Assembly (NCBI RefSeq): GCF_016598615.1
Contig: NZ_CP066831.1
Coordinates: forward strand, 7,688,001-7,752,000
Length of the DNA: 64,000 nucleotides
Source of the DNA: Streptomyces liliifuscus
GTDB lineage: Bacteria > Actinomycetota > Actinomycetes > Streptomycetales > Streptomycetaceae
Direction of reading: 5' to 3'
The stretch's first letter is position 1; every line of letters starts with the position of its first letter. A model generated the notes under the pieces. That model made no database searches and had not been told where the DNA came from. It saw only the letters and a program-made list of their open reading frames with translations. This document shows positions 1 through 64,000 of this stretch, piece after piece. The position numbers and the translations under genes were made by a program.

Positions 1-1293
1 GCCCCACCAGTCGTCCTTGTCGCGGACGCCCGGCGGGACCGCGAAGACCGCCGAACCCACGTGCTGGATGTACTCGTTGAGCGCGTCGGCCGCCAGGCTC
101 CGCTGCACCGGGATGAAGCCCTTGCGCACGTCCCGCTGGTACGCGAGGAAGAACAGCCCCGCGTCCAGGCGGCCGAGGCCGTCGGTGCCGTCGGTGAAGG
201 AGTAGCCGCGGCGCAGGAGCGTGGCCCCGGCGTTGGTGTCGGGGTGCGCGAGCCGTACGTGCGCGTCGGGCTTCATCGCCTTCAGGAACGGCTTGTCCCG
301 CTCCTTGGCCTTCCCGACCGGAGCGCCCTCGCCCTTGTCACGGCCGAAGATGTCCTCCTGCTCCTGGAGGGAAGTACGGTCCCAGGTCTCGATGTTCATG
401 CGGATGCGCCGGGCCACGAGATACGAGCCGCCGACCATCCATGCCGGGCCGTCCTTCTCCTCGACCCACACGAACTTCTTCAGCCGGTCCGTCTCCGTGC
501 CCGCGATGTTGCGGGTGCCGTCCTTGAACCCCATGAGGTTACGAGGGGTCTGGGCCTCCGGAGTCGTCGACGACGTCTTGCCGAAGCCCAGTTGGGACCA
601 GCGGATGACGACCTTGCCGAAGCCGATCCTGGCGAGGTTGCGGATCGCGTGCACCGCGACCTGCGGATCGTCCGCGCACGCCTGTACGCACAGGTCGCCG
701 CCACTGCGGTTCCCGTCGAGGTTGTCGCCCGCGAACTTCGGCAGCTCGACCAGGGCTTCGGGCCGCCGGTCCGCGAGGTCGAACCTGTCGAACAGGGACG
801 GGCCGAAGCCGATCGTCAGGGTCAGCCGCGACGGTTTGAGGCCCAGCGCCTCCCCGGTGTCGTCCGGCGGCGCTTCCGCCAGACCGCCGTACGCGCCCTC
901 GCCGACCGCGTGCCCGGCGGTCATCCGCCGCGCGGCCTCGGTCCAGTCCTTCAGCAGTTGGACGAACGCGGCCCGGTCCGTCGTCTTCACGTCGAACGCG
1001 GCGAAGTGCAGCCGGTCCTGCACCGGGGTGGCGATGCCCGCCTGGTTCGTGCCGTGGAAGGCGATCGCGGCGCCCGACGCGGCGGCGGTCGGTTCCGCGT
1101 CGTCGCCGTTGCGGGCCATCGCCACCGCACCGCCGGCCGCGGCGGCCCCGAGCGCGAGCCCGGCACCGCCCCAGCCGATCAGTGAACGCCGCGACGGAGC
1201 ACGGGAGTCGGCGCCCCGCGTCCCGCCGGTCTCCGCACCTTCCCCTGCACTCGTCGTATCGGTCGTGTTCGTCGTGTTCGTGGTGTCCGTCAT
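1..1293 (-). CDS. efeB: Tat-exported DyP-type heme peroxidase EfeB (3' end cut by window)
   Basis: This is a dye-decolourising peroxidase of the EfeB/YcdB branch, the heme-containing member of the EfeUOB iron system. It is proposed to oxidise ferrous iron or to strip iron from heme outside the membrane. The 431 residues visible start with a hydrophilic Thr-rich stretch. A Tat signal follows (twin Arg at 35-36, SRRSLIGWGGAG, then an Ala-rich segment to about 60). The DyP signature GFKDGTRN lies near residue 255, and a probable proximal heme His sits in LAHPD near 350. The ATG at 1293 has a GAGGGG Shine-Dalgarno and is 27 bp after efeO, so the two are co-transcribed. The reading frame is still open at base 1, but the sequence has reached the usual end of the family (FAVPPG), so few residues are missing. 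Confidence 0.93.
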   Translation of the reverse strand, partial: MTDTTNTTNTTDTTSAGEGAETGGTRGADSRAPSRRSLIGWGGAGLALGAAAAGGAVAMARNGDDAEPTAAASGAAIAFHGTNQAGIATPVQDRLHFAAFDVKTTDRAAFVQLLKDWTEAARRMTAGHAVGEGAYGGLAEAPPDDTGEALGLKPSRLTLTIGFGPSLFDRFDLADRRPEALVELPKFAGDNLDGNRSGGDLCVQACADDPQVAVHAIRNLARIGFGKVVIRWSQLGFGKTSSTTPEAQTPRNLMGFKDGTRNIAGTETDRLKKFVWVEEKDGPAWMVGGSYLVARRIRMNIETWDRTSLQEQEDIFGRDKGEGAPVGKAKERDKPFLKAMKPDAHVRLAHPDTNAGATLLRRGYSFTDGTDGLGRLDAGLFFLAYQRDVRKGFIPVQRSLAADALNEYIQHVGSAVFAVPPGVRDKDDWWG

Positions 1294-1320
1294 GGCGCCA
1301 GGCCCCTCTTACGTCACGTC

Positions 1321-2478
1321 CTACTTCACGACGGCGGCGGCGAGCTTGGACAGCGGCTCCGCGAGCGCGTTCACCGCGTCGGAGAGCTCCTTGCGGTCGG
1401 CCTTGCCAACCTTGTCGTACGACGTGAAGACGTAGGAGGTCTTGTCCTCGCGGTACTTGTCGAGCAGCGTGTTCAGCGCCGCGAACTGCGTGTCGAGCTC
1501 CTTGGTCAGCGCCGCGTCGTTCTCCGAGGCGACCGGCTTCAGCAGCTCGTACGACTTCTCCGCACCCTCGACGTTGGCCTTGAAGTCGACGAGGTCGGTG
1601 TGCGAGTAGCGCTCCTCCTCGCCGGTGACCTTGCCGGTGGCGACCTCGTCGAGGAGCTCCTTGGCGCCGTTGGCCATCGAGGTCGGGGTGATCTCGGCCT
1701 TGCCGACCCGCTTCTGCCAGTCGGTGAGGTCGGTGATCAGCTGGTCGGCGAGCTCGGAGTCGCGGTCGGTGAGCTTCTTGTCCTGCCAGAGCGAGCGCTC
1801 CAGGCGGTGCCAGCCGGTCCAGTCCTTCTCCAGGTCCTGGCCCTCCTCCAGACCGTCCTCGCGCAGGTCGACCTTCGGGTCGATGTCACCGAAGGACTCG
1901 GCGACCGGCTCGGTCCGCTCCCAGCCGATGCGCGAGTCGGCGTACGCCTTCTTCGCGGCCTCGATGTCGCCGTCCTTGACCGCCTGTGCGAAGACCTTCG
2001 CCTTGGGCAGGGTCTCGTCGGCCTGCTCCTGCGCGTACTCGCGGTAGGAGGCGACCGCCGCGTCCAGACGCGGGTCACGCTTGGCGACCTTGCCGGAGCC
2101 GGTGGCCGTGACGTCCTGACGGATGCCCTTGCCCTTCATGCCCGGCTTGCAGGCGATCCGGTAGTCGCCCTCCTTCACCTCGGCGGTGACCTTCTGCTTG
2201 GTGCCGGGGCCGATGTTCTCGCGCTCGGTGACGATCCGGTCGTCCGGGAAGAGGAGATAGACCTCGGTGACCTTGGAGCCCTTGTTCTCGACGTCTATCT
2301 GGATGTGCCCGGCGGGGAACTTGGTCTTCGACACCTCGCACTTGGAGTCCGTGGCGGTCACCTTGACGACGCGGTCGTCGCCGCCCGAGGCATCGCTCTT
2401 CTCGGTGCAGCCCGTGACAGCGGCCAGCGCCGCCGCGGTCGCGGCGGCGGTGACGACGGAGAGTCGGACGGCTCGCAT
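1321..2478 (-). CDS. efeO: Iron uptake lipoprotein EfeO (cupredoxin-like plus M75 domain)
   Basis: EfeO is the extracytoplasmic iron-binding component of the EfeUOB system. This 385-residue protein starts with a lipoprotein signal ending in a lipobox (AVTGC, Cys24). A cupredoxin-like domain follows at about 35-125. The M75/imelysin domain occupies about 145-385, with the family's HxxE metal motif seen as HRLE at 224-227. GGAG precedes the ATG. A 19-bp iron box lies about 60 bp upstream, so iron repression by a DmdR/IdeR regulator is likely. It is the first gene of an efeO-efeB unit. No EfeU permease is visible upstream; it may lie beyond the left edge or elsewhere. Confidence 0.94.
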   Translation of the reverse strand: MRAVRLSVVTAAATAAALAAVTGCTEKSDASGGDDRVVKVTATDSKCEVSKTKFPAGHIQIDVENKGSKVTEVYLLFPDDRIVTERENIGPGTKQKVTAEVKEGDYRIACKPGMKGKGIRQDVTATGSGKVAKRDPRLDAAVASYREYAQEQADETLPKAKVFAQAVKDGDIEAAKKAYADSRIGWERTEPVAESFGDIDPKVDLREDGLEEGQDLEKDWTGWHRLERSLWQDKKLTDRDSELADQLITDLTDWQKRVGKAEITPTSMANGAKELLDEVATGKVTGEEERYSHTDLVDFKANVEGAEKSYELLKPVASENDAALTKELDTQFAALNTLLDKYREDKTSYVFTSYDKVGKADRKELSDAVNALAEPLSKLAAAVVK

Positions 2479-2534
2479 ACAGGCTCCAAGAGGGTCACAG
2501 GGGAGGCACAGATTCTCGGTGAGGCTGCCCTAAC

Positions 2535-2553
2535 TTATCTGAGGCTTACCTGA
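2535..2553 (-). promoter_or_regulatory. Iron box upstream of efeO
   Basis: The minus strand reads TCAGGTAAGCCTCAGATAA. It matches the DmdR1/IdeR/DtxR consensus TTAGGTNAGGCTNACCTAA at about 14 of the 17 specified positions. It lies about 60 bp before the efeO ATG, where a promoter is expected. Confidence 0.75.
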
Positions 2554-2655
2554 CCGAAAGCTGCCCGTCCAGTGATTCAGCTCTCATTGGTGTTGTATGG
2601 CCACGGCCTGATCACGGCGGCTCAATACACCCCCCACGAAACGGTCAAAGACCGG

Positions 2656-3498
2656 TCAAGAACCCCTCACCGGGGCCACCAGGACCTCGCCGGTGCGTGG
2701 ATGCGGGAACACCTCGACCGGCTGTTGGTAGACGTCCGAAAGTAGTCGGTCGGTGAAGATCTCGGCCGGCCGTCCGTCGGCCACCGCACGCCCGGCGCGC
2801 AGGATCACGACCCGGTGCGCGTAGGCCGCCGCGAGCCCCAGATCGTGCAACACCACGACCACCGCGTCCCCGGCGTGCGCCCTTGCGCGGCAGACCCGGA
2901 GCACCAGTTCCTGGTGGCGCAGGTCCAGGGCGGCGGTCGGTTCGTCGAGCAGCAGCAGCCGGGTGCGCTGGGCGAGCACCCGCGCGAGCGCCACCCGGGC
3001 CCGCTCACCGCCGCTGAGCGCCGAGAAGGGCCGCCCCGCGAAGTCCGTGACCTCGGTCGCCGCCATGGCCGCGGCCACCGCAGCGTCGTCTGTTTCCTCT
3101 GCGTACTCCTCGGCCTGTCCGGCCCAGGGCGCCCGGCCCATCCGTACGACCTCCTCGACCGTGAACGGGAAGGAGAGCGCGGCGGACTGGGGGAGCACCG
3201 CCCGGCGCAGGGCCAGTTCCTGCGCCGACCAGTCGGACGCCGGGCGACCGTCGACGCGTACGACTCCCGCGGCGGCCGGGAGGTCGGCGGCGAGCGCGCC
3301 CAACAGGGTGGACTTTCCCGCCCCGTTGGGCCCGACCAGGGCCAGCACCTCGCCCGCGCGGGCCATGACGTCCACGCCGGACAGCACCTCGCGGCCACCG
3401 AGCCGGACGTGCAGGGCCTCGGCCTCGGCGAGTACGTCGCCTGGGTGCACGGGGCCGGGAGGCGCGGGCCTCGTGCCGATCAGTCCGAGCAGCTTCAC
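2656..3498 (-). CDS. hmuV: Heme ABC transporter ATP-binding protein
   Basis: This is the ATPase of the heme importer HmuTUV. The 280 residues contain Walker A (GPNGAGKST), the ABC signature (LSGGERARVALAR), Walker B (LLLLDEPTAALD) and the H-loop (VLHDLGLAAAYAHR), the pattern of FepC/HmuV-type iron and heme importers. The GTG start at 3498 overlaps the hmuU stop as GTGA, so translation is probably coupled. An upstream extension of the open frame exists only because it runs antisense-like through hmuU, and it was discarded. It is the last gene of hmuT-hmuU-hmuV. A siderophore rather than heme as substrate cannot be excluded from the ATPase alone; the HtaA and heme oxygenase neighbours favour heme. 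Confidence 0.93.
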   Translation of the reverse strand: MKLLGLIGTRPAPPGPVHPGDVLAEAEALHVRLGGREVLSGVDVMARAGEVLALVGPNGAGKSTLLGALAADLPAAAGVVRVDGRPASDWSAQELALRRAVLPQSAALSFPFTVEEVVRMGRAPWAGQAEEYAEETDDAAVAAAMAATEVTDFAGRPFSALSGGERARVALARVLAQRTRLLLLDEPTAALDLRHQELVLRVCRARAHAGDAVVVVLHDLGLAAAYAHRVVILRAGRAVADGRPAEIFTDRLLSDVYQQPVEVFPHPRTGEVLVAPVRGS

Positions 3499-4619
3499 GC
3501 CCAGCCTCCTTGCCTGCGACGGGTCCTGCGCAGCAGCCAGAAGAAGAACGGGCTGCCGAAGAGCGCGGTGAGCACCCCGAGCGGCAGCTCGGCGGGCTCC
3601 ACGACGGTACGGGCCGCGAGGTCGCCCGCGAGCAGGACCACCGCACCGCCGAGCGCGCTGCCGGGGATGAGGAAACGGTGGCCGGGACCGGCCGCCATGC
3701 GCAGCAGATGCGGGATGACGAGCCCGACGAAGCCGATGACACCGGAGACGCTCACGGCCGCGGCCGTCAGCAGCGCGACGACCAGGATCAGCACGACCCG
3801 CAGCCGCTCGACGTCCACGCCCAGATGCCGGGCCGGTCGCTCGCCGAGGGACAGCAGGTCCAACTTCCGTGCGTAGAAGGGCGCCACGGCCAGCCCGAGC
3901 GCCGCGCACGGCAGCACCGCGAGCACCTTCGGCCAGGTGGCCTGGGAGAGCGAGCCGAGCTGCCAGAAGGTGATCTGGTTCACCGCCGCGGTGTCCGCGA
4001 GGAAGACGAACAGACCGATCAGCGCGCCCGCGAAGGCGTTCACCGCGATACCGGTGAGGATCAGCGTCACGACCTCCGTACGGCCGCCCGAGCGGGACAT
4101 CGAGTACACCAGCAGGGCCGTGCCGAGACCCGCCACGAAGGCGAAGGCCGGCAGGGTCCAGTTGCCGAGGAAGTTCAGGCCGAGCGAGATCGCGGCGACC
4201 GCGCCGACCGCCGCGCCCAACGAGACGCCGATGACGCTCGGTTCGGCGAGCGGATTGCCGAACACGCCCTGCATCAGCGCGCCCGCGCAGCCCAGCGAGG
4301 CGCCGACGAGCAGTGCGAGCACGATCCGCGGGAAGCGCACGTTCCAGAGCACCGACTCGGGGACCCGGTCGAGTTCGCCGCCGCCGAGTCCGGCGCGGTG
4401 CGCGATGGACGACAGGACGTCACCGGGGGATATGTCGTACGCGCCGAGCCCTGCGGAGGCAAGGGTGAGAAGGCCGAGGAGGACGGCCAGTCCGACGGTG
4501 AGCAGCCAAGGGGCGCCGCGACGGGGCCCGGCGGATCGTTCACGGGCGGGCGACGACGCCTCCGGAGCCGCGTCCGCCGTCCCTGAATCGGGGGCGGCGC
4601 CCTTGTCGGTCACGGTCAC
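3495..4619 (-). CDS. hmuU: Heme ABC transporter permease (FecCD family)
   Basis: This is a 374-residue BtuC/FecCD-type permease with a hydrophilic N-terminal tail of about 40 residues and around ten membrane helices. Family landmarks are visible: GxxLGCAGALMQG, the NPLAEPSVIGVS loop, and the C-terminal GFVGLVIPHLLR segment that contacts the ATPase. The GTG start overlaps the stop of hmuT by 4 bp (GTGA), and its own stop overlaps hmuV the same way. The three genes therefore form one tightly coupled operon read leftward from the iron box at 5.8 kb. Confidence 0.95.
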   Translation of the reverse strand: MTVTDKGAAPDSGTADAAPEASSPARERSAGPRRGAPWLLTVGLAVLLGLLTLASAGLGAYDISPGDVLSSIAHRAGLGGGELDRVPESVLWNVRFPRIVLALLVGASLGCAGALMQGVFGNPLAEPSVIGVSLGAAVGAVAAISLGLNFLGNWTLPAFAFVAGLGTALLVYSMSRSGGRTEVVTLILTGIAVNAFAGALIGLFVFLADTAAVNQITFWQLGSLSQATWPKVLAVLPCAALGLAVAPFYARKLDLLSLGERPARHLGVDVERLRVVLILVVALLTAAAVSVSGVIGFVGLVIPHLLRMAAGPGHRFLIPGSALGGAVVLLAGDLAARTVVEPAELPLGVLTALFGSPFFFWLLRRTRRRQGGWA

Positions 4620-5617
4620 TTCGCGTCCCCGTACAGCTGGTCGACCAGGGACTTCATTACCTCGTCCGTGCGGGGCCCGTAGTTGAGCAGGACGCCGTCC
4701 TCGATCGAGACGACCCGGCGCTCCATTCCGGCGGGGGTCTGCGCGACACCGGGAATCTTGACGAGACCGTCGATGCCGCCGACGGATTCGAGGCCCTTGG
4801 ACATGACGAGGATCGCGTCGGGGGCGGCCTTCGCGAGGGCTTCCGTGGTGATGGTGGTGAAGTCCTTCTCCAGACCCGACTCGGCGCCGCCGTCCACCGC
4901 TCCCGCCGCTTCGAGCAGCGAGGTGGCCCCGGAGTCCTTGCCGCCGATCAGATAGACGGAGGCGCTGCCCCGGAGATAGAGGAAGGCGACGCGTGGCCTG
5001 TCGGTCTCCTTCGGAATGTCCTTGCGCACGGCGGCGATCCGCTCCTCGGAGCGCTTCGCGAGCTCCTTGCCCGCGGCCGGTACGCCGAGGGCGCGGGCCA
5101 CCGTGTTGATCCGCGGACCCACGTCCTCCAGGCCCTTCGCAGGGTCGACGACGAGCACGGGGATTCCCGCGTCACGGATCTGGTCCATCGCCTCGTCGGG
5201 CCCTGTGGTGGTCTCGGCGAGCACGAGATCGGGCTTGAGGGACAGGACGCTCTCCGCGGAGACGTCGTGGTTGCGGGTGACCACCGGCAGCTTCTCCGCC
5301 TGCGCGAAGGTGGCGGTGATGTCACGGGCGACGACCCGGTCCCCGAGCCCCAGCGTGAACACGATCTCGCTGAGACTCCCGGACAGCGGAACAATCCGCT
5401 CGCCGTCCCTGACAGTGACCTTCCTGCCGTCGGACGAGCGCACGGTGACCGGGAGTTGAGGGGTCGGAGTGTCCGCCAGCGGCTCGACCCGGTCGGCGGC
5501 GACCTCGGCCTTGGCGGCCGGCTCCCTCTCGGCCGAGCCGCCGTCGTCGGAGGCACAGCCAGCGGTCGCCGTGAGTGCGAGCACCGCCAGCAGTGCACCT
5601 GCCACTCGTGTACGCAT
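4616..5617 (-). CDS. hmuT: Heme-binding lipoprotein HmuT
   Basis: HmuT is the periplasmic-type binding protein of the heme importer, anchored outside the membrane by lipid. The ATG at 5617 starts a clean lipoprotein signal (MRTRVAGALLAVLALTATAGC, lipobox TAGC). The same frame is open for 57 more codons upstream, but these look non-secretory and contain part of an interspersed repeat, so the inner start was chosen. The mature part is a two-lobe class III binding protein (SGSLSEIVFTLGLGDRVVARD, then SLKPDLVLAE, and a C-terminal VDQLYGDAK). Heme in HmuT proteins is held by His and Tyr; a candidate is the NHDVS segment. The leader from the iron box to the start is about 180 nt. Confidence 0.93.
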   Translation of the reverse strand: MRTRVAGALLAVLALTATAGCASDDGGSAEREPAAKAEVAADRVEPLADTPTPQLPVTVRSSDGRKVTVRDGERIVPLSGSLSEIVFTLGLGDRVVARDITATFAQAEKLPVVTRNHDVSAESVLSLKPDLVLAETTTGPDEAMDQIRDAGIPVLVVDPAKGLEDVGPRINTVARALGVPAAGKELAKRSEERIAAVRKDIPKETDRPRVAFLYLRGSASVYLIGGKDSGATSLLEAAGAVDGGAESGLEKDFTTITTEALAKAAPDAILVMSKGLESVGGIDGLVKIPGVAQTPAGMERRVVSIEDGVLLNYGPRTDEVMKSLVDQLYGDAK

Positions 5618-5695
5618 GCGTCGCACGGTCGCGTAGTTCCCTTCGGTCGGATCGGTCTGCGGTTCATCGGTGGGGCAGGGTGCCCCGTCCCACCA

Positions 5696-5727
5696 GGGGC
5701 GCGGGGAACTGCGCGACCAGCCCCCAC
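5696..5727 (+). repeat. Interspersed element, forward copy, in the hmuT leader
   Basis: This is a near-perfect copy of the family with core GGGGCGCGGGGAACTGCGCG followed by ACCAGCCCCCAC. It is unusual in lying between divergent genes, within the likely 5' leader of hmuT, about 80 bp from the start codon and 75 bp from the iron box. Confidence 0.85.
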
Positions 5728-5801
5728 GGTCCGCAGCCGAAGAAAGACCCGCAGCCCCCTCTTCTGTCTCATCCGACGCTTCCCGCATCGGAAAACTTAG
5801 C

Positions 5802-5820
5802 TTAGGTTAGCCTTACCTTT
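5802..5820. promoter_or_regulatory. Iron box between hmuT and the first HtaA gene
   Basis: TTAGGTTAGCCTTACCTTT is a close match to the DmdR/IdeR iron box (TTAGGTNAGGCTNACCTAA). It is preceded by a partial extra half site, TTAGC. It sits 55 bp before the htaA-like ATG and about 185 bp before hmuT. One operator could therefore control both divergent transcripts. Confidence 0.8.
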
Positions 5821-5874
5821 CTCGCCAGAACCGCCCCGGATCCGGCCAGATCCCGCCCGTCCCGGAGGACCTCC

Positions 5875-7320
5875 ATGCCCTCGCGCCCGCCCCTGCGCAC
5901 CTACGTGACCCTGCTCTGCGCAGCAGTACTCGTGGCACTGCTCCCGGCCGGTCAAGCCCAGGCGGCCGCCCGCACCGTGCAGGGCGGCCGCCTGGACTGG
6001 GGCATCAAATCCTCCTTCCAGAGCTACGTCACCGGCCCGATAGCGAACGGCAGTTTCTCCCTCACGGGCGGCGCCGCCACGGTCGGCGGCAGCCAGTTCC
6101 GCTTCCACTCGGCGACCGGCACGTACGACGGCGACTCGGGCGCCTTCAACGCCGGCTTCTCCGGCGGTGTCCACTTCCTCGGGCACAAGAAGGACGACGG
6201 CACGTATCAGCTCGACCTCACGATCAGCCGCCCGACCGTCCGGCTCGCCGGCAACGGCGGCACCCTCTACGTCGACGTCATCAGCAAGGCGAAGGGCACC
6301 GGGGCGGTCACGACGTCCTCGCAGGTGCCCTTCGCCTCCCTCTCCCTGGGCGGCATCGACATGAAGGGCGGCGGCAACGCGGTCCAGTTGAACAACCTGC
6401 CCGCCACCCTGACCGCCCAGGGCGCCAAGTCCTTCGCCGGTTACTACACGGCCGGCACCGCCCTCGACCCGGTCAGCCTCTCGGCCGACGTCAAGGCCGC
6501 GGCGGCCACCGAGCCGTCGCGCACGCCGTCCCCCTCGCCGTCCAAGTCCAAGGCGAAGAAGGAGACTTCAGGCCGGATCGAGAACGGCGCCGTCGACTGG
6601 GGCGTGCGCCGGACCTTCCGCGAGTACGTCACCGGGTCCATCGCCAAGGGCGAGTGGAAGCTCACCGACGGAGCCGAGGACGGCGGCGCGCTCTTCCGCT
6701 TCCCCGAGGGCTCGGGCACCTACGACGAGAAGAAGCAGACCCTCGACGCGACCTTCACCGGAGCCGTCCGCTTCACCGGCGAACAGGGCCTCGACCTGAA
6801 GCTCGGCGCGCTCCGGGCCAAGGTCACGGACGACGGAAAGGGCACGCTCTACGCCGACGTCACCAGCGCGGGCGGTACGGGCAGTGCGGCCAAGGCGAAC
6901 GGTACGGAGAAGAAGGTCCCCCTGGTCACCTTCACAGCCGAGGACTTCAAGCCCAAGGACGGCCTCGCCCGGCTGACCGAGGCGCCCACGAAGCTCACCG
7001 CCGACGGCGCCGAGGCCTTCGGCGGGATGTACAAGGCGGGCACGGAGATGGACCCGGTCTCCCTCGCCGTCGCCCTGACCGACAGCGCCGAACTGCCCGC
7101 CCTGCCCGATCTGGGCAGCGCGGAGTCGGCCACCCCCGAAGCCGCGGCCGCCGAGCAGAAGACGGCCGAACCCAAGTCCGAGGCCACCGCGAGCGATTCG
7201 GACGTCCCCGTCCTGCCCATCGGCCTCGCGGCGGCTTCCCTGATCGCGGTGGCCGCGGCTTTCGTGATCATCCGCAGGCGTCGTGCACAGCCCGCCGCCG
7301 ACGCACCCGAAGCGAACTGA
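5875..7320 (+). CDS. Membrane-anchored protein with two HtaA heme-binding domains
   Basis: HtaA domains bind heme at the surface of corynebacteria and relatives. This 481-residue protein has a signal peptide (1-33, ending QAQAA). HtaA domain 1 is at about 38-205 (DWGIKSSFQSYVTG) and HtaA domain 2 at about 236-400 (DWGVRRTFREYVTG). A Pro/Ser/Lys linker separates them, and an acidic Ala-rich stretch follows. One C-terminal membrane helix (LPIGLAAASLIAVAAAFVII) ends in RRRR. No sortase motif is present, so it should stay in the membrane. GGAGG precedes the ATG. It is divergent from hmuTUV across a shared iron box and 64 bp from the next HtaA gene. Inference: it hands heme to HmuT. Confidence 0.92.
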   Translation: MPSRPPLRTYVTLLCAAVLVALLPAGQAQAAARTVQGGRLDWGIKSSFQSYVTGPIANGSFSLTGGAATVGGSQFRFHSATGTYDGDSGAFNAGFSGGVHFLGHKKDDGTYQLDLTISRPTVRLAGNGGTLYVDVISKAKGTGAVTTSSQVPFASLSLGGIDMKGGGNAVQLNNLPATLTAQGAKSFAGYYTAGTALDPVSLSADVKAAAATEPSRTPSPSPSKSKAKKETSGRIENGAVDWGVRRTFREYVTGSIAKGEWKLTDGAEDGGALFRFPEGSGTYDEKKQTLDATFTGAVRFTGEQGLDLKLGALRAKVTDDGKGTLYADVTSAGGTGSAAKANGTEKKVPLVTFTAEDFKPKDGLARLTEAPTKLTADGAEAFGGMYKAGTEMDPVSLAVALTDSAELPALPDLGSAESATPEAAAAEQKTAEPKSEATASDSDVPVLPIGLAAASLIAVAAAFVIIRRRRAQPAADAPEAN

Positions 7321-7384
7321 ACTTCCCAGCCCAGTCCGCCGGTTGAGCGGACTCCCACACACTGAACCGAGGAGACCCACGACC

Positions 7385-8863
7385 ATGGCCGCCAACCGTC
7401 GCCGCCCCATAGCCCTCGCCGCAGCCTGCGCGACCGCCGTCACGCTCGGCGCCACCGCGCTCGCCGCGACGTCCGCGTCCGCCGCCGAAGTACCGCTCAA
7501 GGGCTACGAGTTGACCTGGGGCATCAAGCAGTCGTACCGCACGTACGTGACCGGGATGGCGGCCGGCAGCTTCACGCCCGAGGGCGGCGCCACGCAGGCC
7601 AAGGACAACGGCGCGTTCACCTTCGTCAACGGCACCGGGACCTACGACTCCGAGGCCCACACCGTGGCGCTCGGCTTCCAGGGCGGTCTGAAGATCGCTT
7701 CCAAGCTGCACGGCTTCGAACTCGCCCTGTCCGACGTGAAGTTCGACAGCAAGGCGGCGAGAGTCACCGCGGACGTGACGAAGAGCGGCACGACCCAGCA
7801 GGACGTGCCGCTCGCCGAGGTCACCGTCACCCGCACGATGACGGACATGGCGACCAAGCTGACCAAGGAGGCGGGTGACGTCTTCGGCAGCGCCGGCTAC
7901 ACCGGCGCGGCCGGCGACCCCCTGACGGTGGTGGAGAAGAAGACCGAGTCGCCGTCCCCGACGCCCTCGGGCTCGACGACCCCCTCGCCCACCCCTTCCA
8001 CGACACCGTCCACCACGCCCTCGGGTACCCCGTCCACCACCCCGTCGCAGACCACGAGCCCGACGTCCTCGTCCACCGAGGCCGCCACCAAGGGCGACAT
8101 CACGGACGGCACCCTCGGCTGGGGCGTCAAGCAGTCCTTCCGTACGTATGTGGTGGACGGTGTGGCGAAGGGCAGGATCACCGTCTCCGGCGGTGCCTCG
8201 CAGGCATCCGGCAACGGGATCTTCACCTTCCCCGACGCCACCGGCACCTACGACACGGACGAGGACACCCTCAAGGCCTCCTTCAAGGGCTCGGTCAACT
8301 TCAAGGGCCATGAGACGAACGGCACTTACGGCCTCGACCTCACCCTCAGCGACCTCAAGGCGGAGGTCGACGGCGGCTCCGGCAAGCTGACCGCCGACGT
8401 CGACAGCCTCGGCAAGAAGTCCGCCGACGTGACCCTCGCCGAGCTCAAGCCCAAGTCGGCCGACCTGACGGCCAAGAACGACGTCATCACCCTCGACGAC
8501 GTCACCACCACCCTCACCAAGGCCGGCGCGGAGGCCTTCGGAGGCTTCTACCAGGCCGGCGCCGAACTCGACCCGGTAGACCTCTCCGTGGCCCTGTCCG
8601 AGGACGCCGAACTCCCGGACCCGGACCCGACGTCGTCCAACGGCGGGACGGGCGGCACGACCGGCGGAACCACCGGTGGCACCACCGGCGGCGCGGGCAC
8701 GACCGGCTCCACCACGGGCGGTGTGACGGGCGGCCTCGCCTCCACCGGCTCCGACGTCCCGGTCGGCGCCCTGGGCGCGGCGGCCGCGGCGACGGTCGCG
8801 GCGGGCGCGGGCGTGGTGTTCGCGGTACGCCGCCGCCGCGCGACGGGCGCCACCCAGGCCTGA
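7385..8863 (+). CDS. LAXTG sortase-anchored protein with two HtaA heme-binding domains
   Basis: This second HtaA-domain protein has 492 residues from the ATG at 7385, which follows GAGGAG; the frame is open further upstream but overlaps the previous stop. Layout: signal peptide 1-35 (ending ASASAAE), HtaA domain 1 about 37-185 (TWGIKQSYRTYVTG), a Ser/Thr/Pro linker of about 50 residues, HtaA domain 2 about 238-410 (GWGVKQSFRTYVVDG), a Gly/Thr-rich wall-spanning stretch, LASTG at 451-455, a membrane helix and RRRR. LAXTG is the recognition motif of class E sortases of Streptomyces, as in long chaplins, so covalent attachment to peptidoglycan is expected. It probably collects heme at the wall and passes it inward. 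It has no promoter of its own that I can see. Confidence 0.93.
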   Translation: MAANRRRPIALAAACATAVTLGATALAATSASAAEVPLKGYELTWGIKQSYRTYVTGMAAGSFTPEGGATQAKDNGAFTFVNGTGTYDSEAHTVALGFQGGLKIASKLHGFELALSDVKFDSKAARVTADVTKSGTTQQDVPLAEVTVTRTMTDMATKLTKEAGDVFGSAGYTGAAGDPLTVVEKKTESPSPTPSGSTTPSPTPSTTPSTTPSGTPSTTPSQTTSPTSSSTEAATKGDITDGTLGWGVKQSFRTYVVDGVAKGRITVSGGASQASGNGIFTFPDATGTYDTDEDTLKASFKGSVNFKGHETNGTYGLDLTLSDLKAEVDGGSGKLTADVDSLGKKSADVTLAELKPKSADLTAKNDVITLDDVTTTLTKAGAEAFGGFYQAGAELDPVDLSVALSEDAELPDPDPTSSNGGTGGTTGGTTGGTTGGAGTTGSTTGGVTGGLASTGSDVPVGALGAAAAATVAAGAGVVFAVRRRRATGATQA

Positions 8864-8874
8864 CCCGAACCGAC

Positions 8875-8921
8875 CGCATCCGGCCGCCGTCCCCGTCGAC
8901 AGGGGCCGGCGGCCGGATGCG
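8875..8921 (+). terminator. Terminator hairpin after the HtaA genes
   Basis: The arms CGCATCCGGCCGCCG and CGGCGGCCGGATGCG pair perfectly over 15 bp. The loop itself contains CCCC/GGGG, extending the stem. There is no T tract, as is usual for strong Streptomyces terminators. Confidence 0.75.
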
Positions 8922-8954
8922 TACGTACGACTCCCGTGGTGCTTGAATGCCCGC

Positions 8955-9599
8955 GTGACTGATTACGACGTGCTGCGGGTCTTCTGCGGACCGCGCGGTG
9001 AGTACGGCAACGAACTCGGGGTCGTGCGGGACGGTTCCGTACTGCCGGAGCAGGACGAACGGCAGGCGTTCGCGGCCAAACTCGGGTTCAGCGAGACGGT
9101 GTTCGTGGACGACCCCGAGCGCGGGGTCATCGACATCTACACACCCAGTGTGCGGCTGCCCTTCGCCGGATACCCCTGCGTCGGCGCGGCCTGGCTGCTC
9201 GACGTACCCGAACTCGTCACGCCCGCGGGCGTGGTGGGCACCCGCCTCGACGGCGAGTTCAGCTGGATCGAGGCCCGCCCGGAGTGGCCGGAGCCGCGCA
9301 CACTCCGCCGGTACGACACGGCGGCCGAGGTCGACGCGCTGGAGGTGCCCCCACCAGGGGACTGGCTGTACGCCTGGGCCTGGGAGGACGAGGCGGCCGG
9401 CCGCATCCGTGCCCGGGGCTTCCCCGGCCGAGGCGACGGCATAAACGAGGACGAGGCCACAGGCTCCGCGGCCCTCCAACTGACAGCCCAACTGGGCCGA
9501 GCCCTGAACATCGTCCAGGGCACCGGCTCCCAACTCCTCACAGCCCCCCAGCCGGAGGGCTGGGTGGAACTGGGCGGCAGAGTCTTCCTGGAGCACTGA
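8955..9599 (+). CDS. Compact PhzF-family isomerase-like protein
   Basis: PhzF-fold proteins are diaminopimelate-epimerase-like isomerases with an active-site Glu. The 214 residues begin VTDYDVLRVFCGP and show the family's Glu in LGFSETVFV. The LPFAGYPCVGAAW loop is usually LPFAGHP; here His is Tyr. A second-domain motif, DEATGSAALQLTAQLGR, follows. Typical members have 260-300 residues, so this one is short. The GTG at 8955 is preferred; a TTG at 8943 is in frame, and neither has a clear Shine-Dalgarno. Substrate is unknown. It converges with the heme oxygenase gene. Confidence 0.75.
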   Translation: MTDYDVLRVFCGPRGEYGNELGVVRDGSVLPEQDERQAFAAKLGFSETVFVDDPERGVIDIYTPSVRLPFAGYPCVGAAWLLDVPELVTPAGVVGTRLDGEFSWIEARPEWPEPRTLRRYDTAAEVDALEVPPPGDWLYAWAWEDEAAGRIRARGFPGRGDGINEDEATGSAALQLTAQLGRALNIVQGTGSQLLTAPQPEGWVELGGRVFLEH

Positions 9600-9608
9600 G
9601 AAGAGAGG

Positions 9609-9665
9609 CCGCGCCCCTGGCTTTTTGCCTTTAGGGGCGCGGGGAACTGCGCGACAAGCCCCCAC
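9609..9665. repeat. Interspersed element with hairpin between convergent genes
   Basis: A forward copy of the family (core at 9634) follows an inverted arm, so CCGCGCCCCT (9609-9618) pairs with AGGGGCGCGG (9633-9642) around a 14-nt T-rich loop. It fills the space between the PhzF-like gene and hmuO, which face each other, and could stop transcription in both directions. Confidence 0.8.
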
Positions 9666-9703
9666 CGGCCCGCACCCAACGATCAACGCACCCAGCGGAG
9701 CGC

Positions 9704-10363
9704 TCACGCGCTGATGCGGAACTCTTCCCCCAAAGCAACAAAGACCGCGATATTGAGCGCGAACGCCCTCTTGCACTCGGCAATGATCCGCTGCTTCTCC
9801 AGATCATCCACCGCCACACCATCGAGCAGCTCGCGATACTCCCGCTTGAACGCGGCAGGGTTCCCGATGTCCTCGAACACATAGAACCGCACCCCGTCCC
9901 CCTTGCGCGCGAAGCCCCACGTCTGCTCGGCCTTGCTCCGCAGGACCTGGCCACCGGAGAGGTCGCCGAGGTAACGGGTGTAGTGATGCGCCACGTACCC
10001 ACCGGGCCACGTGCGCGCGCACTCGGTGATCCGTGCCGTGTACTCCTCGGTCGCGGGCAGCGCGGTGACACCCTCGCGCCAGTCCGGGCCCCGCAGATGC
10101 GCGAGGTCCCGCTCCAGCGCGGCCACCCGCACCAGCTCGGGGCGCATGAACGGCCCGGCCACGGGATCGCCGGCGAGCTCGCGCCCGCCTTCCTCCAGCG
10201 CCCGGTAGACGAACCACAGCTGCTCGGTGTAGCGCGTGTACGCGTCCACGCCCAGCCTGCCGCCCAGCAACTCGCTCATGAACGTCGAGTCGTGCGCCTG
10301 CCCGTGCTGCTCGTGAGACGCGGTACGGATGAGCGTCGAGAACGGTGTGCTCGACGAGTTCAT
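9704..10363 (-). CDS. hmuO: Heme oxygenase (biliverdin-producing)
   Basis: Heme oxygenase opens the porphyrin ring of imported heme in the cytoplasm, releasing iron, CO and biliverdin. The 219 residues align well in pattern with Corynebacterium HmuO: LIRTASHEQHGQAHDSTFM near the N-terminus, with His20 at the position of the proximal ligand, and the distal-helix motif YLGDLSGGQVL. Length matches the family (about 215). An iron box lies 46-64 bp before the ATG. Together with HmuTUV and the HtaA proteins it completes a heme-iron pathway. Confidence 0.95.
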   Translation of the reverse strand: MNSSSTPFSTLIRTASHEQHGQAHDSTFMSELLGGRLGVDAYTRYTEQLWFVYRALEEGGRELAGDPVAGPFMRPELVRVAALERDLAHLRGPDWREGVTALPATEEYTARITECARTWPGGYVAHHYTRYLGDLSGGQVLRSKAEQTWGFARKGDGVRFYVFEDIGNPAAFKREYRELLDGVAVDDLEKQRIIAECKRAFALNIAVFVALGEEFRISA

Positions 10364-10408
10364 GAAGACCTCCGGGGCCGAAGGGGGACGAGAGCCGGGC
10401 CCATCTTG

Positions 10409-10427
10409 TATGGTTAGGCTTACCTAA
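10409..10427 (-). promoter_or_regulatory. Iron box upstream of hmuO
   Basis: TATGGTTAGGCTTACCTAA (plus strand) is the best iron box in the window. Its central TTAGGCTTACCTAA is nearly identical to the DmdR/IdeR consensus, and it lies at promoter distance from hmuO. Confidence 0.85.
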
Positions 10428-10489
10428 GTCAACAGGTTTCCCGACGTCCTGTCGGTAAAACCGTACCCCGGATCCCCACCCGATCCACA

Positions 10490-10524
10490 TAAAAAAGCCG
10501 CCCCTCTGTACGAGCGGGCGGCTT
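10490..10524 (-). terminator. map: Rho-independent terminator of map
   Basis: On the minus strand, AAGCCGCCC and GGGCGGCTT form a 9-bp stem with a 12-nt loop, directly followed by T6. It lies 30 bp after the map stop codon and is one of the few classical T-tract terminators in this window. Confidence 0.85.
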
Positions 10525-10553
10525 GGTGTGGAACTCGGTAGGGAAAAGGGCGG

Positions 10554-11411
10554 TTACGGCAGGGTCAGCACCTCGGCCCCGCTGTCCGTGACGACCAGCG
10601 TGTGCTCGAACTGAGCGGTCCGCCTCCGGTCCTTCGTCACGACGGTCCACCCGTCGTCCCACATGTCGTACTCGTGCGTCCCCAGCGTCAGCATCGGCTC
10701 GATCGTGAACGTCATCCCCGGCTGGATCAGGGTCGTCGCGTGCGGGCTGTCGTAGTGCGGGATGATCAGCCCCGAGTGGAACGACGAGTTGATGCCGTGC
10801 CCGGTGAAGTCCCGCACGACCCCGTACCCGAACCGCTTCGCGTACGACTCGATGACCCGGCCGATGATGTTGATCTGCCGGCCGGGCTTGACGGCCTTGA
10901 TGGCACGGTCGAGGGACTCACGGGTCCGCTCGACGAGCAGCCGCGACTCCTCGTCCACGTCACCGACGAGGTACGTGGCGTTGTTGTCGCCGTGCACACC
11001 GCCGATGTACGCCGTCACGTCGAGGTTGATGATGTCGCCGTCCCGCAGGACCGTGGAGTCCGGGATGCCGTGACAGATGACCTCGTTCACGGAGGTGCAC
11101 AGGGACTTCGGGAAGCCGCGGTAGCCGAGCGTGGACGGGTACGCGCCGTGGTCGCACATGTAGTCGTGGGCGACCCGGTCCAGCTCGTCCGTGGTGACGC
11201 CGGGCGCGATGAGCTTCGCGGCCTCGGCCATCGCCCGGGCGGCGATCCGCCCCGCGACACGCATCGCCTCGACCGTCTCCGGGGTCTGGACCTCCCCTCC
11301 GGTGTACGGCGTGGGCGCGGGCTTGCCCACGTACTCGGGACGCCTGATGTTTCCCGGCACGGGACGGGTGGGAGAAAGCTCCCCTGGTACGAGCAGCGAC
11401 TGGCCAGACAT
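10554..11411 (-). CDS. map: Methionine aminopeptidase, type I
   Basis: This enzyme removes the initiator Met from nascent proteins using two metal ions. The 285 residues carry the metal ligands in NLDVTAY and VHGDNN (two Asp), FTGHGI (His), FTIEPM (Glu) and QFEHT (Glu), plus the substrate His in ICHGIP. An N-terminal extension of about 40 residues ([26 protein letters not shown]) is typical of actinobacterial MAPs that bind near the ribosome exit. The ATG at 11411 was taken; an in-frame ATG at 11486 would overlap the divergent small gene. Actinobacteria often have two map genes, and this is the extended, non-operonic type. Confidence 0.95.
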
Positions 11412-11472
11412 GCCAGCGAGTCTAACCAGCGGGTGGTGGGGGACGATGTCCCTGGCGAAAGGAGCCTCAGCC

Positions 11473-11703
11473 ATGGCCCTGTTCAAGAAGCGGACCGTCG
11501 GGAAGCCGGGCGAGTGGTACTACTGCCTGGAGCACAAGAAGGTCGAAGAGGGGCCCGACTGCCCGGGCAAGGACCGGTTCGGCCCGTACGCGTCTCGCGG
11601 CGAGGCCGAGCACGCGATGGAGATCGCCCGAGAGCGCAACCTCGAATGGGAGAACGACCCCCGCTGGCACGACTCCGCCGCGCGGGGCACGGACGACGAC
11701 TGA
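11473..11703 (+). CDS. Small conserved acidic protein, SPOR-like segment
   Basis: This 76-residue protein ([20 protein letters not shown]...) is divergent from map, with AAAGGAG before the ATG. The middle ([21 protein letters not shown]) resembles the short SPOR/sporulation-related repeat that contacts denuded glycan, but one motif is weak evidence. Two Cys ([15 protein letters not shown]) could bind metal. The C-terminus is acidic. There is no signal peptide. Function is not known. Confidence 0.75.
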
Positions 11704-11744
11704 CGGCTCCGCCGGAGGGGTCGTCATGAACCTGCGGGTCCGTC

Positions 11745-11839
11745 GTGGCTGATCGCGCAGTTCCCCGCGCCCCCAAAGGCAAAAGCAGGGGCGCGGCCCC
11801 GCTTTCAGGGGCGCGGGGAACTGCGCGACAAGCCCCCAC
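11745..11839. repeat. Paired interspersed elements between convergent genes
   Basis: A reverse copy (11745-11773) and a forward copy (11808-11839) of the GGGGCGCGGGGAACTGCGCG family lie head to head, separated by about 35 bp. They can fold into one long hairpin with a 20-bp class stem. It occupies the gap between the small acidic protein gene and the MFS gene, which converge. Confidence 0.85.
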
Positions 11840-11850
11840 CGGCCCGCAGC

Positions 11851-13179
11851 CTACGAACCGGCCGAAACCTTCCCCCGCGCCTCCTTCATCCGCACCGCGT
11901 GCTCGTTCGTCCGGACGTCGTACGTCATCAGCTTCGGCAGGCACAACGCGAGCGCCCCCACCGCGGCCACGCACAGCAGACCCCCGGCCCACACGGACCC
12001 CCGCACACCGATCCACGCGGCCATGCCGCCGGCCCGTACCTGTCCCAGCTGGGGCCCGACCGAGTACGAGAGCAGCTCGATGCCCGCCAGCCGCCCCCGC
12101 AGCTCGTCCGGGATCGTCTGGTTCCACATCGCCGCGCGGAAAATCCCGCTGACCATGTCGAAACACCCGCCGAGCGTCAGGCACAGCAGGACCAGCCACA
12201 CATCGTGAACGGCCCCCGCGGCCACCATCGCGAGCCCCCAGAACACGGCCGCCAGCACCACCATCCGCCCGTGCCTGTGCACCCGGGAGGCCCACCCGCT
12301 CGTCAGGCTCACCAGCAGCGCCCCGGCGGGCAGGGCCGCGTACATCAGGCCCAGCGACCACTCCGCGTCCAGCTCGTCCGCGAGGAAGGGCAGCACGGCC
12401 AGCGGGAACGCGAAGAACATGGCGGCCAGGTCGATGGCGTACGTACCCAGCAGCTCCTTGCGGCTCCACGCGTACTGCGCGCCCTCCAGGATCGACCGCA
12501 GTGACGGCTTCGCGGCCTCGTGGGAGGCAGGCGACGAGGCGAGGCCCACGGCGAGCGCGACCGACACCACGAAGGTCGCCAGGTCCGCTGCATAGGCCCA
12601 GCCGAGCCCGGCGTAGGCCACGACGAGCCCCGCGACCGCAGGGCCCGCGACCCCGCCGACCGTCCACCGCAACGAGTTGAGCGCGGCGGCCGCGGGCAGG
12701 TGCTCGTGCCGCACGATGCGCGGCGTGAGCGCGTCCAGGGCGGGCCGCTGGACGGCGACGAGCGAGGAGGAGAGCGCGGCGACGGCGTACAACGGCCACA
12801 CCAGGGGATCCGGCAGCAGCGCGTTGACCAGCAGCACGGCACTCAGCAGTCCCTGCCCCACCTCCGTCCAGAGGATCAGCTTCCGTTTGTCCAGGGCGTC
12901 GGCGAGCGCTCCGCCGTACAGCCCGAACACGATCAGCGGGACGAGTTCCACCGCGCCGATCGCGCCGACGGCCACCACGGAACCGGTCAGATCCTTCATC
13001 TGCACCGGCAGCGCGACGAAGGTCAGGAAGCTGCCGAAGTTGGTGACGAGCCCGGCCACCCACAGCCGCCGGAAGTCGGCGGAGGTCCGCCACGGCGCCA
13101 GATCGGGCAGCAGCGCGCGCAGGCGCGAGGGCGCCGGGCCGGGGGCGGATTCGGGGGTGTCGCAATCGGGTTCCGTCAC
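11851..13179 (-). CDS. MFS transporter, EntS-like exporter
   Basis: This is a 442-residue major facilitator protein with about 12 helices and a short hydrophilic N-terminus (GTG start, MTEPDCDTPES). The first helices (WVAGLVTNFGSFLTFVALPVQMKDLTGS) and the loop GGALADALDKRKLILWTE resemble the EntS/DHA3 branch, which exports siderophores or macrolides. The substrate is unknown. It lies close to the iron and heme block but no iron box was seen before it. The gene faces the small acidic gene at its 3' end. Confidence 0.88.
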   Translation of the reverse strand: MTEPDCDTPESAPGPAPSRLRALLPDLAPWRTSADFRRLWVAGLVTNFGSFLTFVALPVQMKDLTGSVVAVGAIGAVELVPLIVFGLYGGALADALDKRKLILWTEVGQGLLSAVLLVNALLPDPLVWPLYAVAALSSSLVAVQRPALDALTPRIVRHEHLPAAAALNSLRWTVGGVAGPAVAGLVVAYAGLGWAYAADLATFVVSVALAVGLASSPASHEAAKPSLRSILEGAQYAWSRKELLGTYAIDLAAMFFAFPLAVLPFLADELDAEWSLGLMYAALPAGALLVSLTSGWASRVHRHGRMVVLAAVFWGLAMVAAGAVHDVWLVLLCLTLGGCFDMVSGIFRAAMWNQTIPDELRGRLAGIELLSYSVGPQLGQVRAGGMAAWIGVRGSVWAGGLLCVAAVGALALCLPKLMTYDVRTNEHAVRMKEARGKVSAGS

Positions 13180-13248
13180 GAGGTGCCATGGTCCGGCGCG
13201 GCCCCGACGGGGACAACCGATTTTCCACCGCGGAGGACCTTCGGGCCG

Positions 13249-13323
13249 CCGACGAGCAGCTCACCGGCAGGGTGGCACCGACGAGCAGCTCACCGGCACG
13301 GCGGCACCGGCGAGCAGGTGACC
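13249..13323. repeat. 29-bp tandem repeat, 2.6 copies
   Basis: Units start at 13249, 13278 and 13307 with exactly 29-bp spacing, each opening CCGACGAGCAGCTCACCGGC or a variant. The last unit is partial. It lies between the MFS start and the end of the next gene, so it is intergenic. Confidence 0.8.
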
Positions 13324-13347
13324 TTTACAGCGGCACCGGCGCGTACG

Positions 13348-13950
13348 TCACCACCGTGCCGGCGGCGGAGACGTCAACTGGTCCGCCAGCCGTGACAGCC
13401 GGTCCCGCAGGCGCCGCCTGCCCCGCGGGGACGGCAGAGAGTTCTCCCCGGCCGCCGCGCTCACCAGGTGCTGCACGGTGTCCAGGTCGAGGTCCGGCTC
13501 CGACGGCACGGCGAGCGCCTCGTGTGCCATCGCGTGCAGTTCACGGTCGCCGCAGTCCAGCGCGAGGACCGTCGCACCGGCCCGGCGGGCGTCGTGGACC
13601 CGTTCCAGGAGCGGGGCGCCGGGCGCGTCCGGCGCCACGACGAGGAGCGTCTCGCCCCGCCGGGCCGCCTCGATCCGGCCGAGTCCGACGGCCAGCTGGG
13701 CCGGATCCCCGGGCCGCGCCCCGTGCCGTACGAGCGTCGGCGTCAGCTCCGGGGTGCCCGACCAGGCGGCCTCGTCCACGAGGTGCGCGGCCAGGTGCCA
13801 GGGTTCGTACTCCGCCGTCCCCACCAGCAGCAGTCCGCCCCCGTGCGGCAGCACGGAGGACCGCAGCGCTCCCGCGAACCGCCGCGTGGCACCCGGCCAC
13901 TCGGTTCCGGCGAGCACTTCGCGCAACAGGGCGACCCGTACGGCATCCAT
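13348..13950 (-). CDS. Conserved hypothetical protein, SIS-like fold suspected
   Basis: This 200-residue soluble protein starts MDAVRVALLREVLAGTEWPGATRRFAGALR; a GTG two codons earlier (13956) is an equally possible start. The centre (GGLLLVGTAEYEPWHLAAHLVDEA, then RGETLLVVAPDAPGAPLLERVHDARRAGATVLALDCGDRELHAMAHEAL) has alternating beta-alpha segments like a sugar-isomerase (SIS) phosphosugar-binding fold. No catalytic motif is diagnostic. The neighbours give no pathway. Codon use is normal for the window, so I take it as real but unassigned. Confidence 0.75.
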   Translation of the reverse strand: MDAVRVALLREVLAGTEWPGATRRFAGALRSSVLPHGGGLLLVGTAEYEPWHLAAHLVDEAAWSGTPELTPTLVRHGARPGDPAQLAVGLGRIEAARRGETLLVVAPDAPGAPLLERVHDARRAGATVLALDCGDRELHAMAHEALAVPSEPDLDLDTVQHLVSAAAGENSLPSPRGRRRLRDRLSRLADQLTSPPPARW

Positions 13951-14052
13951 GCGCACGCATCCTGCCGCAACCGGCCACTCGTCAGGTGGAGTTCACCATG
14001 AATTCGCCCGGGGTGGGCAGAGTGTCCGTCCGAGTCGGTAAGGGAGGGTTCC

Positions 14053-15132
14053 ATGGCCAGTACTGAGACATCCGTGCCGTTCCGGGCGGGACAGGAGGGC
14101 TACGCGAGCTTCCGCATCCCGGCCGTGGTCGCCACCGGCGGGGGCACCCTGCTGGCCTTCTGCGAGGGCCGGGTCGGCTCCCGCGACGACTTCGGGAACA
14201 TCGACATCGTGCTGAAGCGCTCCACGGACGGCGGCCTCACCTGGGGCCCGCTCCAGGTCGCCGCCAAGAACGGCGACGCGCTCTCCGGGAACCCGGCCCC
14301 CGTCGTCCTCGACACCGGCCGCGTCCTGCTCGTCCACCTCCGCAACGCCGCCCTCGCCACCGAGGACGCCATCCGCCGAGGCAAGGTGAGCGCCGCCGAC
14401 GGACGCCGCGTCTGGGTCCAGCACAGCGACGACGAGGGTCTCACCTGGTCGAGCCCGAAGGAGATCACCAAGCAGACGAAGAAGGACACCTGGCGGTGGT
14501 ACGCCACCACCCCGGGCCACGCCGTCCGGTTGAGCACCGGCCGGGTCGTCGTCCCCGCCAACCACTCCCTCCCGCCGGCCGGCAAGGACACCGGCACCGA
14601 GGGCAAGTACAACGGCGGGCACTGTCTACTGAGCGACGACGGCGGCGAGACCTGGCGCATCGGGTACGTCGACGACAACACCGACAACTACATCAACGTG
14701 AACGAGACCACCGCCACCGAACTCCCCGACGGACGCGTCTACTTCAACACCCGCACCGACTCCACCGCCCCCGGCACCCGCGCCGACGCCTACTCGCGGG
14801 ACGGCGGCCAGAGCCTGGTCAAGCCCTTCCGGCCGCAGGCAGGCCTCACCGGACCGGTTGTCGAGGGCAGCGTGCTCCAGCTCCGCGATCCGGACGTCCT
14901 GCTTTACTCCGGGCCCGCCGACCCCGGGTTCCGCGCCCTCATGACGATCCGCGCCAGCACCGACGACGGCGTCACCTGGCGGCCCGCGCACACCGTGGAC
15001 GGGCTGCCCGCCGGGTACTCCGATCTCGTCCGCGTCGACGACGACACCGTCGGACTCCTCTACGAGACGGGCGACTTCGGCGCGTACGAGACCATCGTGT
15101 TCCGCAGGGTGCCAGTGACGGGGCTCACCTGA
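14053..15132 (+). CDS. Exo-alpha-sialidase-like protein without signal peptide
   Basis: Sialidases cleave terminal sialic acids from glycoconjugates with a six-bladed propeller. The 359 residues carry the FRIP motif (SFRIPAVV near residue 18) and four Asp boxes (STDGGLTWG, SDDEGLTWS, SDDGGETWR, STDDGVTWR). A Glu-rich region before NETTATELPDGRVYFNTR fits the active site. GGGAGG precedes the ATG. Unlike secreted Streptomyces sialidases, it opens directly with MASTETSVPFRAGQEG and has no export signal or carbohydrate module. It is therefore either cytoplasmic or exported in a non-standard way. Confidence 0.88.
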   Translation: MASTETSVPFRAGQEGYASFRIPAVVATGGGTLLAFCEGRVGSRDDFGNIDIVLKRSTDGGLTWGPLQVAAKNGDALSGNPAPVVLDTGRVLLVHLRNAALATEDAIRRGKVSAADGRRVWVQHSDDEGLTWSSPKEITKQTKKDTWRWYATTPGHAVRLSTGRVVVPANHSLPPAGKDTGTEGKYNGGHCLLSDDGGETWRIGYVDDNTDNYINVNETTATELPDGRVYFNTRTDSTAPGTRADAYSRDGGQSLVKPFRPQAGLTGPVVEGSVLQLRDPDVLLYSGPADPGFRALMTIRASTDDGVTWRPAHTVDGLPAGYSDLVRVDDDTVGLLYETGDFGAYETIVFRRVPVTGLT

Positions 15133-15169
15133 CCGCCGCGGACGCGAATCGCGCACGTAAAGTCGGCCC

Positions 15170-15874
15170 ATGACCTCTACTGACAGTGCACAGAAGGCGC
15201 CCGCGAAGGACCCCTGGGACCTTCCCGACGTGTCCGGGCTCGTCGTCGGCGTACTCGGCGGCACCGGTCCGCAGGGCAAGGGCCTCGCCTACCGGCTGGC
15301 GCGGGCCGGCCAGAAGGTGATCATCGGTTCACGGGCCGCTGAGCGCGCGCAGGCCGCCGCCGACGAGCTCGGCCACGGCGTCGAGGGCGCCGACAACGCC
15401 GAGACCGCCCGCCGCAGCGACATCGTGATCGTCGCCGTGCCGTGGGACGGACACGGCAAGACGCTGGAGTCGCTGCGCGAGGAGCTGGCCGGCAAGCTCG
15501 TCGTCGACTGCGTCAACCCGCTCGGATTCGACAAGAAGGGCGCGTATGCGCTGAAGCCCGAGGAGGGCAGCGCGGCCGAGCAGGCCGCCGCCCTGCTGCC
15601 GGACTCGCGGGTCACGGCCGCCTTCCACCATCTCTCCGCGGTCCTCCTCCAGGACCCGGAGATCGAGGAGATCGACACCGACGTCATGGTCCTCGGCGAG
15701 GAGCGCGCGGACGTCGAGATCGTCCAGGCGCTGGCCGGCCGCATCCCCGGCATGCGCGGGGTCTTCTCCGGACGGCTGCGCAACGCCCACCAGGTCGAGG
15801 CGCTGGTGGCGAACCTGATCTCGGTGAACCGCCGGTACAAGGCCCACGCGGGTCTGCGGGTGACCGACGTGTAG
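15170..15874 (+). CDS. npdG: NADPH-dependent F420 reductase
   Basis: The enzyme moves hydride between NADP(H) and the deazaflavin cofactor F420, supplying reduced F420 for actinobacterial F420 enzymes. The 234 residues show a Rossmann NADP site (VVGVLGGTGPQGKGLAYRLARAG, with IIGSR for the 2'-phosphate), DIVIVAVPWDGH, and the conserved CVNPLGFD and FHHLSA segments of the Fno/NpdG family. The first 22 residues are an Ala/Lys/Asp-rich leader. It is 37 bp after the sialidase gene and may be co-transcribed, with no obvious functional link. Confidence 0.92.
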   Translation: MTSTDSAQKAPAKDPWDLPDVSGLVVGVLGGTGPQGKGLAYRLARAGQKVIIGSRAAERAQAAADELGHGVEGADNAETARRSDIVIVAVPWDGHGKTLESLREELAGKLVVDCVNPLGFDKKGAYALKPEEGSAAEQAAALLPDSRVTAAFHHLSAVLLQDPEIEEIDTDVMVLGEERADVEIVQALAGRIPGMRGVFSGRLRNAHQVEALVANLISVNRRYKAHAGLRVTDV

Positions 15875-16034
15875 TTCGGGCGGCGCGTTCCGGACGGAGC
15901 GCGTGCGGACGGGCTCCGGACGTGGGGGACACTGGACGCAGCAGTGTCCCCCCGACCGGACCGTGTCCCTTCGACGGGACCTGCCCTTCGACGGGACCGG
16001 CAGCAACGACAGGAACCGACAGGAGCCGCACCCC

Positions 16035-16223
16035 ATGTCCCGACTCGCCCTCTACGCCCTCGTCGTCTGCCTGCTGGCCACCGCCGCGGCCGTCGTCTCC
16101 TTCGTCCAGGGCAGCTGGCTGGGGATCGTGTGGGTGCTGCTCGCGGGGCTCTCGTCCAACATGACCTGGTACTACCTGCGCCGGGACAGGGCGCGCCGCC
16201 AGTCGCCGACCGTCACGGGCTGA
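16035..16223 (+). CDS. Small two-helix membrane protein
   Basis: This 62-residue protein starts MSRLALYALVVCLLATAAAVVSF and has a second helix in GIVWVLLAGLSSNMTWYYL, ending in a basic tail. AGGAG precedes the ATG. It is probably a conserved actinobacterial inner-membrane protein of unknown role. Its last 11 bp overlap the 3' end of the M50 protease gene on the other strand. Confidence 0.75.
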   Translation: MSRLALYALVVCLLATAAAVVSFVQGSWLGIVWVLLAGLSSNMTWYYLRRDRARRQSPTVTG

Positions 16224-17013
16224 CCGAGCAGTACTGGTTGGTGTCCGTCCAGAAGCGGTAGAGGTTCTGCCCGCAGTACGTCTGGAACTCGTCGATGTTC
16301 AGGCTGCGCAGCAGCGCGTCGATCACGTCGAAGAACACACCGTTCACCGCCGGGATCCACAGGATGGCGATCACGAGGAGCAGCCCGAAGGGCGCGAGGG
16401 GCTCCACCTGGCGGCGGATGTTGTGCGACAGCCAGGGCTCGATCATGCCGTAGCCGTCCAGGCCCGGCACCGGCAGGAAGTTCAGGAGCGCGGCCGTGAC
16501 CTGGAGCAGCGCGAGGAAGGCGAGGGCGAACTGGAAGTCGGCCGGTACGCCGTCCAGCGCGTCCAGCCAGAACGGGGCCGTGCAGACCACCGCGAACAGC
16601 ACGTTCGTCAGCGGGCCCGCCGCCGAGATCAGACTGTGCTTCCAGCGGCCCTGGATCCGGTTCCGCTCGATCCAGACCGCGCCGCCCGGCAGACCGATAC
16701 CGCCCATCATCACGAAGATGACGGGCAGCACGATGCTCAGCAGCGCGTGGGTGTATTTGAGAGGGTTGAGGGTCAAATACCCTTTCGCGCCGATCGAGAT
16801 GTCGCCGCTGTGCAGGGCCGTGCGCGCGTGTGCGTACTCGTGCAGGCAGAGAGAGACGATCCACGCCGCCGTCACGAACAGGAAGACGGCCACGCCCGGC
16901 TGCTCGGCGAAGCCCGTCCAGGTGGCCCATCCCGTCACCGCGGTGACGGCCACGATCCCGAGGAAGACGGGGCTGATCCGCCGGTCGCTGTGGCGGGTGG
17001 TGGCGGTGGTCAT
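16213..17013 (-). CDS. Site-2 protease family (M50) membrane metalloprotease
   Basis: M50 proteases cut within membrane helices. The 266 residues hold the zinc motif HEYAH (in SLCLHEYAHARTALHSGD) and the second-metal motif NFLPVPGLDG, in the order and spacing of the short S2P-like branch. Six or so membrane segments are visible, and no PDZ domain. No anti-sigma factor or other obvious substrate is encoded next to it. Confidence 0.92.
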   Translation of the reverse strand: MTTATTRHSDRRISPVFLGIVAVTAVTGWATWTGFAEQPGVAVFLFVTAAWIVSLCLHEYAHARTALHSGDISIGAKGYLTLNPLKYTHALLSIVLPVIFVMMGGIGLPGGAVWIERNRIQGRWKHSLISAAGPLTNVLFAVVCTAPFWLDALDGVPADFQFALAFLALLQVTAALLNFLPVPGLDGYGMIEPWLSHNIRRQVEPLAPFGLLLVIAILWIPAVNGVFFDVIDALLRSLNIDEFQTYCGQNLYRFWTDTNQYCSVSP

Positions 17014-17353
17014 GGGGTCGGGCTCCCTGGGGTTCGCTCAGCGGGCTTCATGCTGAGGGGCGTGCCCGACCGTACCGGGCGTATGCCGAAAACGTCTCGC
17101 GATCGCCTGTGAGTTCCGGAGAGGGTGGACCCATGAGGTCGTGGCAGGTGTTCCACGCGGGCAGGCGGGCGCAGTGCGAACCCGTACCCGGGGAGCGGTC
17201 GCCGCGTCTGTCCGATACCTGGGCCAAGTGGTCCGGACTGCCACAAACCCGTACATCGGAGGGCGCCGCGGAGACCGGTGTCCTCCTCACGATCTACATC
17301 CCGGGCGCCACTCCGCAGGAACCCCGCGACCCGTGCTGAGACCACCGGAGACA
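17014..17353. other. Intergenic region before the SARP-like regulator
   Basis: These 340 bp separate divergent genes. A 76-codon open frame at 17109-17339 (plus strand) has a less biased third codon position than its neighbours and no recognisable domain, so it is not called. No clear operator or repeat was found. Confidence 0.6.
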
Positions 17354-20300
17354 ATGGACCCCGTGCGCTACCGCATTCTCGGCACCACCCAGGCACTCCG
17401 CGGGGACGGCACCCCCGTCCCGGTCGGCGGGGCGCGGCTGCGTGCCCTGCTGACCGTGCTCGCCCTGCGGCCGGGACGGACCGTGCCCGCGGCCGTACTG
17501 GTCGACGAGGTGTGGGGCGCCGATCCGCCCGCCGACGCCACCGGCGCGCTGCAGGCCCTGGTGGGCCGGCTGCGCAGGGCGCTCGGCGCGGACGCGATCG
17601 CCTCCGCCGAGGGCGGCTACCGGCTGTGCGCGGCGGCCGACGACATCGACCTGCACCGCTTCGAGCGGCTCGCCGGGGAGGGCGTCCGCGCGCTCGCCGA
17701 CGGCGACCCCGGCAAGGCGGCCGTCGTCCTCGACGACGCCCTCGCGCTCTGGCGCGGCCCCGCCCTCGCCGACCTCCCGGACCGCACCGCCGAGTCCTCC
17801 CGCTGGGAGACCCGCCGCCTCGACGCCCACCGTGCCCGCCTCACCGCGGCCCTCGCCCTCGGCCAGGCCGAGCAGTACCTCCCCGACCTCACCGCCCTCA
17901 GCGACGAACACCCCCTGGACGAGCCCCTCCAGGTCCTGCGCCTGCGCGCCCTGCGCGACGCGGGCCGCACCGCGGAGGCACTGGCGGGCTACGAATCCGT
18001 ACGACAGCTCCTCGCCGACCGGCTCGGCACCGACCCGGGACCCGAACTGCGTTCGCTGCACGGGGAGTTGCTGCGGGGGGAAGCGAGTGAGAACGGACAC
18101 CGGCCGACGTCGTACGAGCAGCCGCCCGAGCCGGATGCCCTGTCCGGCACCCGCGACCGCGGCCTCGGCAACCTCCGCGCGCGGCTCACCTCCTTCGTCG
18201 GTCGGCACACCGACCTGGAGACCATCCGCGGCGACCTCGGATCCGCCCGCCTCGTCACACTGCTCGGGCCCGGCGGGGCCGGCAAGACCCGGCTGTCCCA
18301 GGAGGCCGCCGAGAGCATCGCCGCGTCCGTGCCCGACGGGGTGTGGCTGGCCGAACTCGCGCCCGTCGACGCCCCGGAGGCCGTACCCGAGGCCGTGCTC
18401 ACCGCGGTCGGAGCGCGGGAGACCGTGCTGCGCGGCGCCGGTGCCGAGGAGATGCGGGCCGTCACCGACCGGCACGACGACCCGCTCGTCCGGCTCACCG
18501 AGCACTGCGCCAACCGCCGCATGCTGATCGTCCTCGACAACTGCGAACACGTCGTGGACGCCGCGGCCCGCCTCGTCGAACAGCTCCTGGAACGCTGCCC
18601 CGGACTGACCGTACTGGCCACGAGCCGCGAACCCCTCGGCGTACCGGGGGAGTTGCTGCGGCCGGTGGAACCGCTGCCCGAGCCCTACGCGCTGAAACTG
18701 CTCGCCGACCGGGGCGCCGCAGCGCGGCCCGGCTTCCGTGTCGAGGACGACCCGGAGGCGGCCGCCGAGATCTGCCGGCGGCTCGACGGACTGCCGCTGG
18801 CCATCGAACTGGCCGCCGCCCGGCTGCGGATGCTCACCCCGCGGCAGATCGCCGACCGCCTCGACAACCGCTTCCGCCTCCTCACCTCCGGCAGCCGTAC
18901 GGTCCTGCCGCGCCAGCAGACACTCCGTGCCGTCGTCGACTGGTCCTGGGACCTCCTCGACGAGGGCGAACGGGACGTGCTGCGGCGGCTGTCCGTCTTC
19001 GCCGGCGGCTGCGACCTCGCCGCCGCCGAGGCCGTCTGCGGACCCGCCGCCCTGGAACTGCTCGGCTCGCTCGTCGACAAGTCCCTTGTCGTCGCGGCCC
19101 CTTCCCCGCTGGGCGGGGCCGACGGCGAGATGCGCTACCGGCTCCTGGAGACCGTCGCCGAGTACGCCGGGCAGCGGCTCGACGAGTCCGGCGAGCGCCC
19201 CGCCGCCGAGCGCGCCCACCTCACGTACTACCGCGAACTCGCCCGCACCACCGACCCGGAGCTGCGCGGCCCCGGCCAGCGCGCGGCCATCGAACTGCTC
19301 CAGATCGAGGGCGAGAACACGCGCGCCGCACTTCAGCACGCCGTCGCCGCCCGCGACGAACAGGAGGCGCTCTGCCTCGTCCTGTCCCTCGCCTGGTACT
19401 GGCAGATCCGCGACCTGCGCACGGCGGCACGCAACTGGTCCCGCGAGATCATGGCGCTCGGCCCCGACCCGTTCGCACCGCCCGCCGAGCCCGCCGTCCC
19501 GCTCTACGAACCGTGCACCGCGACTCCGCCACCGATGCGTCCGGAGGTCCTCGCCGAGGCCCGGCGCGGTGTCCACCTCCTCCATCTCGCGTGTATGGAC
19601 CTGGAGTTGCAGACCTGGCAGACCCCGGAGGCCGAGGCCAAGCTGCTGGCCATCACCCAGGCCTACCGTCCCGGGCTCCCACAGGTCTGCCGCAACCCCG
19701 GCTATCTCTGGTTCTACGCCGTGATGCTGACCGGCGACATGGACCGGCTGCGCGAGGTCATCGACGCGAGCGTCGCCACCTGCCGGGAGCTCGGCTACCA
19801 GTGGGAACTGGCCGGGGCCCTGCACATGCGCGCCAACATCCTGGCCAACCGCGCCGACTGGGCCGGTGACGCGACCCGTGACGCGGACGAGTCGCTGGAG
19901 ATCTTCGTCCGCATCGGGGACGGCTGGGGCGCCGCCGAGGCGCTCTCCGCACGGGGTGAGGCCCGTGAACGCAAGGGCGAGTACCAACTCGCCGCGACGG
20001 ACTACAGAGCGGCCATCACCCACGCCGAACGCCTCGGTGCCCGCGCCCAGACGGCCATACTCACCACCCGCCTCGGCAGCGTGCTCATCGACTCGGGGGA
20101 GGCCGAGCGGGGCGAGCGGCTGCTCCGCGACGTCCTGGAACAGGGCTACGGAGCGCGCAACGAGGCGATGCCCGCGGCCCGGCTCTTCCTCGCGATGTGG
20201 CTCGGCCGCAGCGGCCGGCTCGCCGAGGCCCGCGCCCAGATGGACCGGATGCGCGAGGAGTTCGCCGCCGTCCACTTCGTGGTCTTCGACGCGTACGTGC

Positions 20301-20674
20301 TCGGGGTGGAGGCCTGGCTGGACGCCGTGGACGGGCTGTACGAGAGGGCGGTGACGGGGGCGCGGGGTGCCCTGCAGCGGGGGCAGGACCCGCTGAGCCT
20401 CATGATCTCGCCGAACATGATGTCGGCGCATCTGGCCACCGCAGCCCTCGCGCTGTCCGGCGCCGACGGCGGACAACGGGTCAGGGACGCCGCCCGCTGC
20501 CTCGGCGCCGCCGACGGGCTGCTGCCCAACGGCCACTTCCGGTCCGCGATCGAACGCCATGTGCGGGAGCGCGCCGAGAAGGTCGTGCGCGCCGCCCTCG
20601 ACGACGAGACGTACGAGACCGCGTACGCGGAGGGCGGCGGCCTCTCCGTCGAAGAGGCCGCCGCCCTGGTCTGA
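17354..20674 (+). CDS. Large SARP/AfsR-like transcriptional regulator
   Basis: This is a 1106-residue regulator of the SARP-NB-ARC-TPR type. An OmpR-like winged-helix DNA-binding domain occupies about 1-95 and a bacterial transcriptional activation domain (BTAD) about 100-250. An NTPase domain follows, with Walker A GPGGAGKT near 305 and Walker B MLIVLDNCEH near 390; GLPLAIELAAARL is also typical. Helical TPR-like repeats run to the C-terminus. The ATG at 17354 was chosen because the protein then begins directly with the DNA-binding domain (MDPVRYRILGTTQALRG). AfsR itself answers to Ser/Thr kinases; no kinase or antibiotic biosynthesis gene is near, so the target is unknown. Confidence 0.92.
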   Translation: MDPVRYRILGTTQALRGDGTPVPVGGARLRALLTVLALRPGRTVPAAVLVDEVWGADPPADATGALQALVGRLRRALGADAIASAEGGYRLCAAADDIDLHRFERLAGEGVRALADGDPGKAAVVLDDALALWRGPALADLPDRTAESSRWETRRLDAHRARLTAALALGQAEQYLPDLTALSDEHPLDEPLQVLRLRALRDAGRTAEALAGYESVRQLLADRLGTDPGPELRSLHGELLRGEASENGHRPTSYEQPPEPDALSGTRDRGLGNLRARLTSFVGRHTDLETIRGDLGSARLVTLLGPGGAGKTRLSQEAAESIAASVPDGVWLAELAPVDAPEAVPEAVLTAVGARETVLRGAGAEEMRAVTDRHDDPLVRLTEHCANRRMLIVLDNCEHVVDAAARLVEQLLERCPGLTVLATSREPLGVPGELLRPVEPLPEPYALKLLADRGAAARPGFRVEDDPEAAAEICRRLDGLPLAIELAAARLRMLTPRQIADRLDNRFRLLTSGSRTVLPRQQTLRAVVDWSWDLLDEGERDVLRRLSVFAGGCDLAAAEAVCGPAALELLGSLVDKSLVVAAPSPLGGADGEMRYRLLETVAEYAGQRLDESGERPAAERAHLTYYRELARTTDPELRGPGQRAAIELLQIEGENTRAALQHAVAARDEQEALCLVLSLAWYWQIRDLRTAARNWSREIMALGPDPFAPPAEPAVPLYEPCTATPPPMRPEVLAEARRGVHLLHLACMDLELQTWQTPEAEAKLLAITQAYRPGLPQVCRNPGYLWFYAVMLTGDMDRLREVIDASVATCRELGYQWELAGALHMRANILANRADWAGDATRDADESLEIFVRIGDGWGAAEALSARGEARERKGEYQLAATDYRAAITHAERLGARAQTAILTTRLGSVLIDSGEAERGERLLRDVLEQGYGARNEAMPAARLFLAMWLGRSGRLAEARAQMDRMREEFAAVHFVVFDAYVLGVEAWLDAVDGLYERAVTGARGALQRGQDPLSLMISPNMMSAHLATAALALSGADGGQRVRDAARCLGAADGLLPNGHFRSAIERHVRERAEKVVRAALDDETYETAYAEGGGLSVEEAAALV

Positions 20675-20718
20675 CGACGCGGATCGTGGACGTGCCGTGG
20701 TCCGCACGAACGTGAACG

Positions 20719-21555
20719 TCAGCTCTTGGTACGGAACTTGTGGATCGCGACCGGCGCCATCACGGCGGTGATCGCCACCGACCAGCCGAGGGTCACCCAC
20801 AGATCGTGCGCGACCGGGCCGCCCACCATCAGTCCGCGGGCCGCGTCGGCGAGCGTGGACAGCGGGTTGTAGTCGGTGAACGCCTGCAGCCAGCCGGGCA
20901 TGGACGCCGTCGGGGCGAAGATCGACGAGCCGAACTGCAGCGGGAACAGCACGAGGAATCCCATCGCCTGCACGGACTGTGCGTTCTTCAGGATCACGCC
21001 CAGGGTGAGGAACACCCACATGATCGACGAGGCGAACACCGCGGCCAGGCCGACGGCCGCGAACAGACCGGGCCAGCTGTTGATGTCGAACCCGACCAGT
21101 ACGGCGACGATCATCAGCACGGTCGTCGCGAACAGCATGCGCACGAGTTCCACGGAGACCTTCGCGAACAGCACCGAGCCGCGCCCGATCGGCAGGGACC
21201 GGAAGCGGTCCATGACACCGGAGTTGAAGTCCTGGCTGAAGCCGGTGCCGACGCCCTGGGACAGCGTCATGCTCATCATCGCGATCATGCCGGGGATCAC
21301 GTACTGCACGTACCCGTCCTGGCCGCCGCCCAGGGCCTGCCCGATCGAGCCGCCGAAGACGTACACGAACAGCAGGGTGAAGACGACCGGCATCAGCAGC
21401 GCGTCGAACATCGACTCGGGGTCCTGCCGGATCCACAGCAGGTTGCGGCGGACGAGGGCGCCGGTGTGGCGCAGATGACCGCGCAGCGGGATCCGGCCGT
21501 CCGCCTTGACGTCGGCGGCGGAAAGGTCGGCGGTGGAAAGAGTGGTGGCGCTCAT
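20719..21555 (-). CDS. ABC-2 type transporter permease, DrrB-like
   Basis: This is a 278-residue permease with six helices and the DrrB-family pattern: RRNLLWIRQDPESMFDALLMPVVFTLLFVYVFGG, then QDFNSGVMDRFRSLPIGRGSV. Its ATG at 21555 overlaps the ATPase stop as ATGA. With the upstream ATPase it forms an exporter like that for daunorubicin, likely for a drug or lipid. It converges with the SARP-like gene 44 bp away, but co-regulation is not implied. Confidence 0.92.
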   Translation of the reverse strand: MSATTLSTADLSAADVKADGRIPLRGHLRHTGALVRRNLLWIRQDPESMFDALLMPVVFTLLFVYVFGGSIGQALGGGQDGYVQYVIPGMIAMMSMTLSQGVGTGFSQDFNSGVMDRFRSLPIGRGSVLFAKVSVELVRMLFATTVLMIVAVLVGFDINSWPGLFAAVGLAAVFASSIMWVFLTLGVILKNAQSVQAMGFLVLFPLQFGSSIFAPTASMPGWLQAFTDYNPLSTLADAARGLMVGGPVAHDLWVTLGWSVAITAVMAPVAIHKFRTKS

Positions 21556-22577
21556 ACGGCGACCTCCTCGAGGTCGGGGGCGGGCGTCGCGTCCTGCGGG
21601 GCACTGGCGCGGTGACCGGTGAGGGACAGGAACACCTCGTCCAGGCTGGGCAGTTCGGTGGTGACGGAGGAGAGCGTGATGCCGCGCGCGATGACCGCGC
21701 CGACCACGGCGGTCAGCTGCTCGTCGCTGAGGATCGGGACCAGGACGGCACCGCGTTCGGTGTCCACGGTGCTGGCGGCGAGGCCGGTCAGGCCCAGCTC
21801 GTCGAGCGCGGCGGCCAGCGGCCGCAGCTGCAGCGGATCGACCGGGCGGACCCGCAGGGTACGGCCGCCGACCTTCGCCTTCAGCTCCTCGATGGCGCCG
21901 CCCGCGATGACCTTGCCGTGGTCCACGACGGTCAGCTCGGAGGCGAGCTGCTCGGCCTCCTCCATGTACTGGGTGGTGAGCAGCACGGTGACACCGTCGC
22001 CGACCATGCGCTTGATCTCGGTCCACACCTCGTTGCGGGTGCGCGGGTCGAGACCGGTGGTGGGCTCGTCGAGGAAGAGCACGGAGGGCTGCCCGATCAT
22101 CGACGCGGCCAGGTCCAGGCGCCGCCGCATGCCTCCGGAGTACGTGCTCGCCGGCCGCTTGGCCGCGTCGGTGAGCGAGAAGCGCTCAAGCAGTTCGTCG
22201 GCGCGGGCGCGGGCGTCCTTGCGCGGCAGGTCGAGGAGACGGCCGATCATGTAGAGGTTCTCCCAGCCCGGGAGCTTCTCGTCGACGGAGGCGTACTGAC
22301 CGGTGAGACCGATCACACGGCGCAGCTGCCGCGGCTGCCGTATGACGTCGTAGCCGGCGACGCTCGCCGCGCCGGAGTCGGGGGAGAGGAGGGTGGACAG
22401 GATGCGTACGAGGGTGGTCTTGCCGGCGCCGTTCGGTCCGAGCACACCCATCACGGTGCCCTCGCGGACGTCCAGGTCCACGCCGTCCAGTGCCTTGGTC
22501 TCGCCGTAGTGCTTGACCAGCCCCCGTACGGAGACGGCGGCGTTTCCGCCGCTGGGGTTCTTGTCGATTCGCGTCAT
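21552..22577 (-). CDS. ABC transporter ATP-binding protein, DrrA-like
   Basis: The 341 residues contain Walker A (GPNGAGKTT), a Q-loop (LTGQYASVDEKLPG), the signature YSGGMRRRLDLA, Walker B VLFLDEPTTGLD and the H-loop-like TTQYMEEAEQL. The C-terminal extension of about 90 residues, ending LPSLDEVFLSLTGH, is typical of DrrA-type drug-export ATPases. Its start is followed by a clean ABC domain from about residue 10. It is the first gene of a two-gene operon, about 210 bp downstream of panB with a terminator between. Confidence 0.93.
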   Translation of the reverse strand: MTRIDKNPSGGNAAVSVRGLVKHYGETKALDGVDLDVREGTVMGVLGPNGAGKTTLVRILSTLLSPDSGAASVAGYDVIRQPRQLRRVIGLTGQYASVDEKLPGWENLYMIGRLLDLPRKDARARADELLERFSLTDAAKRPASTYSGGMRRRLDLAASMIGQPSVLFLDEPTTGLDPRTRNEVWTEIKRMVGDGVTVLLTTQYMEEAEQLASELTVVDHGKVIAGGAIEELKAKVGGRTLRVRPVDPLQLRPLAAALDELGLTGLAASTVDTERGAVLVPILSDEQLTAVVGAVIARGITLSSVTTELPSLDEVFLSLTGHRASAPQDATPAPDLEEVAV

Positions 22578-22657
22578 GCCGCAAAGGTGTCAGCCGCCAC
22601 CGACAAACCACCGACATCCCACCGACAGCCGCTCGGTCCGATGTCGGGTGCGGGTCG

Positions 22658-22690
22658 GTGGGGGTTGCTCGCGCAGTTCCCCGCGCCCCT
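22658..22690 (-). repeat. Interspersed element, reverse copy, between panB and the DrrA-like gene
   Basis: A reverse copy of the family ends in CGCAGTTCCCCGCGCCCCT. It lies between the panB terminator and the start of the drrA-like gene, upstream of the latter by 80 bp. Confidence 0.8.
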
Positions 22691-22729
22691 TAAAGGCCGC
22701 AGTCGAACAACGTGCCCCCCCCGCGGAGC

Positions 22730-22770
22730 AAAAAGGCAGCCCGCCGACGGGGGAAGATCGGCGGGCTGCC
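22730..22770 (-). terminator. panB: Rho-independent terminator of panB
   Basis: On the minus strand a perfect 13-bp stem (GGCAGCCCGCCGA with its complement, 10-nt loop) is followed by T5. It starts 16 bp after the panB stop codon. Confidence 0.85.
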
Positions 22771-22785
22771 TGGTGCCGCAGTGGA

Positions 22786-23652
22786 CTAGTGGACGGAGTG
22801 CTCCTCCTGAGGGAACGTTCCGCCGACGACGTCGTCGGCGAAGGCCTTCGCCGCGTCGCCCATGACCTCACGCAGATTGGCGTACTGCTTCACGAACCGA
22901 GGCATCTTGCCCCCGGTCAGCCCGAGCATGTCCGTCCAGACGAGAACCTGCGCGTCGGTGTCCGGCCCCGCCCCGATCCCCACGGTGGGGATGTGCAGCG
23001 TCCGGGTCACCTCGGCGGCCAGCTCCGCGGGAACCAGTTCGAGGACGACCGCGAACGCACCCGCGTCCTGGATCGCCTTGGCGTCCCGCAGCAACTGCTG
23101 GGCGGCCTCCTCGCCGCGCCCCTGGACGCGGTACCCCATGGAGTTCACGGACTGGGGGGTGAGACCGATGTGCGCCATCACCGGGATACCGGACTCCACG
23201 AGCAGCTCGATCTGCCGGTGGGACCGCTCACCGCCCTCCAGCTTCACCGCCCCGACCCCGGCCTCCTTCACCAGCCGGGTCGCCGAGCGCAGCGCCTGCA
23301 CCGGACCCTCCTGGTAGGACCCGAAGGGCAGGTCGCCGACGATCAGGGCGCGCGAGGTGCCCCGTACGACGGCCGCCGAGAGCATGGTCATCTCGTCGAG
23401 GGTGACGGGCACGGTCGACTCGTACCCGAGGTGGCAGTTGCCCGCCGAGTCGCCGACGAGCATGACCGGGATGCCGGCCTCGTCGAAGACGGACGCGGTC
23501 ATCGCGTCGTACGCCGTGAGCATCGGCCACTTCTCGCCGCGCTCCTTGGCGGTGGTGATGTCGCGGACGGTGATGCGGCGTGTGCCCTTGCCTCCGTACA
23601 GCGCCCTACTGCTGCTGTCGGTGGTCGCCCGGGCAGCCGAAAGCTGCGTCAT
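22786..23652 (-). CDS. panB: Ketopantoate hydroxymethyltransferase PanB
   Basis: PanB adds a hydroxymethyl group from methylene-tetrahydrofolate to 2-oxoisovalerate, the first committed step to pantothenate and CoA. The 288 residues have the metal-binding [10 protein letters not shown], the [10 protein letters not shown] start of the barrel, [16 protein letters not shown] and the catalytic Glu in LELVPAEL. The ATG at 23652 has AGAAGGAG nine bases before it; an ATG at 23673 lies upstream of that Shine-Dalgarno and is less likely. No panC or panD is adjacent. A T-tract terminator follows the gene. Confidence 0.96.
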
Positions 23653-23737
23653 TGCAACGGCTCCTTCTGTCATCTCGAAGCGCCCTCACGGCGTCTCCGG
23701 ATCCCCTCCATGGTGGCACCTCGTGCCAGGGAACGGC

Positions 23738-23783
23738 TAGAGGGGGCACCTCGCTCCCCCCGGCGGGGGCACCCCGCTCCCCA
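23738..23783. repeat. C/G-rich inverted repeat upstream of panB
   Basis: Runs of GGGGGCACC, CCCCCC and GGGGGCACC alternate here and can form a strong hairpin. They belong to the second Streptomyces-type intergenic repeat seen again at 52.75 and 52.88 kb. It lies between divergent panB and the MFS gene. Confidence 0.5.
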
Positions 23784-23815
23784 TGGCCCCGTAAGGTCTC
23801 GGTAAAGGGTTTCAA

Positions 23816-23834
23816 ATACGAGACGGTCTCGTAT
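23816..23834. promoter_or_regulatory. Perfect palindromic operator for the TetR regulator
   Basis: ATACGAGACGGTCTCGTAT is a perfect 9-1-9 inverted repeat centred about 34 bp before the MFS start codon. Its AT content and position over the expected promoter, and a TetR gene immediately after the MFS gene, make it the likely operator. No second copy was seen near the TetR start. Confidence 0.8.
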
Positions 23835-23858
23835 CGAATGTCTTCTAGGCTTTTCGGT

Positions 23859-25433
23859 ATGACAACTCCCGCCGTCCCAGCCCCCCGCATACCGGAAGCC
23901 GTGCACCGGCGCCGCTGGGCGATCCTCGGCGTCCTGATGCTGAGCCTGCTGATCGTCGTCCTGGACAACTCGATCCTGAACGTCGCGATCAAGACCATCT
24001 CGACGCCCGCCCCGACCGGTCTGGGGGCAACCCAGAGCGAGCTGGAATGGGCCATCAACGCCTACACCCTCGTCTTCGCGGGCCTGCTCTTCTCCGCGGG
24101 CCTCCTCGGTGACCGGCTCGGACGCAAGAAGGTCCTGCTCGGCGGGCTCTTCGTCTTCGGTGTCGGCTCGGCGCTCGCGGCCTCCTCCGGGACGCCGGTC
24201 GAGCTCATCTCGTTCCGCGCGGTGATGGGCCTCGGCGCCGCCTTTGTGATGCCTGCCACCCTCGCGGTCCTCATGAACGTCTTCGAGCGCGACGAGCAGC
24301 CGAAGGCCATCGGTATCTGGGCGGGCGGCGTCGGCCTCGCCATCGCCATCGGCCCCATCACCGGAGGCGTACTCCTCGACCACTTCTGGTGGGGATCCGT
24401 CTTCCTGATCAACGTGCCGATCGTGATCCTCGCGCTGGGCCTGATGGTGTGGCTCGTCCCCGACTCCCGCGACCCGAAGCCGGGCCGGATCGACCCGGTG
24501 GGTGTGGTGCTGTCCGTCATCGGACTCGTCCTGCTCGTCTACGGCATCATCAAGGGCGGCCAGCTCGCCGACTTCACGGACCCCACGGTCCTCGCGACCA
24601 TCGGCGCCGGACTCGCCGTACTCGTCGGCTTCGTGGTGTTCGAGAAGCGCAGCAGCCACCCGTCGATCGACGTCACGTACTTCAAGGACAAGGTCTTCTC
24701 GGCGGCGATCAGCGCCATCGCGCTCGTGTTCTTCGCGCTGATGGGCGTCACCTTCTTCGCCGTCTTCTACACCCAGAGCGTGCGCGGCTACTCGCCCCTG
24801 CAGACCGGCCTGCTGATGCTGCCGCTGGCCGTCGCGCAGCTCGTCTTCGCGCCGCGCGCCCGGCTGGTCGTGGACCGCTTCGGCAACAAGGCCACCACCA
24901 CCGGCGGCATGCTCCTCATCGCCGCCATGCTGGCCGCGTTCGCCGTGCTGGAGGCGGACACGCCGATCTGGATCCTCGAGGTCATCTTCTTCCTCATGGG
25001 CACCGGCATGGCGCACATCATGACGCCCACCAGCGTCGTGATCATGCAGGCCCTGCCCCGCGAGAAGGCGGGCTCCGCCTCCGCGCTCAGCAACACGTTC
25101 CGGCAGGTCGGCGGCGCCCTCGGCATCGCCGTACTCGGCTCGGTCCTGTCCGCCGCGTACCGCTCGGGCATCGAGGACAAGCTGCCCGCCGCGGCCCGGC
25201 ACAGCGCGGGCGAGTCCATCGAGGCGACGCTCGGCTTCGCCGCGAAGCTCGGCCCCAAGGGGGAGGCCCTCGTCGGCCCGGCCAACGACGCCTTCCTGCA
25301 CGCGATGCATGTCACGGCCCTGTGCGGCGCGGGTGTCGCCCTCGTCGGCGCCGTGGTCGTGGGCCTGTTCCTGCCCGGCCGCACACCGGCCCCGGAGGAG
25401 AAGGAGGCCGAACTGGTGGGCGCGGACAACTGA
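23859..25433 (+). CDS. MFS drug exporter, DHA2 (EmrB/QacA) family
   Basis: This is a 524-residue exporter with about 14 helices. Family marks include [13 protein letters not shown] in helix 1, [21 protein letters not shown] (motif A), and the helix 5 antiporter motif [17 protein letters not shown]. Proton-driven efflux of a toxic compound is expected. The ATG at 23859 was chosen because the upstream open part contains the operator and promoter. It is followed by a TetR gene in the same direction, a common exporter-repressor arrangement. Confidence 0.93.
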
Positions 25434-25609
25434 GCCGACCTACCCGATTGGGCCGACCGAGCCGACTGCGTCGACCGAGCTGTACGGCAAGGATCCGGTC
25501 GCCCGGGGCGGTGAGTGATCGAACTCCCCGCGCACCGGGGAGAATCAGCGGGGCCGCCTGCCCGAGCACGGGCGGCGCAACAGCGGGACGGACAGAGCGG
25601 AGCGAGGAC

Positions 25610-26239
25610 GTGGGCGGCGCGGAGCAGGAGGCGGGGGCGGCCGGCGGGAGCGGACCCGCCAGAGGGCGCCCGCGCAGCGAGGCCGTCGAGCACGCGATCG
25701 TCGAGGGCGTCATGAAGCTGCTGGAGGACGGCGTCCCGCTCGCGGACATCTCCATCGAGCGGGTCGCCCGTATCGCCGGTGTGGGAAAGGCCACCATCTA
25801 CCGGCGCTGGAGCGGGCGCGAGGAACTCTTCTGCGACGTGCTGCGCACCGCCGAACCGCCCGACCCCGAACTGCCCGGCGTCTCCATGCGCGAGGACCTC
25901 GTCATCCTGCTCGAATCACTGCGGCAGCGGGGTCTGGCCAACCGCTCGTCGGCGATCATGCACAACGTCCACGCGCAGATGAAGAGCAGCCCCAAGCTGT
26001 GGAAGGTCTACCACTCGGCCGTCATCGAACCGCGCCGGCGCATGACGTTCGACGTGCTGCGCCGCGGTCAACTGAACGGCGAACTCCGTGCGGACGTCGA
26101 CGTGGAGCTGGCCAACGACCTCTTCGTGGGGCCCATGCTCGTACGCGCCGTCCTGCGACCGGACGCCGGACTGGAGGAGGGGCTGCCCGAGCGGATCGTC
26201 GACACGGTGCTGGCGGGGCTGGGGGTCGCGCGACGCTGA
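25610..26239 (+). CDS. TetR-family transcriptional repressor
   Basis: This is a 209-residue TetR protein. The helix-turn-helix is at about 40-65 (DISIERVARIAGVGKATIYRRWSGREELF), and a helical ligand domain with LRRGQLNGELRADVDVELANDLFVGPMLVR follows. The GTG at 25610 follows GGAGCGAGGAC; an in-frame GTG at 25511 would add 33 residues. It lies 176 bp after the MFS gene and probably represses it through the palindrome at 23816-23834. The inducer is unknown. Confidence 0.9.
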   Translation: MGGAEQEAGAAGGSGPARGRPRSEAVEHAIVEGVMKLLEDGVPLADISIERVARIAGVGKATIYRRWSGREELFCDVLRTAEPPDPELPGVSMREDLVILLESLRQRGLANRSSAIMHNVHAQMKSSPKLWKVYHSAVIEPRRRMTFDVLRRGQLNGELRADVDVELANDLFVGPMLVRAVLRPDAGLEEGLPERIVDTVLAGLGVARR

Positions 26240-26484
26240 GTGCTGCTCGGCGACGGGTTTCGGTGCGGCTGACGGAGCGGGTTCCGATGTGGGTTCCAAC
26301 CCCAGTGAGAATATGCGCGTTTCGTCACAGAGCGCGCCTGTCGGGCGCGCAACCGGAACTGCTCACGTCGACTCTTTCGTCCTCGTGCCCGTACGGCCGT
26401 CATGGCACGGCGAGAACAAACGCGATCATCCCCTAGGGTCTTATCCGCAGGGATGGTGTGCACGGCACTTGGTGAGGCGACGGT

Positions 26485-27522
26485 ATGGCGCAGGCGTACA
26501 AGACGGAGACGGGCAGCGGTGACCAGGGGTCCGACCGCAGAGAACCCCGGCTTCGGCGCCTGCTCTCCACCCTCCGCAACGACCGGGGCATCTGGCGCCG
26601 GGGCATCGTCCTCGCCGCGTTCGCCCTCGTACTCGCCCTGGTCATGGGGCTGCACGCGCGGATCCCGAACACCATCGGCAACCTCGGCAGTCTCACGGAG
26701 ACGTTCCTGCCCTGGCTGGCCGTCCTCATCCCGGTGCTGTTCGTCCTCGCGCTGGTCCGCAGGTCCGCGACCGCGCTGATCGCCGTACTGCTGCCGGCGG
26801 TCGTCTGGCTCAACCTCTTCGGCGGACTGCTCGCCGACCGGACCGGCAGTGGCGGAAATCTCACGGTCGCCACGCACAACGTCAACGCCGAGAATCCGGA
26901 CCCGGCCGGTACGGCCCGTGACGTGGCCGCGTCCGGCGCCGACGTGGTCGCCCTGGAGGAGCTGACGGCCTCGGCGGTGCCGGTGTACGAGCAGGCGCTG
27001 GACTCGACGTACAAGTACCACTCCGTGCAGGGCACGGTCGGCCTGTGGAGCAAGTACTCGCTGAGCGAGTCCCGGCCGGTCGACATCAAGCTCGGCTGGA
27101 CGCGGGCGATGCGGGCCACCGTCACCGCGCCGGAGGGGAAGCTCGCGGTGTACGTGGCCCATCTCCCCTCCGTGCGGGTCAAGATGGAGGCCGGGTTCAC
27201 CGCGCGCCAGCGCGACAAGAGCGCCGACGCGCTCGGTGAGGCCATCGCCGACGAGAAGCTTCCGCAGGTCGCTCTGCTCGGTGACCTCAACGGCACGATG
27301 AACGACCGCGCGCTGAACGGCGTCACCTCGCAGATGCGCTCCACGCAGGGCGCGGCGGGCAGTGGGTTCGGGTTCAGCTGGCCCGCGTCGTTCCCGATGG
27401 CCCGGATCGACCAGATCATGGTCAAGGGCGTCGAGCCGGTCACCTCCTGGACGCTCCCGGAGACGGGCAGTGACCATCTTCCGATCGCTGCCCGCGTGAA
27501 GCTTTCGGCAACCGGCTCGTAA
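26485..27522 (+). CDS. Membrane protein with endonuclease/exonuclease/phosphatase domain
   Basis: The first 110 residues of this 345-residue protein hold three membrane helices (GIVLAAFALVLALVMGLHA, then WLAVLIPVLFVLALV, then ALIAVLLPAVVWLNLFGGLL). The rest is an EEP-fold domain facing outward: THNVNAENPD, VVALEEL (metal Glu), VAHLPS, LLGDLNGT (DxN) and GSDHLPIAARV (catalytic Asp-His). Such proteins hydrolyse phosphodiesters, but the substrate is not known. ATG 26485 follows GGTGAGG. It stands alone. Confidence 0.88.
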   Translation: MAQAYKTETGSGDQGSDRREPRLRRLLSTLRNDRGIWRRGIVLAAFALVLALVMGLHARIPNTIGNLGSLTETFLPWLAVLIPVLFVLALVRRSATALIAVLLPAVVWLNLFGGLLADRTGSGGNLTVATHNVNAENPDPAGTARDVAASGADVVALEELTASAVPVYEQALDSTYKYHSVQGTVGLWSKYSLSESRPVDIKLGWTRAMRATVTAPEGKLAVYVAHLPSVRVKMEAGFTARQRDKSADALGEAIADEKLPQVALLGDLNGTMNDRALNGVTSQMRSTQGAAGSGFGFSWPASFPMARIDQIMVKGVEPVTSWTLPETGSDHLPIAARVKLSATGS

Positions 27523-27610
27523 CCCCTGGGAATACTGGGCCTGGGACGCTTTGTTCCGTAGGTGAACATAAGCTGTACGGAACTCCGCTCACCCTTTGAA
27601 AGGCCCCCTC

Positions 27611-28828
27611 ATGCCCCTGGCCCTGCTCGCCCTAGCCGTGGGCGCCTTCGGCATCGGCACCACCGAGTTCGTGATGATGGGGCTGCTGCCCGATGTCGCG
27701 GACGACCTGGGTATCTCGATCCCCACCGCGGGACACCTGGTCTCGGCGTACGCGATCGGTGTCGTCGTCGGCGCCCCGCTGCTCGCCGCGGTGACCGCCC
27801 GAATGTCCCGCCGCAAGGTCCTGATCGGCCTCATGGTGCTGTTCGTCGTGGGCAACACGCTCTCGGCCTTCGCGCCCGACCATCACTCCCTGCTTGCCGC
27901 CCGGTTCCTCAGTGGTCTGCCGCACGGCGCGTTCTTCGGTGTCGGGGCCGTTGTCGCCACCGGGATGGTCGCCCCTGAGCGCAAGGCTCGTGCGGTCTCT
28001 CTGATGTTCCTCGGTCTGACCGTCGCGAACATCGCGGGTGTGCCTGCCGCGACGCTCGTGGGGCAGAACTTTGGCTGGCGTGCCACGTTCCTGGGTGTCA
28101 GTGTGATCGGCCTTGTGGCCATTGCGTCCTTGGCGCTGGTGTTGCCGCGTGACGAGTCTCATGCCCCTGCGGTTGGGCTGCGGGGGGAGTTGGCCGCGCT
28201 CAAGTCGTTGCCGGTGTGGCTGGCTCTTGGTACGACCGTTGCGGGCTTCGGTGCGCTTTTCTCGGCGTACAGCTACATCACGCCGATGCTTACGGACTCC
28301 GCCGGGTATGCCGACTCCAGTGTGACTCTGCTGCTTGCGCTGTTCGGGGTGGGCGCGACCATCGGGAACCTGGTGGGTGGTCGGCTGGCTGATCGGTCCA
28401 TGCGGGGGACGTTGTTCGGTGGGCTGGTCGCCCTCGTGGCGGTGCTGGCGCTCTTTCCGGTCCTCATGGGCGCGGCGTGGAGTGCGGCCCTGGCTGTGGT
28501 CCTGCTCGGAGTTGCTGCGTTCGTCACCAGTTCACCGCTTCTGCTGATGGTCATGGAGAAGGCGTCGTCGGCGCCGTCGTTGGCCTCGTCCGCGAATCAG
28601 GCCGCGTTCAACCTTGCCAATGCGGGTGGTGCGTGGATCGGCGGGCTCACGTTGGCGGCGGGCTTCGGTACGACGTCGCCTGCGCTGGCGGGTGCGGCTC
28701 TGGCGGTGCTGGGTCTGGGTGTGGCGGTGGTCGCGTATGTGGTGGACCGGCGCCGGGGCACGGTCAGTGTTGGACGTGTCGTCGCTGGGGGCGTTCCGCG
28801 GCATGTGGAGACGCCCGCCCATCGGTGA
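27611..28828 (+). CDS. MFS transporter, DHA1 (AraJ/CmlA-like) family
   Basis: This 405-residue, 12-helix transporter starts MPLALLALAVGAFGIGTTEFVMMGLLPDVADDLGIS, the signature of the DHA1 arabinose-efflux or chloramphenicol-efflux branch. Motif A-like ARMSRRKVLIGLMVLFVVGNTLSA and helix 4 LLAARFLSGLPHGAFFGVGAVVA are clear. A TTG five codons earlier is possible; the ATG has AAAGG before it. Codon use in the 3' half is less biased, with several TTG and GTT codons. No regulator is adjacent. Confidence 0.9.
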   Translation: MPLALLALAVGAFGIGTTEFVMMGLLPDVADDLGISIPTAGHLVSAYAIGVVVGAPLLAAVTARMSRRKVLIGLMVLFVVGNTLSAFAPDHHSLLAARFLSGLPHGAFFGVGAVVATGMVAPERKARAVSLMFLGLTVANIAGVPAATLVGQNFGWRATFLGVSVIGLVAIASLALVLPRDESHAPAVGLRGELAALKSLPVWLALGTTVAGFGALFSAYSYITPMLTDSAGYADSSVTLLLALFGVGATIGNLVGGRLADRSMRGTLFGGLVALVAVLALFPVLMGAAWSAALAVVLLGVAAFVTSSPLLLMVMEKASSAPSLASSANQAAFNLANAGGAWIGGLTLAAGFGTTSPALAGAALAVLGLGVAVVAYVVDRRRGTVSVGRVVAGGVPRHVETPAHR

Positions 28829-29095
28829 CCTCCGGTGGTTGTCTGCGGGTGCGTGGGGGCTGGTCGCGCCGTTCCTCGCGCCCCTTGGGTTCGTGGTGGG
28901 GCGGGGACGCGCCGGGACATCCGAGCTTGCTCTGTTGGAAGTCGGGTGGGCCCGGAAACGCGGCGCTCGCACGTCCCGACACGTCCCCTCACGTCTCGGG
29001 TCGGGTGCCGGTCCGACGCCCGACGTCCCTGAAAGCGGGGCAGCACCCCCGGGATTTGTCTTTCTTGCTTGGGGGGCGGTAGCCCCTGCTCTTAA
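28829..29095. other. Intergenic stretch with reverse interspersed element
   Basis: A reverse copy of the family lies at 28853-28885, just after the MFS stop. The next 200 bp are GC-rich with no gene or motif that I recognise. They lead into the forward tandem array at 29096. Confidence 0.6.
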
Positions 29096-29351
29096 GGGGC
29101 GCGGGGAACGGCGCGCCCAGCCCCCGCCGGGCCTGCAGCCGACATACGACGCTGAGCCCCGCTCACCTCAGGGGCGCGGGGAACTGCGCGATCGGCCCCC
29201 GCCGGGCCTGCAGCCGACATACGACATTGAGCCCCGCTCACCTCAGGGGCGCGGGGAACTGCGCGATCGGCCCCCGCCGACCTACAGCCGACATACGACA
29301 CTGAGCCCCGCTCACCTCAGGGGCGCGGGGAACTGCGCGATCGGCCCCCAC
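29096..29351 (+). repeat. 75-bp tandem array of the interspersed element, four copies
   Basis: Forward copies of the GGGGCGCGGGGAACTGCGCG element start at 29096, 29171, 29246 and 29320, a period of 75, 75 and 74 bp. The spacer is also conserved (GGCCTGCAGCCGACATACGA, then a TGAGCCCCGCTCACCTCA segment that can form its own small hairpin). The first copy is the most diverged. It lies between the MFS and DUF998 genes, both read rightward. Confidence 0.92.
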
Positions 29352-29407
29352 TCGCCCGCAGTCGACGGACATGCGAAACAAGCTCCCCGCCCCGATCATG
29401 GGCACCA

Positions 29408-30151
29408 ATGATCAAGCTCCGCCCGACCACAGCCGTCCTCCTGGCCCTCGGCGCGCTCACCTACACCGCCTGGGCACTTGAGGTCGTCCTGGCGACAGAC
29501 CTCGCCCCCGCCCACACCTACGTGAGCGAACTGGCCGCCCGGAACCAGCCCCACGGCACCCTGTTCCGCACGACGGACCTGCTCGCCGGCACCCTGGCAG
29601 GGGCCGCAGGCCTGCTGGAGCTGTTACGGCTGCCCTCCCCAGGGCGGTGGACAAGAGCAGGCTGGGCCGCGCTCGTCCTCTTCGGCGCCGCCACAGCCGT
29701 GGACTCCCGCCTGCCACTGAGCTGCGCGCCCACGGCTGATCCGGTGTGCGCCGCACAGGAGCGCGCGGGCCTGCTCCCGGCGGCCCATTCCGCGCACTCC
29801 GTGAGCAGTACGGTCGCCCTGTGCGGCATCCTCGTCGCCATGCTGGCCCTCACCCTCACCGCCCGCCGGTACACGCCCCGGGCGCCCCTCGCCCGCTCAG
29901 GCCCCGCCCTGGTGACGCTCGAACTGGCCGCCACTGCCTGGACGCTGGCCGCCATCGCCGCGCTGGAGGCGGGCCACGACGGCTGGGGCCTGGGCGTCGC
30001 CCAGCGCCTTCAGGTGGGCGTCATCGCTGTGTGGCTGACCTTCCTCGCCGTCTCGCTGCCGCGCCCCACGACACCCGGCGTACGGCTTCGGATCCCGGAC
30101 GTATACGACAGCCACCGCACCCCGTCCGGTCCTGGAGACGCCCGCCCATGA
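29408..30151 (+). CDS. DUF998 family membrane protein
   Basis: This is a 247-residue protein with about six membrane helices. The pattern LAPAHTYVSELAARNQPHGTLFRTTDLLAGTLAG near residues 33-68 and SRLPLSCAPTADPVCAAQE in the third loop are DUF998 features. Its stop overlaps the ATG of the following hydrolase (ATGA), so the two are translated together. The function of DUF998 proteins is unknown. Confidence 0.85.
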   Translation: MIKLRPTTAVLLALGALTYTAWALEVVLATDLAPAHTYVSELAARNQPHGTLFRTTDLLAGTLAGAAGLLELLRLPSPGRWTRAGWAALVLFGAATAVDSRLPLSCAPTADPVCAAQERAGLLPAAHSAHSVSSTVALCGILVAMLALTLTARRYTPRAPLARSGPALVTLELAATAWTLAAIAALEAGHDGWGLGVAQRLQVGVIAVWLTFLAVSLPRPTTPGVRLRIPDVYDSHRTPSGPGDARP

Positions 30152-30966
30152 CCTTCGTACGCGTCTTTGGAGTGCCTCACCACATCCGTGTCGACGGCAC
30201 CGGGCCCGTGTGCCTTCTCAGCGCCGGGCTGGGGATGGCGTGGTTCGACTGGGATCCCGTGGTTCCGCTGCTCGCCCCGTACCGTACGGTCGTCCGCTTT
30301 GATCGGCCGGGGCTCGGGCTCAGCGGCCACGCGCGCGCGTGGCCCACGCTCACCGGTGAGGCGGAGCGCATCGCGCGCGTGCTCGACGCGGCCGGGACCG
30401 GTGTGCCCGCGACCGTGGTGGGGCACTCGCTCGCCGGGTTCCACTGCGAGGCGTTCGCCCGGCTGTTTCCGGAGCGGACGGCCGGGCTCGTGCTCGTCGA
30501 CTCCAGCGTCGAGGAGGCGCCCCGGGGCAGGAGGGTCCCCGAGTTCTCGGACGCGTGCACGCGGGTGGGCGGCACGTTGCTGGCCGCCGCGGGTGTTCCG
30601 CGCCTCTTGGGGCCCTTCCTGCGGCGCACCGCGGTTCGCGTCGGGCGGCACAGTGGTGGTGATCCGGCCCCGGGCGACCTCGTTCGCCGCGCCTACTCCA
30701 CCAGCCGTTTTCTGCATGCCGTCGTCGCCGAGAACGCTCGCTATCGGGATCAGGCCGTCGAACTGGCCTCCCTGCGGGGACGGGTTCCGCTCGACGCGCC
30801 CGTCACGGTGCTTGCCGCGTACGAAGGTGGTTCGCGGGGGTGGCTCGATCGGCAGCGAGTTCTTGCCGAGCGGCTCGGCGGTACGTTGCGTGTGTCCGCG
30901 CCCGCCGGTCATCTCGTGATGCTCGACCGGCCCCAGGACGTCGCGGACGCGATTCTGGAGACATGA
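30148..30966 (+). CDS. Alpha/beta hydrolase
   Basis: The 272 residues form an alpha/beta-hydrolase with nucleophile elbow GHSLAG (Ser near residue 98), an oxyanion region around LSAGLGMAWFDW, and catalytic His in GHLVMLDRP near the C-terminus. There is no signal peptide. The ATG is embedded in the DUF998 stop codon overlap, so a joint role is likely, but no substrate can be named. Confidence 0.9.
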   Translation: MTFVRVFGVPHHIRVDGTGPVCLLSAGLGMAWFDWDPVVPLLAPYRTVVRFDRPGLGLSGHARAWPTLTGEAERIARVLDAAGTGVPATVVGHSLAGFHCEAFARLFPERTAGLVLVDSSVEEAPRGRRVPEFSDACTRVGGTLLAAAGVPRLLGPFLRRTAVRVGRHSGGDPAPGDLVRRAYSTSRFLHAVVAENARYRDQAVELASLRGRVPLDAPVTVLAAYEGGSRGWLDRQRVLAERLGGTLRVSAPAGHLVMLDRPQDVADAILET

Positions 30967-30970
30967 GCGC

Positions 30971-31010
30971 GCCCGTCCCTCGCCGAGAAGACGGCTGGCG
31001 AGGGACGGGC
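30971..31010. terminator. Bidirectional terminator between hydrolase and sedolisin
   Basis: GCCCGTCCCTCGCC and GGCGAGGGACGGGC pair perfectly over 14 bp with a 12-nt loop, followed by TTTC. It sits between two converging genes. Confidence 0.85.
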
Positions 31011-31031
31011 TTTCAACATGTGGGAAAAGCG

Positions 31032-32972
31032 TCAGTGGTGGTATGACGTCACATAGCCGGGGGCCGGTGAACCCACCCCGGTGACGTCGTCGTAGCCGCG
31101 CACTGCCTTCAGCGAGCTGTCCTTGCCCAGGCTGCGGACGGAGGTCAGCAGGCCCTCCGACGCGTCGAACGAGTTGACGAAGTCGACGCGCGCCACCGCG
31201 AGGTCTCGGCCCGTCGGGCGGTCCGTGACGTCGTGGTAGAGCTTCGAGCCGTACCGGTCGTAGATCGCCGGGTTGGCGAAACCGATCGGGTGGCCGCCGC
31301 GCTGCTGCTGGGCGAGCGCCTGGATGCCCGCGATGACCGGCGAGGCGAGCGAGGTGCCGCCGATGCGGTACTCGTCGTACTTCTGCGTTCCGTCCGGGAA
31401 GGTCTGCGTCTGGCCGACCAGGAACCCGGTGTTGGGGTCGGCGATCGCGGAGATGTCCGGCACCGTTCGCATCGCCTGGTTGCCGTGAGCCTTCGAGAGG
31501 GTGGATGGGACCACGCCTCGCTGGTAGAACGGCTGCTTCACCGTTGCGCTGGTGCCGCCGCCCGCGCCGGAGGTGTACGCGCCGGGGAAGTCCGTCCAGC
31601 TCTTGCCGTCGTCCGACAGTGTGGCCCTGAACGTGCCCCAGCCGGTCTCCCACTTGTACGTGTCGCCCTTGCCGACGGCCAGCGAGGTGCCGCCGACCGC
31701 CGTCACCCACGCCGAGTTGGCCGGGGTGTCGACCTGCTTCGTACCGGTGTGCGCGACCTCGTCGCCGTTGTCGCCGGACGAGAAGTAGAAGCCGATGCCC
31801 TCGATCGCGCCCAGCTGGAAGACCTGGTCGTAGGCGGCCGCGAGGTCCGGCGTCTGGTTGGCCTCGATGTCGCCCCACGAGTTGGAGACGATGTCGGCCA
31901 GATGCCCGTCGACGATCTTGCCCAGGGAGTCGAGCAGATCGTCGTCGTAGCAGGACTCGGCGCCCACATAGATGATGTCGGATGCCGGCGCTACGGCGTG
32001 CACGGCCTCGACGTCCAGGGTCTCCTCGCCGTACCAGCCCGCCGCGCCGCACTCCTCGGTCCGCGTGTACTGGGTCGGCAGCACCTGGCTCAACTGCCCG
32101 CCGCCGTACGCCGCGTCGCCGTGCTTCGCCGCGTACGTGGCCGCGTCCGCCGCGATGGTCGGCGAGGCGTACGCGTCCGTGATCGCCACGGTCACGCCCT
32201 TGCCGGTCGCCCGGCCCGCCCCGTAGGCCGCCCGCAACTGCTTGCCCGTGTAGCCCTTCACGGCGTACGGGATCTTCGTGCCGTACGCCTTCGGGAGCGT
32301 CGTCGCGGTCTTCGAGCCGTAGTACGAGGAGAACGGCCCGGCGTTGTGGAACACGGCGTCCGGCGGCGGCAGCGTGTCGGAGTGGTTCGCCTTGTGCGGG
32401 GCGTTGTCCAGGCCGGTGACCGTGAGGACCGCGCCGTTCAGGCCCGCGGGCGCCGAGGCGGTCTTGGCGGGTGCCCGGTATGTCTTCTTGCCCTTGGCGT
32501 AGTTGTGCAGCTGGGTGCCGAACGCCTTCTCCGCGTCGGCCACTTCACCCGTCACCGAGAGGTAGTGCCGGGTGGTGTCCGTGACGGTCAGTCCCGCCGA
32601 CTTCAACCAGGCGGTCACCTCGGCCACTTGGGCCTTGGTCGCGCCGAAGCGGGCCTCGGCCTGCCGCGCGCTCAGGTACTTCCCGTACGAGGGCGACGAC
32701 GGGTCGGATACGGCCTTGGCGTAGGCGCTCAGGCCCGCCGCGTCCCGGCCGGCGAGGTAGACCCGGGCCGAGACCCGGGAGGCGTCCGCCGTGGCTCCCT
32801 TGTCCGCCTGGGCGGTGGCCCACAGCGGTTTGGTGCCCTGGAGCGTGTCACGGCCGTCCGGGTCGGTCGACGCATGGGCGGCGGGTATGCCGAGTGCCAG
32901 CGCGCCGGCGAGCAGAGGCAGTGTCGCCGCCATGCTCACACCGGCACGCACCGCGGCTCGGTTGGATCTCAT
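31032..32972 (-). CDS. Secreted S53 (sedolisin) peptidase precursor
   Basis: Sedolisins are serine-carboxyl peptidases active at acid pH. This 646-residue precursor has a signal peptide (1-34, ending AHA). A pro-kumamolisin activation domain spans about 45-195 (VYLAGRDAAGLSAYAKAVSDPSSPSYGKYLSARQ). The catalytic domain contains EETLDVEAVHAVAP (Glu and Asp near 316-320), SSGDNGDE (oxyanion Asp near 403) and the Ser motif GGTSLASP near 542. A Ca-binding tail follows. It is likely exported by Sec and self-activated. GGGGG precedes the ATG. It is transcribed alone. Confidence 0.93.
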   Translation of the reverse strand: MRSNRAAVRAGVSMAATLPLLAGALALGIPAAHASTDPDGRDTLQGTKPLWATAQADKGATADASRVSARVYLAGRDAAGLSAYAKAVSDPSSPSYGKYLSARQAEARFGATKAQVAEVTAWLKSAGLTVTDTTRHYLSVTGEVADAEKAFGTQLHNYAKGKKTYRAPAKTASAPAGLNGAVLTVTGLDNAPHKANHSDTLPPPDAVFHNAGPFSSYYGSKTATTLPKAYGTKIPYAVKGYTGKQLRAAYGAGRATGKGVTVAITDAYASPTIAADAATYAAKHGDAAYGGGQLSQVLPTQYTRTEECGAAGWYGEETLDVEAVHAVAPASDIIYVGAESCYDDDLLDSLGKIVDGHLADIVSNSWGDIEANQTPDLAAAYDQVFQLGAIEGIGFYFSSGDNGDEVAHTGTKQVDTPANSAWVTAVGGTSLAVGKGDTYKWETGWGTFRATLSDDGKSWTDFPGAYTSGAGGGTSATVKQPFYQRGVVPSTLSKAHGNQAMRTVPDISAIADPNTGFLVGQTQTFPDGTQKYDEYRIGGTSLASPVIAGIQALAQQQRGGHPIGFANPAIYDRYGSKLYHDVTDRPTGRDLAVARVDFVNSFDASEGLLTSVRSLGKDSSLKAVRGYDDVTGVGSPAPGYVTSYHH

Positions 32973-33202
32973 GGAGAACCCCCTAATGGATCTCTGGATG
33001 GGGGTCACTCTTGCGATGAACCGTTCATGCCAGGGGAATGGCGGGGACATGGCTGGGCCAAGAAGCGCCCAAGGAACCGTATGTGCAAAGGATTTGGGGC
33101 GCGATGCCCGACATAAAGCGGGTCGCGCCCCCGGTGCCCCTGGAGCCACGGGTGCGGCTTGCGGGGAATTGCCCCGCTCGGCCCGGCGGCTTCGCGCCGG
33201 GG

Positions 33203-33835
33203 TCAGGCGAGCGGCTTCGCGCCGCGCTTCTTCAGCAGGTCGGTGATGAGTCGCATCTCCGACTCCTGGGCCTGGACCATTCCCTGCGCGAGCCGTCGCT
33301 CGACGCCGACCTTGCACCGCTCCACACAGCCCTTGGCCATGTGCACCCCGCCCATGTGGTGGGCGTACATGAGTTGCAGATAGCGGATCTCGGCGGCCTT
33401 GCCGTCGAGCTTGCCCAGCGACTCCATCTGGGCGGTCGTCGCCATGCCCGGCATCAGCGAGCCGTCCCCGGCGGACGGCATGCCGCTCATGTCCATCCAT
33501 GACATGGGTTCGTCGGCCGACACCTTGGGCAGCTCCCACAGGTCCAGCCAGCCGAGCATCATGCCGCGCTGGTTGGCCTGCGTCTGCGCGATGTCGTACG
33601 CGAGACGGCGTACCTCTTCGTCCTTGGTGCGGTCGCGGACGATGTACGACATCTCGACGGCCTGCTGGTGGTGCACCGCCATGTCACGCGCGAAGCCGGC
33701 GTCCGCGGAGTCGGCCGCCGGGGCCTTCATGCCGGAGTCGTCGCCGTCGGCGACCGCGTACGTGATCGCCCCGGCCGCCACGACGACGGCCGCGGCGACC
33801 CCGGAGATCCAGCCGGCGAACTTCATCTTCCTCAC
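33203..33835 (-). CDS. DUF305 Met/His-rich exported protein
   Basis: The 210-residue protein starts with a GTG that overlaps the stop of the DUF3105 gene (GTGA), so translation is probably coupled. A signal anchor (MKFAGWISGVAAAVVVAAGAITYAV) is followed by a helical DUF305 domain with two family motifs, MAVHHQQAVEM and YAHHMGGVHMAKG. Between them lies a Met-rich loop (MSWMDMSGMPSAGDGSLMPGM). The His and Met pattern suggests copper or another soft metal outside the membrane; this is inference. Two Cys follow the second motif. Confidence 0.88.
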   Translation of the reverse strand: MRKMKFAGWISGVAAAVVVAAGAITYAVADGDDSGMKAPAADSADAGFARDMAVHHQQAVEMSYIVRDRTKDEEVRRLAYDIAQTQANQRGMMLGWLDLWELPKVSADEPMSWMDMSGMPSAGDGSLMPGMATTAQMESLGKLDGKAAEIRYLQLMYAHHMGGVHMAKGCVERCKVGVERRLAQGMVQAQESEMRLITDLLKKRGAKPLA

Positions 33836-34500
33836 TGCGACAGGCCGTTGGTGCAGGCGGCGCCCGGCTCGGGCGTCTGCTTGCCCTGGACGTACGTCTC
33901 GAAGAACTTGGCGGCGGCCGGGTCGCTCGCACTCGTCACCGTACGCTGGTGGCCCCACGCGGAGAGCATGATCGGGTCCTTCTGGTCCTCGACCGGGCTC
34001 ATCAGCGTGTACGGGGTCTTCTTGACCTTCTCCGAGAGCGCCTTCACGTCCGCGTCCGACGCCTTGCTGTTGTACGTCACCCAGACCGCGCCGTGCTCAA
34101 GCGAGTGCACGGCGTTCACGTTCTTGATCGCCTTGGTGTAGACGTCGCCGTTGCAGTTCATCCACACCTGGTTGTGGTCACCGCCGACCGGGGGCTCCAT
34201 CGGGTACTTCACGTCCTTGGTGACGTGGTTCTGCGTGAGCTTGGTGCTCCACGTCTTCACCCCGTCCTTGCCCGTGACGAACTTCCCCGACGTCGACTTC
34301 GAGTCGCCCGACGCGCTGTCCTTGTCGTCGGACTGCGAGTTGATCAGGTACGCGCCGCCGGCGACGAGACCGGCGACGACGATCACGCTCGCGGTGATCG
34401 TGAGGATCCGGCTGCGGCGCTCACGTGCCTGCTCGGCACGCCGCATCTCCTCTATCCGCGCCTTGCGCGACTTGGACTCTGTCTTCTTGGCGGAACCCAT
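33832..34500 (-). CDS. DUF3105 membrane-anchored extracytoplasmic protein
   Basis: This 222-residue protein has a long charged cytoplasmic N-terminus (MGSAKKTESKSRKARIEEMRRAEQARERRSR). One helix follows (ILTITASVIVVAGLVAGGAYLI), then an extracytoplasmic DUF3105 domain with PPVGGDHNQVWMNCNGDVY and HSLEHGAVWVTY. The paired Cys and His residues could bind metal. It heads an operon with the DUF305 gene, a pairing that recurs in actinobacteria. It is divergent from nsrR. Confidence 0.87.
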   Translation of the reverse strand: MGSAKKTESKSRKARIEEMRRAEQARERRSRILTITASVIVVAGLVAGGAYLINSQSDDKDSASGDSKSTSGKFVTGKDGVKTWSTKLTQNHVTKDVKYPMEPPVGGDHNQVWMNCNGDVYTKAIKNVNAVHSLEHGAVWVTYNSKASDADVKALSEKVKKTPYTLMSPVEDQKDPIMLSAWGHQRTVTSASDPAAAKFFETYVQGKQTPEPGAACTNGLSQ

Positions 34501-34655
34501 GGGGTGGTCCTTCTGGGGAAAAGGGACAGTCGAGTGGTCCGCTGATCGTAGTGGGGGAGAAGTGGATGTATGCGGGGAGGCCGCAGGAATGGCCAAATGC
34601 CCGGGGCTCCCGGCGATAATTTGAACCTGGTATGCGCATTATCTACGCTGCCGGT

Positions 34656-35090
34656 ATGCGGCTGCTGCGATCCACCGACCTGGCTCTGCGCGTCCTGATG
34701 CGGCTCGCCGTCGCCGACGGCGCGACGCCCACGACCCGCGAGGTCGCGGACGGCATGGAGGTGCCGTACACGCACGCCGCGAAGGTGGTCGCCGAGCTGC
34801 AGCACCTCGGCCTCCTCGACGCCCGCCGGGGCCGGGGCGGCGGCCTCACGCTCACCGAGAAGGGGCGTACGGCCTCGGTCGGCGCGGTCGTACGGACCTT
34901 CGAGGGCGAGGGCGACGTCGTCGACTGCGAGGGCTCCACCCCCTGCCCGCTGAACTCCGGATGCCGCCTGCGCGGCGCCCTGCGCCGGGCCCAGGAGGCC
35001 TTCTACGCCTCCCTCGACCCGCTGACCGTCACGGACATGGTCGCCTCGCCGACCGGGCCGCTGCTGCTGGACATCTCCCGCGCTCACTGA
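34656..35090 (+). CDS. nsrR: Nitric oxide-sensing Rrf2-family regulator NsrR
   Basis: NsrR represses nitric oxide detoxification genes through a [4Fe-4S] cluster that reacts with NO. From the ATG at 34656 the 144-residue protein has Asp8 and three Cys at 91, 97 and 103 (spaced Cx5Cx5C). This is the ligand set known for Streptomyces coelicolor NsrR (Asp8 and three Cys). The winged helix is at 10-65. An ATG at 34632 would add eight residues and shift these ligands. A TGGTAT half-site near the start may allow autoregulation, but its partner half is poor. It converges on hmp with a 7-bp overlap. Confidence 0.93.
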   Translation: MRLLRSTDLALRVLMRLAVADGATPTTREVADGMEVPYTHAAKVVAELQHLGLLDARRGRGGGLTLTEKGRTASVGAVVRTFEGEGDVVDCEGSTPCPLNSGCRLRGALRRAQEAFYASLDPLTVTDMVASPTGPLLLDISRAH

Positions 35091-36307
35091 CCCTGTGTGC
35101 TCTGCGCGAGCCACAGGTCGGGCCCGAACACCTCGTAGTGGATGTCGGCGGGCGCGACCCCCTTCTCGATCAGTCGGCCGCGTACCGCCCGCATGAAGGG
35201 CAGCGGACCGCACAGGTACGCGCGCGTGCCCGACGGGACCACCACTCCGGAGAGGTCGGCCAGACCCGTGCGGTCGGCCGGGTGGCCGGGCTCCGGGTGC
35301 TCGTACCAGAAGTGGGCCGACGCGTCCGGCAGCTTCGCGGTGTACGCCTCGTGCTCGGCGCGCAGGGCGTGCTCGGCGGGGGACCGGTCGGCGTGCACGA
35401 CGGTCACCTGGCCGCGGTGCCCGGTGACCGCGAGCTGCTCCAGCATGGCGATCACCGGGGTCACACCGATTCCGGCGGAGGCGAGGAGCACGGGCGTGTC
35501 CGCGTCGCCGTCGTCGTGGTGCAGGACGAGATCGCCGTACGGAGCCGACAGTTCGACCGTGCTGCCGGCGTGCACGCGCGCGTGGAGGTGGTTCGAGACC
35601 TCGCCGTCGGGCGTCGTACCGCCGTGGATCCGCTTCACCCCGATCCGGCGTACGGACGAGCCGGGGACCCCGACCAGGCTGTACTGCCGTATCTGACGGG
35701 CCCCGTCGGGCAGCTCCACGCGTACGGAGACGTACTGGCCGGGCCGGAAGTCCGGCGCGGGGGAGCCGTCGGCCGGACGCAGCAGGAAGGTGGCGACGTC
35801 CGCGGTCTCCTCGACGCGCTCGGCCACCTCCCACGTGCGCCAGCCGCCGCCTCCGCCGGTGGCCGCGCTCTCCTCGTACAGCCGCTTCTCGATGGCGATG
35901 AGCGCGTTCGCCATCAGCCAGTAGACGTCGGTCCAGGCGGCCGCAACCTCGGGGGTGACCGCCTCGCCCAGCACGTCGGCGATGGCGGCGAAGAGGTGCT
36001 CGTGGACGACGGGGTACTGCTCGGGGGCGATGCCCAGGGAGACGTGCTTGTGCGCGATGCGGCTCAGCATCGTGTCGGGCCGCTCGTCCGGCCGCTCGAC
36101 GAGCTGCGCGGCGAAGGCGGCGAAGGCGCCCGCCAGGGCCTGGCGCTGGGTGCCGGAGGCCTGGTTGCCGCGGTTGAAGAGGTCGCGCAGCAGCTCCGGG
36201 TGGGCCGCGAACAGTCCTTCGTAGAAGCGGTCGCTGATCTCTCCCAGGGCCGCGCCGACGGCGGGGAGGGTGGCGCGGACTGTGGCGGCGGACTGCTCGG
36301 ACAGCAT
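35084..36307 (-). CDS. hmp: Flavohemoprotein (nitric oxide dioxygenase) Hmp
   Basis: Hmp turns NO into nitrate using O2 and NAD(P)H. The 407 residues comprise a globin domain (1-138, proximal His near 85 in AHKHVSLGI), a FAD domain (RQYSLVG near 205) and a NAD domain (LLASAGIGVTPVIAMLEQL, later GPLPFMRAVRG). Length fits the family. The start at 36307 was chosen as the globin start; the open frame upstream crosses the operator. An 11-1-11 inverted repeat 38-61 bp before the ATG is the probable NsrR site. Confidence 0.95.
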   Translation of the reverse strand: MLSEQSAATVRATLPAVGAALGEISDRFYEGLFAAHPELLRDLFNRGNQASGTQRQALAGAFAAFAAQLVERPDERPDTMLSRIAHKHVSLGIAPEQYPVVHEHLFAAIADVLGEAVTPEVAAAWTDVYWLMANALIAIEKRLYEESAATGGGGGWRTWEVAERVEETADVATFLLRPADGSPAPDFRPGQYVSVRVELPDGARQIRQYSLVGVPGSSVRRIGVKRIHGGTTPDGEVSNHLHARVHAGSTVELSAPYGDLVLHHDDGDADTPVLLASAGIGVTPVIAMLEQLAVTGHRGQVTVVHADRSPAEHALRAEHEAYTAKLPDASAHFWYEHPEPGHPADRTGLADLSGVVVPSGTRAYLCGPLPFMRAVRGRLIEKGVAPADIHYEVFGPDLWLAQSTQGQ

Positions 36308-36344
36308 CTTGGCTCCTCGGGCTCGACTGCCCCGCACGGTAGTT

Positions 36345-36368
36345 AAATTGGTATCTGAAATGCAAGTT
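36345..36368. promoter_or_regulatory. Putative NsrR operator upstream of hmp
   Basis: AATTGGTATCT and AAATGCAAGTT (36346-36368) form an 11-1-11 imperfect inverted repeat with 7 of 11 matching positions, the architecture known for Streptomyces NsrR. It is an AT-rich island in a GC-rich region at promoter distance from hmp. Confidence 0.7.
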
Positions 36369-36630
36369 AAGAGGCAGGGGGTGAAGGGCGGGGGGTGAAG
36401 GGCGAGGAGAGACGGCGGTGGTCGGCCATTACATGTGCGGCACTCAACAGGCAAGATGGGCGTCAGAGCAGTACACCTGCCGTACGTGAGGCGTTCAGGC
36501 GGAGGTCGGCCGGGCGATCGAGGTCCGCAACGCGCATGAAATGCTGTTGTGGTGTGATGCGCAGGTGCCCGACCGCCTCCCTGGGACGGGAGCAGGCGGC
36601 CTGACCAGCAAGATTGGGTGGAAGCGGAAG
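36369..36630. other. Intergenic region between hmp and glnA2
   Basis: Together with the NsrR site this makes about 320 bp without a gene between divergent hmp and glnA2. It starts with a short direct repeat of GGGGTGAAGGGCG. No further operator could be identified with confidence. Confidence 0.55.
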
Positions 36631-37992
36631 ATGGACAAGCAGCAGGAGTTCGTGCTCCGTACGTTGGAAGAGCGCGACATCCGTTTCGTACGCCTGTGGT
36701 TCACGGACGTGCTGGGCTTCCTCAAATCCGTGGCCGTGGCCCCGGCCGAGCTGGAGCAGGCCTTCGACGAGGGCATCGGCTTCGACGGGTCGGCCATCGA
36801 GGGCTTCGCCCGCGTCTACGAGTCCGACATGATCGCCAAGCCGGACCCCTCGACCTTCCAGGTCCTTCCGTGGCGTGCGGAGGCCCCGGGCACGGCCCGG
36901 ATGTTCTGCGACATCCTCATGCCGGACGGCTCGCCGTCCTTCGCGGACCCGAGGTATGTGCTGAAGCGGGCCCTGGCCAAGGCCTCCGACCTGGGCTTCA
37001 CCTTCTACACCCACCCGGAGATCGAGTTCTTCCTGCTGAAGGACAAGCCGGTCGACGGCACGCGCCCGACCCCGGCCGACAACTCCGGCTACTTCGACCA
37101 CACCCCGCAGAACGTCGGCATGGACTTCCGCCGCCAGGCGATCACCATGCTGGAGTCGATGGGCATCTCGGTCGAGTTCTCCCACCACGAGGGCGCCCCC
37201 GGCCAGCAGGAGATCGACCTCCGCTACGCCGACGCGCTGTCGACGGCGGACAACATCATGACGTTCCGCCTGGTCATGAAGCAGGTGGCGCTGGAGCAGG
37301 GCGTGAACGCGACCTTCATGCCCAAGCCGTTCTCGGAGCACCCGGGCAGCGGCATGCACACGCACCTCTCGCTCTTCGAGGGCGACCGCAACGCCTTCTA
37401 CGAGTCGGGCTCCGAGTACCAGCTCTCCAAGGTCGGCCGCTCCTTCATCGCGGGCCTGCTGAAGCACGCTGCGGAGATCGCGGCGGTGACGAACCAGTGG
37501 GTCAACTCCTACAAGCGCATCTGGGGCGGCTCCGAGCGCACCGCGGGCGCCGGCGGCGAGGCCCCCTCGTACATCTGCTGGGGCCACAACAACCGCTCGG
37601 CCCTGGTCCGCGTCCCGATGTACAAGCCCGGCAAGACGGGCTCCGCGCGGGTGGAGGTCCGCTCCCTCGACTCGGGCGCGAACCCGTACCTGGCGTACGC
37701 GATGCTCCTCGCCGCCGGTCTCAAGGGCATCGAGGAGAGCTACGAGCTCCCGCCGGGCGCCGAGGACGACGTCTGGGCGCTCTCCGACGCCGAGCGCCGC
37801 GCGATGGGCATCGAGCCGCTTCCCCAGAACCTCGGCGAGGCCCTCTCCCTCATGGAGCGCAGCGACCTCGTCGCCGAAACCCTCGGCGAACACGTCTTCG
37901 ACTTCTTCCTCCGCAACAAGCGGGCGGAGTGGCACGAGTACCGCTCCGAAGTGACTGCTTTCGAGCTGCGGAAGAACCTGCCGGTGCTTTAG
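36631..37992 (+). CDS. glnA2: Glutamine synthetase-like protein, GlnA2 type
   Basis: This is a 453-residue type I glutamine synthetase-fold enzyme. The N-terminal beta-grasp has VRLWFTDVLGFLKSVAV. Metal and ATP residues appear in THPEIEFFL, HHEGAPGQQEIDLR, SGMHTHLSL, NRSALVRVP and RVEVRSLDSGANPYLA. The overall pattern is that of actinobacterial GlnA2, for which gamma-glutamylpolyamine synthetase activity has been described in S. coelicolor; classic GlnA is encoded elsewhere. Tyr371 (ESYELPP) sits where GSI-beta enzymes carry the adenylylated Tyr (NLYDLP). The ATG at 36631 follows GGAAG. A strong terminator follows. glnE lies 3.6 kb downstream on the same strand. Confidence 0.92.
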   Translation: MDKQQEFVLRTLEERDIRFVRLWFTDVLGFLKSVAVAPAELEQAFDEGIGFDGSAIEGFARVYESDMIAKPDPSTFQVLPWRAEAPGTARMFCDILMPDGSPSFADPRYVLKRALAKASDLGFTFYTHPEIEFFLLKDKPVDGTRPTPADNSGYFDHTPQNVGMDFRRQAITMLESMGISVEFSHHEGAPGQQEIDLRYADALSTADNIMTFRLVMKQVALEQGVNATFMPKPFSEHPGSGMHTHLSLFEGDRNAFYESGSEYQLSKVGRSFIAGLLKHAAEIAAVTNQWVNSYKRIWGGSERTAGAGGEAPSYICWGHNNRSALVRVPMYKPGKTGSARVEVRSLDSGANPYLAYAMLLAAGLKGIEESYELPPGAEDDVWALSDAERRAMGIEPLPQNLGEALSLMERSDLVAETLGEHVFDFFLRNKRAEWHEYRSEVTAFELRKNLPVL

Positions 37993-38063
37993 GGGCGGGT
38001 CGGAGGGCCTCCGACCCGCGTCGCTCCGCGACGACTGAGGCCGCGACAACTGAGGGAACGGCA

Positions 38064-38098
38064 CATGGGGCCGACGGTCACCGACCGTCGGCCCCATG
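38064..38098 (+). terminator. Perfect 16-bp terminator hairpin after glnA2
   Basis: CATGGGGCCGACGGTC pairs perfectly with its complement across a 3-nt loop (ACC). There is no T tract. It follows the glnA2 stop by about 70 bp. Confidence 0.9.
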
Positions 38099-38119
38099 GT
38101 GTTTCACGACACCGCCACG

Positions 38120-38412
38120 TCATCGTCGTGGTCCTGGCCCGTCACCGCCGAGCGGATCTTCCCGCAGGGCTTTCAGCGAGAGGGTGACCTGTCCTGAGCG
38201 CGTCTCGGTCAGGATCACCTCGGCGGCGATCCGCAGGCCCGCTTCGACGCACTCCGAGGGATGGGTGATCCGGGACCACGACCGCGGAGACGGTGCCGGT
38301 GACGATCTGTCCCCGTTCGATCGAGAGGAGAAAGGACCGCAAGGCCGGGTTCTCGCACGCTCGCGCGGAGAGGCAGAGCCGGTCCCGGCCCGACGATCTC
38401 CCACCGTCGGGT
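38120..38412 (-). pseudogene. Broken S1-domain RNA-binding protein gene
   Basis: Two minus-strand frames carry the two halves of one S1/OB-fold domain of the RpsA type. Frame one reads LCLSARACENPALRSFLLSIERGQIVTGTVSAVV (38389-38285 roughly), the first strands of S1. The other frame continues with SWSRITHPSECVEAG and VTLSLKALREDPL down to the stop at 38120; SW...HPSE and SLKA..EDP are the end of an S1 repeat. The middle (the usual FGAFVDLGGVDGLVHVSEL part) is missing at the frame junction. A stop precedes the first half with no start codon in between. It looks like a decayed gene with an internal deletion and frameshift. Confidence 0.7.
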
Positions 38413-38431
38413 CAGCCCATGAGCGGAACCG

Positions 38432-38872
38432 TCACGGTGTCTGTTCGGCCAGGTCCGTCATCAGTTTGTGGAGGGGCTTTGTGGCGCGCTCGCGGAATTC
38501 CTGGATGGCCCAGCCGTTGCCGTCCGGGTCTGTGAAGTGCATGAACGTGCCGCCGTCCTGGGGGGCGTACTGGACGGGCTCGCTGATCTCCAGGCCCCGG
38601 GCGGTCAACTCCTCGTAGGCCGCCTTGGCGTCCGCCACGACCAGCTGCAGACCGTGGTACGTGCCCGGCTGCGGCGTTCCCGTCGGGATGGGCACCCCGT
38701 CGGCGAGCACGATCGAACAGCCGGAACCGGGGGGCGTCAGCTGGACCACGCGGGCGCCCGGCATCACCTCGGTGTCGATGTCGACGTGGAATCCGACCTT
38801 GTCCTGGTAGAAAGCCTTCGCCCGGTCGATGTCGGTGACGGGAAGTGTGATCACTTCAAGGGCCATGTCCAT
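38432..38872 (-). CDS. VOC (glyoxalase/bleomycin resistance) family protein
   Basis: This is a 146-residue vicinal-oxygen-chelate protein with two beta-alpha-beta-beta-beta halves. LPVTDIDRAKAFYQDKVGFHVD starts the first, and LQLVVADAKAAYEELTARGLEI with FTDPDGNGWAIQEF ends the second. Metal-ligand positions are only partly kept (His in YHGLQLV, Glu in IQEF). AAAGGAG precedes the ATG at 38872. Substrate unknown; stand-alone resistance or small-molecule binding is typical for this class. Confidence 0.88.
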   Translation of the reverse strand: MDMALEVITLPVTDIDRAKAFYQDKVGFHVDIDTEVMPGARVVQLTPPGSGCSIVLADGVPIPTGTPQPGTYHGLQLVVADAKAAYEELTARGLEISEPVQYAPQDGGTFMHFTDPDGNGWAIQEFRERATKPLHKLMTDLAEQTP

Positions 38873-38953
38873 GGAGCGACTCCTTTGCCGTATGCATTGT
38901 CTTAGGCGTTCGTCGTAAGTGTTGTCGTAGGCGTTGTGCCGTCAGGTCGTGCG

Positions 38954-39466
38954 TCACGCGCGTGCGTCGAACCGCCAGCGGGTCTGGCTGAACGGCTCTC
39001 CCTTACCGAAGCCGAAAACGGTCCCGGGCGCCACCGAGAAGACGAGGGCCTTCCCGGCGCCGTGGTGGAAGTGCCCGTCGCCGACCTCGAAGTGCCAGAA
39101 ACTGCCGTACTTGCCCTCCCACGCCTCGGCCAGCGCGCGCAGCCTGTCGTCGTCGGACACCCGGACCGCCTCGCCCTCCACCACGAGGTCGTAACCCTTG
39201 TTCCAGGTGTTGGTGCCTGTGGTCAGTACGACGCGAGGGTTCAGCGCGAGGTTGCGCGCCTTGCGCTCCTCCGGCCCGGTGCAGAAGTGCAGCGCGCCCT
39301 CCGACCACACCGTGGGCAGCGGCGTGACGTGGGGCCGCCCGTCGGGGCGTACGGTCGAGATCCAGAACAGCTCGGCCTCGGCCAGCAGCGCCTCGGCCTC
39401 CGACCAGGGGCGTGCGGTGGCGGTCTCGTCGCTGTAGCGCGTGTCCAGCTCGGCCCGTGCTTCCAT
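38954..39466 (-). CDS. Pyridoxamine 5'-phosphate oxidase-family protein
   Basis: The 170 residues form a split beta-barrel flavin or F420-binding protein: ARPWSEAEALLAEAELFWISTVRPDGRPHVTPLPTVWSEGALHFCTGPEERKARNLALNPRVVLTTG is the typical N-terminal half. The C-terminal GTVFGFGKGEPFSQTRWRF is found in actinobacterial F420/FMN-binding members. The ATG at 39466 has GGAGGAG seven bases before it. It follows the VOC gene's direction with an 80-bp gap and may be co-transcribed. Confidence 0.87.
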   Translation of the reverse strand: MEARAELDTRYSDETATARPWSEAEALLAEAELFWISTVRPDGRPHVTPLPTVWSEGALHFCTGPEERKARNLALNPRVVLTTGTNTWNKGYDLVVEGEAVRVSDDDRLRALAEAWEGKYGSFWHFEVGDGHFHHGAGKALVFSVAPGTVFGFGKGEPFSQTRWRFDARA

Positions 39467-39636
39467 GAGCTCTCCTCCTGCGACTTGGCGGATGTCTGGA
39501 TGATTCCTCACCAGGACAGACCCCGCCCGGCGACGGAACTCATCGGTCCGGCGGACACCGAGAGGGCCGGCGATCACTGAGAGAACCGACAGTCATCGAG
39601 AGGGCCGACGGTCACCGAGAGGGCCCCGGCGGTCGG

Positions 39637-40395
39637 TCACAGGACCTCCGCCTCCGGGAACAGCCGGGCCACGGCGGCCGTCCGGCTCGACACGCCCAGC
39701 TTGCCGAAGGCGTTCTCCAGGTGCTTGCGCACGGTGCTCGGGGAGACGACGAGCTGCTCGGCGATCTGTGGGGTGGCCAGGCCGCGGGCCACGCAGCGCA
39801 GGACGTCCAGCTCGCGCCGGGTCAGCCGCACACGCGGTCCGCGCCTGAGGGCGGCCTCCTGGTAGAGCGTGTACAGGTGGGGTGCCATCAGCCGCAGCGT
39901 GGTCATCTCGTGCTCGGTGAAGGGCTTCGGGTCCTCGCGCAGGAGCTGGAAGACCCGGGTGCGGTTGGGCGCGGTGGGCAGGGCGACCGCCGCGATGCAC
40001 TTGAACGGGCTCAGACACTCGGTGTAGATCGGCAGGTTCATCAGCTCGCGCACCGACATGAAGTCCGTCATCTGGTGCGCCTCGGGACTGCTGTGCGGGC
40101 CCGCGACCCATGCGCACTGCAGATGCTGGTGCCGCCAGCGCCAGTACCCGTCCAGCGAGCCGTCGTCCCCGCCCATGTTGCCCCAGTTGTCGTACGGGGT
40201 CTCCTGCTCGTTGACGTGGATCCGCGTCGGGATGTCCAGCTCCGAGAAGCAGGCGCAGTCGCAGGGGACGAGGCGTTGCAGCCCGAGCAGCAGTGACCGC
40301 GGAGGTACCGCGTCCGAGAGGTCGTGGCGGGCCTCGTCGAGGATGTCCGCCATCCGTCGCAGGTGGGCCTCGGCCGTCGTGCCGGTCGCTGTCAT
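39637..40395 (-). CDS. LuxR-family transcriptional regulator
   Basis: This 252-residue protein has a C-terminal LuxR/GerE helix-turn-helix (about 185-245: LTRRELDVLRCVARGLATPQIAEQLVVSPSTVRKHLENAFGKLGVSSRTAAV). The N-terminal region is GAF-like (LQRLVPCDCACFSELD and MNLPIYTECLSPFKCIAAVALPTAPNRTRVFQL). There is no receiver domain. It is an orphan regulator with no neighbouring kinase. The ATG at 40395 has no strong Shine-Dalgarno. Confidence 0.88.
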   Translation of the reverse strand: MTATGTTAEAHLRRMADILDEARHDLSDAVPPRSLLLGLQRLVPCDCACFSELDIPTRIHVNEQETPYDNWGNMGGDDGSLDGYWRWRHQHLQCAWVAGPHSSPEAHQMTDFMSVRELMNLPIYTECLSPFKCIAAVALPTAPNRTRVFQLLREDPKPFTEHEMTTLRLMAPHLYTLYQEAALRRGPRVRLTRRELDVLRCVARGLATPQIAEQLVVSPSTVRKHLENAFGKLGVSSRTAAVARLFPEAEVL

Positions 40396-40602
40396 GACGG
40401 CCTCCCGGGGCCGGTTCTCACCTGTCGCGAATGTACGCCCCTTGCGTGCCGCTGCGGGCCGGAGATTCGCCAAATGACGAATGGGCCACGGCCGTTGGCG
40501 GGCGCAGTCTCGAAGACGACGGCCACCTCGGCCGTCGAAAGGGACAGAGGCATCGGAAGAGACAGAAGCAACAGCAGCTACAGAAGAGGCAAGGGGCATC
40601 CC

Positions 40603-41535
40603 ATGCATGCTCACCAGCGCACCCGTGACACTCGTACGCATCCGCACTCGCACCCGCACGAGCAACGCCAACTCCACTCGCACTCGTACCCGCGCCACCC
40701 CGTGGTCCTCGTCGGCGGAGTCACCGCCCTCGTCGCCGCACTGCTCGTCACCGGGTGCGACAGCGCGACCGACGCCACCACCGGGCCGGCGGCGGACGAC
40801 CCGGCGTTCTCGACCGTGCGGTTCGAGCTCGGTTCCCGCGGGGGAATCCAGGTCTCCGGGGCGTCCCGGGACACCGTCGCACCGGCAGGCGCCCACCCGG
40901 CGTCCGCGGGCCGGTCGCACGCGTTCGACCGGCCCGACGGCAGACTCCTGGTCGTGCTGAGGCACTGGCCCGAACCGGTCGTGGAGCGGGCCTCGCGCGG
41001 CCGGGCGTCGCGGTTGCCGCCGCTCGACGAAGCCGCGGTCGAGACCGCGTTCCTGGTCGACACCGCGAACTGGGTGCGGGCCGACCTCGACGGACACCCG
41101 CTGCGGTGGCTCCGCCGGGACACCATCCGGGTCGACACGACGAACGTCGCCATCGGGGACACCACCCGCCTCACGCTGTCGGCGCCGCACGGGGGTCGGT
41201 ACGGGCAGCCCACACCGCCGGCGGGCAACCGTTCGTGCGAGGGCCCGGACGACCGGGCCACGCGCGACGCGGTGCTCCCGGAGGTCGAGGCGGGCGCACC
41301 CGTCGCCGACGTACTGGCACGGCTGCGGGAACAGTGCCTCGACGTGCAGTACGCGTCGCTGCCGGGCAGCGCCCGCCCCGGCACCGTGGAACGGGTCCTG
41401 GTCCCGTTCGCCGGCCGGCCGGACACGCACGTGGCCGCGCCGCCCGGCGGCAGCATCGCGCTTCCGGGCCGTGCGGCGGGCAGCACGGTGCTCGTGGACC
41501 CGCGCCGACCGGCCACGATGGTCGTGGCGCGCTGA
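40603..41535 (+). CDS. Lipoprotein with His-rich N-terminal tail, unknown function
   Basis: This 310-residue protein opens with a His-rich stretch (His at 2, 4, 13, 15, 17, 19, 25, 27 and 32) before a lipoprotein signal (VVLVGGVTALVAALLVTGC). The mature part has no family I recognise. It contains Val- and Thr-rich strands (TRLTLSAPHGGRYGQ), two Cys (SCEGPDD and EQCLDVQYAS) and a C-terminal beta-rich half. AAGGGG precedes the ATG. Third-position G/C is high in this frame, which rules out the antisense reading. It lies 98 bp upstream of glnE in the same direction. Confidence 0.7.
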   Translation: MHAHQRTRDTRTHPHSHPHEQRQLHSHSYPRHPVVLVGGVTALVAALLVTGCDSATDATTGPAADDPAFSTVRFELGSRGGIQVSGASRDTVAPAGAHPASAGRSHAFDRPDGRLLVVLRHWPEPVVERASRGRASRLPPLDEAAVETAFLVDTANWVRADLDGHPLRWLRRDTIRVDTTNVAIGDTTRLTLSAPHGGRYGQPTPPAGNRSCEGPDDRATRDAVLPEVEAGAPVADVLARLREQCLDVQYASLPGSARPGTVERVLVPFAGRPDTHVAAPPGGSIALPGRAAGSTVLVDPRRPATMVVAR

Positions 41536-41632
41536 AACCGCTGTCCCGCGCTCGGGCGCTTCCCTCAGGCTCTCCGGTTAGGCTCAGGGCCGTACGACCT
41601 TGATCCGTGGGCGGAACCGGAGGCCGGGGATG

Positions 41633-44600
41633 ATGACGCCGGGGCGCAGGAGCAGTACCTTCACGCGGCTGCTGCGGCACGGTTTCACCGATCCGTCCGC
41701 CGCCGAGCGGCTCATGGAGAGCGCGGAACTCGCGCCGATACGGAACGACCCGGTGCTGCTCGACGCGCTCGGCGCCACCGCCGACCCCGACCTGGCGCTG
41801 CTCGGGCTCGTACGGCTCGTCGAGGCGCAGGACGGCCACACGGCCCAGCGGGAGCTGCTCGACACGCTGATCGCGGCCAAGCCGTTGCGCGACCGGCTGC
41901 TCGGGGTGCTCGGCGCGTCCGCCGCGCTCGGCGACCACCTCGCGAGGCATCCGCTCGACTGGCAGGTCCTCGTGATGTACGAGCCGCAGGACCTGCACCC
42001 GGGCACCGCGGAGTTCGAACGCGGGCTCGCCGAGGCCACCGACCCCGTGACGCTGCGCGTCGCCTACCGGCGGTGCCTGCTGTCCATCGCGGCGCGTGAC
42101 GTGTGCGGGACGACCGATGTCGCGCAGACCGCCGCCGAGCTCGCCGATCTCGCGACCGCCACTCTGCGGGCCGCGCTCACCATCGCGCGGACGGCCGCCC
42201 CCGAGGACGCCGCGATGTGCCGGCTCGCGGTGATCGCCATGGGCAAGTGCGGGGGACACGAGCTCAATTACGTCTCCGACGTCGATGTCATCTTCGTCGG
42301 GGAGGCCGTCGACGGGGCCGACGAGGGCAAGGCACTGCGGGCCGCCACTCGGCTTGCCTCGCATCTGATGCGGATCTGTTCCGAGACCACGGTGGAGGGG
42401 ACGATCTGGCCCGTCGACGCCAATCTTCGGCCCGAGGGGCGCAATGGGCCGCTTGTTCGGACCCTCAGCAGCCATCTCGCCTATTACCAGCGGTGGGCCA
42501 AGACCTGGGAGTTCCAGGCCCTGTTGAAAGCCCGGCCCGTTGCCGGGGACGTCGAACTGGGGGAGTCGTACGTCGCCACGCTCGCGCCGCTCGTCTGGCA
42601 GGCCGCCGAGCGGGACAACTTCGTCCCCGACGTGCAGAAGATGCGGCGGCGGGTCGTCGAGAACATCCCCGTCGCCGAGATCGAGCGCGAGCTGAAGCTC
42701 GGTCCCGGCGGTCTGCGGGACGTGGAATTCGCCGTGCAGCTGCTGCAGTTGGTGCACGGGCGGGCCGACACGTCGTTGCGCAGCGGGACCACGCTGGACG
42801 CCCTGAAGGCGCTGGCCGCGGGCGGGTACGTGGGGCGCGTCGACGCAGTGCTGCTCGACGACGCCTACCGGTTCCTGCGTTCAATGGAGCACCGCATACA
42901 GCTCTTCCGGCTGCGGCGTACGCACCTCGTGCCCGAGGACGACGCCGATCTGCGGCGTATCGGGCGGTCGTTGGGGCTGCGCACCGACCCCATCGGCGAG
43001 CTGAACCGGGAGTGGAAGCGGCATGCCTCCGTGGTGCGGCGGCTGCACGAGAAGCTCTTCTACCGGCCGTTGCTCGACGCCGTCGCCCAACTCGCGCCCG
43101 GCGAGAGCCGGTTGAGTACGAACGCGGCGCGGGAGCGGCTGGTGGCGCTGGGGTATGCCGATCCTGCCGCCGCGTTGCGGCATCTGGAGGCGCTCGCCTC
43201 CGGGGTCTCCCGCAAGGCCGCCATCCAACGGACCCTGCTGCCCGTGCTGTTGGGGTGGTTCGCCGACTCCGCCGACCCCGACGCCGGGTTGTTCAACTTC
43301 CGCAAGGTGTCCGACGCGCTGGGCAAGACCCCTTGGTATCTGCGCCTGTTGAGGGACGAAGGGGCCGCCGCCGAGAATCTCGCCCGGGTGCTGTCCGCCG
43401 GACGGCTGGCGCCCGACCTGCTGATGCGGGCGCCCGAGGCCGTGGCGCTGCTCGGGGACGGGGACGGCGGCGGGCTCGAACCCCGCAGCCGGGCCCATCT
43501 GGAGCAGGAGATCCTCGCGGCCGTCGGGCGCGCCAGCGGGGGCGAGGCCGCGGTCACCGCCGCGCGTGGCGTGCGGCGGCGGGAGCTGTTCCGTACGGCC
43601 GCCATCGACATCGTGAACTCCTACGGGACCGAGGAGACGCCGGCCAAGGCCGACCAGGGTGCGTTGGTGGATCTGGTCGGCGGGGCCGTCTCGGATCTGA
43701 CGGCGGCGACGCTCGCGGGCACGTTGCGGGCCGTGGTGCGGGACGGGTGGGGGGATGACCTGCCCACCCGGTTCGCGGTCATCGGGATGGGGCGCTTCGG
43801 GGGGCACGAGCTCGGATACGGGTCCGATGCGGATGTGCTGTTCGTGCATGAGCCCCGGGAAGGGGTTGATGAGCAGGAGGCCTCCCGGGCCGCCAATTCC
43901 GTTGTCTCCGAGATGCGGCGGTTGTTGGAGGTTTCCAGTGCCGATCCGCCGTTGTTGATCGACGCGGATCTGCGGCCCGAGGGGAAGTCCGGGCCGCTGG
44001 TGCGGACGTTGAAGTCGTACGAGGCGTACTACCGGCGGTGGTCTCTCGTGTGGGAGGCCCATGCGTTGCTGCGGGCCGAAGTCGTCGCCGGGGACGAGGA
44101 GTTGGGGCGGCGGTTCATCGAGCTGGTTGATCCGTTGAGGTATCCGGCGGAGGGGCTCGGCGAGGATGCCGTGCGGGAGATCCGGCGGTTGAAGGCCCGG
44201 ATGGAGTCCGAGCGGATGCCTCGCGGGGCGGATCCGACGTTGCACACCAAGCTGGGGCGGGGTGGGCTGTCTGATGTGGAGTGGACTGTTCAGCTGCTTC
44301 AGCTGCGGCACGGGTGGGAGGAGCCGGGGTTGCGCACCACTCGTACGCGGGAGGCTCTTGCGGCGGCCTGTGCGGCGGAGTTGATCTCCGGTGAGGACGC
44401 TTCGACTCTGGACGAGGCTTGGGTTCTTGCCACTCGGGTGCGTAACGCCGTGATGCTGGTTCGGGGGCGGGCCGGGGACACGTTCCCTTCTGACGGGCGT
44501 GAACTTGCTGCCGTGGGGCGGTACTTGGGGTATGGGCCGGGGCATGTGGGGGACATGCTCGATGACTATCGGCGTACTACTCGGCGGGCTCGGGCTGTTG

Positions 44601-44635
44601 TGGAGGAGCTGTTCTATGGGGCGGCTGAGCGGTAG
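41633..44635 (+). CDS. glnE: Bifunctional glutamine synthetase adenylyltransferase/deadenylase
   Basis: GlnE adds AMP to, and removes it from, the regulatory Tyr of glutamine synthetase in response to nitrogen state. The 1000 residues hold two nucleotidyltransferase halves, each with the GxxELxYxSDxD motif: GHELNYVSDVDVIFV near 209 (deadenylase half) and GHELGYGSDADVLFV near 724 (adenylylating half). The linker contains GPGGLRDVEFAVQLLQLVHG, repeated later as GRGGLSDVEWTVQLLQLRHG. ATG 41633 and ATG 41630 are adjacent after GGAGG; homologues start MT-PGRRSSTF. The last kilobase has many TTG codons, unlike the 5' part. Confidence 0.96.
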   Translation: MTPGRRSSTFTRLLRHGFTDPSAAERLMESAELAPIRNDPVLLDALGATADPDLALLGLVRLVEAQDGHTAQRELLDTLIAAKPLRDRLLGVLGASAALGDHLARHPLDWQVLVMYEPQDLHPGTAEFERGLAEATDPVTLRVAYRRCLLSIAARDVCGTTDVAQTAAELADLATATLRAALTIARTAAPEDAAMCRLAVIAMGKCGGHELNYVSDVDVIFVGEAVDGADEGKALRAATRLASHLMRICSETTVEGTIWPVDANLRPEGRNGPLVRTLSSHLAYYQRWAKTWEFQALLKARPVAGDVELGESYVATLAPLVWQAAERDNFVPDVQKMRRRVVENIPVAEIERELKLGPGGLRDVEFAVQLLQLVHGRADTSLRSGTTLDALKALAAGGYVGRVDAVLLDDAYRFLRSMEHRIQLFRLRRTHLVPEDDADLRRIGRSLGLRTDPIGELNREWKRHASVVRRLHEKLFYRPLLDAVAQLAPGESRLSTNAARERLVALGYADPAAALRHLEALASGVSRKAAIQRTLLPVLLGWFADSADPDAGLFNFRKVSDALGKTPWYLRLLRDEGAAAENLARVLSAGRLAPDLLMRAPEAVALLGDGDGGGLEPRSRAHLEQEILAAVGRASGGEAAVTAARGVRRRELFRTAAIDIVNSYGTEETPAKADQGALVDLVGGAVSDLTAATLAGTLRAVVRDGWGDDLPTRFAVIGMGRFGGHELGYGSDADVLFVHEPREGVDEQEASRAANSVVSEMRRLLEVSSADPPLLIDADLRPEGKSGPLVRTLKSYEAYYRRWSLVWEAHALLRAEVVAGDEELGRRFIELVDPLRYPAEGLGEDAVREIRRLKARMESERMPRGADPTLHTKLGRGGLSDVEWTVQLLQLRHGWEEPGLRTTRTREALAAACAAELISGEDASTLDEAWVLATRVRNAVMLVRGRAGDTFPSDGRELAAVGRYLGYGPGHVGDMLDDYRRTTRRARAVVEELFYGAAER

Positions 44636-44677
44636 CCGGGTGGCTGAGCGGTAGGGGTTGTTCTGTGGGTGCGGGTA

Positions 44678-44710
44678 GTGGGGGCTTGTCGCGCAGTTCC
44701 CCGCGCCCCT
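44678..44710 (-). repeat. Interspersed element, reverse copy, between glnE and the DMT gene
   Basis: The reverse core CGCGCAGTTCCCCGCGCCCC lies between two converging genes, 43 bp after the glnE stop, and may serve as part of a terminator. Confidence 0.85.
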
Positions 44711-44765
44711 GAGGGGGTTTGGGCCGTCGCGGATTCCGCGGGTTGTGGTTGGGCGCCGGTTCGCT

Positions 44766-45752
44766 TCAGGACGGGGACGCGGCGGGGTGTCCGTCCTCGG
44801 TCTGGCGCGATTGGGGTGCCTTGGAAGGGGAGCCCGGCGCGGACGCGCCATCCGCTGCGGGCGGACACTCCGCCACGTCCCCTTCCGACGTCTTGCGGGT
44901 GCGGGTCATTGCCACGCCGGTCAGGACTATTGCCATGCCTGCCCAGATGCGCGGGCCGGTGGACTCGCTGAGGACCAGGGCGCCCAGTGCTACGGAGACG
45001 ACCGGGAGCAGGTAGCCGACCGTTGCCGCGCTGGTGGGGCCCTCGTCCGCGATGAGGCGGTAGTTGAGGTAGAAGGTGACGCCTGTGCCGAGGATGCCCA
45101 GGGCGGTGATCGCCAGGAGGCCCGTGGCGTCGGTGTGCAGGGGGCCGGCTGCGGGGACGGAGAGGGTCGTCCAGGCTGTGGCGGCCAGGAGCTGGGCCGC
45201 CGACATGGCTATCGGGGCGCCCCGGTCGGTGAGTTTGCGGGCCATGTACGCGAAGGCGACGGCGTAGCTCGCCGCGGCGGCCAGGAGGGACAGGGCGCCC
45301 CAGGTCAGCAGGCCCGCCGAGCGCTGCCAGGGGGCGAAGATCAGGAGTGTGCCCGCGAAGCCCAGGAACAGGCCGGTCAGGCGGACGCGGCCCAGTCCGC
45401 GGTCGGTGCCCAGGAGGATGCCGAGCAGCAACGACCACAGGGGAGTTGTCGCGTTCAGTACGCCCGCGATGCCCGAGTCGACCGTCTGCTCGCCGATGCT
45501 GAAGAGGGCGAAGGGGATCGCGTTGCAGAAGAGGGCCGCGACGGCGAGGTGGGTCCAGGTCGTGCGGTCGCGGGGGAGGCGCTGGCCTGCCGAGCGGGCC
45601 AGGAGGAGCAGTACCGCCGTGCCCAGGGCGCAGCGGGTGATCGTGATCTGGGCGGGGGACAGGCCGTGGTTCAGGGCCAGTTTGACCCACAGGAAGCCGG
45701 AGCCCCAGAGGAGGGCCAGGGCGGCCATGCGGAGGGTCGATGTGAGCGGCAT
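44766..45752 (-). CDS. DMT-superfamily (EamA) exporter
   Basis: This is a 328-residue protein with ten helices in two EamA halves (LRMAALALLWGSGFLWVKLALNHGLSPAQI starts the first; GALSLLAAAASYAVAFAYMARKL the second). These transporters often export amino acids, metabolites or toxic analogues. ATG 45752 opens directly before the first helix; an ATG at 45803 would put the start inside the divergent control region. A LysR gene is divergent from it, so that regulator probably controls it. Confidence 0.9.
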   Translation of the reverse strand: MPLTSTLRMAALALLWGSGFLWVKLALNHGLSPAQITITRCALGTAVLLLLARSAGQRLPRDRTTWTHLAVAALFCNAIPFALFSIGEQTVDSGIAGVLNATTPLWSLLLGILLGTDRGLGRVRLTGLFLGFAGTLLIFAPWQRSAGLLTWGALSLLAAAASYAVAFAYMARKLTDRGAPIAMSAAQLLAATAWTTLSVPAAGPLHTDATGLLAITALGILGTGVTFYLNYRLIADEGPTSAATVGYLLPVVSVALGALVLSESTGPRIWAGMAIVLTGVAMTRTRKTSEGDVAECPPAADGASAPGSPSKAPQSRQTEDGHPAASPS

Positions 45753-45823
45753 GCGTCCACGGTGAGGGAGATATGGTGTAAGGACAAGTGAAGGATCTTG
45801 CATGCACTGTTAAGCTCTGCTGC

Positions 45824-46723
45824 ATGCTTGATGTGCGACGTATGCAGATGCTGCGGGCCGTGGTGACGAGTGGGTCCGTGACGGCGGCCGCCGCGCGGCT
45901 CGGCTATACGCCGTCCGCCGTCAGTCAGCAGATCGCCGTCCTGGAGAAGGAGGCTCGTACGCCCCTGCTCGAACGGGTCGGGCGCGGGGTGCGTCCCACT
46001 GAGGCCGGGCTGATGCTCACCGAGTACGCGGACGTCATCGGGCGGCAGGTGGCCGAGGCGGAGGCCGCGCTCGTCGACCTGCTGGAGGGGCGTACAGGGC
46101 GGCTCGCCGTGCGGTACTTCGCCACGGCCGGGGCCGCGCTGGTGGCTCCCGCAGTGGCGAAGGTGCGGGCCGAACACCCCGGTGTGCAGGTCGAGTTGAA
46201 GCTCGTCGATGTCGAGGACTCGCTGCCGGACGTGAAGGAGGGGCGGGCGGATCTGGCGCTCGTGGTCCGGCCCTCGGAGGAGGCGGCCGGGCCCGACGGT
46301 GTGCGGCTCGTGCGGCTGCTCGACGATCCCTACCTCGCCGTGCTGCCCGAGGGGCATCCGCTCGCCGGGCGGCGGACCGTGGCGCTGGCCGACCTCGCCG
46401 AGGAGCCGTGGGTGGGGAGCGAGTGGCCCGGGCCGTGTCTTGACGCGCAGCTTGTGGCCTGCGAGGCCGCCGGGTTCCGGCCGCGGTTCGTGGTGGACAG
46501 CGGGGACTACGCGACCGCGCAGGGGTTCGTCGCGGCGGGGTTGGGCGTCAGTCTTGTGCCTCGGCTGGGGCTGGGGAGTCGGCATCCCGGTGTTGTGGTG
46601 CGGGAGGTTCGGGGGCCGGAGCCGGTTCGGTCGATTTTTGCTGCCGTGCGGGAGGGGGCGACGTGGTCGCCGGCTCTGCGGAGTTTCTTGGGTGCGTTGC
46701 GGGCCGCTGGTGGCGCGGCCTGA
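45824..46723 (+). CDS. LysR-family regulator divergent from the DMT exporter
   Basis: The 299 residues have an N-terminal winged HTH (MLDVRRMQMLRAVVTSGSVTAAAARLGYTPSAVSQQIAVLEKEAR) and a periplasmic-binding-like effector domain from about 90. Start choice rests on the conserved N-terminus; no Shine-Dalgarno is visible. The 71-bp spacer to the exporter start holds two GCATGC repeats about 25 bp apart, plausible as its operator. The effector is probably the export substrate. Confidence 0.9.
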   Translation: MLDVRRMQMLRAVVTSGSVTAAAARLGYTPSAVSQQIAVLEKEARTPLLERVGRGVRPTEAGLMLTEYADVIGRQVAEAEAALVDLLEGRTGRLAVRYFATAGAALVAPAVAKVRAEHPGVQVELKLVDVEDSLPDVKEGRADLALVVRPSEEAAGPDGVRLVRLLDDPYLAVLPEGHPLAGRRTVALADLAEEPWVGSEWPGPCLDAQLVACEAAGFRPRFVVDSGDYATAQGFVAAGLGVSLVPRLGLGSRHPGVVVREVRGPEPVRSIFAAVREGATWSPALRSFLGALRAAGGAA

Positions 46724-46765
46724 CGATGGGGGTTGGCGGTCCGGTGGTGTCTTGGCCGCAGGCCG

Positions 46766-46809
46766 GTGGGGGCTGGTCGCGCAGTTCCCCGCGCCCCTGA
46801 GGGGCGCGG
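46766..46809. repeat. Interspersed element with hairpin between convergent genes
   Basis: A reverse copy (46766-46798) runs directly into its complement, so CCGCGCCCC and GGGGCGCGG pair around a TGA loop (46789-46809). It fills the gap between the LysR and PAP2 genes, which converge. Confidence 0.85.
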
Positions 46810-46811
46810 GC

Positions 46812-47684
46812 CTACGCCTTCGTCGGTAGCAACGACCGCCTCGGTGGCTTTGCCGGGACCAGTTGGGGCAGGGCGTACGGCAGGGATCCGTACCAGAGCC
46901 TTGCCACTGTGTAGCCGAAGGCCAGGCAGATCATGCCGCCCACCGCGTCCAGCCAGAAGTGGTTGGCCGTGGCGACGATGACCACCAGGGTCGCCGTGGG
47001 GTAGAGCAGGCCGAGGACGCGGACCCACGGGACCGACGCCAGGGCGAAGATCGTGAGGCCGCACCAGAGGGACCAGCCGATGTGCATGGACGGCATCGCG
47101 GCGTACTGGTTCGACATGTTCTTCAGGTCGCCGGAAGCCATGGAGCCCCAGGTCTGGTGGACCACGACCGTGTCGATGAAGTCGCTGCCGTTCATCAGAC
47201 GGGGCGGGGCCAGCGGATACAGGTAGTAGCCGACCAGGGCCACACCGGTGGTGGCGAAGAGGACCATGCGTGTTGCCGCGTAACGGCCGGGGTGGCTGCG
47301 GTAGAGCCACACCAGGACACCCAGCGTCACCACGAAGTGCAGCGTCGCGTAGTAGTAGTTCATGCCGACGATCAGCCAAGTCACCGAGTTCACGCCGTGG
47401 TTGACGGACTCCTCCACGGCGATGCCGAGGTGGTGCTCGACCTTCCAGATCCAGTCGGCGTTCTCCAGCGCCTTCGCCCGCTGCTCGGGGACCGCGTTGC
47501 GGATCAGTGAGTACGTCCAGTAACTCACCGCGATCAGCAGGATCTCGAACCAGAGCCGGGGGCGGCGAGGCGTACGCAAGCGGCGCAGGAAACCTTGCCC
47601 CGCGCGGCTGTTCGCCTCGTCCGCGACGGGCTGGTGTGCGGCCTGCTCCTGGCCTTCCAGTGTCGTCACGGTGCTCTCACCCAT
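46812..47684 (-). CDS. PAP2-superfamily membrane phosphatase/transferase
   Basis: This is a 290-residue, six-helix membrane protein with the PAP2 catalytic motifs in the short Aur1/inositol-phosphotransferase-like form: MPSMHIGWSLW and HFWLDAVGG. LAPPRLMNG is also typical of that branch. Likely acts on a lipid phosphate or transfers a lipid head group at the outer face. The ATG at 47684 opens a 40-residue cytoplasmic tail before helix 1. It lies between the LysR gene and malR with no evident link to maltose. Confidence 0.88.
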   Translation of the reverse strand: MGESTVTTLEGQEQAAHQPVADEANSRAGQGFLRRLRTPRRPRLWFEILLIAVSYWTYSLIRNAVPEQRAKALENADWIWKVEHHLGIAVEESVNHGVNSVTWLIVGMNYYYATLHFVVTLGVLVWLYRSHPGRYAATRMVLFATTGVALVGYYLYPLAPPRLMNGSDFIDTVVVHQTWGSMASGDLKNMSNQYAAMPSMHIGWSLWCGLTIFALASVPWVRVLGLLYPTATLVVIVATANHFWLDAVGGMICLAFGYTVARLWYGSLPYALPQLVPAKPPRRSLLPTKA

Positions 47685-47782
47685 AGAGACAGAGTCTGCC
47701 AGATAAGCCCTTCCCCACCGATCATCCCTCGGGTGGGTCCTGCCCGCACGTTCTACACCCGGAGTAGGTGGGGCACTACTGC

Positions 47783-48910
47783 TTACGCACGATTTCGGTC
47801 CCCAGGAGCCGAAGCCGTGGAACCCCGCACCACCAGTTCCGGCATGAACACGAACTCGCTGTGGGGCGCCGGTGTCCCGCCGATCTCCTCGAGCAACGTA
47901 CGTACCGCGGCCTGGCCCATGGCCGGGACCGGCTTGCGGACCGTGGTGAGGGGCGGGTCCGTGAACGCGATCAGAGGGGAGTCGTCGAAACCCACGACGG
48001 AGATGTCCTTGGGCACTTCGAGGCCGCGCTGCCGGGCGGCCCGTATGGCGCCGAGCGCCATCATGTCGCTCGCGCAGACGATGGCCGTGCAGCCGCGGTC
48101 GATGAGTGCCGTGGTGGCCGCCTGGCCGCCCTCCAGTGTGTACAGCGAGTGCTGGACCAGTCGCTCTTCGATGTCGGCCGAGGTGAGGCCCAGCAGGTCC
48201 TGCATCGTGCGGACGAAGCCCTCGATCTTCCGCTGGACCGGCACGAACCGCTTCGGGCCGAGCGCGAGACCGATGTTGGTGTGACCGAGCGAGACGAGGT
48301 GGGTGACCGCCAGCGCCATCGCCGCCCGGTCGTCCGGCGAGATGAAGGGTGCCTGCACTTTTGGCGAGAAACCGTCGACGAGGACGAACGGCACACCCTG
48401 GCCGCGCAGCTGCTCGTAGCGCTGCATGTCCGCGGAGGTGTCCGCGTGCAGTCCGGAGACGAAGATGATGCCGGCGACGCCCCGGTCGACCAGCATCTCG
48501 GTCAGCTCGTCCTCGGTGGAGCCGCCCGGAGTCTGCGTCGCGAGGACCGGCGTGTAGCCCTGCCGGGTCAGCGCCTGGCCGATGACCTGGGCCAGGGCCG
48601 GGAATATCGGGTTCTCCAACTCCGGGGTTATCAGCCCGACGAGCCCCTCGCTGCGCTGCCGCAGCCGTACGGGCCGCTCGTAGCCCAGCACGTCGAGCGC
48701 GGCGAGAACGGACTGGCGGGTGGTTGCGGCGACGCCCGGCTTCCCGTTCAGGACGCGGCTGACGGTCGCTTCGCTCACCCCCGCCTGGGCTGCGATGTCG
48801 GCAAGCCGTGTGGTCACAGGACTGGACTGTACCGGCCGGGTGTCGCCCTGCCCACCGAACGAACGACGGGTGCGGGCACTTGATCGGCCCGCTCGGGGCT
48901 GCTGCGTCAT
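47783..48910 (-). CDS. malR: LacI-family repressor MalR
   Basis: MalR represses maltodextrin and amylase genes in Streptomyces. The protein has a LacI HTH (TRLADIAAQAGVSEATVSRVLNGKPGVAATTRQSVLAALDVLGYERP) and a periplasmic-binding-like effector domain (LVGLITPELENPIFPALAQVIGQALTRQGYTPVLATQ, later SVVGFDDSPLIAFTDPPLTTVRKP). The ATG at 48910 (375 residues) has GAGGGA six bases before it; a GTG at 48817 would give 344 residues, the length I expect for S. coelicolor MalR, but lacks a Shine-Dalgarno. It is divergent from malE across a 400-bp control region. Confidence 0.93.
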   Translation of the reverse strand: MTQQPRAGRSSARTRRSFGGQGDTRPVQSSPVTTRLADIAAQAGVSEATVSRVLNGKPGVAATTRQSVLAALDVLGYERPVRLRQRSEGLVGLITPELENPIFPALAQVIGQALTRQGYTPVLATQTPGGSTEDELTEMLVDRGVAGIIFVSGLHADTSADMQRYEQLRGQGVPFVLVDGFSPKVQAPFISPDDRAAMALAVTHLVSLGHTNIGLALGPKRFVPVQRKIEGFVRTMQDLLGLTSADIEERLVQHSLYTLEGGQAATTALIDRGCTAIVCASDMMALGAIRAARQRGLEVPKDISVVGFDDSPLIAFTDPPLTTVRKPVPAMGQAAVRTLLEEIGGTPAPHSEFVFMPELVVRGSTASAPGDRNRA

Positions 48911-49050
48911 CGCGTTCCCTCGTGATTCTGGTCGGCACTTCGGTCGGCATTCCGGGCTGTGTCCGTCGCGCACCCGCTGTGTGCGCCTGCGGGAAGGGTG
49001 GTTCCTGCAAGGCGCCGCCGGGGCGATGATCCCCGTGACCGACGGGTATG

Positions 49051-49073
49051 GCAAGAGCTTGCAGAGTCTTGCA
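49051..49073. promoter_or_regulatory. Putative MalR operator, distal
   Basis: GCAAG-AG-CTTGC is a perfect inverted repeat (49051-49062). The CTTGCA half then recurs 9 bp further on (49069-49073), giving direct and inverted half-sites. It is about 240 bp before malE and 140 bp before malR. Confidence 0.65.
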
Positions 49074-49158
49074 CAACGGCCCCGTTCCCGGTGAATGCCC
49101 GTGAACAAGGCCTCGGGACGGTCGAGAAGAGGTCACGCCCGGGTAACTGTCTGTCGGT

Positions 49159-49179
49159 CTTGCACTTTTTTGCTGCAAG
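49159..49179. promoter_or_regulatory. Putative MalR operator at the malE promoter
   Basis: CTTGCA and TGCAAG flank nine bases that include a T6 run, forming an inverted repeat 135 bp before the malE ATG. The same half-site occurs before the amylase and pullulanase genes. Confidence 0.75.
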
Positions 49180-49313
49180 GTCTTTCGCGGCGCTTACATC
49201 GCTGTTACGTTCACGTCGCCCGGCGGCGGCAACGGTGCGGTCGGAGAGTCGGCAGGGACGGCGGACGGGGCCGTTCCCTCAAGCACACGGGCTTTCACCC
49301 TCAAGGAGAACTC

Positions 49314-50588
49314 ATGCGGCGTGGCATAGCGGCCACCGCACTGGTGGCGTCCCTCGCCCTCGCGGCGACGGCCTGCGGCGGCGACAGCGACGACAGTGGC
49401 AAGGCGGACGGCCCGGTCACCATCACGTGGTGGGACACGTCCAACGCCACCAACGAGGCACCGGTCTACAAGGCCCTCGCGAAGGAATTCGAGAAGGCCA
49501 ACCCGGGCATCAAGGTCAAGTACGTCAACGTGCCGTTCGACCAGGCGCAGAACAAGTTCGACACCGCCGCCGGTTCCAAGGGCGCCCCGGACATCCTGCG
49601 CTCCGAGGTCGGCTGGACCCCCGCGTTCGCCAAGAAGGGCTTCTTCCTGCCGCTCGACGGCACCGAGGCCCTCGCGGACCAGGGCAAGTTCCAGCCCAGC
49701 CTGATCGAGCAGGCCAAGTACGACGGCAAGACCTACGGTGTGCCGCTGGTCACCGACACCCTCGCGCTGGTCTACAACAAGGCCATCTTCGAGAAGGCCG
49801 GCATCGACGGGGCGCCCAAGACCTGGGCCGACCTCAAGACCGACGCCGGCACCATCAAGAAGAAGACGGGCGTCGACGGCTACTGGGGCTCCACCCAGGC
49901 GTACTACGCGCAGTCGTTCCTCTACGGCGAGGGCACCGACACGGTCGACGCCGACGCCAAGAAGATCACCGTCGCCTCGCCCGAGGCCGAGAAGGCCTAC
50001 AAGACCTGGCAGGGCCTCTTCGACGGCAACGGCCTGCACAAGGCCGACACCACCGCCGACGCGTACGCCCACATCCAGGACGCGTTCGTCAACGGCAAGG
50101 TCGCCGCGATCGTCCAGGGCCCCTGGGAGATCACGAACTTCTACAAGGGCTCGGCCTTCAAGGACAAGGGCAACCTCGGCATCGCCACCGTCCCGGCCGG
50201 CTCCAGCGGCAAGGCGGGCGCCCCGACCGGCGGCCACAACCTCTCCGTGTACGCGGGCTCGGACAAGGCCCACCAGGAGGCCTCGCTCAAGTTCGTGAAG
50301 TTCATGACCTCGGCGAAGTCCCAGGAGACGATCGCCCTCAAGAACTCCACGCTGCCGACGCGCGACGACGCCTACACCACCGAGGTCAAGTCCGACCCGG
50401 GCATCGCCGGCTACCAGGGTGTGCTCTCCGCCGCCCAGCCGCGCCCGGCGCTCCCCGAGTACAGCTCGCTGTGGGGTCCGCTCGACACCGAACTGCCCAA
50501 GATCGCCGGTGGCAAGGAGTCGCTGGACAAGGGCCTGGGCAACGCGGAGACCGCGATCGCCAAGCTGGTGCCCGACTTCAGCAAGTGA
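49314..50588 (+). CDS. malE: Maltodextrin-binding lipoprotein MalE
   Basis: This is the solute-binding protein of the maltodextrin ABC importer. The 424 residues start with a lipoprotein signal (lipobox AATAC, Cys near 21). Class I sugar-binding features follow: VTITWWDTSNATNEAPVYKALAKEFEKANPGIKVKYVNVPFDQAQNKF, GVPLVTDTLALVYNK, and GPWEITNF. AAGGAG is seven bases before the ATG. It opens a malEFG operon, and the malE-malF gap can fold into a long hairpin. Aromatic residues for stacking on sugars are present in the expected lobes. Confidence 0.95.
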   Translation: MRRGIAATALVASLALAATACGGDSDDSGKADGPVTITWWDTSNATNEAPVYKALAKEFEKANPGIKVKYVNVPFDQAQNKFDTAAGSKGAPDILRSEVGWTPAFAKKGFFLPLDGTEALADQGKFQPSLIEQAKYDGKTYGVPLVTDTLALVYNKAIFEKAGIDGAPKTWADLKTDAGTIKKKTGVDGYWGSTQAYYAQSFLYGEGTDTVDADAKKITVASPEAEKAYKTWQGLFDGNGLHKADTTADAYAHIQDAFVNGKVAAIVQGPWEITNFYKGSAFKDKGNLGIATVPAGSSGKAGAPTGGHNLSVYAGSDKAHQEASLKFVKFMTSAKSQETIALKNSTLPTRDDAYTTEVKSDPGIAGYQGVLSAAQPRPALPEYSSLWGPLDTELPKIAGGKESLDKGLGNAETAIAKLVPDFSK

Positions 50589-50593
50589 CCCGT

Positions 50594-50657
50594 GTGGCCG
50601 TCGGATCCGCCGGGCCCCTGCGTGACAGGGGTCAGGGGGGACGGATCCGGCGGCCAC
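50594..50657 (+). other. malE-malF intercistronic stem-loop
   Basis: GTGGCC (50594) pairs with GGCCAC (50657 end), CGGATCCG occurs in both arms, and an inner GCCCCTG-CAGGGG(T)C helix closes on CGTGA. The total length is 64 nt. It fits a structure that protects malE mRNA or weakens read-through into malF. Confidence 0.7.
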
Positions 50658-50713
50658 CGGCCGTGTCTCCAGAACGTGCGCCCAACCCCTGATTTTCCAG
50701 AAGGTGTCGAACC

Positions 50714-51718
50714 ATGACAGTCGTCATCGACCGCGCGACCGGCAAGCGCCGCGGTGAGCGGGCTCCGCGCCCCGGCCGGCTCCAGCGCATGAAGCACTCG
50801 TACCAGCGGTACTGGTACGCGTACGCGATGATCGCCCCGGTCGTCGTCGTGCTCGGCGTGCTGGTGCTCTATCCGCTGGCGCGGGGCATCTATCTGACGT
50901 TCACCGACGCCACGAGCCTCAACTCGGCGCGCACGATCGGCGTCAACCACATCGACGCCACCTACAAGTTCATCGGCCTGGACAACTACGCCGACATTCT
51001 GTGGGGCCCCACCGCGTACGACCGCTTCTGGTCGCACTTCATCTGGACGATCGTGTGGACGGCCCTGTGCGTGCTGCTCCACTACGTCATCGGCCTCGGC
51101 CTCGCGCTGCTGCTCAACCAGAAGCTGCGCGGCCGGACCTTCTACCGGCTCATCCTGGTCCTGCCGTGGGCCGTGCCGACCTTCGTCACCGTCTTCGGCT
51201 GGCGCTTCATGCTCGCCGACGGCGGCATCATCAACTCCATGCTCGACGCCGTGCATCTGCGCTCACCGCTGTGGCTGGAGGACACCTTCTGGCAGCGGTT
51301 CGCCGCGATCATGGTCAACACCTGGTGCGGTGTGCCGTTCATGATGGTCTCGCTGCTCGGCGGACTGCAGTCCATCGACGGCGTCCTGTACGAGGCCGCC
51401 GAGATGGACGGGGCCAACGCCTGGCAGCGCTTCCGGCACGTCACCCTGCCAGGACTGCGGTCGGTCAGCTCCACCGTCGTCCTGCTCGGCGTCATCTGGA
51501 CGTTCAACCAGTTCGCCATCATCTTCCTGCTCTTCGGCGACACCGCGCCGGACGCGCAGATCCTCGTCACCTGGGCCTACTACCTGGGCTTCGGCCAGCA
51601 GCCGCGCGACTACGCGCAGTCCGCCGCGTACGGCGTGCTGCTGCTCTCCATCCTGATCGTCTTCACCTCCGTCTACCGCCGCTGGCTGGCCCGCAATGAG
51701 CAGCAGCTCGCGATCTGA
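50714..51718 (+). CDS. malF: Maltodextrin ABC permease MalF
   Basis: This is a 334-residue permease with a 35-residue basic tail and six helices. The EAA motif that docks the ATPase is seen as YEAAEMDGANAWQRFRHVTLPGLR. The ATG at 50714 has AGAAGG before it. It needs MalG and an ATPase; none is encoded here, so a shared multi-sugar ATPase such as MsiK is expected to serve. Confidence 0.95.
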   Translation: MTVVIDRATGKRRGERAPRPGRLQRMKHSYQRYWYAYAMIAPVVVVLGVLVLYPLARGIYLTFTDATSLNSARTIGVNHIDATYKFIGLDNYADILWGPTAYDRFWSHFIWTIVWTALCVLLHYVIGLGLALLLNQKLRGRTFYRLILVLPWAVPTFVTVFGWRFMLADGGIINSMLDAVHLRSPLWLEDTFWQRFAAIMVNTWCGVPFMMVSLLGGLQSIDGVLYEAAEMDGANAWQRFRHVTLPGLRSVSSTVVLLGVIWTFNQFAIIFLLFGDTAPDAQILVTWAYYLGFGQQPRDYAQSAAYGVLLLSILIVFTSVYRRWLARNEQQLAI

Positions 51719-51731
51719 GGCAGGAGTCCCC

Positions 51732-52643
51732 ATGAGCACCACGACAGTCACGTCCCCCGCCCCGGCGGACCGGGACCCCGCGGACACCGCACCGGCGGGC
51801 AAGGGGCCGCGGCGCGGCGAGCGCAGCCTCGCCGGCTCCCTCACCTCGCACGGCATCCTCGTCGTCGCGAGCCTGATCGCGCTGTTCCCGATCGCCTGGC
51901 TCGTCTATCTGTCCCTCGGCCCGGACAAGGACGACTATCTGCACCCCGGGGACATCCTCGGCAAGATGACGTTCGACAACTACTCGTTCGTGCTGCAGCA
52001 CACGCCGTTCTTCGACTGGATGTGGAGCACGCTCCTCGTGTCGCTCGGCACGACCGTCATCGGCGTCCTGGTCGCGGCCACGACGGGTTACGCGGTCTCC
52101 CGCATGCGCTTCCCCGGCTACAAGAAGTTCATGTGGGTCCTGCTCGTCACCCAGATGTTCCCGGTCGCCGTGCTGATGGTCCCGATGTACGAGATCCTTT
52201 CGGAACTCCAGCTCATCGACAACTACTTGGGCCTGATCCTCGTCTACTGCTCGACGGCCGTGCCGTACTGCGCCTGGCTGCTCAAGGGATACTTCGACAC
52301 CATCCCCTTCGAGATCGACGAGGCCGGGCGCGTCGACGGGCTCTCGCCCTTCGGTACGTTCGCGCGGCTGATCCTGCCGCTCGCCAAGCCGGGTCTCGCC
52401 GTCGCCGCCTTCTACAGCTTCATCACCGCGTTCGGCGAGGTCGCCTTCGCCTCGACGTTCATGCTGTCCGACACGAAGTACACGTTCGCGGTCGGTCTGC
52501 AGAGCTTCGTCAGCGAGCACGACGCTCAGCGCAACCTCATGGCTGCCACGGCGGTGTTGGTGGCGATTCCCGTCTCCGCGTTCTTCTACCTTGTGCAGAA
52601 GAACCTGGTGACCGGGCTGACCGCCGGCGGTACGAAGGGTTAG
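51732..52643 (+). CDS. malG: Maltodextrin ABC permease MalG
   Basis: This 303-residue permease has six helices and the EAA loop FEIDEAGRVDGLSPFGTFARLILPLAKPG. It starts 13 bp after malF with AGGAG before the ATG. It pairs with MalF to form the channel. The next gene, aglA, follows after 291 bp containing repeats, so read-through may be partial. Confidence 0.95.
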   Translation: MSTTTVTSPAPADRDPADTAPAGKGPRRGERSLAGSLTSHGILVVASLIALFPIAWLVYLSLGPDKDDYLHPGDILGKMTFDNYSFVLQHTPFFDWMWSTLLVSLGTTVIGVLVAATTGYAVSRMRFPGYKKFMWVLLVTQMFPVAVLMVPMYEILSELQLIDNYLGLILVYCSTAVPYCAWLLKGYFDTIPFEIDEAGRVDGLSPFGTFARLILPLAKPGLAVAAFYSFITAFGEVAFASTFMLSDTKYTFAVGLQSFVSEHDAQRNLMAATAVLVAIPVSAFFYLVQKNLVTGLTAGGTKG

Positions 52644-52689
52644 CCGTTCGCGGCGAGCCATGAGGTCGTCGGTCGTCCGGCGGCACGTC

Positions 52690-52719
52690 GTGGCCGATCG
52701 CGCAGTTCCCCGCGCCCCT
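52690..52719 (-). repeat. Interspersed element, reverse copy, between malG and aglA
   Basis: A reverse copy ends CGCAGTTCCCCGCGCCCCT and is followed by AAGGGGCG, which folds back on it. It is 47 bp after the malG stop within a same-strand gene pair. Confidence 0.8.
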
Positions 52720-52747
52720 GAAGGGGCGTGGGTGGCGGTCGCGGTGT

Positions 52748-52920
52748 CCTCCCCCAGCCTCCGGCCGGGGGGAACCCCAGACCCCGCTGACACCGCGGCC
52801 GCCTCGTCAGTAGTCCCACATCAGCAGTCCCACAAACGAAGAAGACACGCGCCGCTACGGCGACCCATGACCGAACTCCTCCCCCACTCTCGGCTGCGCT
52901 CGAGCGGGGGGACCCCCATC
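52748..52920. repeat. Second type of C/G-rich intergenic repeat, two copies
   Basis: CTCCCCCAGCCTCCGGCCGG (followed by GGGG and ACCCC) at 52748-52782 and CTCCCCCACTCTCGG...CGAGCGGGGGGACCCCCA at 52878-52918 are two hairpin-forming copies of a second repeat family common in Streptomyces spacers. They separate malG from aglA. Confidence 0.7.
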
Positions 52921-52934
52921 GCCTCAAGGATGTT

Positions 52935-54617
52935 ATGAGCCAGCACTCCGCCGACCCGGCCCCGACCTCCGCTCTCGCCACTGTCGCCGACCGTCGCGAC
53001 TGGTGGCGCGACGCGGTGATCTACCAGGTCTATCCGCGCAGCTTCGCCGACAGCAACGGCGACGGCATGGGCGACCTGGAGGGCGTACGTTCCCGACTCC
53101 CGTATCTGCGCGACCTCGGCGTGGACGCCGTGTGGCTCAGCCCCTTCTACGCCTCGCCGCAGGCCGACGCCGGCTACGACGTGGCGGACTACCGGGCCGT
53201 GGACCCCATGTTCGGCAACCTGCTCGACGCCGACGCGCTGATCCGTGACGCCCATGACCTCGCTCTGCGGGTCATCGTCGACCTCGTGCCCAACCACTCC
53301 TCGGACCAGCACGAGTGGTTCAAGCGGGCCCTCGCGGAGGGGCCGGGTTCACCGCTGCGGGAGCGCTATCACTTCCGTGCGGGCAAGGGCGCGGACGGTG
53401 AACTGCCGCCCAACGACTGGGAGTCCATCTTCGGCGGCCCCGCCTGGACGCGGGTGACCGAGCCGGACGGTACCCCGGGCGAGTGGTATCTCCACCTCTT
53501 CGCGCCCGAGCAGCCCGACTTCAACTGGGACCACCCGGCCGTCGGCGACGAGTTCCGCTCGATCCTGCGGTTCTGGCTCGACATGGGCGTCGACGGCTTC
53601 CGGATCGACGTGGCCCACGGGCTGGTCAAGGCGGACGGACTGCCGGACCTGGGATCCCACGACCAGGTGAAGCTGCTGGGCAACGATGTCATGCCGTTCT
53701 TCGACCAGGACGGCGTCCACGAGGTCTACCGGGCCTGGCGGATCGTCCTCGACGAGTACGCGGGCGAGCGCATCTTCGTGGCCGAGGCGTGGACGCCGAC
53801 CATCGAGCGCACCGCCAACTACGTGCGCCCCGACGAGCTGCACCAGGCCTTCAACTTCCAGTACCTGAGCACCCATTGGGACGCCGAGGAGCTGCGCTCC
53901 TGCGTCGACCGCACCCTCGACGCGATGCGGCCCGTGGGCGCGCCCGCCACCTGGGTGCTGTCCAACCACGACGTGACCCGGCACGCGACCCGGTTCGCCA
54001 ACCCGGCCGGGCTCGGCACCCAGATCCGTACCGCCGGAGACCGCGAACTGGGGCTGCGCCGGGCGCGTGCGGCCACGCTGCTGATGCTCGCGCTGCCCGG
54101 ATCCGCGTACCTGTACCAGGGCGAGGAGCTGGGTCTGCCGGACGTCGTCGACCTGCCGGACGAGGTGCGCCAGGACCCGGCGTACTTCCGGGGCGCGGGC
54201 CAGGACGGCTTCCGTGACGGGTGCCGGGTGCCCATCCCGTGGACCCGGGACGGCTCGTCGTACGGCTTCGGCAGCGGGGGCAGCTGGCTGCCCCAGCCGT
54301 CCGGCTGGGGCGAGTTGAGCGTGGAGGCGCAGAGCGGGGTCGCGGGCTCGACCCTTGAGCTGTACCGGTCCGCGCTCGCCGTACGGAGCGAGCAGGCCGA
54401 CCTGGGCGCGGGCGACCGTGTCGAGTGGCTGAAGGCTCCCGAGGGTGTACTCGCCTTCCGCCGCGGGGCGTTCGTCTGCACCACCAACACCGGCGGGGAG
54501 GCGGCGACCGTCCCGGCGTACGGGCGGGTGCTGCTCGCGAGCGGCGAGGTCACCGTGACGGACGACGGCGAGGCGAAGCTGCCGGCCGACACCACAGTGT
54601 GGTGGATCGCTGACTGA
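52935..54617 (+). CDS. aglA: Cytoplasmic alpha-glucosidase (GH13) AglA
   Basis: AglA releases glucose from imported maltodextrins. The 560 residues have the GH13 barrel regions: region I LVPNHSSDQH, region II DGFRIDVAHG (nucleophile Asp near 222), region III FVAEAW (acid Glu near 283), region IV SNHDVTRH (Asp near 344). The start YQVYPRSFADSNGDGMGDLEGV is that of oligo-1,6/alpha-glucosidases. No signal peptide is present. It follows malG in the same direction and ends at a clear terminator. Confidence 0.95.
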   Translation: MSQHSADPAPTSALATVADRRDWWRDAVIYQVYPRSFADSNGDGMGDLEGVRSRLPYLRDLGVDAVWLSPFYASPQADAGYDVADYRAVDPMFGNLLDADALIRDAHDLALRVIVDLVPNHSSDQHEWFKRALAEGPGSPLRERYHFRAGKGADGELPPNDWESIFGGPAWTRVTEPDGTPGEWYLHLFAPEQPDFNWDHPAVGDEFRSILRFWLDMGVDGFRIDVAHGLVKADGLPDLGSHDQVKLLGNDVMPFFDQDGVHEVYRAWRIVLDEYAGERIFVAEAWTPTIERTANYVRPDELHQAFNFQYLSTHWDAEELRSCVDRTLDAMRPVGAPATWVLSNHDVTRHATRFANPAGLGTQIRTAGDRELGLRRARAATLLMLALPGSAYLYQGEELGLPDVVDLPDEVRQDPAYFRGAGQDGFRDGCRVPIPWTRDGSSYGFGSGGSWLPQPSGWGELSVEAQSGVAGSTLELYRSALAVRSEQADLGAGDRVEWLKAPEGVLAFRRGAFVCTTNTGGEAATVPAYGRVLLASGEVTVTDDGEAKLPADTTVWWIAD

Positions 54618-54662
54618 CCGTTCATCAACTCGGGGGTTCTGCAAGAACTTTCCGGAATTTTC

Positions 54663-54697
54663 AGAAGCCCGCCTTCCGCTTCGGGAGGCGGGCTTCT
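54663..54697 (+). terminator. Terminator after aglA
   Basis: AGAAGCCCGCCTTCC pairs with GGGAGGCGGGCTTCT (one mismatch) across a 5-nt loop. It separates the aglA unit from the alpha-amylase promoter. Confidence 0.85.
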
Positions 54698-54727
54698 ACT
54701 ATCTGGCGCACCGCACGGCCGTTGAAT

Positions 54728-54738
54728 CTTGCAGCAAG
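54728..54738. promoter_or_regulatory. Putative MalR operator at the alpha-amylase promoter
   Basis: CTTGCAGCAAG is a perfect 5-1-5 palindrome 42 bp before the amylase ATG. It uses the same CTTGCA half-site as the malE sites. Confidence 0.75.
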
Positions 54739-54779
54739 AACCGTCAACGGCCCGCCCTTCAACGGAGAAGGACCCCCAC

Positions 54780-56162
54780 ATGGCCAAGAGAGCTCTGTCC
54801 GGCGCGCTCGCCCTCGCCGCCGCCGCGCTCGTCGTCCCCGCGAGCACCGCGGGCAACGCGTATGCCTCCCCGCCCGGCACCAAGGACGTCACCGCCGTCC
54901 TCTTCGAGTGGAACTTCGCCTCGGTCGCCAAGGAGTGCACCAACCGTCTGGGCCCCGCCGGTTACGGATACGTCCAGGTCTCGCCGCCCGCCGAGCACAT
55001 ACAGGGCTCGCAGTGGTGGACCTCGTACCAGCCCGTCAGCTACAAGATCGCGGGACGGCTCGGCGACCGTACCGCCTTCCAGAACATGGTCAATACCTGC
55101 CACGCGGCCGGTGTGAAGGTCGTCGCCGACACCGTGATCAACCACATGTCGGCGGGCAGCGGCACCGGTACGGGCGGCTCGTCCTACACGAAGTACGACT
55201 ACCCGGGCCTGTACTCCTCGCCCGACTTCGACAACTGCACCTCGCAGATCAGCAACTACCAGGACCGCGGCAACGTCCAGAACTGCGAACTGGTCGGGCT
55301 CGCCGACCTGGACACCGGCGAGGAGTACGTCCGCGGGGCCATCGCGAAGTACATGAACGACCTGCTCTCGCTGGGAGTCGACGGCTTCCGCATCGACGCG
55401 GCCAAGCACATCCCGGCCGCCGACCTCGCCAACATCAAGGGCAGGCTGAGCAACTCGTCCGTGTACTGGAAGCAGGAGGCCATCTACGGAGCCGGCGAGG
55501 CCGTCCAGCCCACCGAGTACACCGGCACCGGTGACGTCCAGGAGTTCCGGTACGCGTTCGACCTCAAGCGGGTCTTCAACAACGAGAACCTCGCCTACCT
55601 GAAGAACTACGGCGAGGGCTGGGGCTATATGAGCAGCGGGGTTTCGGGTGTCTTCGTCGACAACCACGACACCGAGCGCAACGGCTCCACGCTCAGCTAC
55701 AAGGACAACGCCAACTACACCCTGGCCAACGTCTTCATGCTGGCCCACCCGTACGGCGCGCCCGACATCAACTCCGGCTACGAGTTCTCCTCGACGGACG
55801 CCGGCCCGCCCAACGGCGGTACGGTCAACGCCTGTTGGCAGGACGGCTGGAAGTGCCAGCACGCCTGGCCGGAGATCCAGTCGATGGTCGCCTTCCGCAA
55901 CACCACCCGGGGCGAGTCCGTCACCAACTGGTGGGACAACGGCAACGACGCCATCGCCTTCGGCCGCGGCGGCAAGGGCTTCGTGGCCATCAACCACGAG
56001 TCCTCCTCGCTGACCCGCACCTACCAGACCTCGCTCGCGGCGGGCACGTACTGCAACGTCCAGGCCAACACGACGGTGACGGTGAACAGTTCGGGCCAGC
56101 TCACCGCGACGCTCGGCGCGAACACCGCGCTTGCGGTGTATTCGGGCAAGTCCAGCTGCTGA
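54780..56162 (+). CDS. Secreted alpha-amylase (GH13)
   Basis: This 460-residue enzyme hydrolyses internal alpha-1,4 bonds of starch. The signal peptide spans 1-28 ([23 protein letters not shown]). Catalytic motifs are [11 protein letters not shown] (Asp near 204), KQEAIYG (Glu near 231) and VDNHDTERN (Asp near 295). The C-terminal Greek-key domain ends [11 protein letters not shown]. There is no starch-binding module. It resembles small Streptomyces amylases (Aml family). AACGGAGAAGG precedes the ATG. The palindrome upstream suggests MalR control. Confidence 0.94.
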
Positions 56163-56170
56163 CAGCAGCC

Positions 56171-56219
56171 GTTCGCGCAGTTCCCCGCGTCCCTCTTGGG
56201 GGCGCGGGGAACTGTGCGG
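56171..56219. repeat. Inverted pair of interspersed elements after the amylase gene
   Basis: A reverse arm (CGCGCAGTTCCCCGCG) and a forward arm (CGCGGGGAACTGTGCG) form a 16-bp stem with one mismatch across a short loop. It starts nine bases after the amylase stop and probably ends that transcript. Confidence 0.85.
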
Positions 56220-56272
56220 TCTTTGTCTTTGGCCGGTGTCGCCCCGGACAGCAGTTGAAAGTTCTTTCTACC

Positions 56273-56295
56273 CTTTGCAGGACTCTTGCTGAAAG
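56273..56295. promoter_or_regulatory. Putative MalR operator at the pullulanase promoter
   Basis: CTTTGCAG, CTTGC and GAAAG occur together as inverted and direct half-sites, 54-76 bp before the pullulanase GTG. The arrangement resembles the malE region. Confidence 0.65.
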
Positions 56296-56348
56296 GGTTT
56301 CGGCGGCGATACGTTCACGCGGATCCGTAATCGCAAGGAGTCAGGCCT

Positions 56349-61811
<5,463 letters not shown>

Positions 61812-61825
61812 CTAGGCATTAATTT

Positions 61826-61860
61826 GGTGGGGCGGAACCCGAACCCTGTTCCGCCCCACC
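61826..61860 (+). terminator. Terminator after pulA
   Basis: GGTGGGGCGGAAC pairs perfectly with GTTCCGCCCCACC over 13 bp across a 9-nt loop. It lies between pulA and the next gene. Confidence 0.85.
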
Positions 61861-61883
61861 ACCGTGCCCCGGGGGCCGCGCAG

Positions 61884-63509
61884 ATGGACGGCAACGCCAA
61901 CAGGACGCGCACCACCGTGCTGATCGTCGACGACGTGCCGGCCAGTCGCTACGCGCTGGGGGCCGTCCTGCGCCGCGCCGGTCACCGGGTCGTCCCCGTG
62001 GCCTCCGCGAGCGAGGCGCTCGTCGAACTCGACGTACGGCTGCGCGCGGGATCCCTGCCCGACGTGGCCCTCATAGACGTCGGCCTGCCGGACATGAGCG
62101 GCTTCGAACTGTGCCGCCTGCTCAAGGCGCAGCCGCCCATGTCCACCCTGCCCGTCGTCCACTTCTCCGCCGCCGCCGTGGCACCCGCCGACCGGTGCGA
62201 GGGCCTGGAATCCGGCGGCGAGGCGTATCTGACGGTGCCCGCCGAACCCGAGGAGATCCGGGCCGTCGTACGGGCCGCCGTGCGCGCCGCCCGGACGCGC
62301 TCCGGCGCCGAGACGCTCGTACGCCGGCTGACCCTGCTGTCCGGGATCATCGTCACCGTCCAGGCCGCGCGCAACCTCACGGAACTCGCCGACGCGTCCG
62401 CCGAGGGCGCCGCCCGGCTCACCGGCGGTCCGGCCGTCGTCTTCGTCCTCGGCCCGGACGGCGAGTTGTACTACAGCACCTCCAAGGGCCGCAGCGCCTT
62501 CGCCGTGCCCGACAGCCACGCGCAGGAGGCCGTCGTCCGGCTGATCGGCCAGATCAGCAAGGGGCGCACCGGGGTGTTCCGTACCGTCGTGCCCGCGCAC
62601 CTGTGGCCCATGGGCTTCTTCCGGCCCGGCGTTCGGGACGACGCCCGCCTGGTACTCACCCTGACGCAGGACGGCAGGGCACCCGTCTGCTTCGCCACGC
62701 CCCTGCGCATACCCCGGCCCGGCGAACCCGACGACGCGGAGCTGGTCGGCCGCCTCGCCCAGGCCACCGCGCTCGCCGCCGAACCCCTGCTGATGTACCA
62801 GGTCGAGCGCCATGTCGCCCTCACGCTCCAGCACAGCTTCCTGCCCCAGCCGCACCGGCTGCCCGACCTCGCCGGCGTCGACGTCGTGGTGCGCTATGTG
62901 CCCGCGTCCCGGCAGACCGAGATCGGCGGCGACTTCTATGCCGCGCTGCGCACCGACGACGGGGTGCTCACCGCGGTCGGGGACGTCGTCGGGCACTCGC
63001 TCGAGGCGGCCACCGTCATGGTCGAGATGCGTCACGCCCTGCGCGCCCACTGCGTCGAGGAGTCCGATCCGGCGGTGCTCGCAGACCGGCTCGACCGGAT
63101 GCTGCAGCGCTATCACCCCGAGGTCACGGCCACCGTCTGCCTGGTCCACGTCGACCCGGCCACCGGGCGCACCCGGATAGCCAACGCGGGCCACATCCCG
63201 CCGCTGATCGTCCGCGACTCGGGCAACGCCGAGTACGCCAAGGCCGCCGGGCCGCTGCTCGGGCTCGGCCTCGGTCTGCCCAGGCAGCCGCCCGTGGAAC
63301 TGTTCCTCGATCCCACGGACCGCCTCCTCATGGTCACCGACGGCCTCATCGAGACCCGAGGCGTCGATCTGGCGGTCTCCATGGAGGAGCTCCGCACGGC
63401 CGCGGCCGAGGCGCCGCCCGGGGTGTCCGCCCTGTGCGACACGCTTCTGGAGCGGTTCGGCGGGGCTCCGGACGACGACATCGCGATGCTTGCCCTGCGG
63501 CTAGGGTGA
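61884..63509 (+). CDS. Receiver-GAF-PP2C (SpoIIE/RsbU-like) phosphatase
   Basis: The 541 residues combine a response-regulator receiver (about 12-135: TVLIVDDVPASRY, phospho-acceptor Asp in LIDVGLPDMSGFEL), a GAF-like middle (about 150-300) and a C-terminal PP2C serine phosphatase (about 315-540). The phosphatase has EIGGDFYAAL, DVVGHSLEAA and MVTDGLIETR. Such proteins usually dephosphorylate anti-sigma antagonists. The receiver is atypical: the conserved Lys near the end is Val (EAYLTVPAEPEE). No histidine kinase, anti-sigma factor or antagonist is adjacent. The ATG at 61884 was chosen over an upstream frame crossing the terminator. Confidence 0.9.
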   Translation: MDGNANRTRTTVLIVDDVPASRYALGAVLRRAGHRVVPVASASEALVELDVRLRAGSLPDVALIDVGLPDMSGFELCRLLKAQPPMSTLPVVHFSAAAVAPADRCEGLESGGEAYLTVPAEPEEIRAVVRAAVRAARTRSGAETLVRRLTLLSGIIVTVQAARNLTELADASAEGAARLTGGPAVVFVLGPDGELYYSTSKGRSAFAVPDSHAQEAVVRLIGQISKGRTGVFRTVVPAHLWPMGFFRPGVRDDARLVLTLTQDGRAPVCFATPLRIPRPGEPDDAELVGRLAQATALAAEPLLMYQVERHVALTLQHSFLPQPHRLPDLAGVDVVVRYVPASRQTEIGGDFYAALRTDDGVLTAVGDVVGHSLEAATVMVEMRHALRAHCVEESDPAVLADRLDRMLQRYHPEVTATVCLVHVDPATGRTRIANAGHIPPLIVRDSGNAEYAKAAGPLLGLGLGLPRQPPVELFLDPTDRLLMVTDGLIETRGVDLAVSMEELRTAAAEAPPGVSALCDTLLERFGGAPDDDIAMLALRLG

Positions 63510-63536
63510 GGCTTTCGAACTGGAACAGGAGTGCCC

Positions 63537-63893
63537 GTGCCGCAGATCACCGTTGACTACTCGACGTCCCTCTCCGACGCGTTCGACCGGCAGGGGTTCG
63601 CTGTCGCGCTGCATGCCGTGGTGGTGGAGACGGCCGCCGCGAAGATCGAGGCGTGCAAGACGCGGTTCCGGCCCGCGGAGGATGTTGTCGTGGGGGCGGA
63701 GGTGAGCGGGCATGGGCTCGTCCATGTCACGCTCGCGTTGTTGGCCGGGCGGTCCGAGGAGACGAAGCTTCTGTTGACCGAGCGGGTGCTTGAGGTTTTG
63801 CGGGTGCATGTGAAGCCGGTTGACGGTGTGGCGTTGCATGCGTCCGCGGAGGTGCGGGACCTTGATGCGTCTTACCAGAAGTTCGTGGACTGA
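63537..63893 (+). CDS. 5-carboxymethyl-2-hydroxymuconate isomerase-like tautomerase
   Basis: CHMI-type tautomerases use an N-terminal Pro exposed after Met removal. GTG 63537 gives MPQITVDYSTSLSDAFDRQGFAVALHAVVVE, 118 residues with Pro at position 2 in the native chain; AGGAG lies five bases before it. GTG 63531 is in frame but overlaps the Shine-Dalgarno. The family's CK-R motif appears as EACKTRFRPAEDVVVG. No homoprotocatechuate pathway genes are nearby. It follows the phosphatase in the same direction. Confidence 0.88.
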   Translation: MPQITVDYSTSLSDAFDRQGFAVALHAVVVETAAAKIEACKTRFRPAEDVVVGAEVSGHGLVHVTLALLAGRSEETKLLLTERVLEVLRVHVKPVDGVALHASAEVRDLDASYQKFVD

Positions 63894-63923
63894 CGTCCGG
63901 GCTTGTTCGTCGGGTGCGGGTGG

Positions 63924-64000
63924 GCGGGGGCTGGTCGCGCAGTTCCCCGCGCCCCTAAAAGACAAAAGACTGCGCCGTTCCCCGCGCCCCTGGTGGGGCG
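63924..64000 (-). repeat. Two reverse interspersed elements at the window end
   Basis: Reverse copies lie at 63924-63956 and 63971-64000 (the second is partial, ending at the window edge). A short A-rich spacer separates them. They follow the tautomerase gene and may be the start of another array. Confidence 0.75.

Follow-up and report, generated by a model that had tools for sequence, protein, structure and literature searches.

The window, i.e., the whole stretch of 64,000 nucleotides that was analysed, lies on the larger of the two contigs of an 11.35 Mb genome and contains two overlapping genes on its minus strand. The first gene of the unit, at 33832-34500, encodes a 222-residue DUF3105 protein (PF11303, E-value 1.8e-48, 164.3 bits against a cut-off of 25), whose nearest named relative comes from Streptomyces phaeochromogenes (98%). 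The second gene, at 33203-33835, encodes a DUF305 (CopM-type) protein of 210 residues when read from GTG (PF03713, E-value 4.9e-43, 147.2 bits against a cut-off of 27). The stop codon of the former and the start codon of the latter share the four nucleotides GTGA at 33832-33835 of the minus strand, and the GTG is likely the true start because a 4-nt overlap was called in 57 of the 77 named Streptomyces pairs. Both proteins pass the curated Pfam cut-offs. The families, coordinates and overlap given in the original prediction are right, and the translational coupling that it proposed is supported by the gene overlap, which recurs as a conserved two-gene unit. The surrounding genes lie outside this unit. 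A divergent plus-strand gene at 34632-35090, which we take to encode an Rrf2/NsrR-like regulator, and a minus-strand gene at 35084-36307, presumably encoding a flavohaemoglobin of the Hmp type, have relatives in 34 and 29 of 80 Streptomyces loci, respectively. A gene for a secreted peptidase-like protein, which we assume to be of the S53/sedolisin type, follows the pair at 31032-32939 and has homologues in 45 of these loci.

Upstream of the unit, the Streptomyces copies have in common an 18-base element, CAYTACGATCAGCGGACC / TACGATCAGCGGACC, which in the window occupies positions 34536-34553 of the minus strand, 36-53 bases upstream of the DUF3105 start codon. The block TACGATCA within this element is kept at a level of at least 90% in 80 upstream sequences, one from the window and the others from 79 of the 80 named Streptomyces loci, and in the same sequences GAAGGA, part of the probable DUF3105 ribosome-binding site AGAAGGA (34508-34514, minus strand), is kept at a level of at least 80%. 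The element is likely the -10 region or transcription start of the unit, and its conservation supports a single transcript that begins before DUF3105. Scans of positions 33000-34900 for consensus promoters and terminators gave no match. Genome-wide, the site in the window is the single exact copy of the element: there are no other matches with 0-1 mismatch, four with two mismatches, and at up to three mismatches 32 places match, against 12 for a reversed control pattern. A regulon defined by the element was not adopted given the lack of further matches at 0-1 mismatch, and a wider set of sites is possible.

DUF3105 was found in 120 and DUF305 in 84 of 296 Actinomycetota genomes. Among the matches listed in these genomes, 44 of the 52 DUF3105 domains scoring above 140 bits lie directly upstream of a DUF305 domain on the same strand, at a distance of 132-640 nt between the two domains, and none of the 41 lower-scoring ones is paired (0 of 33 at 100-140 bits and 0 of 8 below that). 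The 93 DUF3105 places compared are those listed at 100 bits or higher and eight picked from a larger number of weaker ones, and at least 150 listed DUF305 places were set against them, so weak partners of low-scoring DUF3105 proteins could escape this count. The genes overlap by 4 nt in 19 and by 1 nt in 5 of the 44 fetched pairs (24 of 44 together), as called by a custom script, which for the Streptomyces loci used fixed codon scores. The fetched loci hold 65 DUF3105 genes, none of them fused to DUF305, and the gene next to the 21 unpaired ones is never DUF305. Of the 80 named Streptomyces loci, 77 are paired as well. The pairwise distances among DUF3105 domains follow those among their DUF305 partners (r = 0.906 over 44 pairs, the best of 2000 permutations reaching 0.27), a value which is not corrected for the species tree and which shared species history is expected to raise. 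In a tree of 64 DUF3105 domains, from which one distant sequence (L091|3) was omitted, pairing is clustered (10 label changes against a shuffled mean of 17.3, with 0 of 500 shuffles as low), and the paired domains fall into more than one clade. Since pairing clusters in the tree without forming a single clade, it fits one old association followed by losses, although several origins are also possible. Six matches to DUF305 and four to DUF3105 were found in the genome containing the window; they include three adjacent pairs, namely the one described here and two located on the second contig of 320 kb.

The DUF305 domain of the window protein (33236-33703, minus strand) carries the M52xxHH motif, a second histidine pair (H159-H160) and conserved methionines. 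M52, H55, H56, M111, M128, H159, H160 and M166 are invariant in all 43 partners that were aligned out of 44 (an over-long call, L090, was omitted), and M62, M114, M131 and M156 are kept in 40-42 of them. Both HH motifs that had been noticed are, accordingly, present and invariant. The cluster of six methionines within about 21 residues is literally there as well, in a loop of residues 111-131 (33443-33505, minus strand) with M111, M114, M116, M119, M128 and M131, but M116 and M119 are kept in just 12 and 9 of the 43 partners, and we reject the cluster as a statistical oddity: it was equalled in 3018 of 20,000 shuffles of the protein's own letters, readily reached because the protein is rich in methionine throughout. 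The closest relative of known structure is a putative secreted protein of S. coelicolor (PDB 2qf9, E-value 3e-88 over residues 41-208), which is known as a structure only; a more distant one is CopM of Synechocystis (5fej, E-value 4.4e-09). CopM, of which 5fej is one of several structures, resembles the window protein in having a DUF305 domain, an HH motif and many methionines and probably in being exported, and it differs in having two DUF305 domains and in being encoded by the copMRS copper resistance operon; it is reported to bind copper and to contribute to the copper resistance of Synechocystis (PMC4335983). The MxxHH sequence is given as the CopM motif in a CopM metallophore study (PMC11836926). 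Against the NCBIfam CopM model (NF049983), the window protein scores 71.3 bits, under the cut-off of 90.

A hydrophobic N-terminal segment is present in the DUF305 proteins of 41 of the 44 pairs and in the DUF3105 proteins of 43. The original prediction had both proteins anchored with their domains outside the membrane. These N-termini agree with export of both, but for the DUF305 protein anchoring is less than certain: no lipobox-like motif occurs in any of the 44, and in all 76 Streptomyces partners an AxA-type site, as recognized by a loose pattern, trails the hydrophobic run, so the protein may just as well be cleaved and secreted. In the DUF3105 protein of the window, a K/R-rich N-terminus precedes the hydrophobic segment at approximately residues 32-50, and the domain behind it is inferred to be extracytoplasmic.

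The DUF3105 domain itself spans residues 92-217 (33850-34227, minus strand) and includes H92, H109, C116, H132, E135, H136, W182 and C216; in all, the protein, for which the original prediction had noted Cys/His motifs, has five histidines and two cysteines. The domain contains an HSLEH (HxxEH) sequence at residues 132-136 (34093-34107, minus strand). Among the 63 sequences aligned out of 65 found, G107, H109, H132, H136, G137, W182 and C216 are invariant, and H92 and E135 are present in at least 90%; the two sequences omitted are a fusion that has the motif (L094) and L091|3, which does not have it. The fusion (L094:1045-2859) is a protein of 604 residues in which a C-terminal DUF3105 domain follows an HEFGH-bearing part that presumably is a membrane zinc metalloprotease. 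In one strongly supported clade (L093 and L097-L101), HSMDHG or HSLDHG replaces HSLEHG; several of its members have lipoprotein-like starts, and none of the six adjoins DUF305. C116 and C216 are the sole cysteines of the window protein, which has no CxxC. No other Pfam family was detected in it at an E-value of 0.1, the PDB contains no sequence relative (a profile search returned two rows, with E-values of 0.33 and 8.7), and a search against phages gave no match.

AlphaFold2 predicted the DUF3105 domain with mean pLDDT values of 94-98 per block (97.1 when the domain was modelled by itself), and the model suggests a thioredoxin-like arrangement, albeit as a weak match. The predicted order of strands and helices in residues 117-206 is that of thioredoxins, and each of the 50 matches that VIA-align lists is a thioredoxin, has a thioredoxin-like domain or was designed on that fold. 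The best of them for the whole protein is 1faa (Z 6.8, 3.1 Å over 99 residues, about 10% identity), the domain alone reaching Z 6.6, and a Z below 8 may reflect a merely common arrangement. Foldseek returned nothing with an E-value below 0.03, its lists including unrelated proteins too, and no fold outside the thioredoxin group was prominent in the structure searches. Compared with thioredoxin fold proteins, DUF3105 has a similar predicted order of secondary structure elements but is devoid of CxxC.

Genes for metal handling are found near the pairs far more often than expected by chance. Within 10 kb, a CDF metal exporter accompanies 18 of the 44 pairs, in 6 families, against 0.80 expected, and CopD accompanies 5, one in each of 5 families, against 0.23 expected; the control family Chorismate_bind was found near none of the 44, against 0.57 expected. 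The expected values come from whole-genome counts (all 131 CDF rows; CopD less three rows below the family cut-off; Chorismate_bind less one fragment), and P values based on them overstate the case because 24 loci belong to one family, f18, and are not independent, with 13 of the 18 CDF cases coming from it. Multicopper oxidase was discarded as a general neighbour, being within 10 kb of 1 of the 44 pairs of this phylum sample against 0.45 expected (75 rows counted, 17 second domains omitted). Clustering of the neighbouring proteins gave, among its most frequent clusters, CDF at 16 loci, ArsR/SmtB at 11, an HtrA-type protease, P1B ATPases and an unnamed small protein at 10 each, a response regulator at 9, a histidine kinase at 8, a DUF1232 protein at 7 and CopC/CopD-type proteins and CcdA at 5 each, where the regulator, kinase and CcdA names are our assumption from sequence. 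The largest family, f18 (24 of the 44 pairs), has mostly CDF, ArsR/SmtB and P1B ATPase neighbours: it accounts for 12 of the 16 CDF loci and for all loci with ArsR, P1B ATPase, HtrA, the small protein and DUF1232. Four of the five CopC/CopD loci and all five CcdA loci lie outside it.

Around the core copy of Streptomyces the picture is different. In the 80 loci, glnA is nearby in 73, and single-sequence searches of flanks of up to 6 kb found none of the CDF, CopC/CopD, CcdA, TlpA and P-type ATPase queries, so that no metal gene was found near the copy in the window or near most of the core copies in Streptomyces. The same searches detected multicopper oxidase in 4 and DUF6153 in 4 of the 80 loci. 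In a few Streptomyces the two lie downstream of the pair (L121:7332-9449, L143:9487-10172, L122:9914-12288 and L063:8681-10754); in L143 just an 85-residue end of the oxidase was called, which suggests decay. The 320 kb second contig of the source genome carries many metal genes, with three matches to DUF305, two to DUF3105, three to CopD and five, of which three are weak, to the CDF family. One of its two pairs adjoins a CopC-CopD-type protein, which exceeds the PF05425 cut-off and falls short of those set for CopC and CopD in NCBIfam, and other neighbours of that pair have relatives annotated as CcdA and peroxiredoxin in an island of S. mirabilis.

This island is carried by plasmid pI of S. 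mirabilis P16B-1 and equals an island of the source genome (L011) in the order of gene lengths and types. A tblastn search found DUF3105 on 83 plasmid records, of which 12 regions were read; among them are regions from Deinococcota, to which the pair thus also extends. In 10 of the 12, DUF305 comes after DUF3105 in the same orientation, although in a Kineococcus plasmid a small gene is annotated between them on the opposite strand. The order is reversed in the Arthrobacter FB24 plasmid, and in Pseudarthrobacter pMK-1 the two genes are four genes apart. Annotated metal-resistance or copper-trafficking genes are present in 9 of the 12 regions: CopC in five, including S. mirabilis pI and Rhodococcus pseudokoreensis, a multicopper oxidase and a P-type ATPase in pMK-1, SCO (next to the pair) and cation efflux in D. 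grandis, a heavy-metal P-type ATPase and ArsR in Arthrobacter FB24, and ArsR/SmtB and CDF in one further region. Clear metal-resistance genes are absent from the other three regions, one of which has mntH. Genes for the maturation of lipoproteins (signal peptidase II, lgt or lnt) are repeatedly found near the pairs on plasmids from Arthrobacter, Kineococcus, Deinococcus, Rhodococcus and Pseudarthrobacter (L187, L188, L189, L190, L192 and L195). A study of the copper proteome of Kineococcus reports a copper-responsive, plasmid-encoded DSBA oxidoreductase (PMC2928746); that this is the product of the thioredoxin gene near the Kineococcus pair is a lead only.

Because the pair is recurrent and often located inside copper or heavy-metal resistance clusters, it is probably a two-protein device that deals with toxic metal extracellularly. 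The neighbourhoods, on which the original prediction could not draw, turn what was a guess about metal into the leading explanation. The two-protein metal handling of the original prediction is supported in part, by a conserved unit whose products both carry export signals and by metal genes around it far above chance, and its "perhaps copper" keeps its "perhaps". More specifically, we think it fairly probable that the two proteins make up one extracytoplasmic module for the binding and hand-off of metal, most likely copper, with binding, metal identity and interaction all inferred. The DUF305 protein, being of the CopM kind, would use its HH pairs and conserved methionines to bind a soft metal, Cu(I)/Cu(II) being the likeliest, on the external side of the membrane, and the membrane-anchored DUF3105 protein would be its dedicated partner, presumably in physical contact with it. 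DUF3105 would hold or receive the metal on the outer face of the membrane at a histidine site composed of H109, H132 and H136, and perhaps of H92, E135 or cysteine, and would either keep it off the cell or hand it over to machinery of the envelope, CopC/CopD-like or other; transfer from DUF305 to DUF3105 is the presumed direction. Translational coupling would keep the levels of the two proteins matched. The chromosomal core copy of Streptomyces may serve housekeeping metal tolerance, with the extra copies travelling in plasmid metal-resistance islands. A bolder version, which we offer tentatively and consider doubtful, is that DUF3105 is an extracytoplasmic metal protein of a new type, CxxC-less and thioredoxin-like with a metal site centred on HxxEH, which serves a CopM-like donor as its obligate acceptor or redox partner in a mobile two-protein relay for copper in actinobacteria and deinococci.

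Copper comes first among the candidate metals, given that the DUF305 relative which has been studied binds it and that CopC/CopD neighbours recur in unrelated families. Against this, the f18 neighbourhoods point to Zn/Cd/Co. The same module could therefore act on zinc and cadmium, or on soft metals broadly, with the divalent metal exported by neighbouring CDF and P1B ATPases; this alternative, which we regard as unlikely, draws on the neighbours of the f18 pairs (CDF, ArsR and Cd-class ATPases). In its favour are the CDF genes near 18 of the 44 pairs, the ArsR/SmtB and P1B ATPase loci (11 and 10 of 44) and, in the vicinity of the pair of Rhodococcus pseudokoreensis, a cadmium resistance transporter. 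The two P1B ATPases that were scanned are nearer to the Zn/Cd class, passing the Cd-class model with 495.7 and 503.5 bits (cut-off 313.5) and the Cu model, at a cut-off of 397, either barely (397.1) or not at all (389.5). However, all the ArsR and ATPase cases come from the single family f18, whereas CopD neighbours are spread over five families and CopC is present on 5 of the 12 plasmids read, and the copper binding of CopM also speaks for copper. Methionine-rich sites favour Cu(I)/Ag(I), which we count against zinc and cadmium as well. Copper specificity is in turn weakened because multicopper oxidase is not enriched and loss of pI barely altered copper tolerance. In a study of pI, S. mirabilis cured of this pair-carrying plasmid had an almost unchanged copper tolerance, and transfer of pI to S. 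lividans increased tolerance to nickel, copper and cobalt; the copYZ genes tested there may or may not lie in the island of the pair (PMC9195940).

It is also conceivable, though again improbable, that the module delivers copper rather than detoxifies it, loading respiratory oxidases or exported cuproenzymes together with SCO-, CtaG/CopD- and TlpA-like helpers. The SCO gene adjoining the D. grandis pair would be in line with this, as would genes for subunits of cytochrome oxidase in the neighbourhoods of the pairs of pBD2, Kocuria and D. gobiensis, a protein next to one pair that combines CopD and Caa3_CtaG domains, and the CcdA or TlpA-type neighbours on plasmids. The efflux and metalloregulator genes in many neighbourhoods argue for detoxification instead, several copies per genome in some organisms and carriage on plasmids fit resistance better, and the Streptomyces pair lies near glnA in most loci. 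Still less likely is that DUF3105 is an enzyme acting on envelope substrates through an HxxEH metal site, with DUF305 serving as a metal supply only. HxxEH is a motif of M16 inverted-zincin peptidases and LuxS, and in HSLEH the histidines are invariant and the glutamate nearly so, but Pfam gave DUF3105 only at an E-value of 0.1, sequence searches of the PDB matched neither a peptidase nor LuxS, one clade has Asp in place of the Glu, and the predicted fold weakly resembles thioredoxin. A part for the window copy in a nitric-oxide response of the adjacent NsrR-like and Hmp genes, which would build on the divergent intergenic region common to the pair and the Rrf2 gene at 34632, is very improbable given that these genes accompany the Streptomyces loci far less regularly than the pair occurs there and that, in the 44 loci of the phylum, Rrf2 is found in 5 and Hmp in 4, all of them Streptomyces.

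The metal-handling module remains our preferred reading, and the system was originally called undescribed. As applied to the whole, this is too strong because CopM is a known copper binder and the 2qf9 structure has been solved; as applied to DUF3105, it stands to the extent that a search of 5.39 million PMC papers found none under that name. What is new is the conserved DUF3105-DUF305 partnership and its spread, within a DUF305 family that already has a known copper binder. Other DUF305 proteins have been reported. MXAN_3416 is encoded by the copper-induced curA operon of Myxococcus together with a multicopper oxidase and CopA (PMC3707914); it is a DUF305 protein like that of the window, unlike it a lipoprotein, and the nine listed genes of its operon do not include DUF3105. 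A DUF305-containing plant elicitor, from a study in which 2QF9, with S. coelicolor as its organism, served as a modelling template (PMC5900052), and a DUF305 gene that is a sigma-factor target in the regulation of sulfite detoxification (PMC6527743) do not speak for metal. The actinobacterial plasmid clusters with CopC/CopD, CcdA and peroxiredoxin, such as that of S. mirabilis pI, contain the DUF3105-DUF305 pair, and neither "DUF" nor "copC" occurs in the main text of the pI paper (PMC9195940).

In our view, little is known of the way in which Gram-positive soil bacteria buffer copper and other metals on the outer side of their membrane. DUF3105, for which neither a paper nor a PDB sequence relative was found, gains a testable role, and the copper-binding DUF305 family gains what may be a dedicated partner in actinobacteria, in a module that is carried on the plasmids of several genera.
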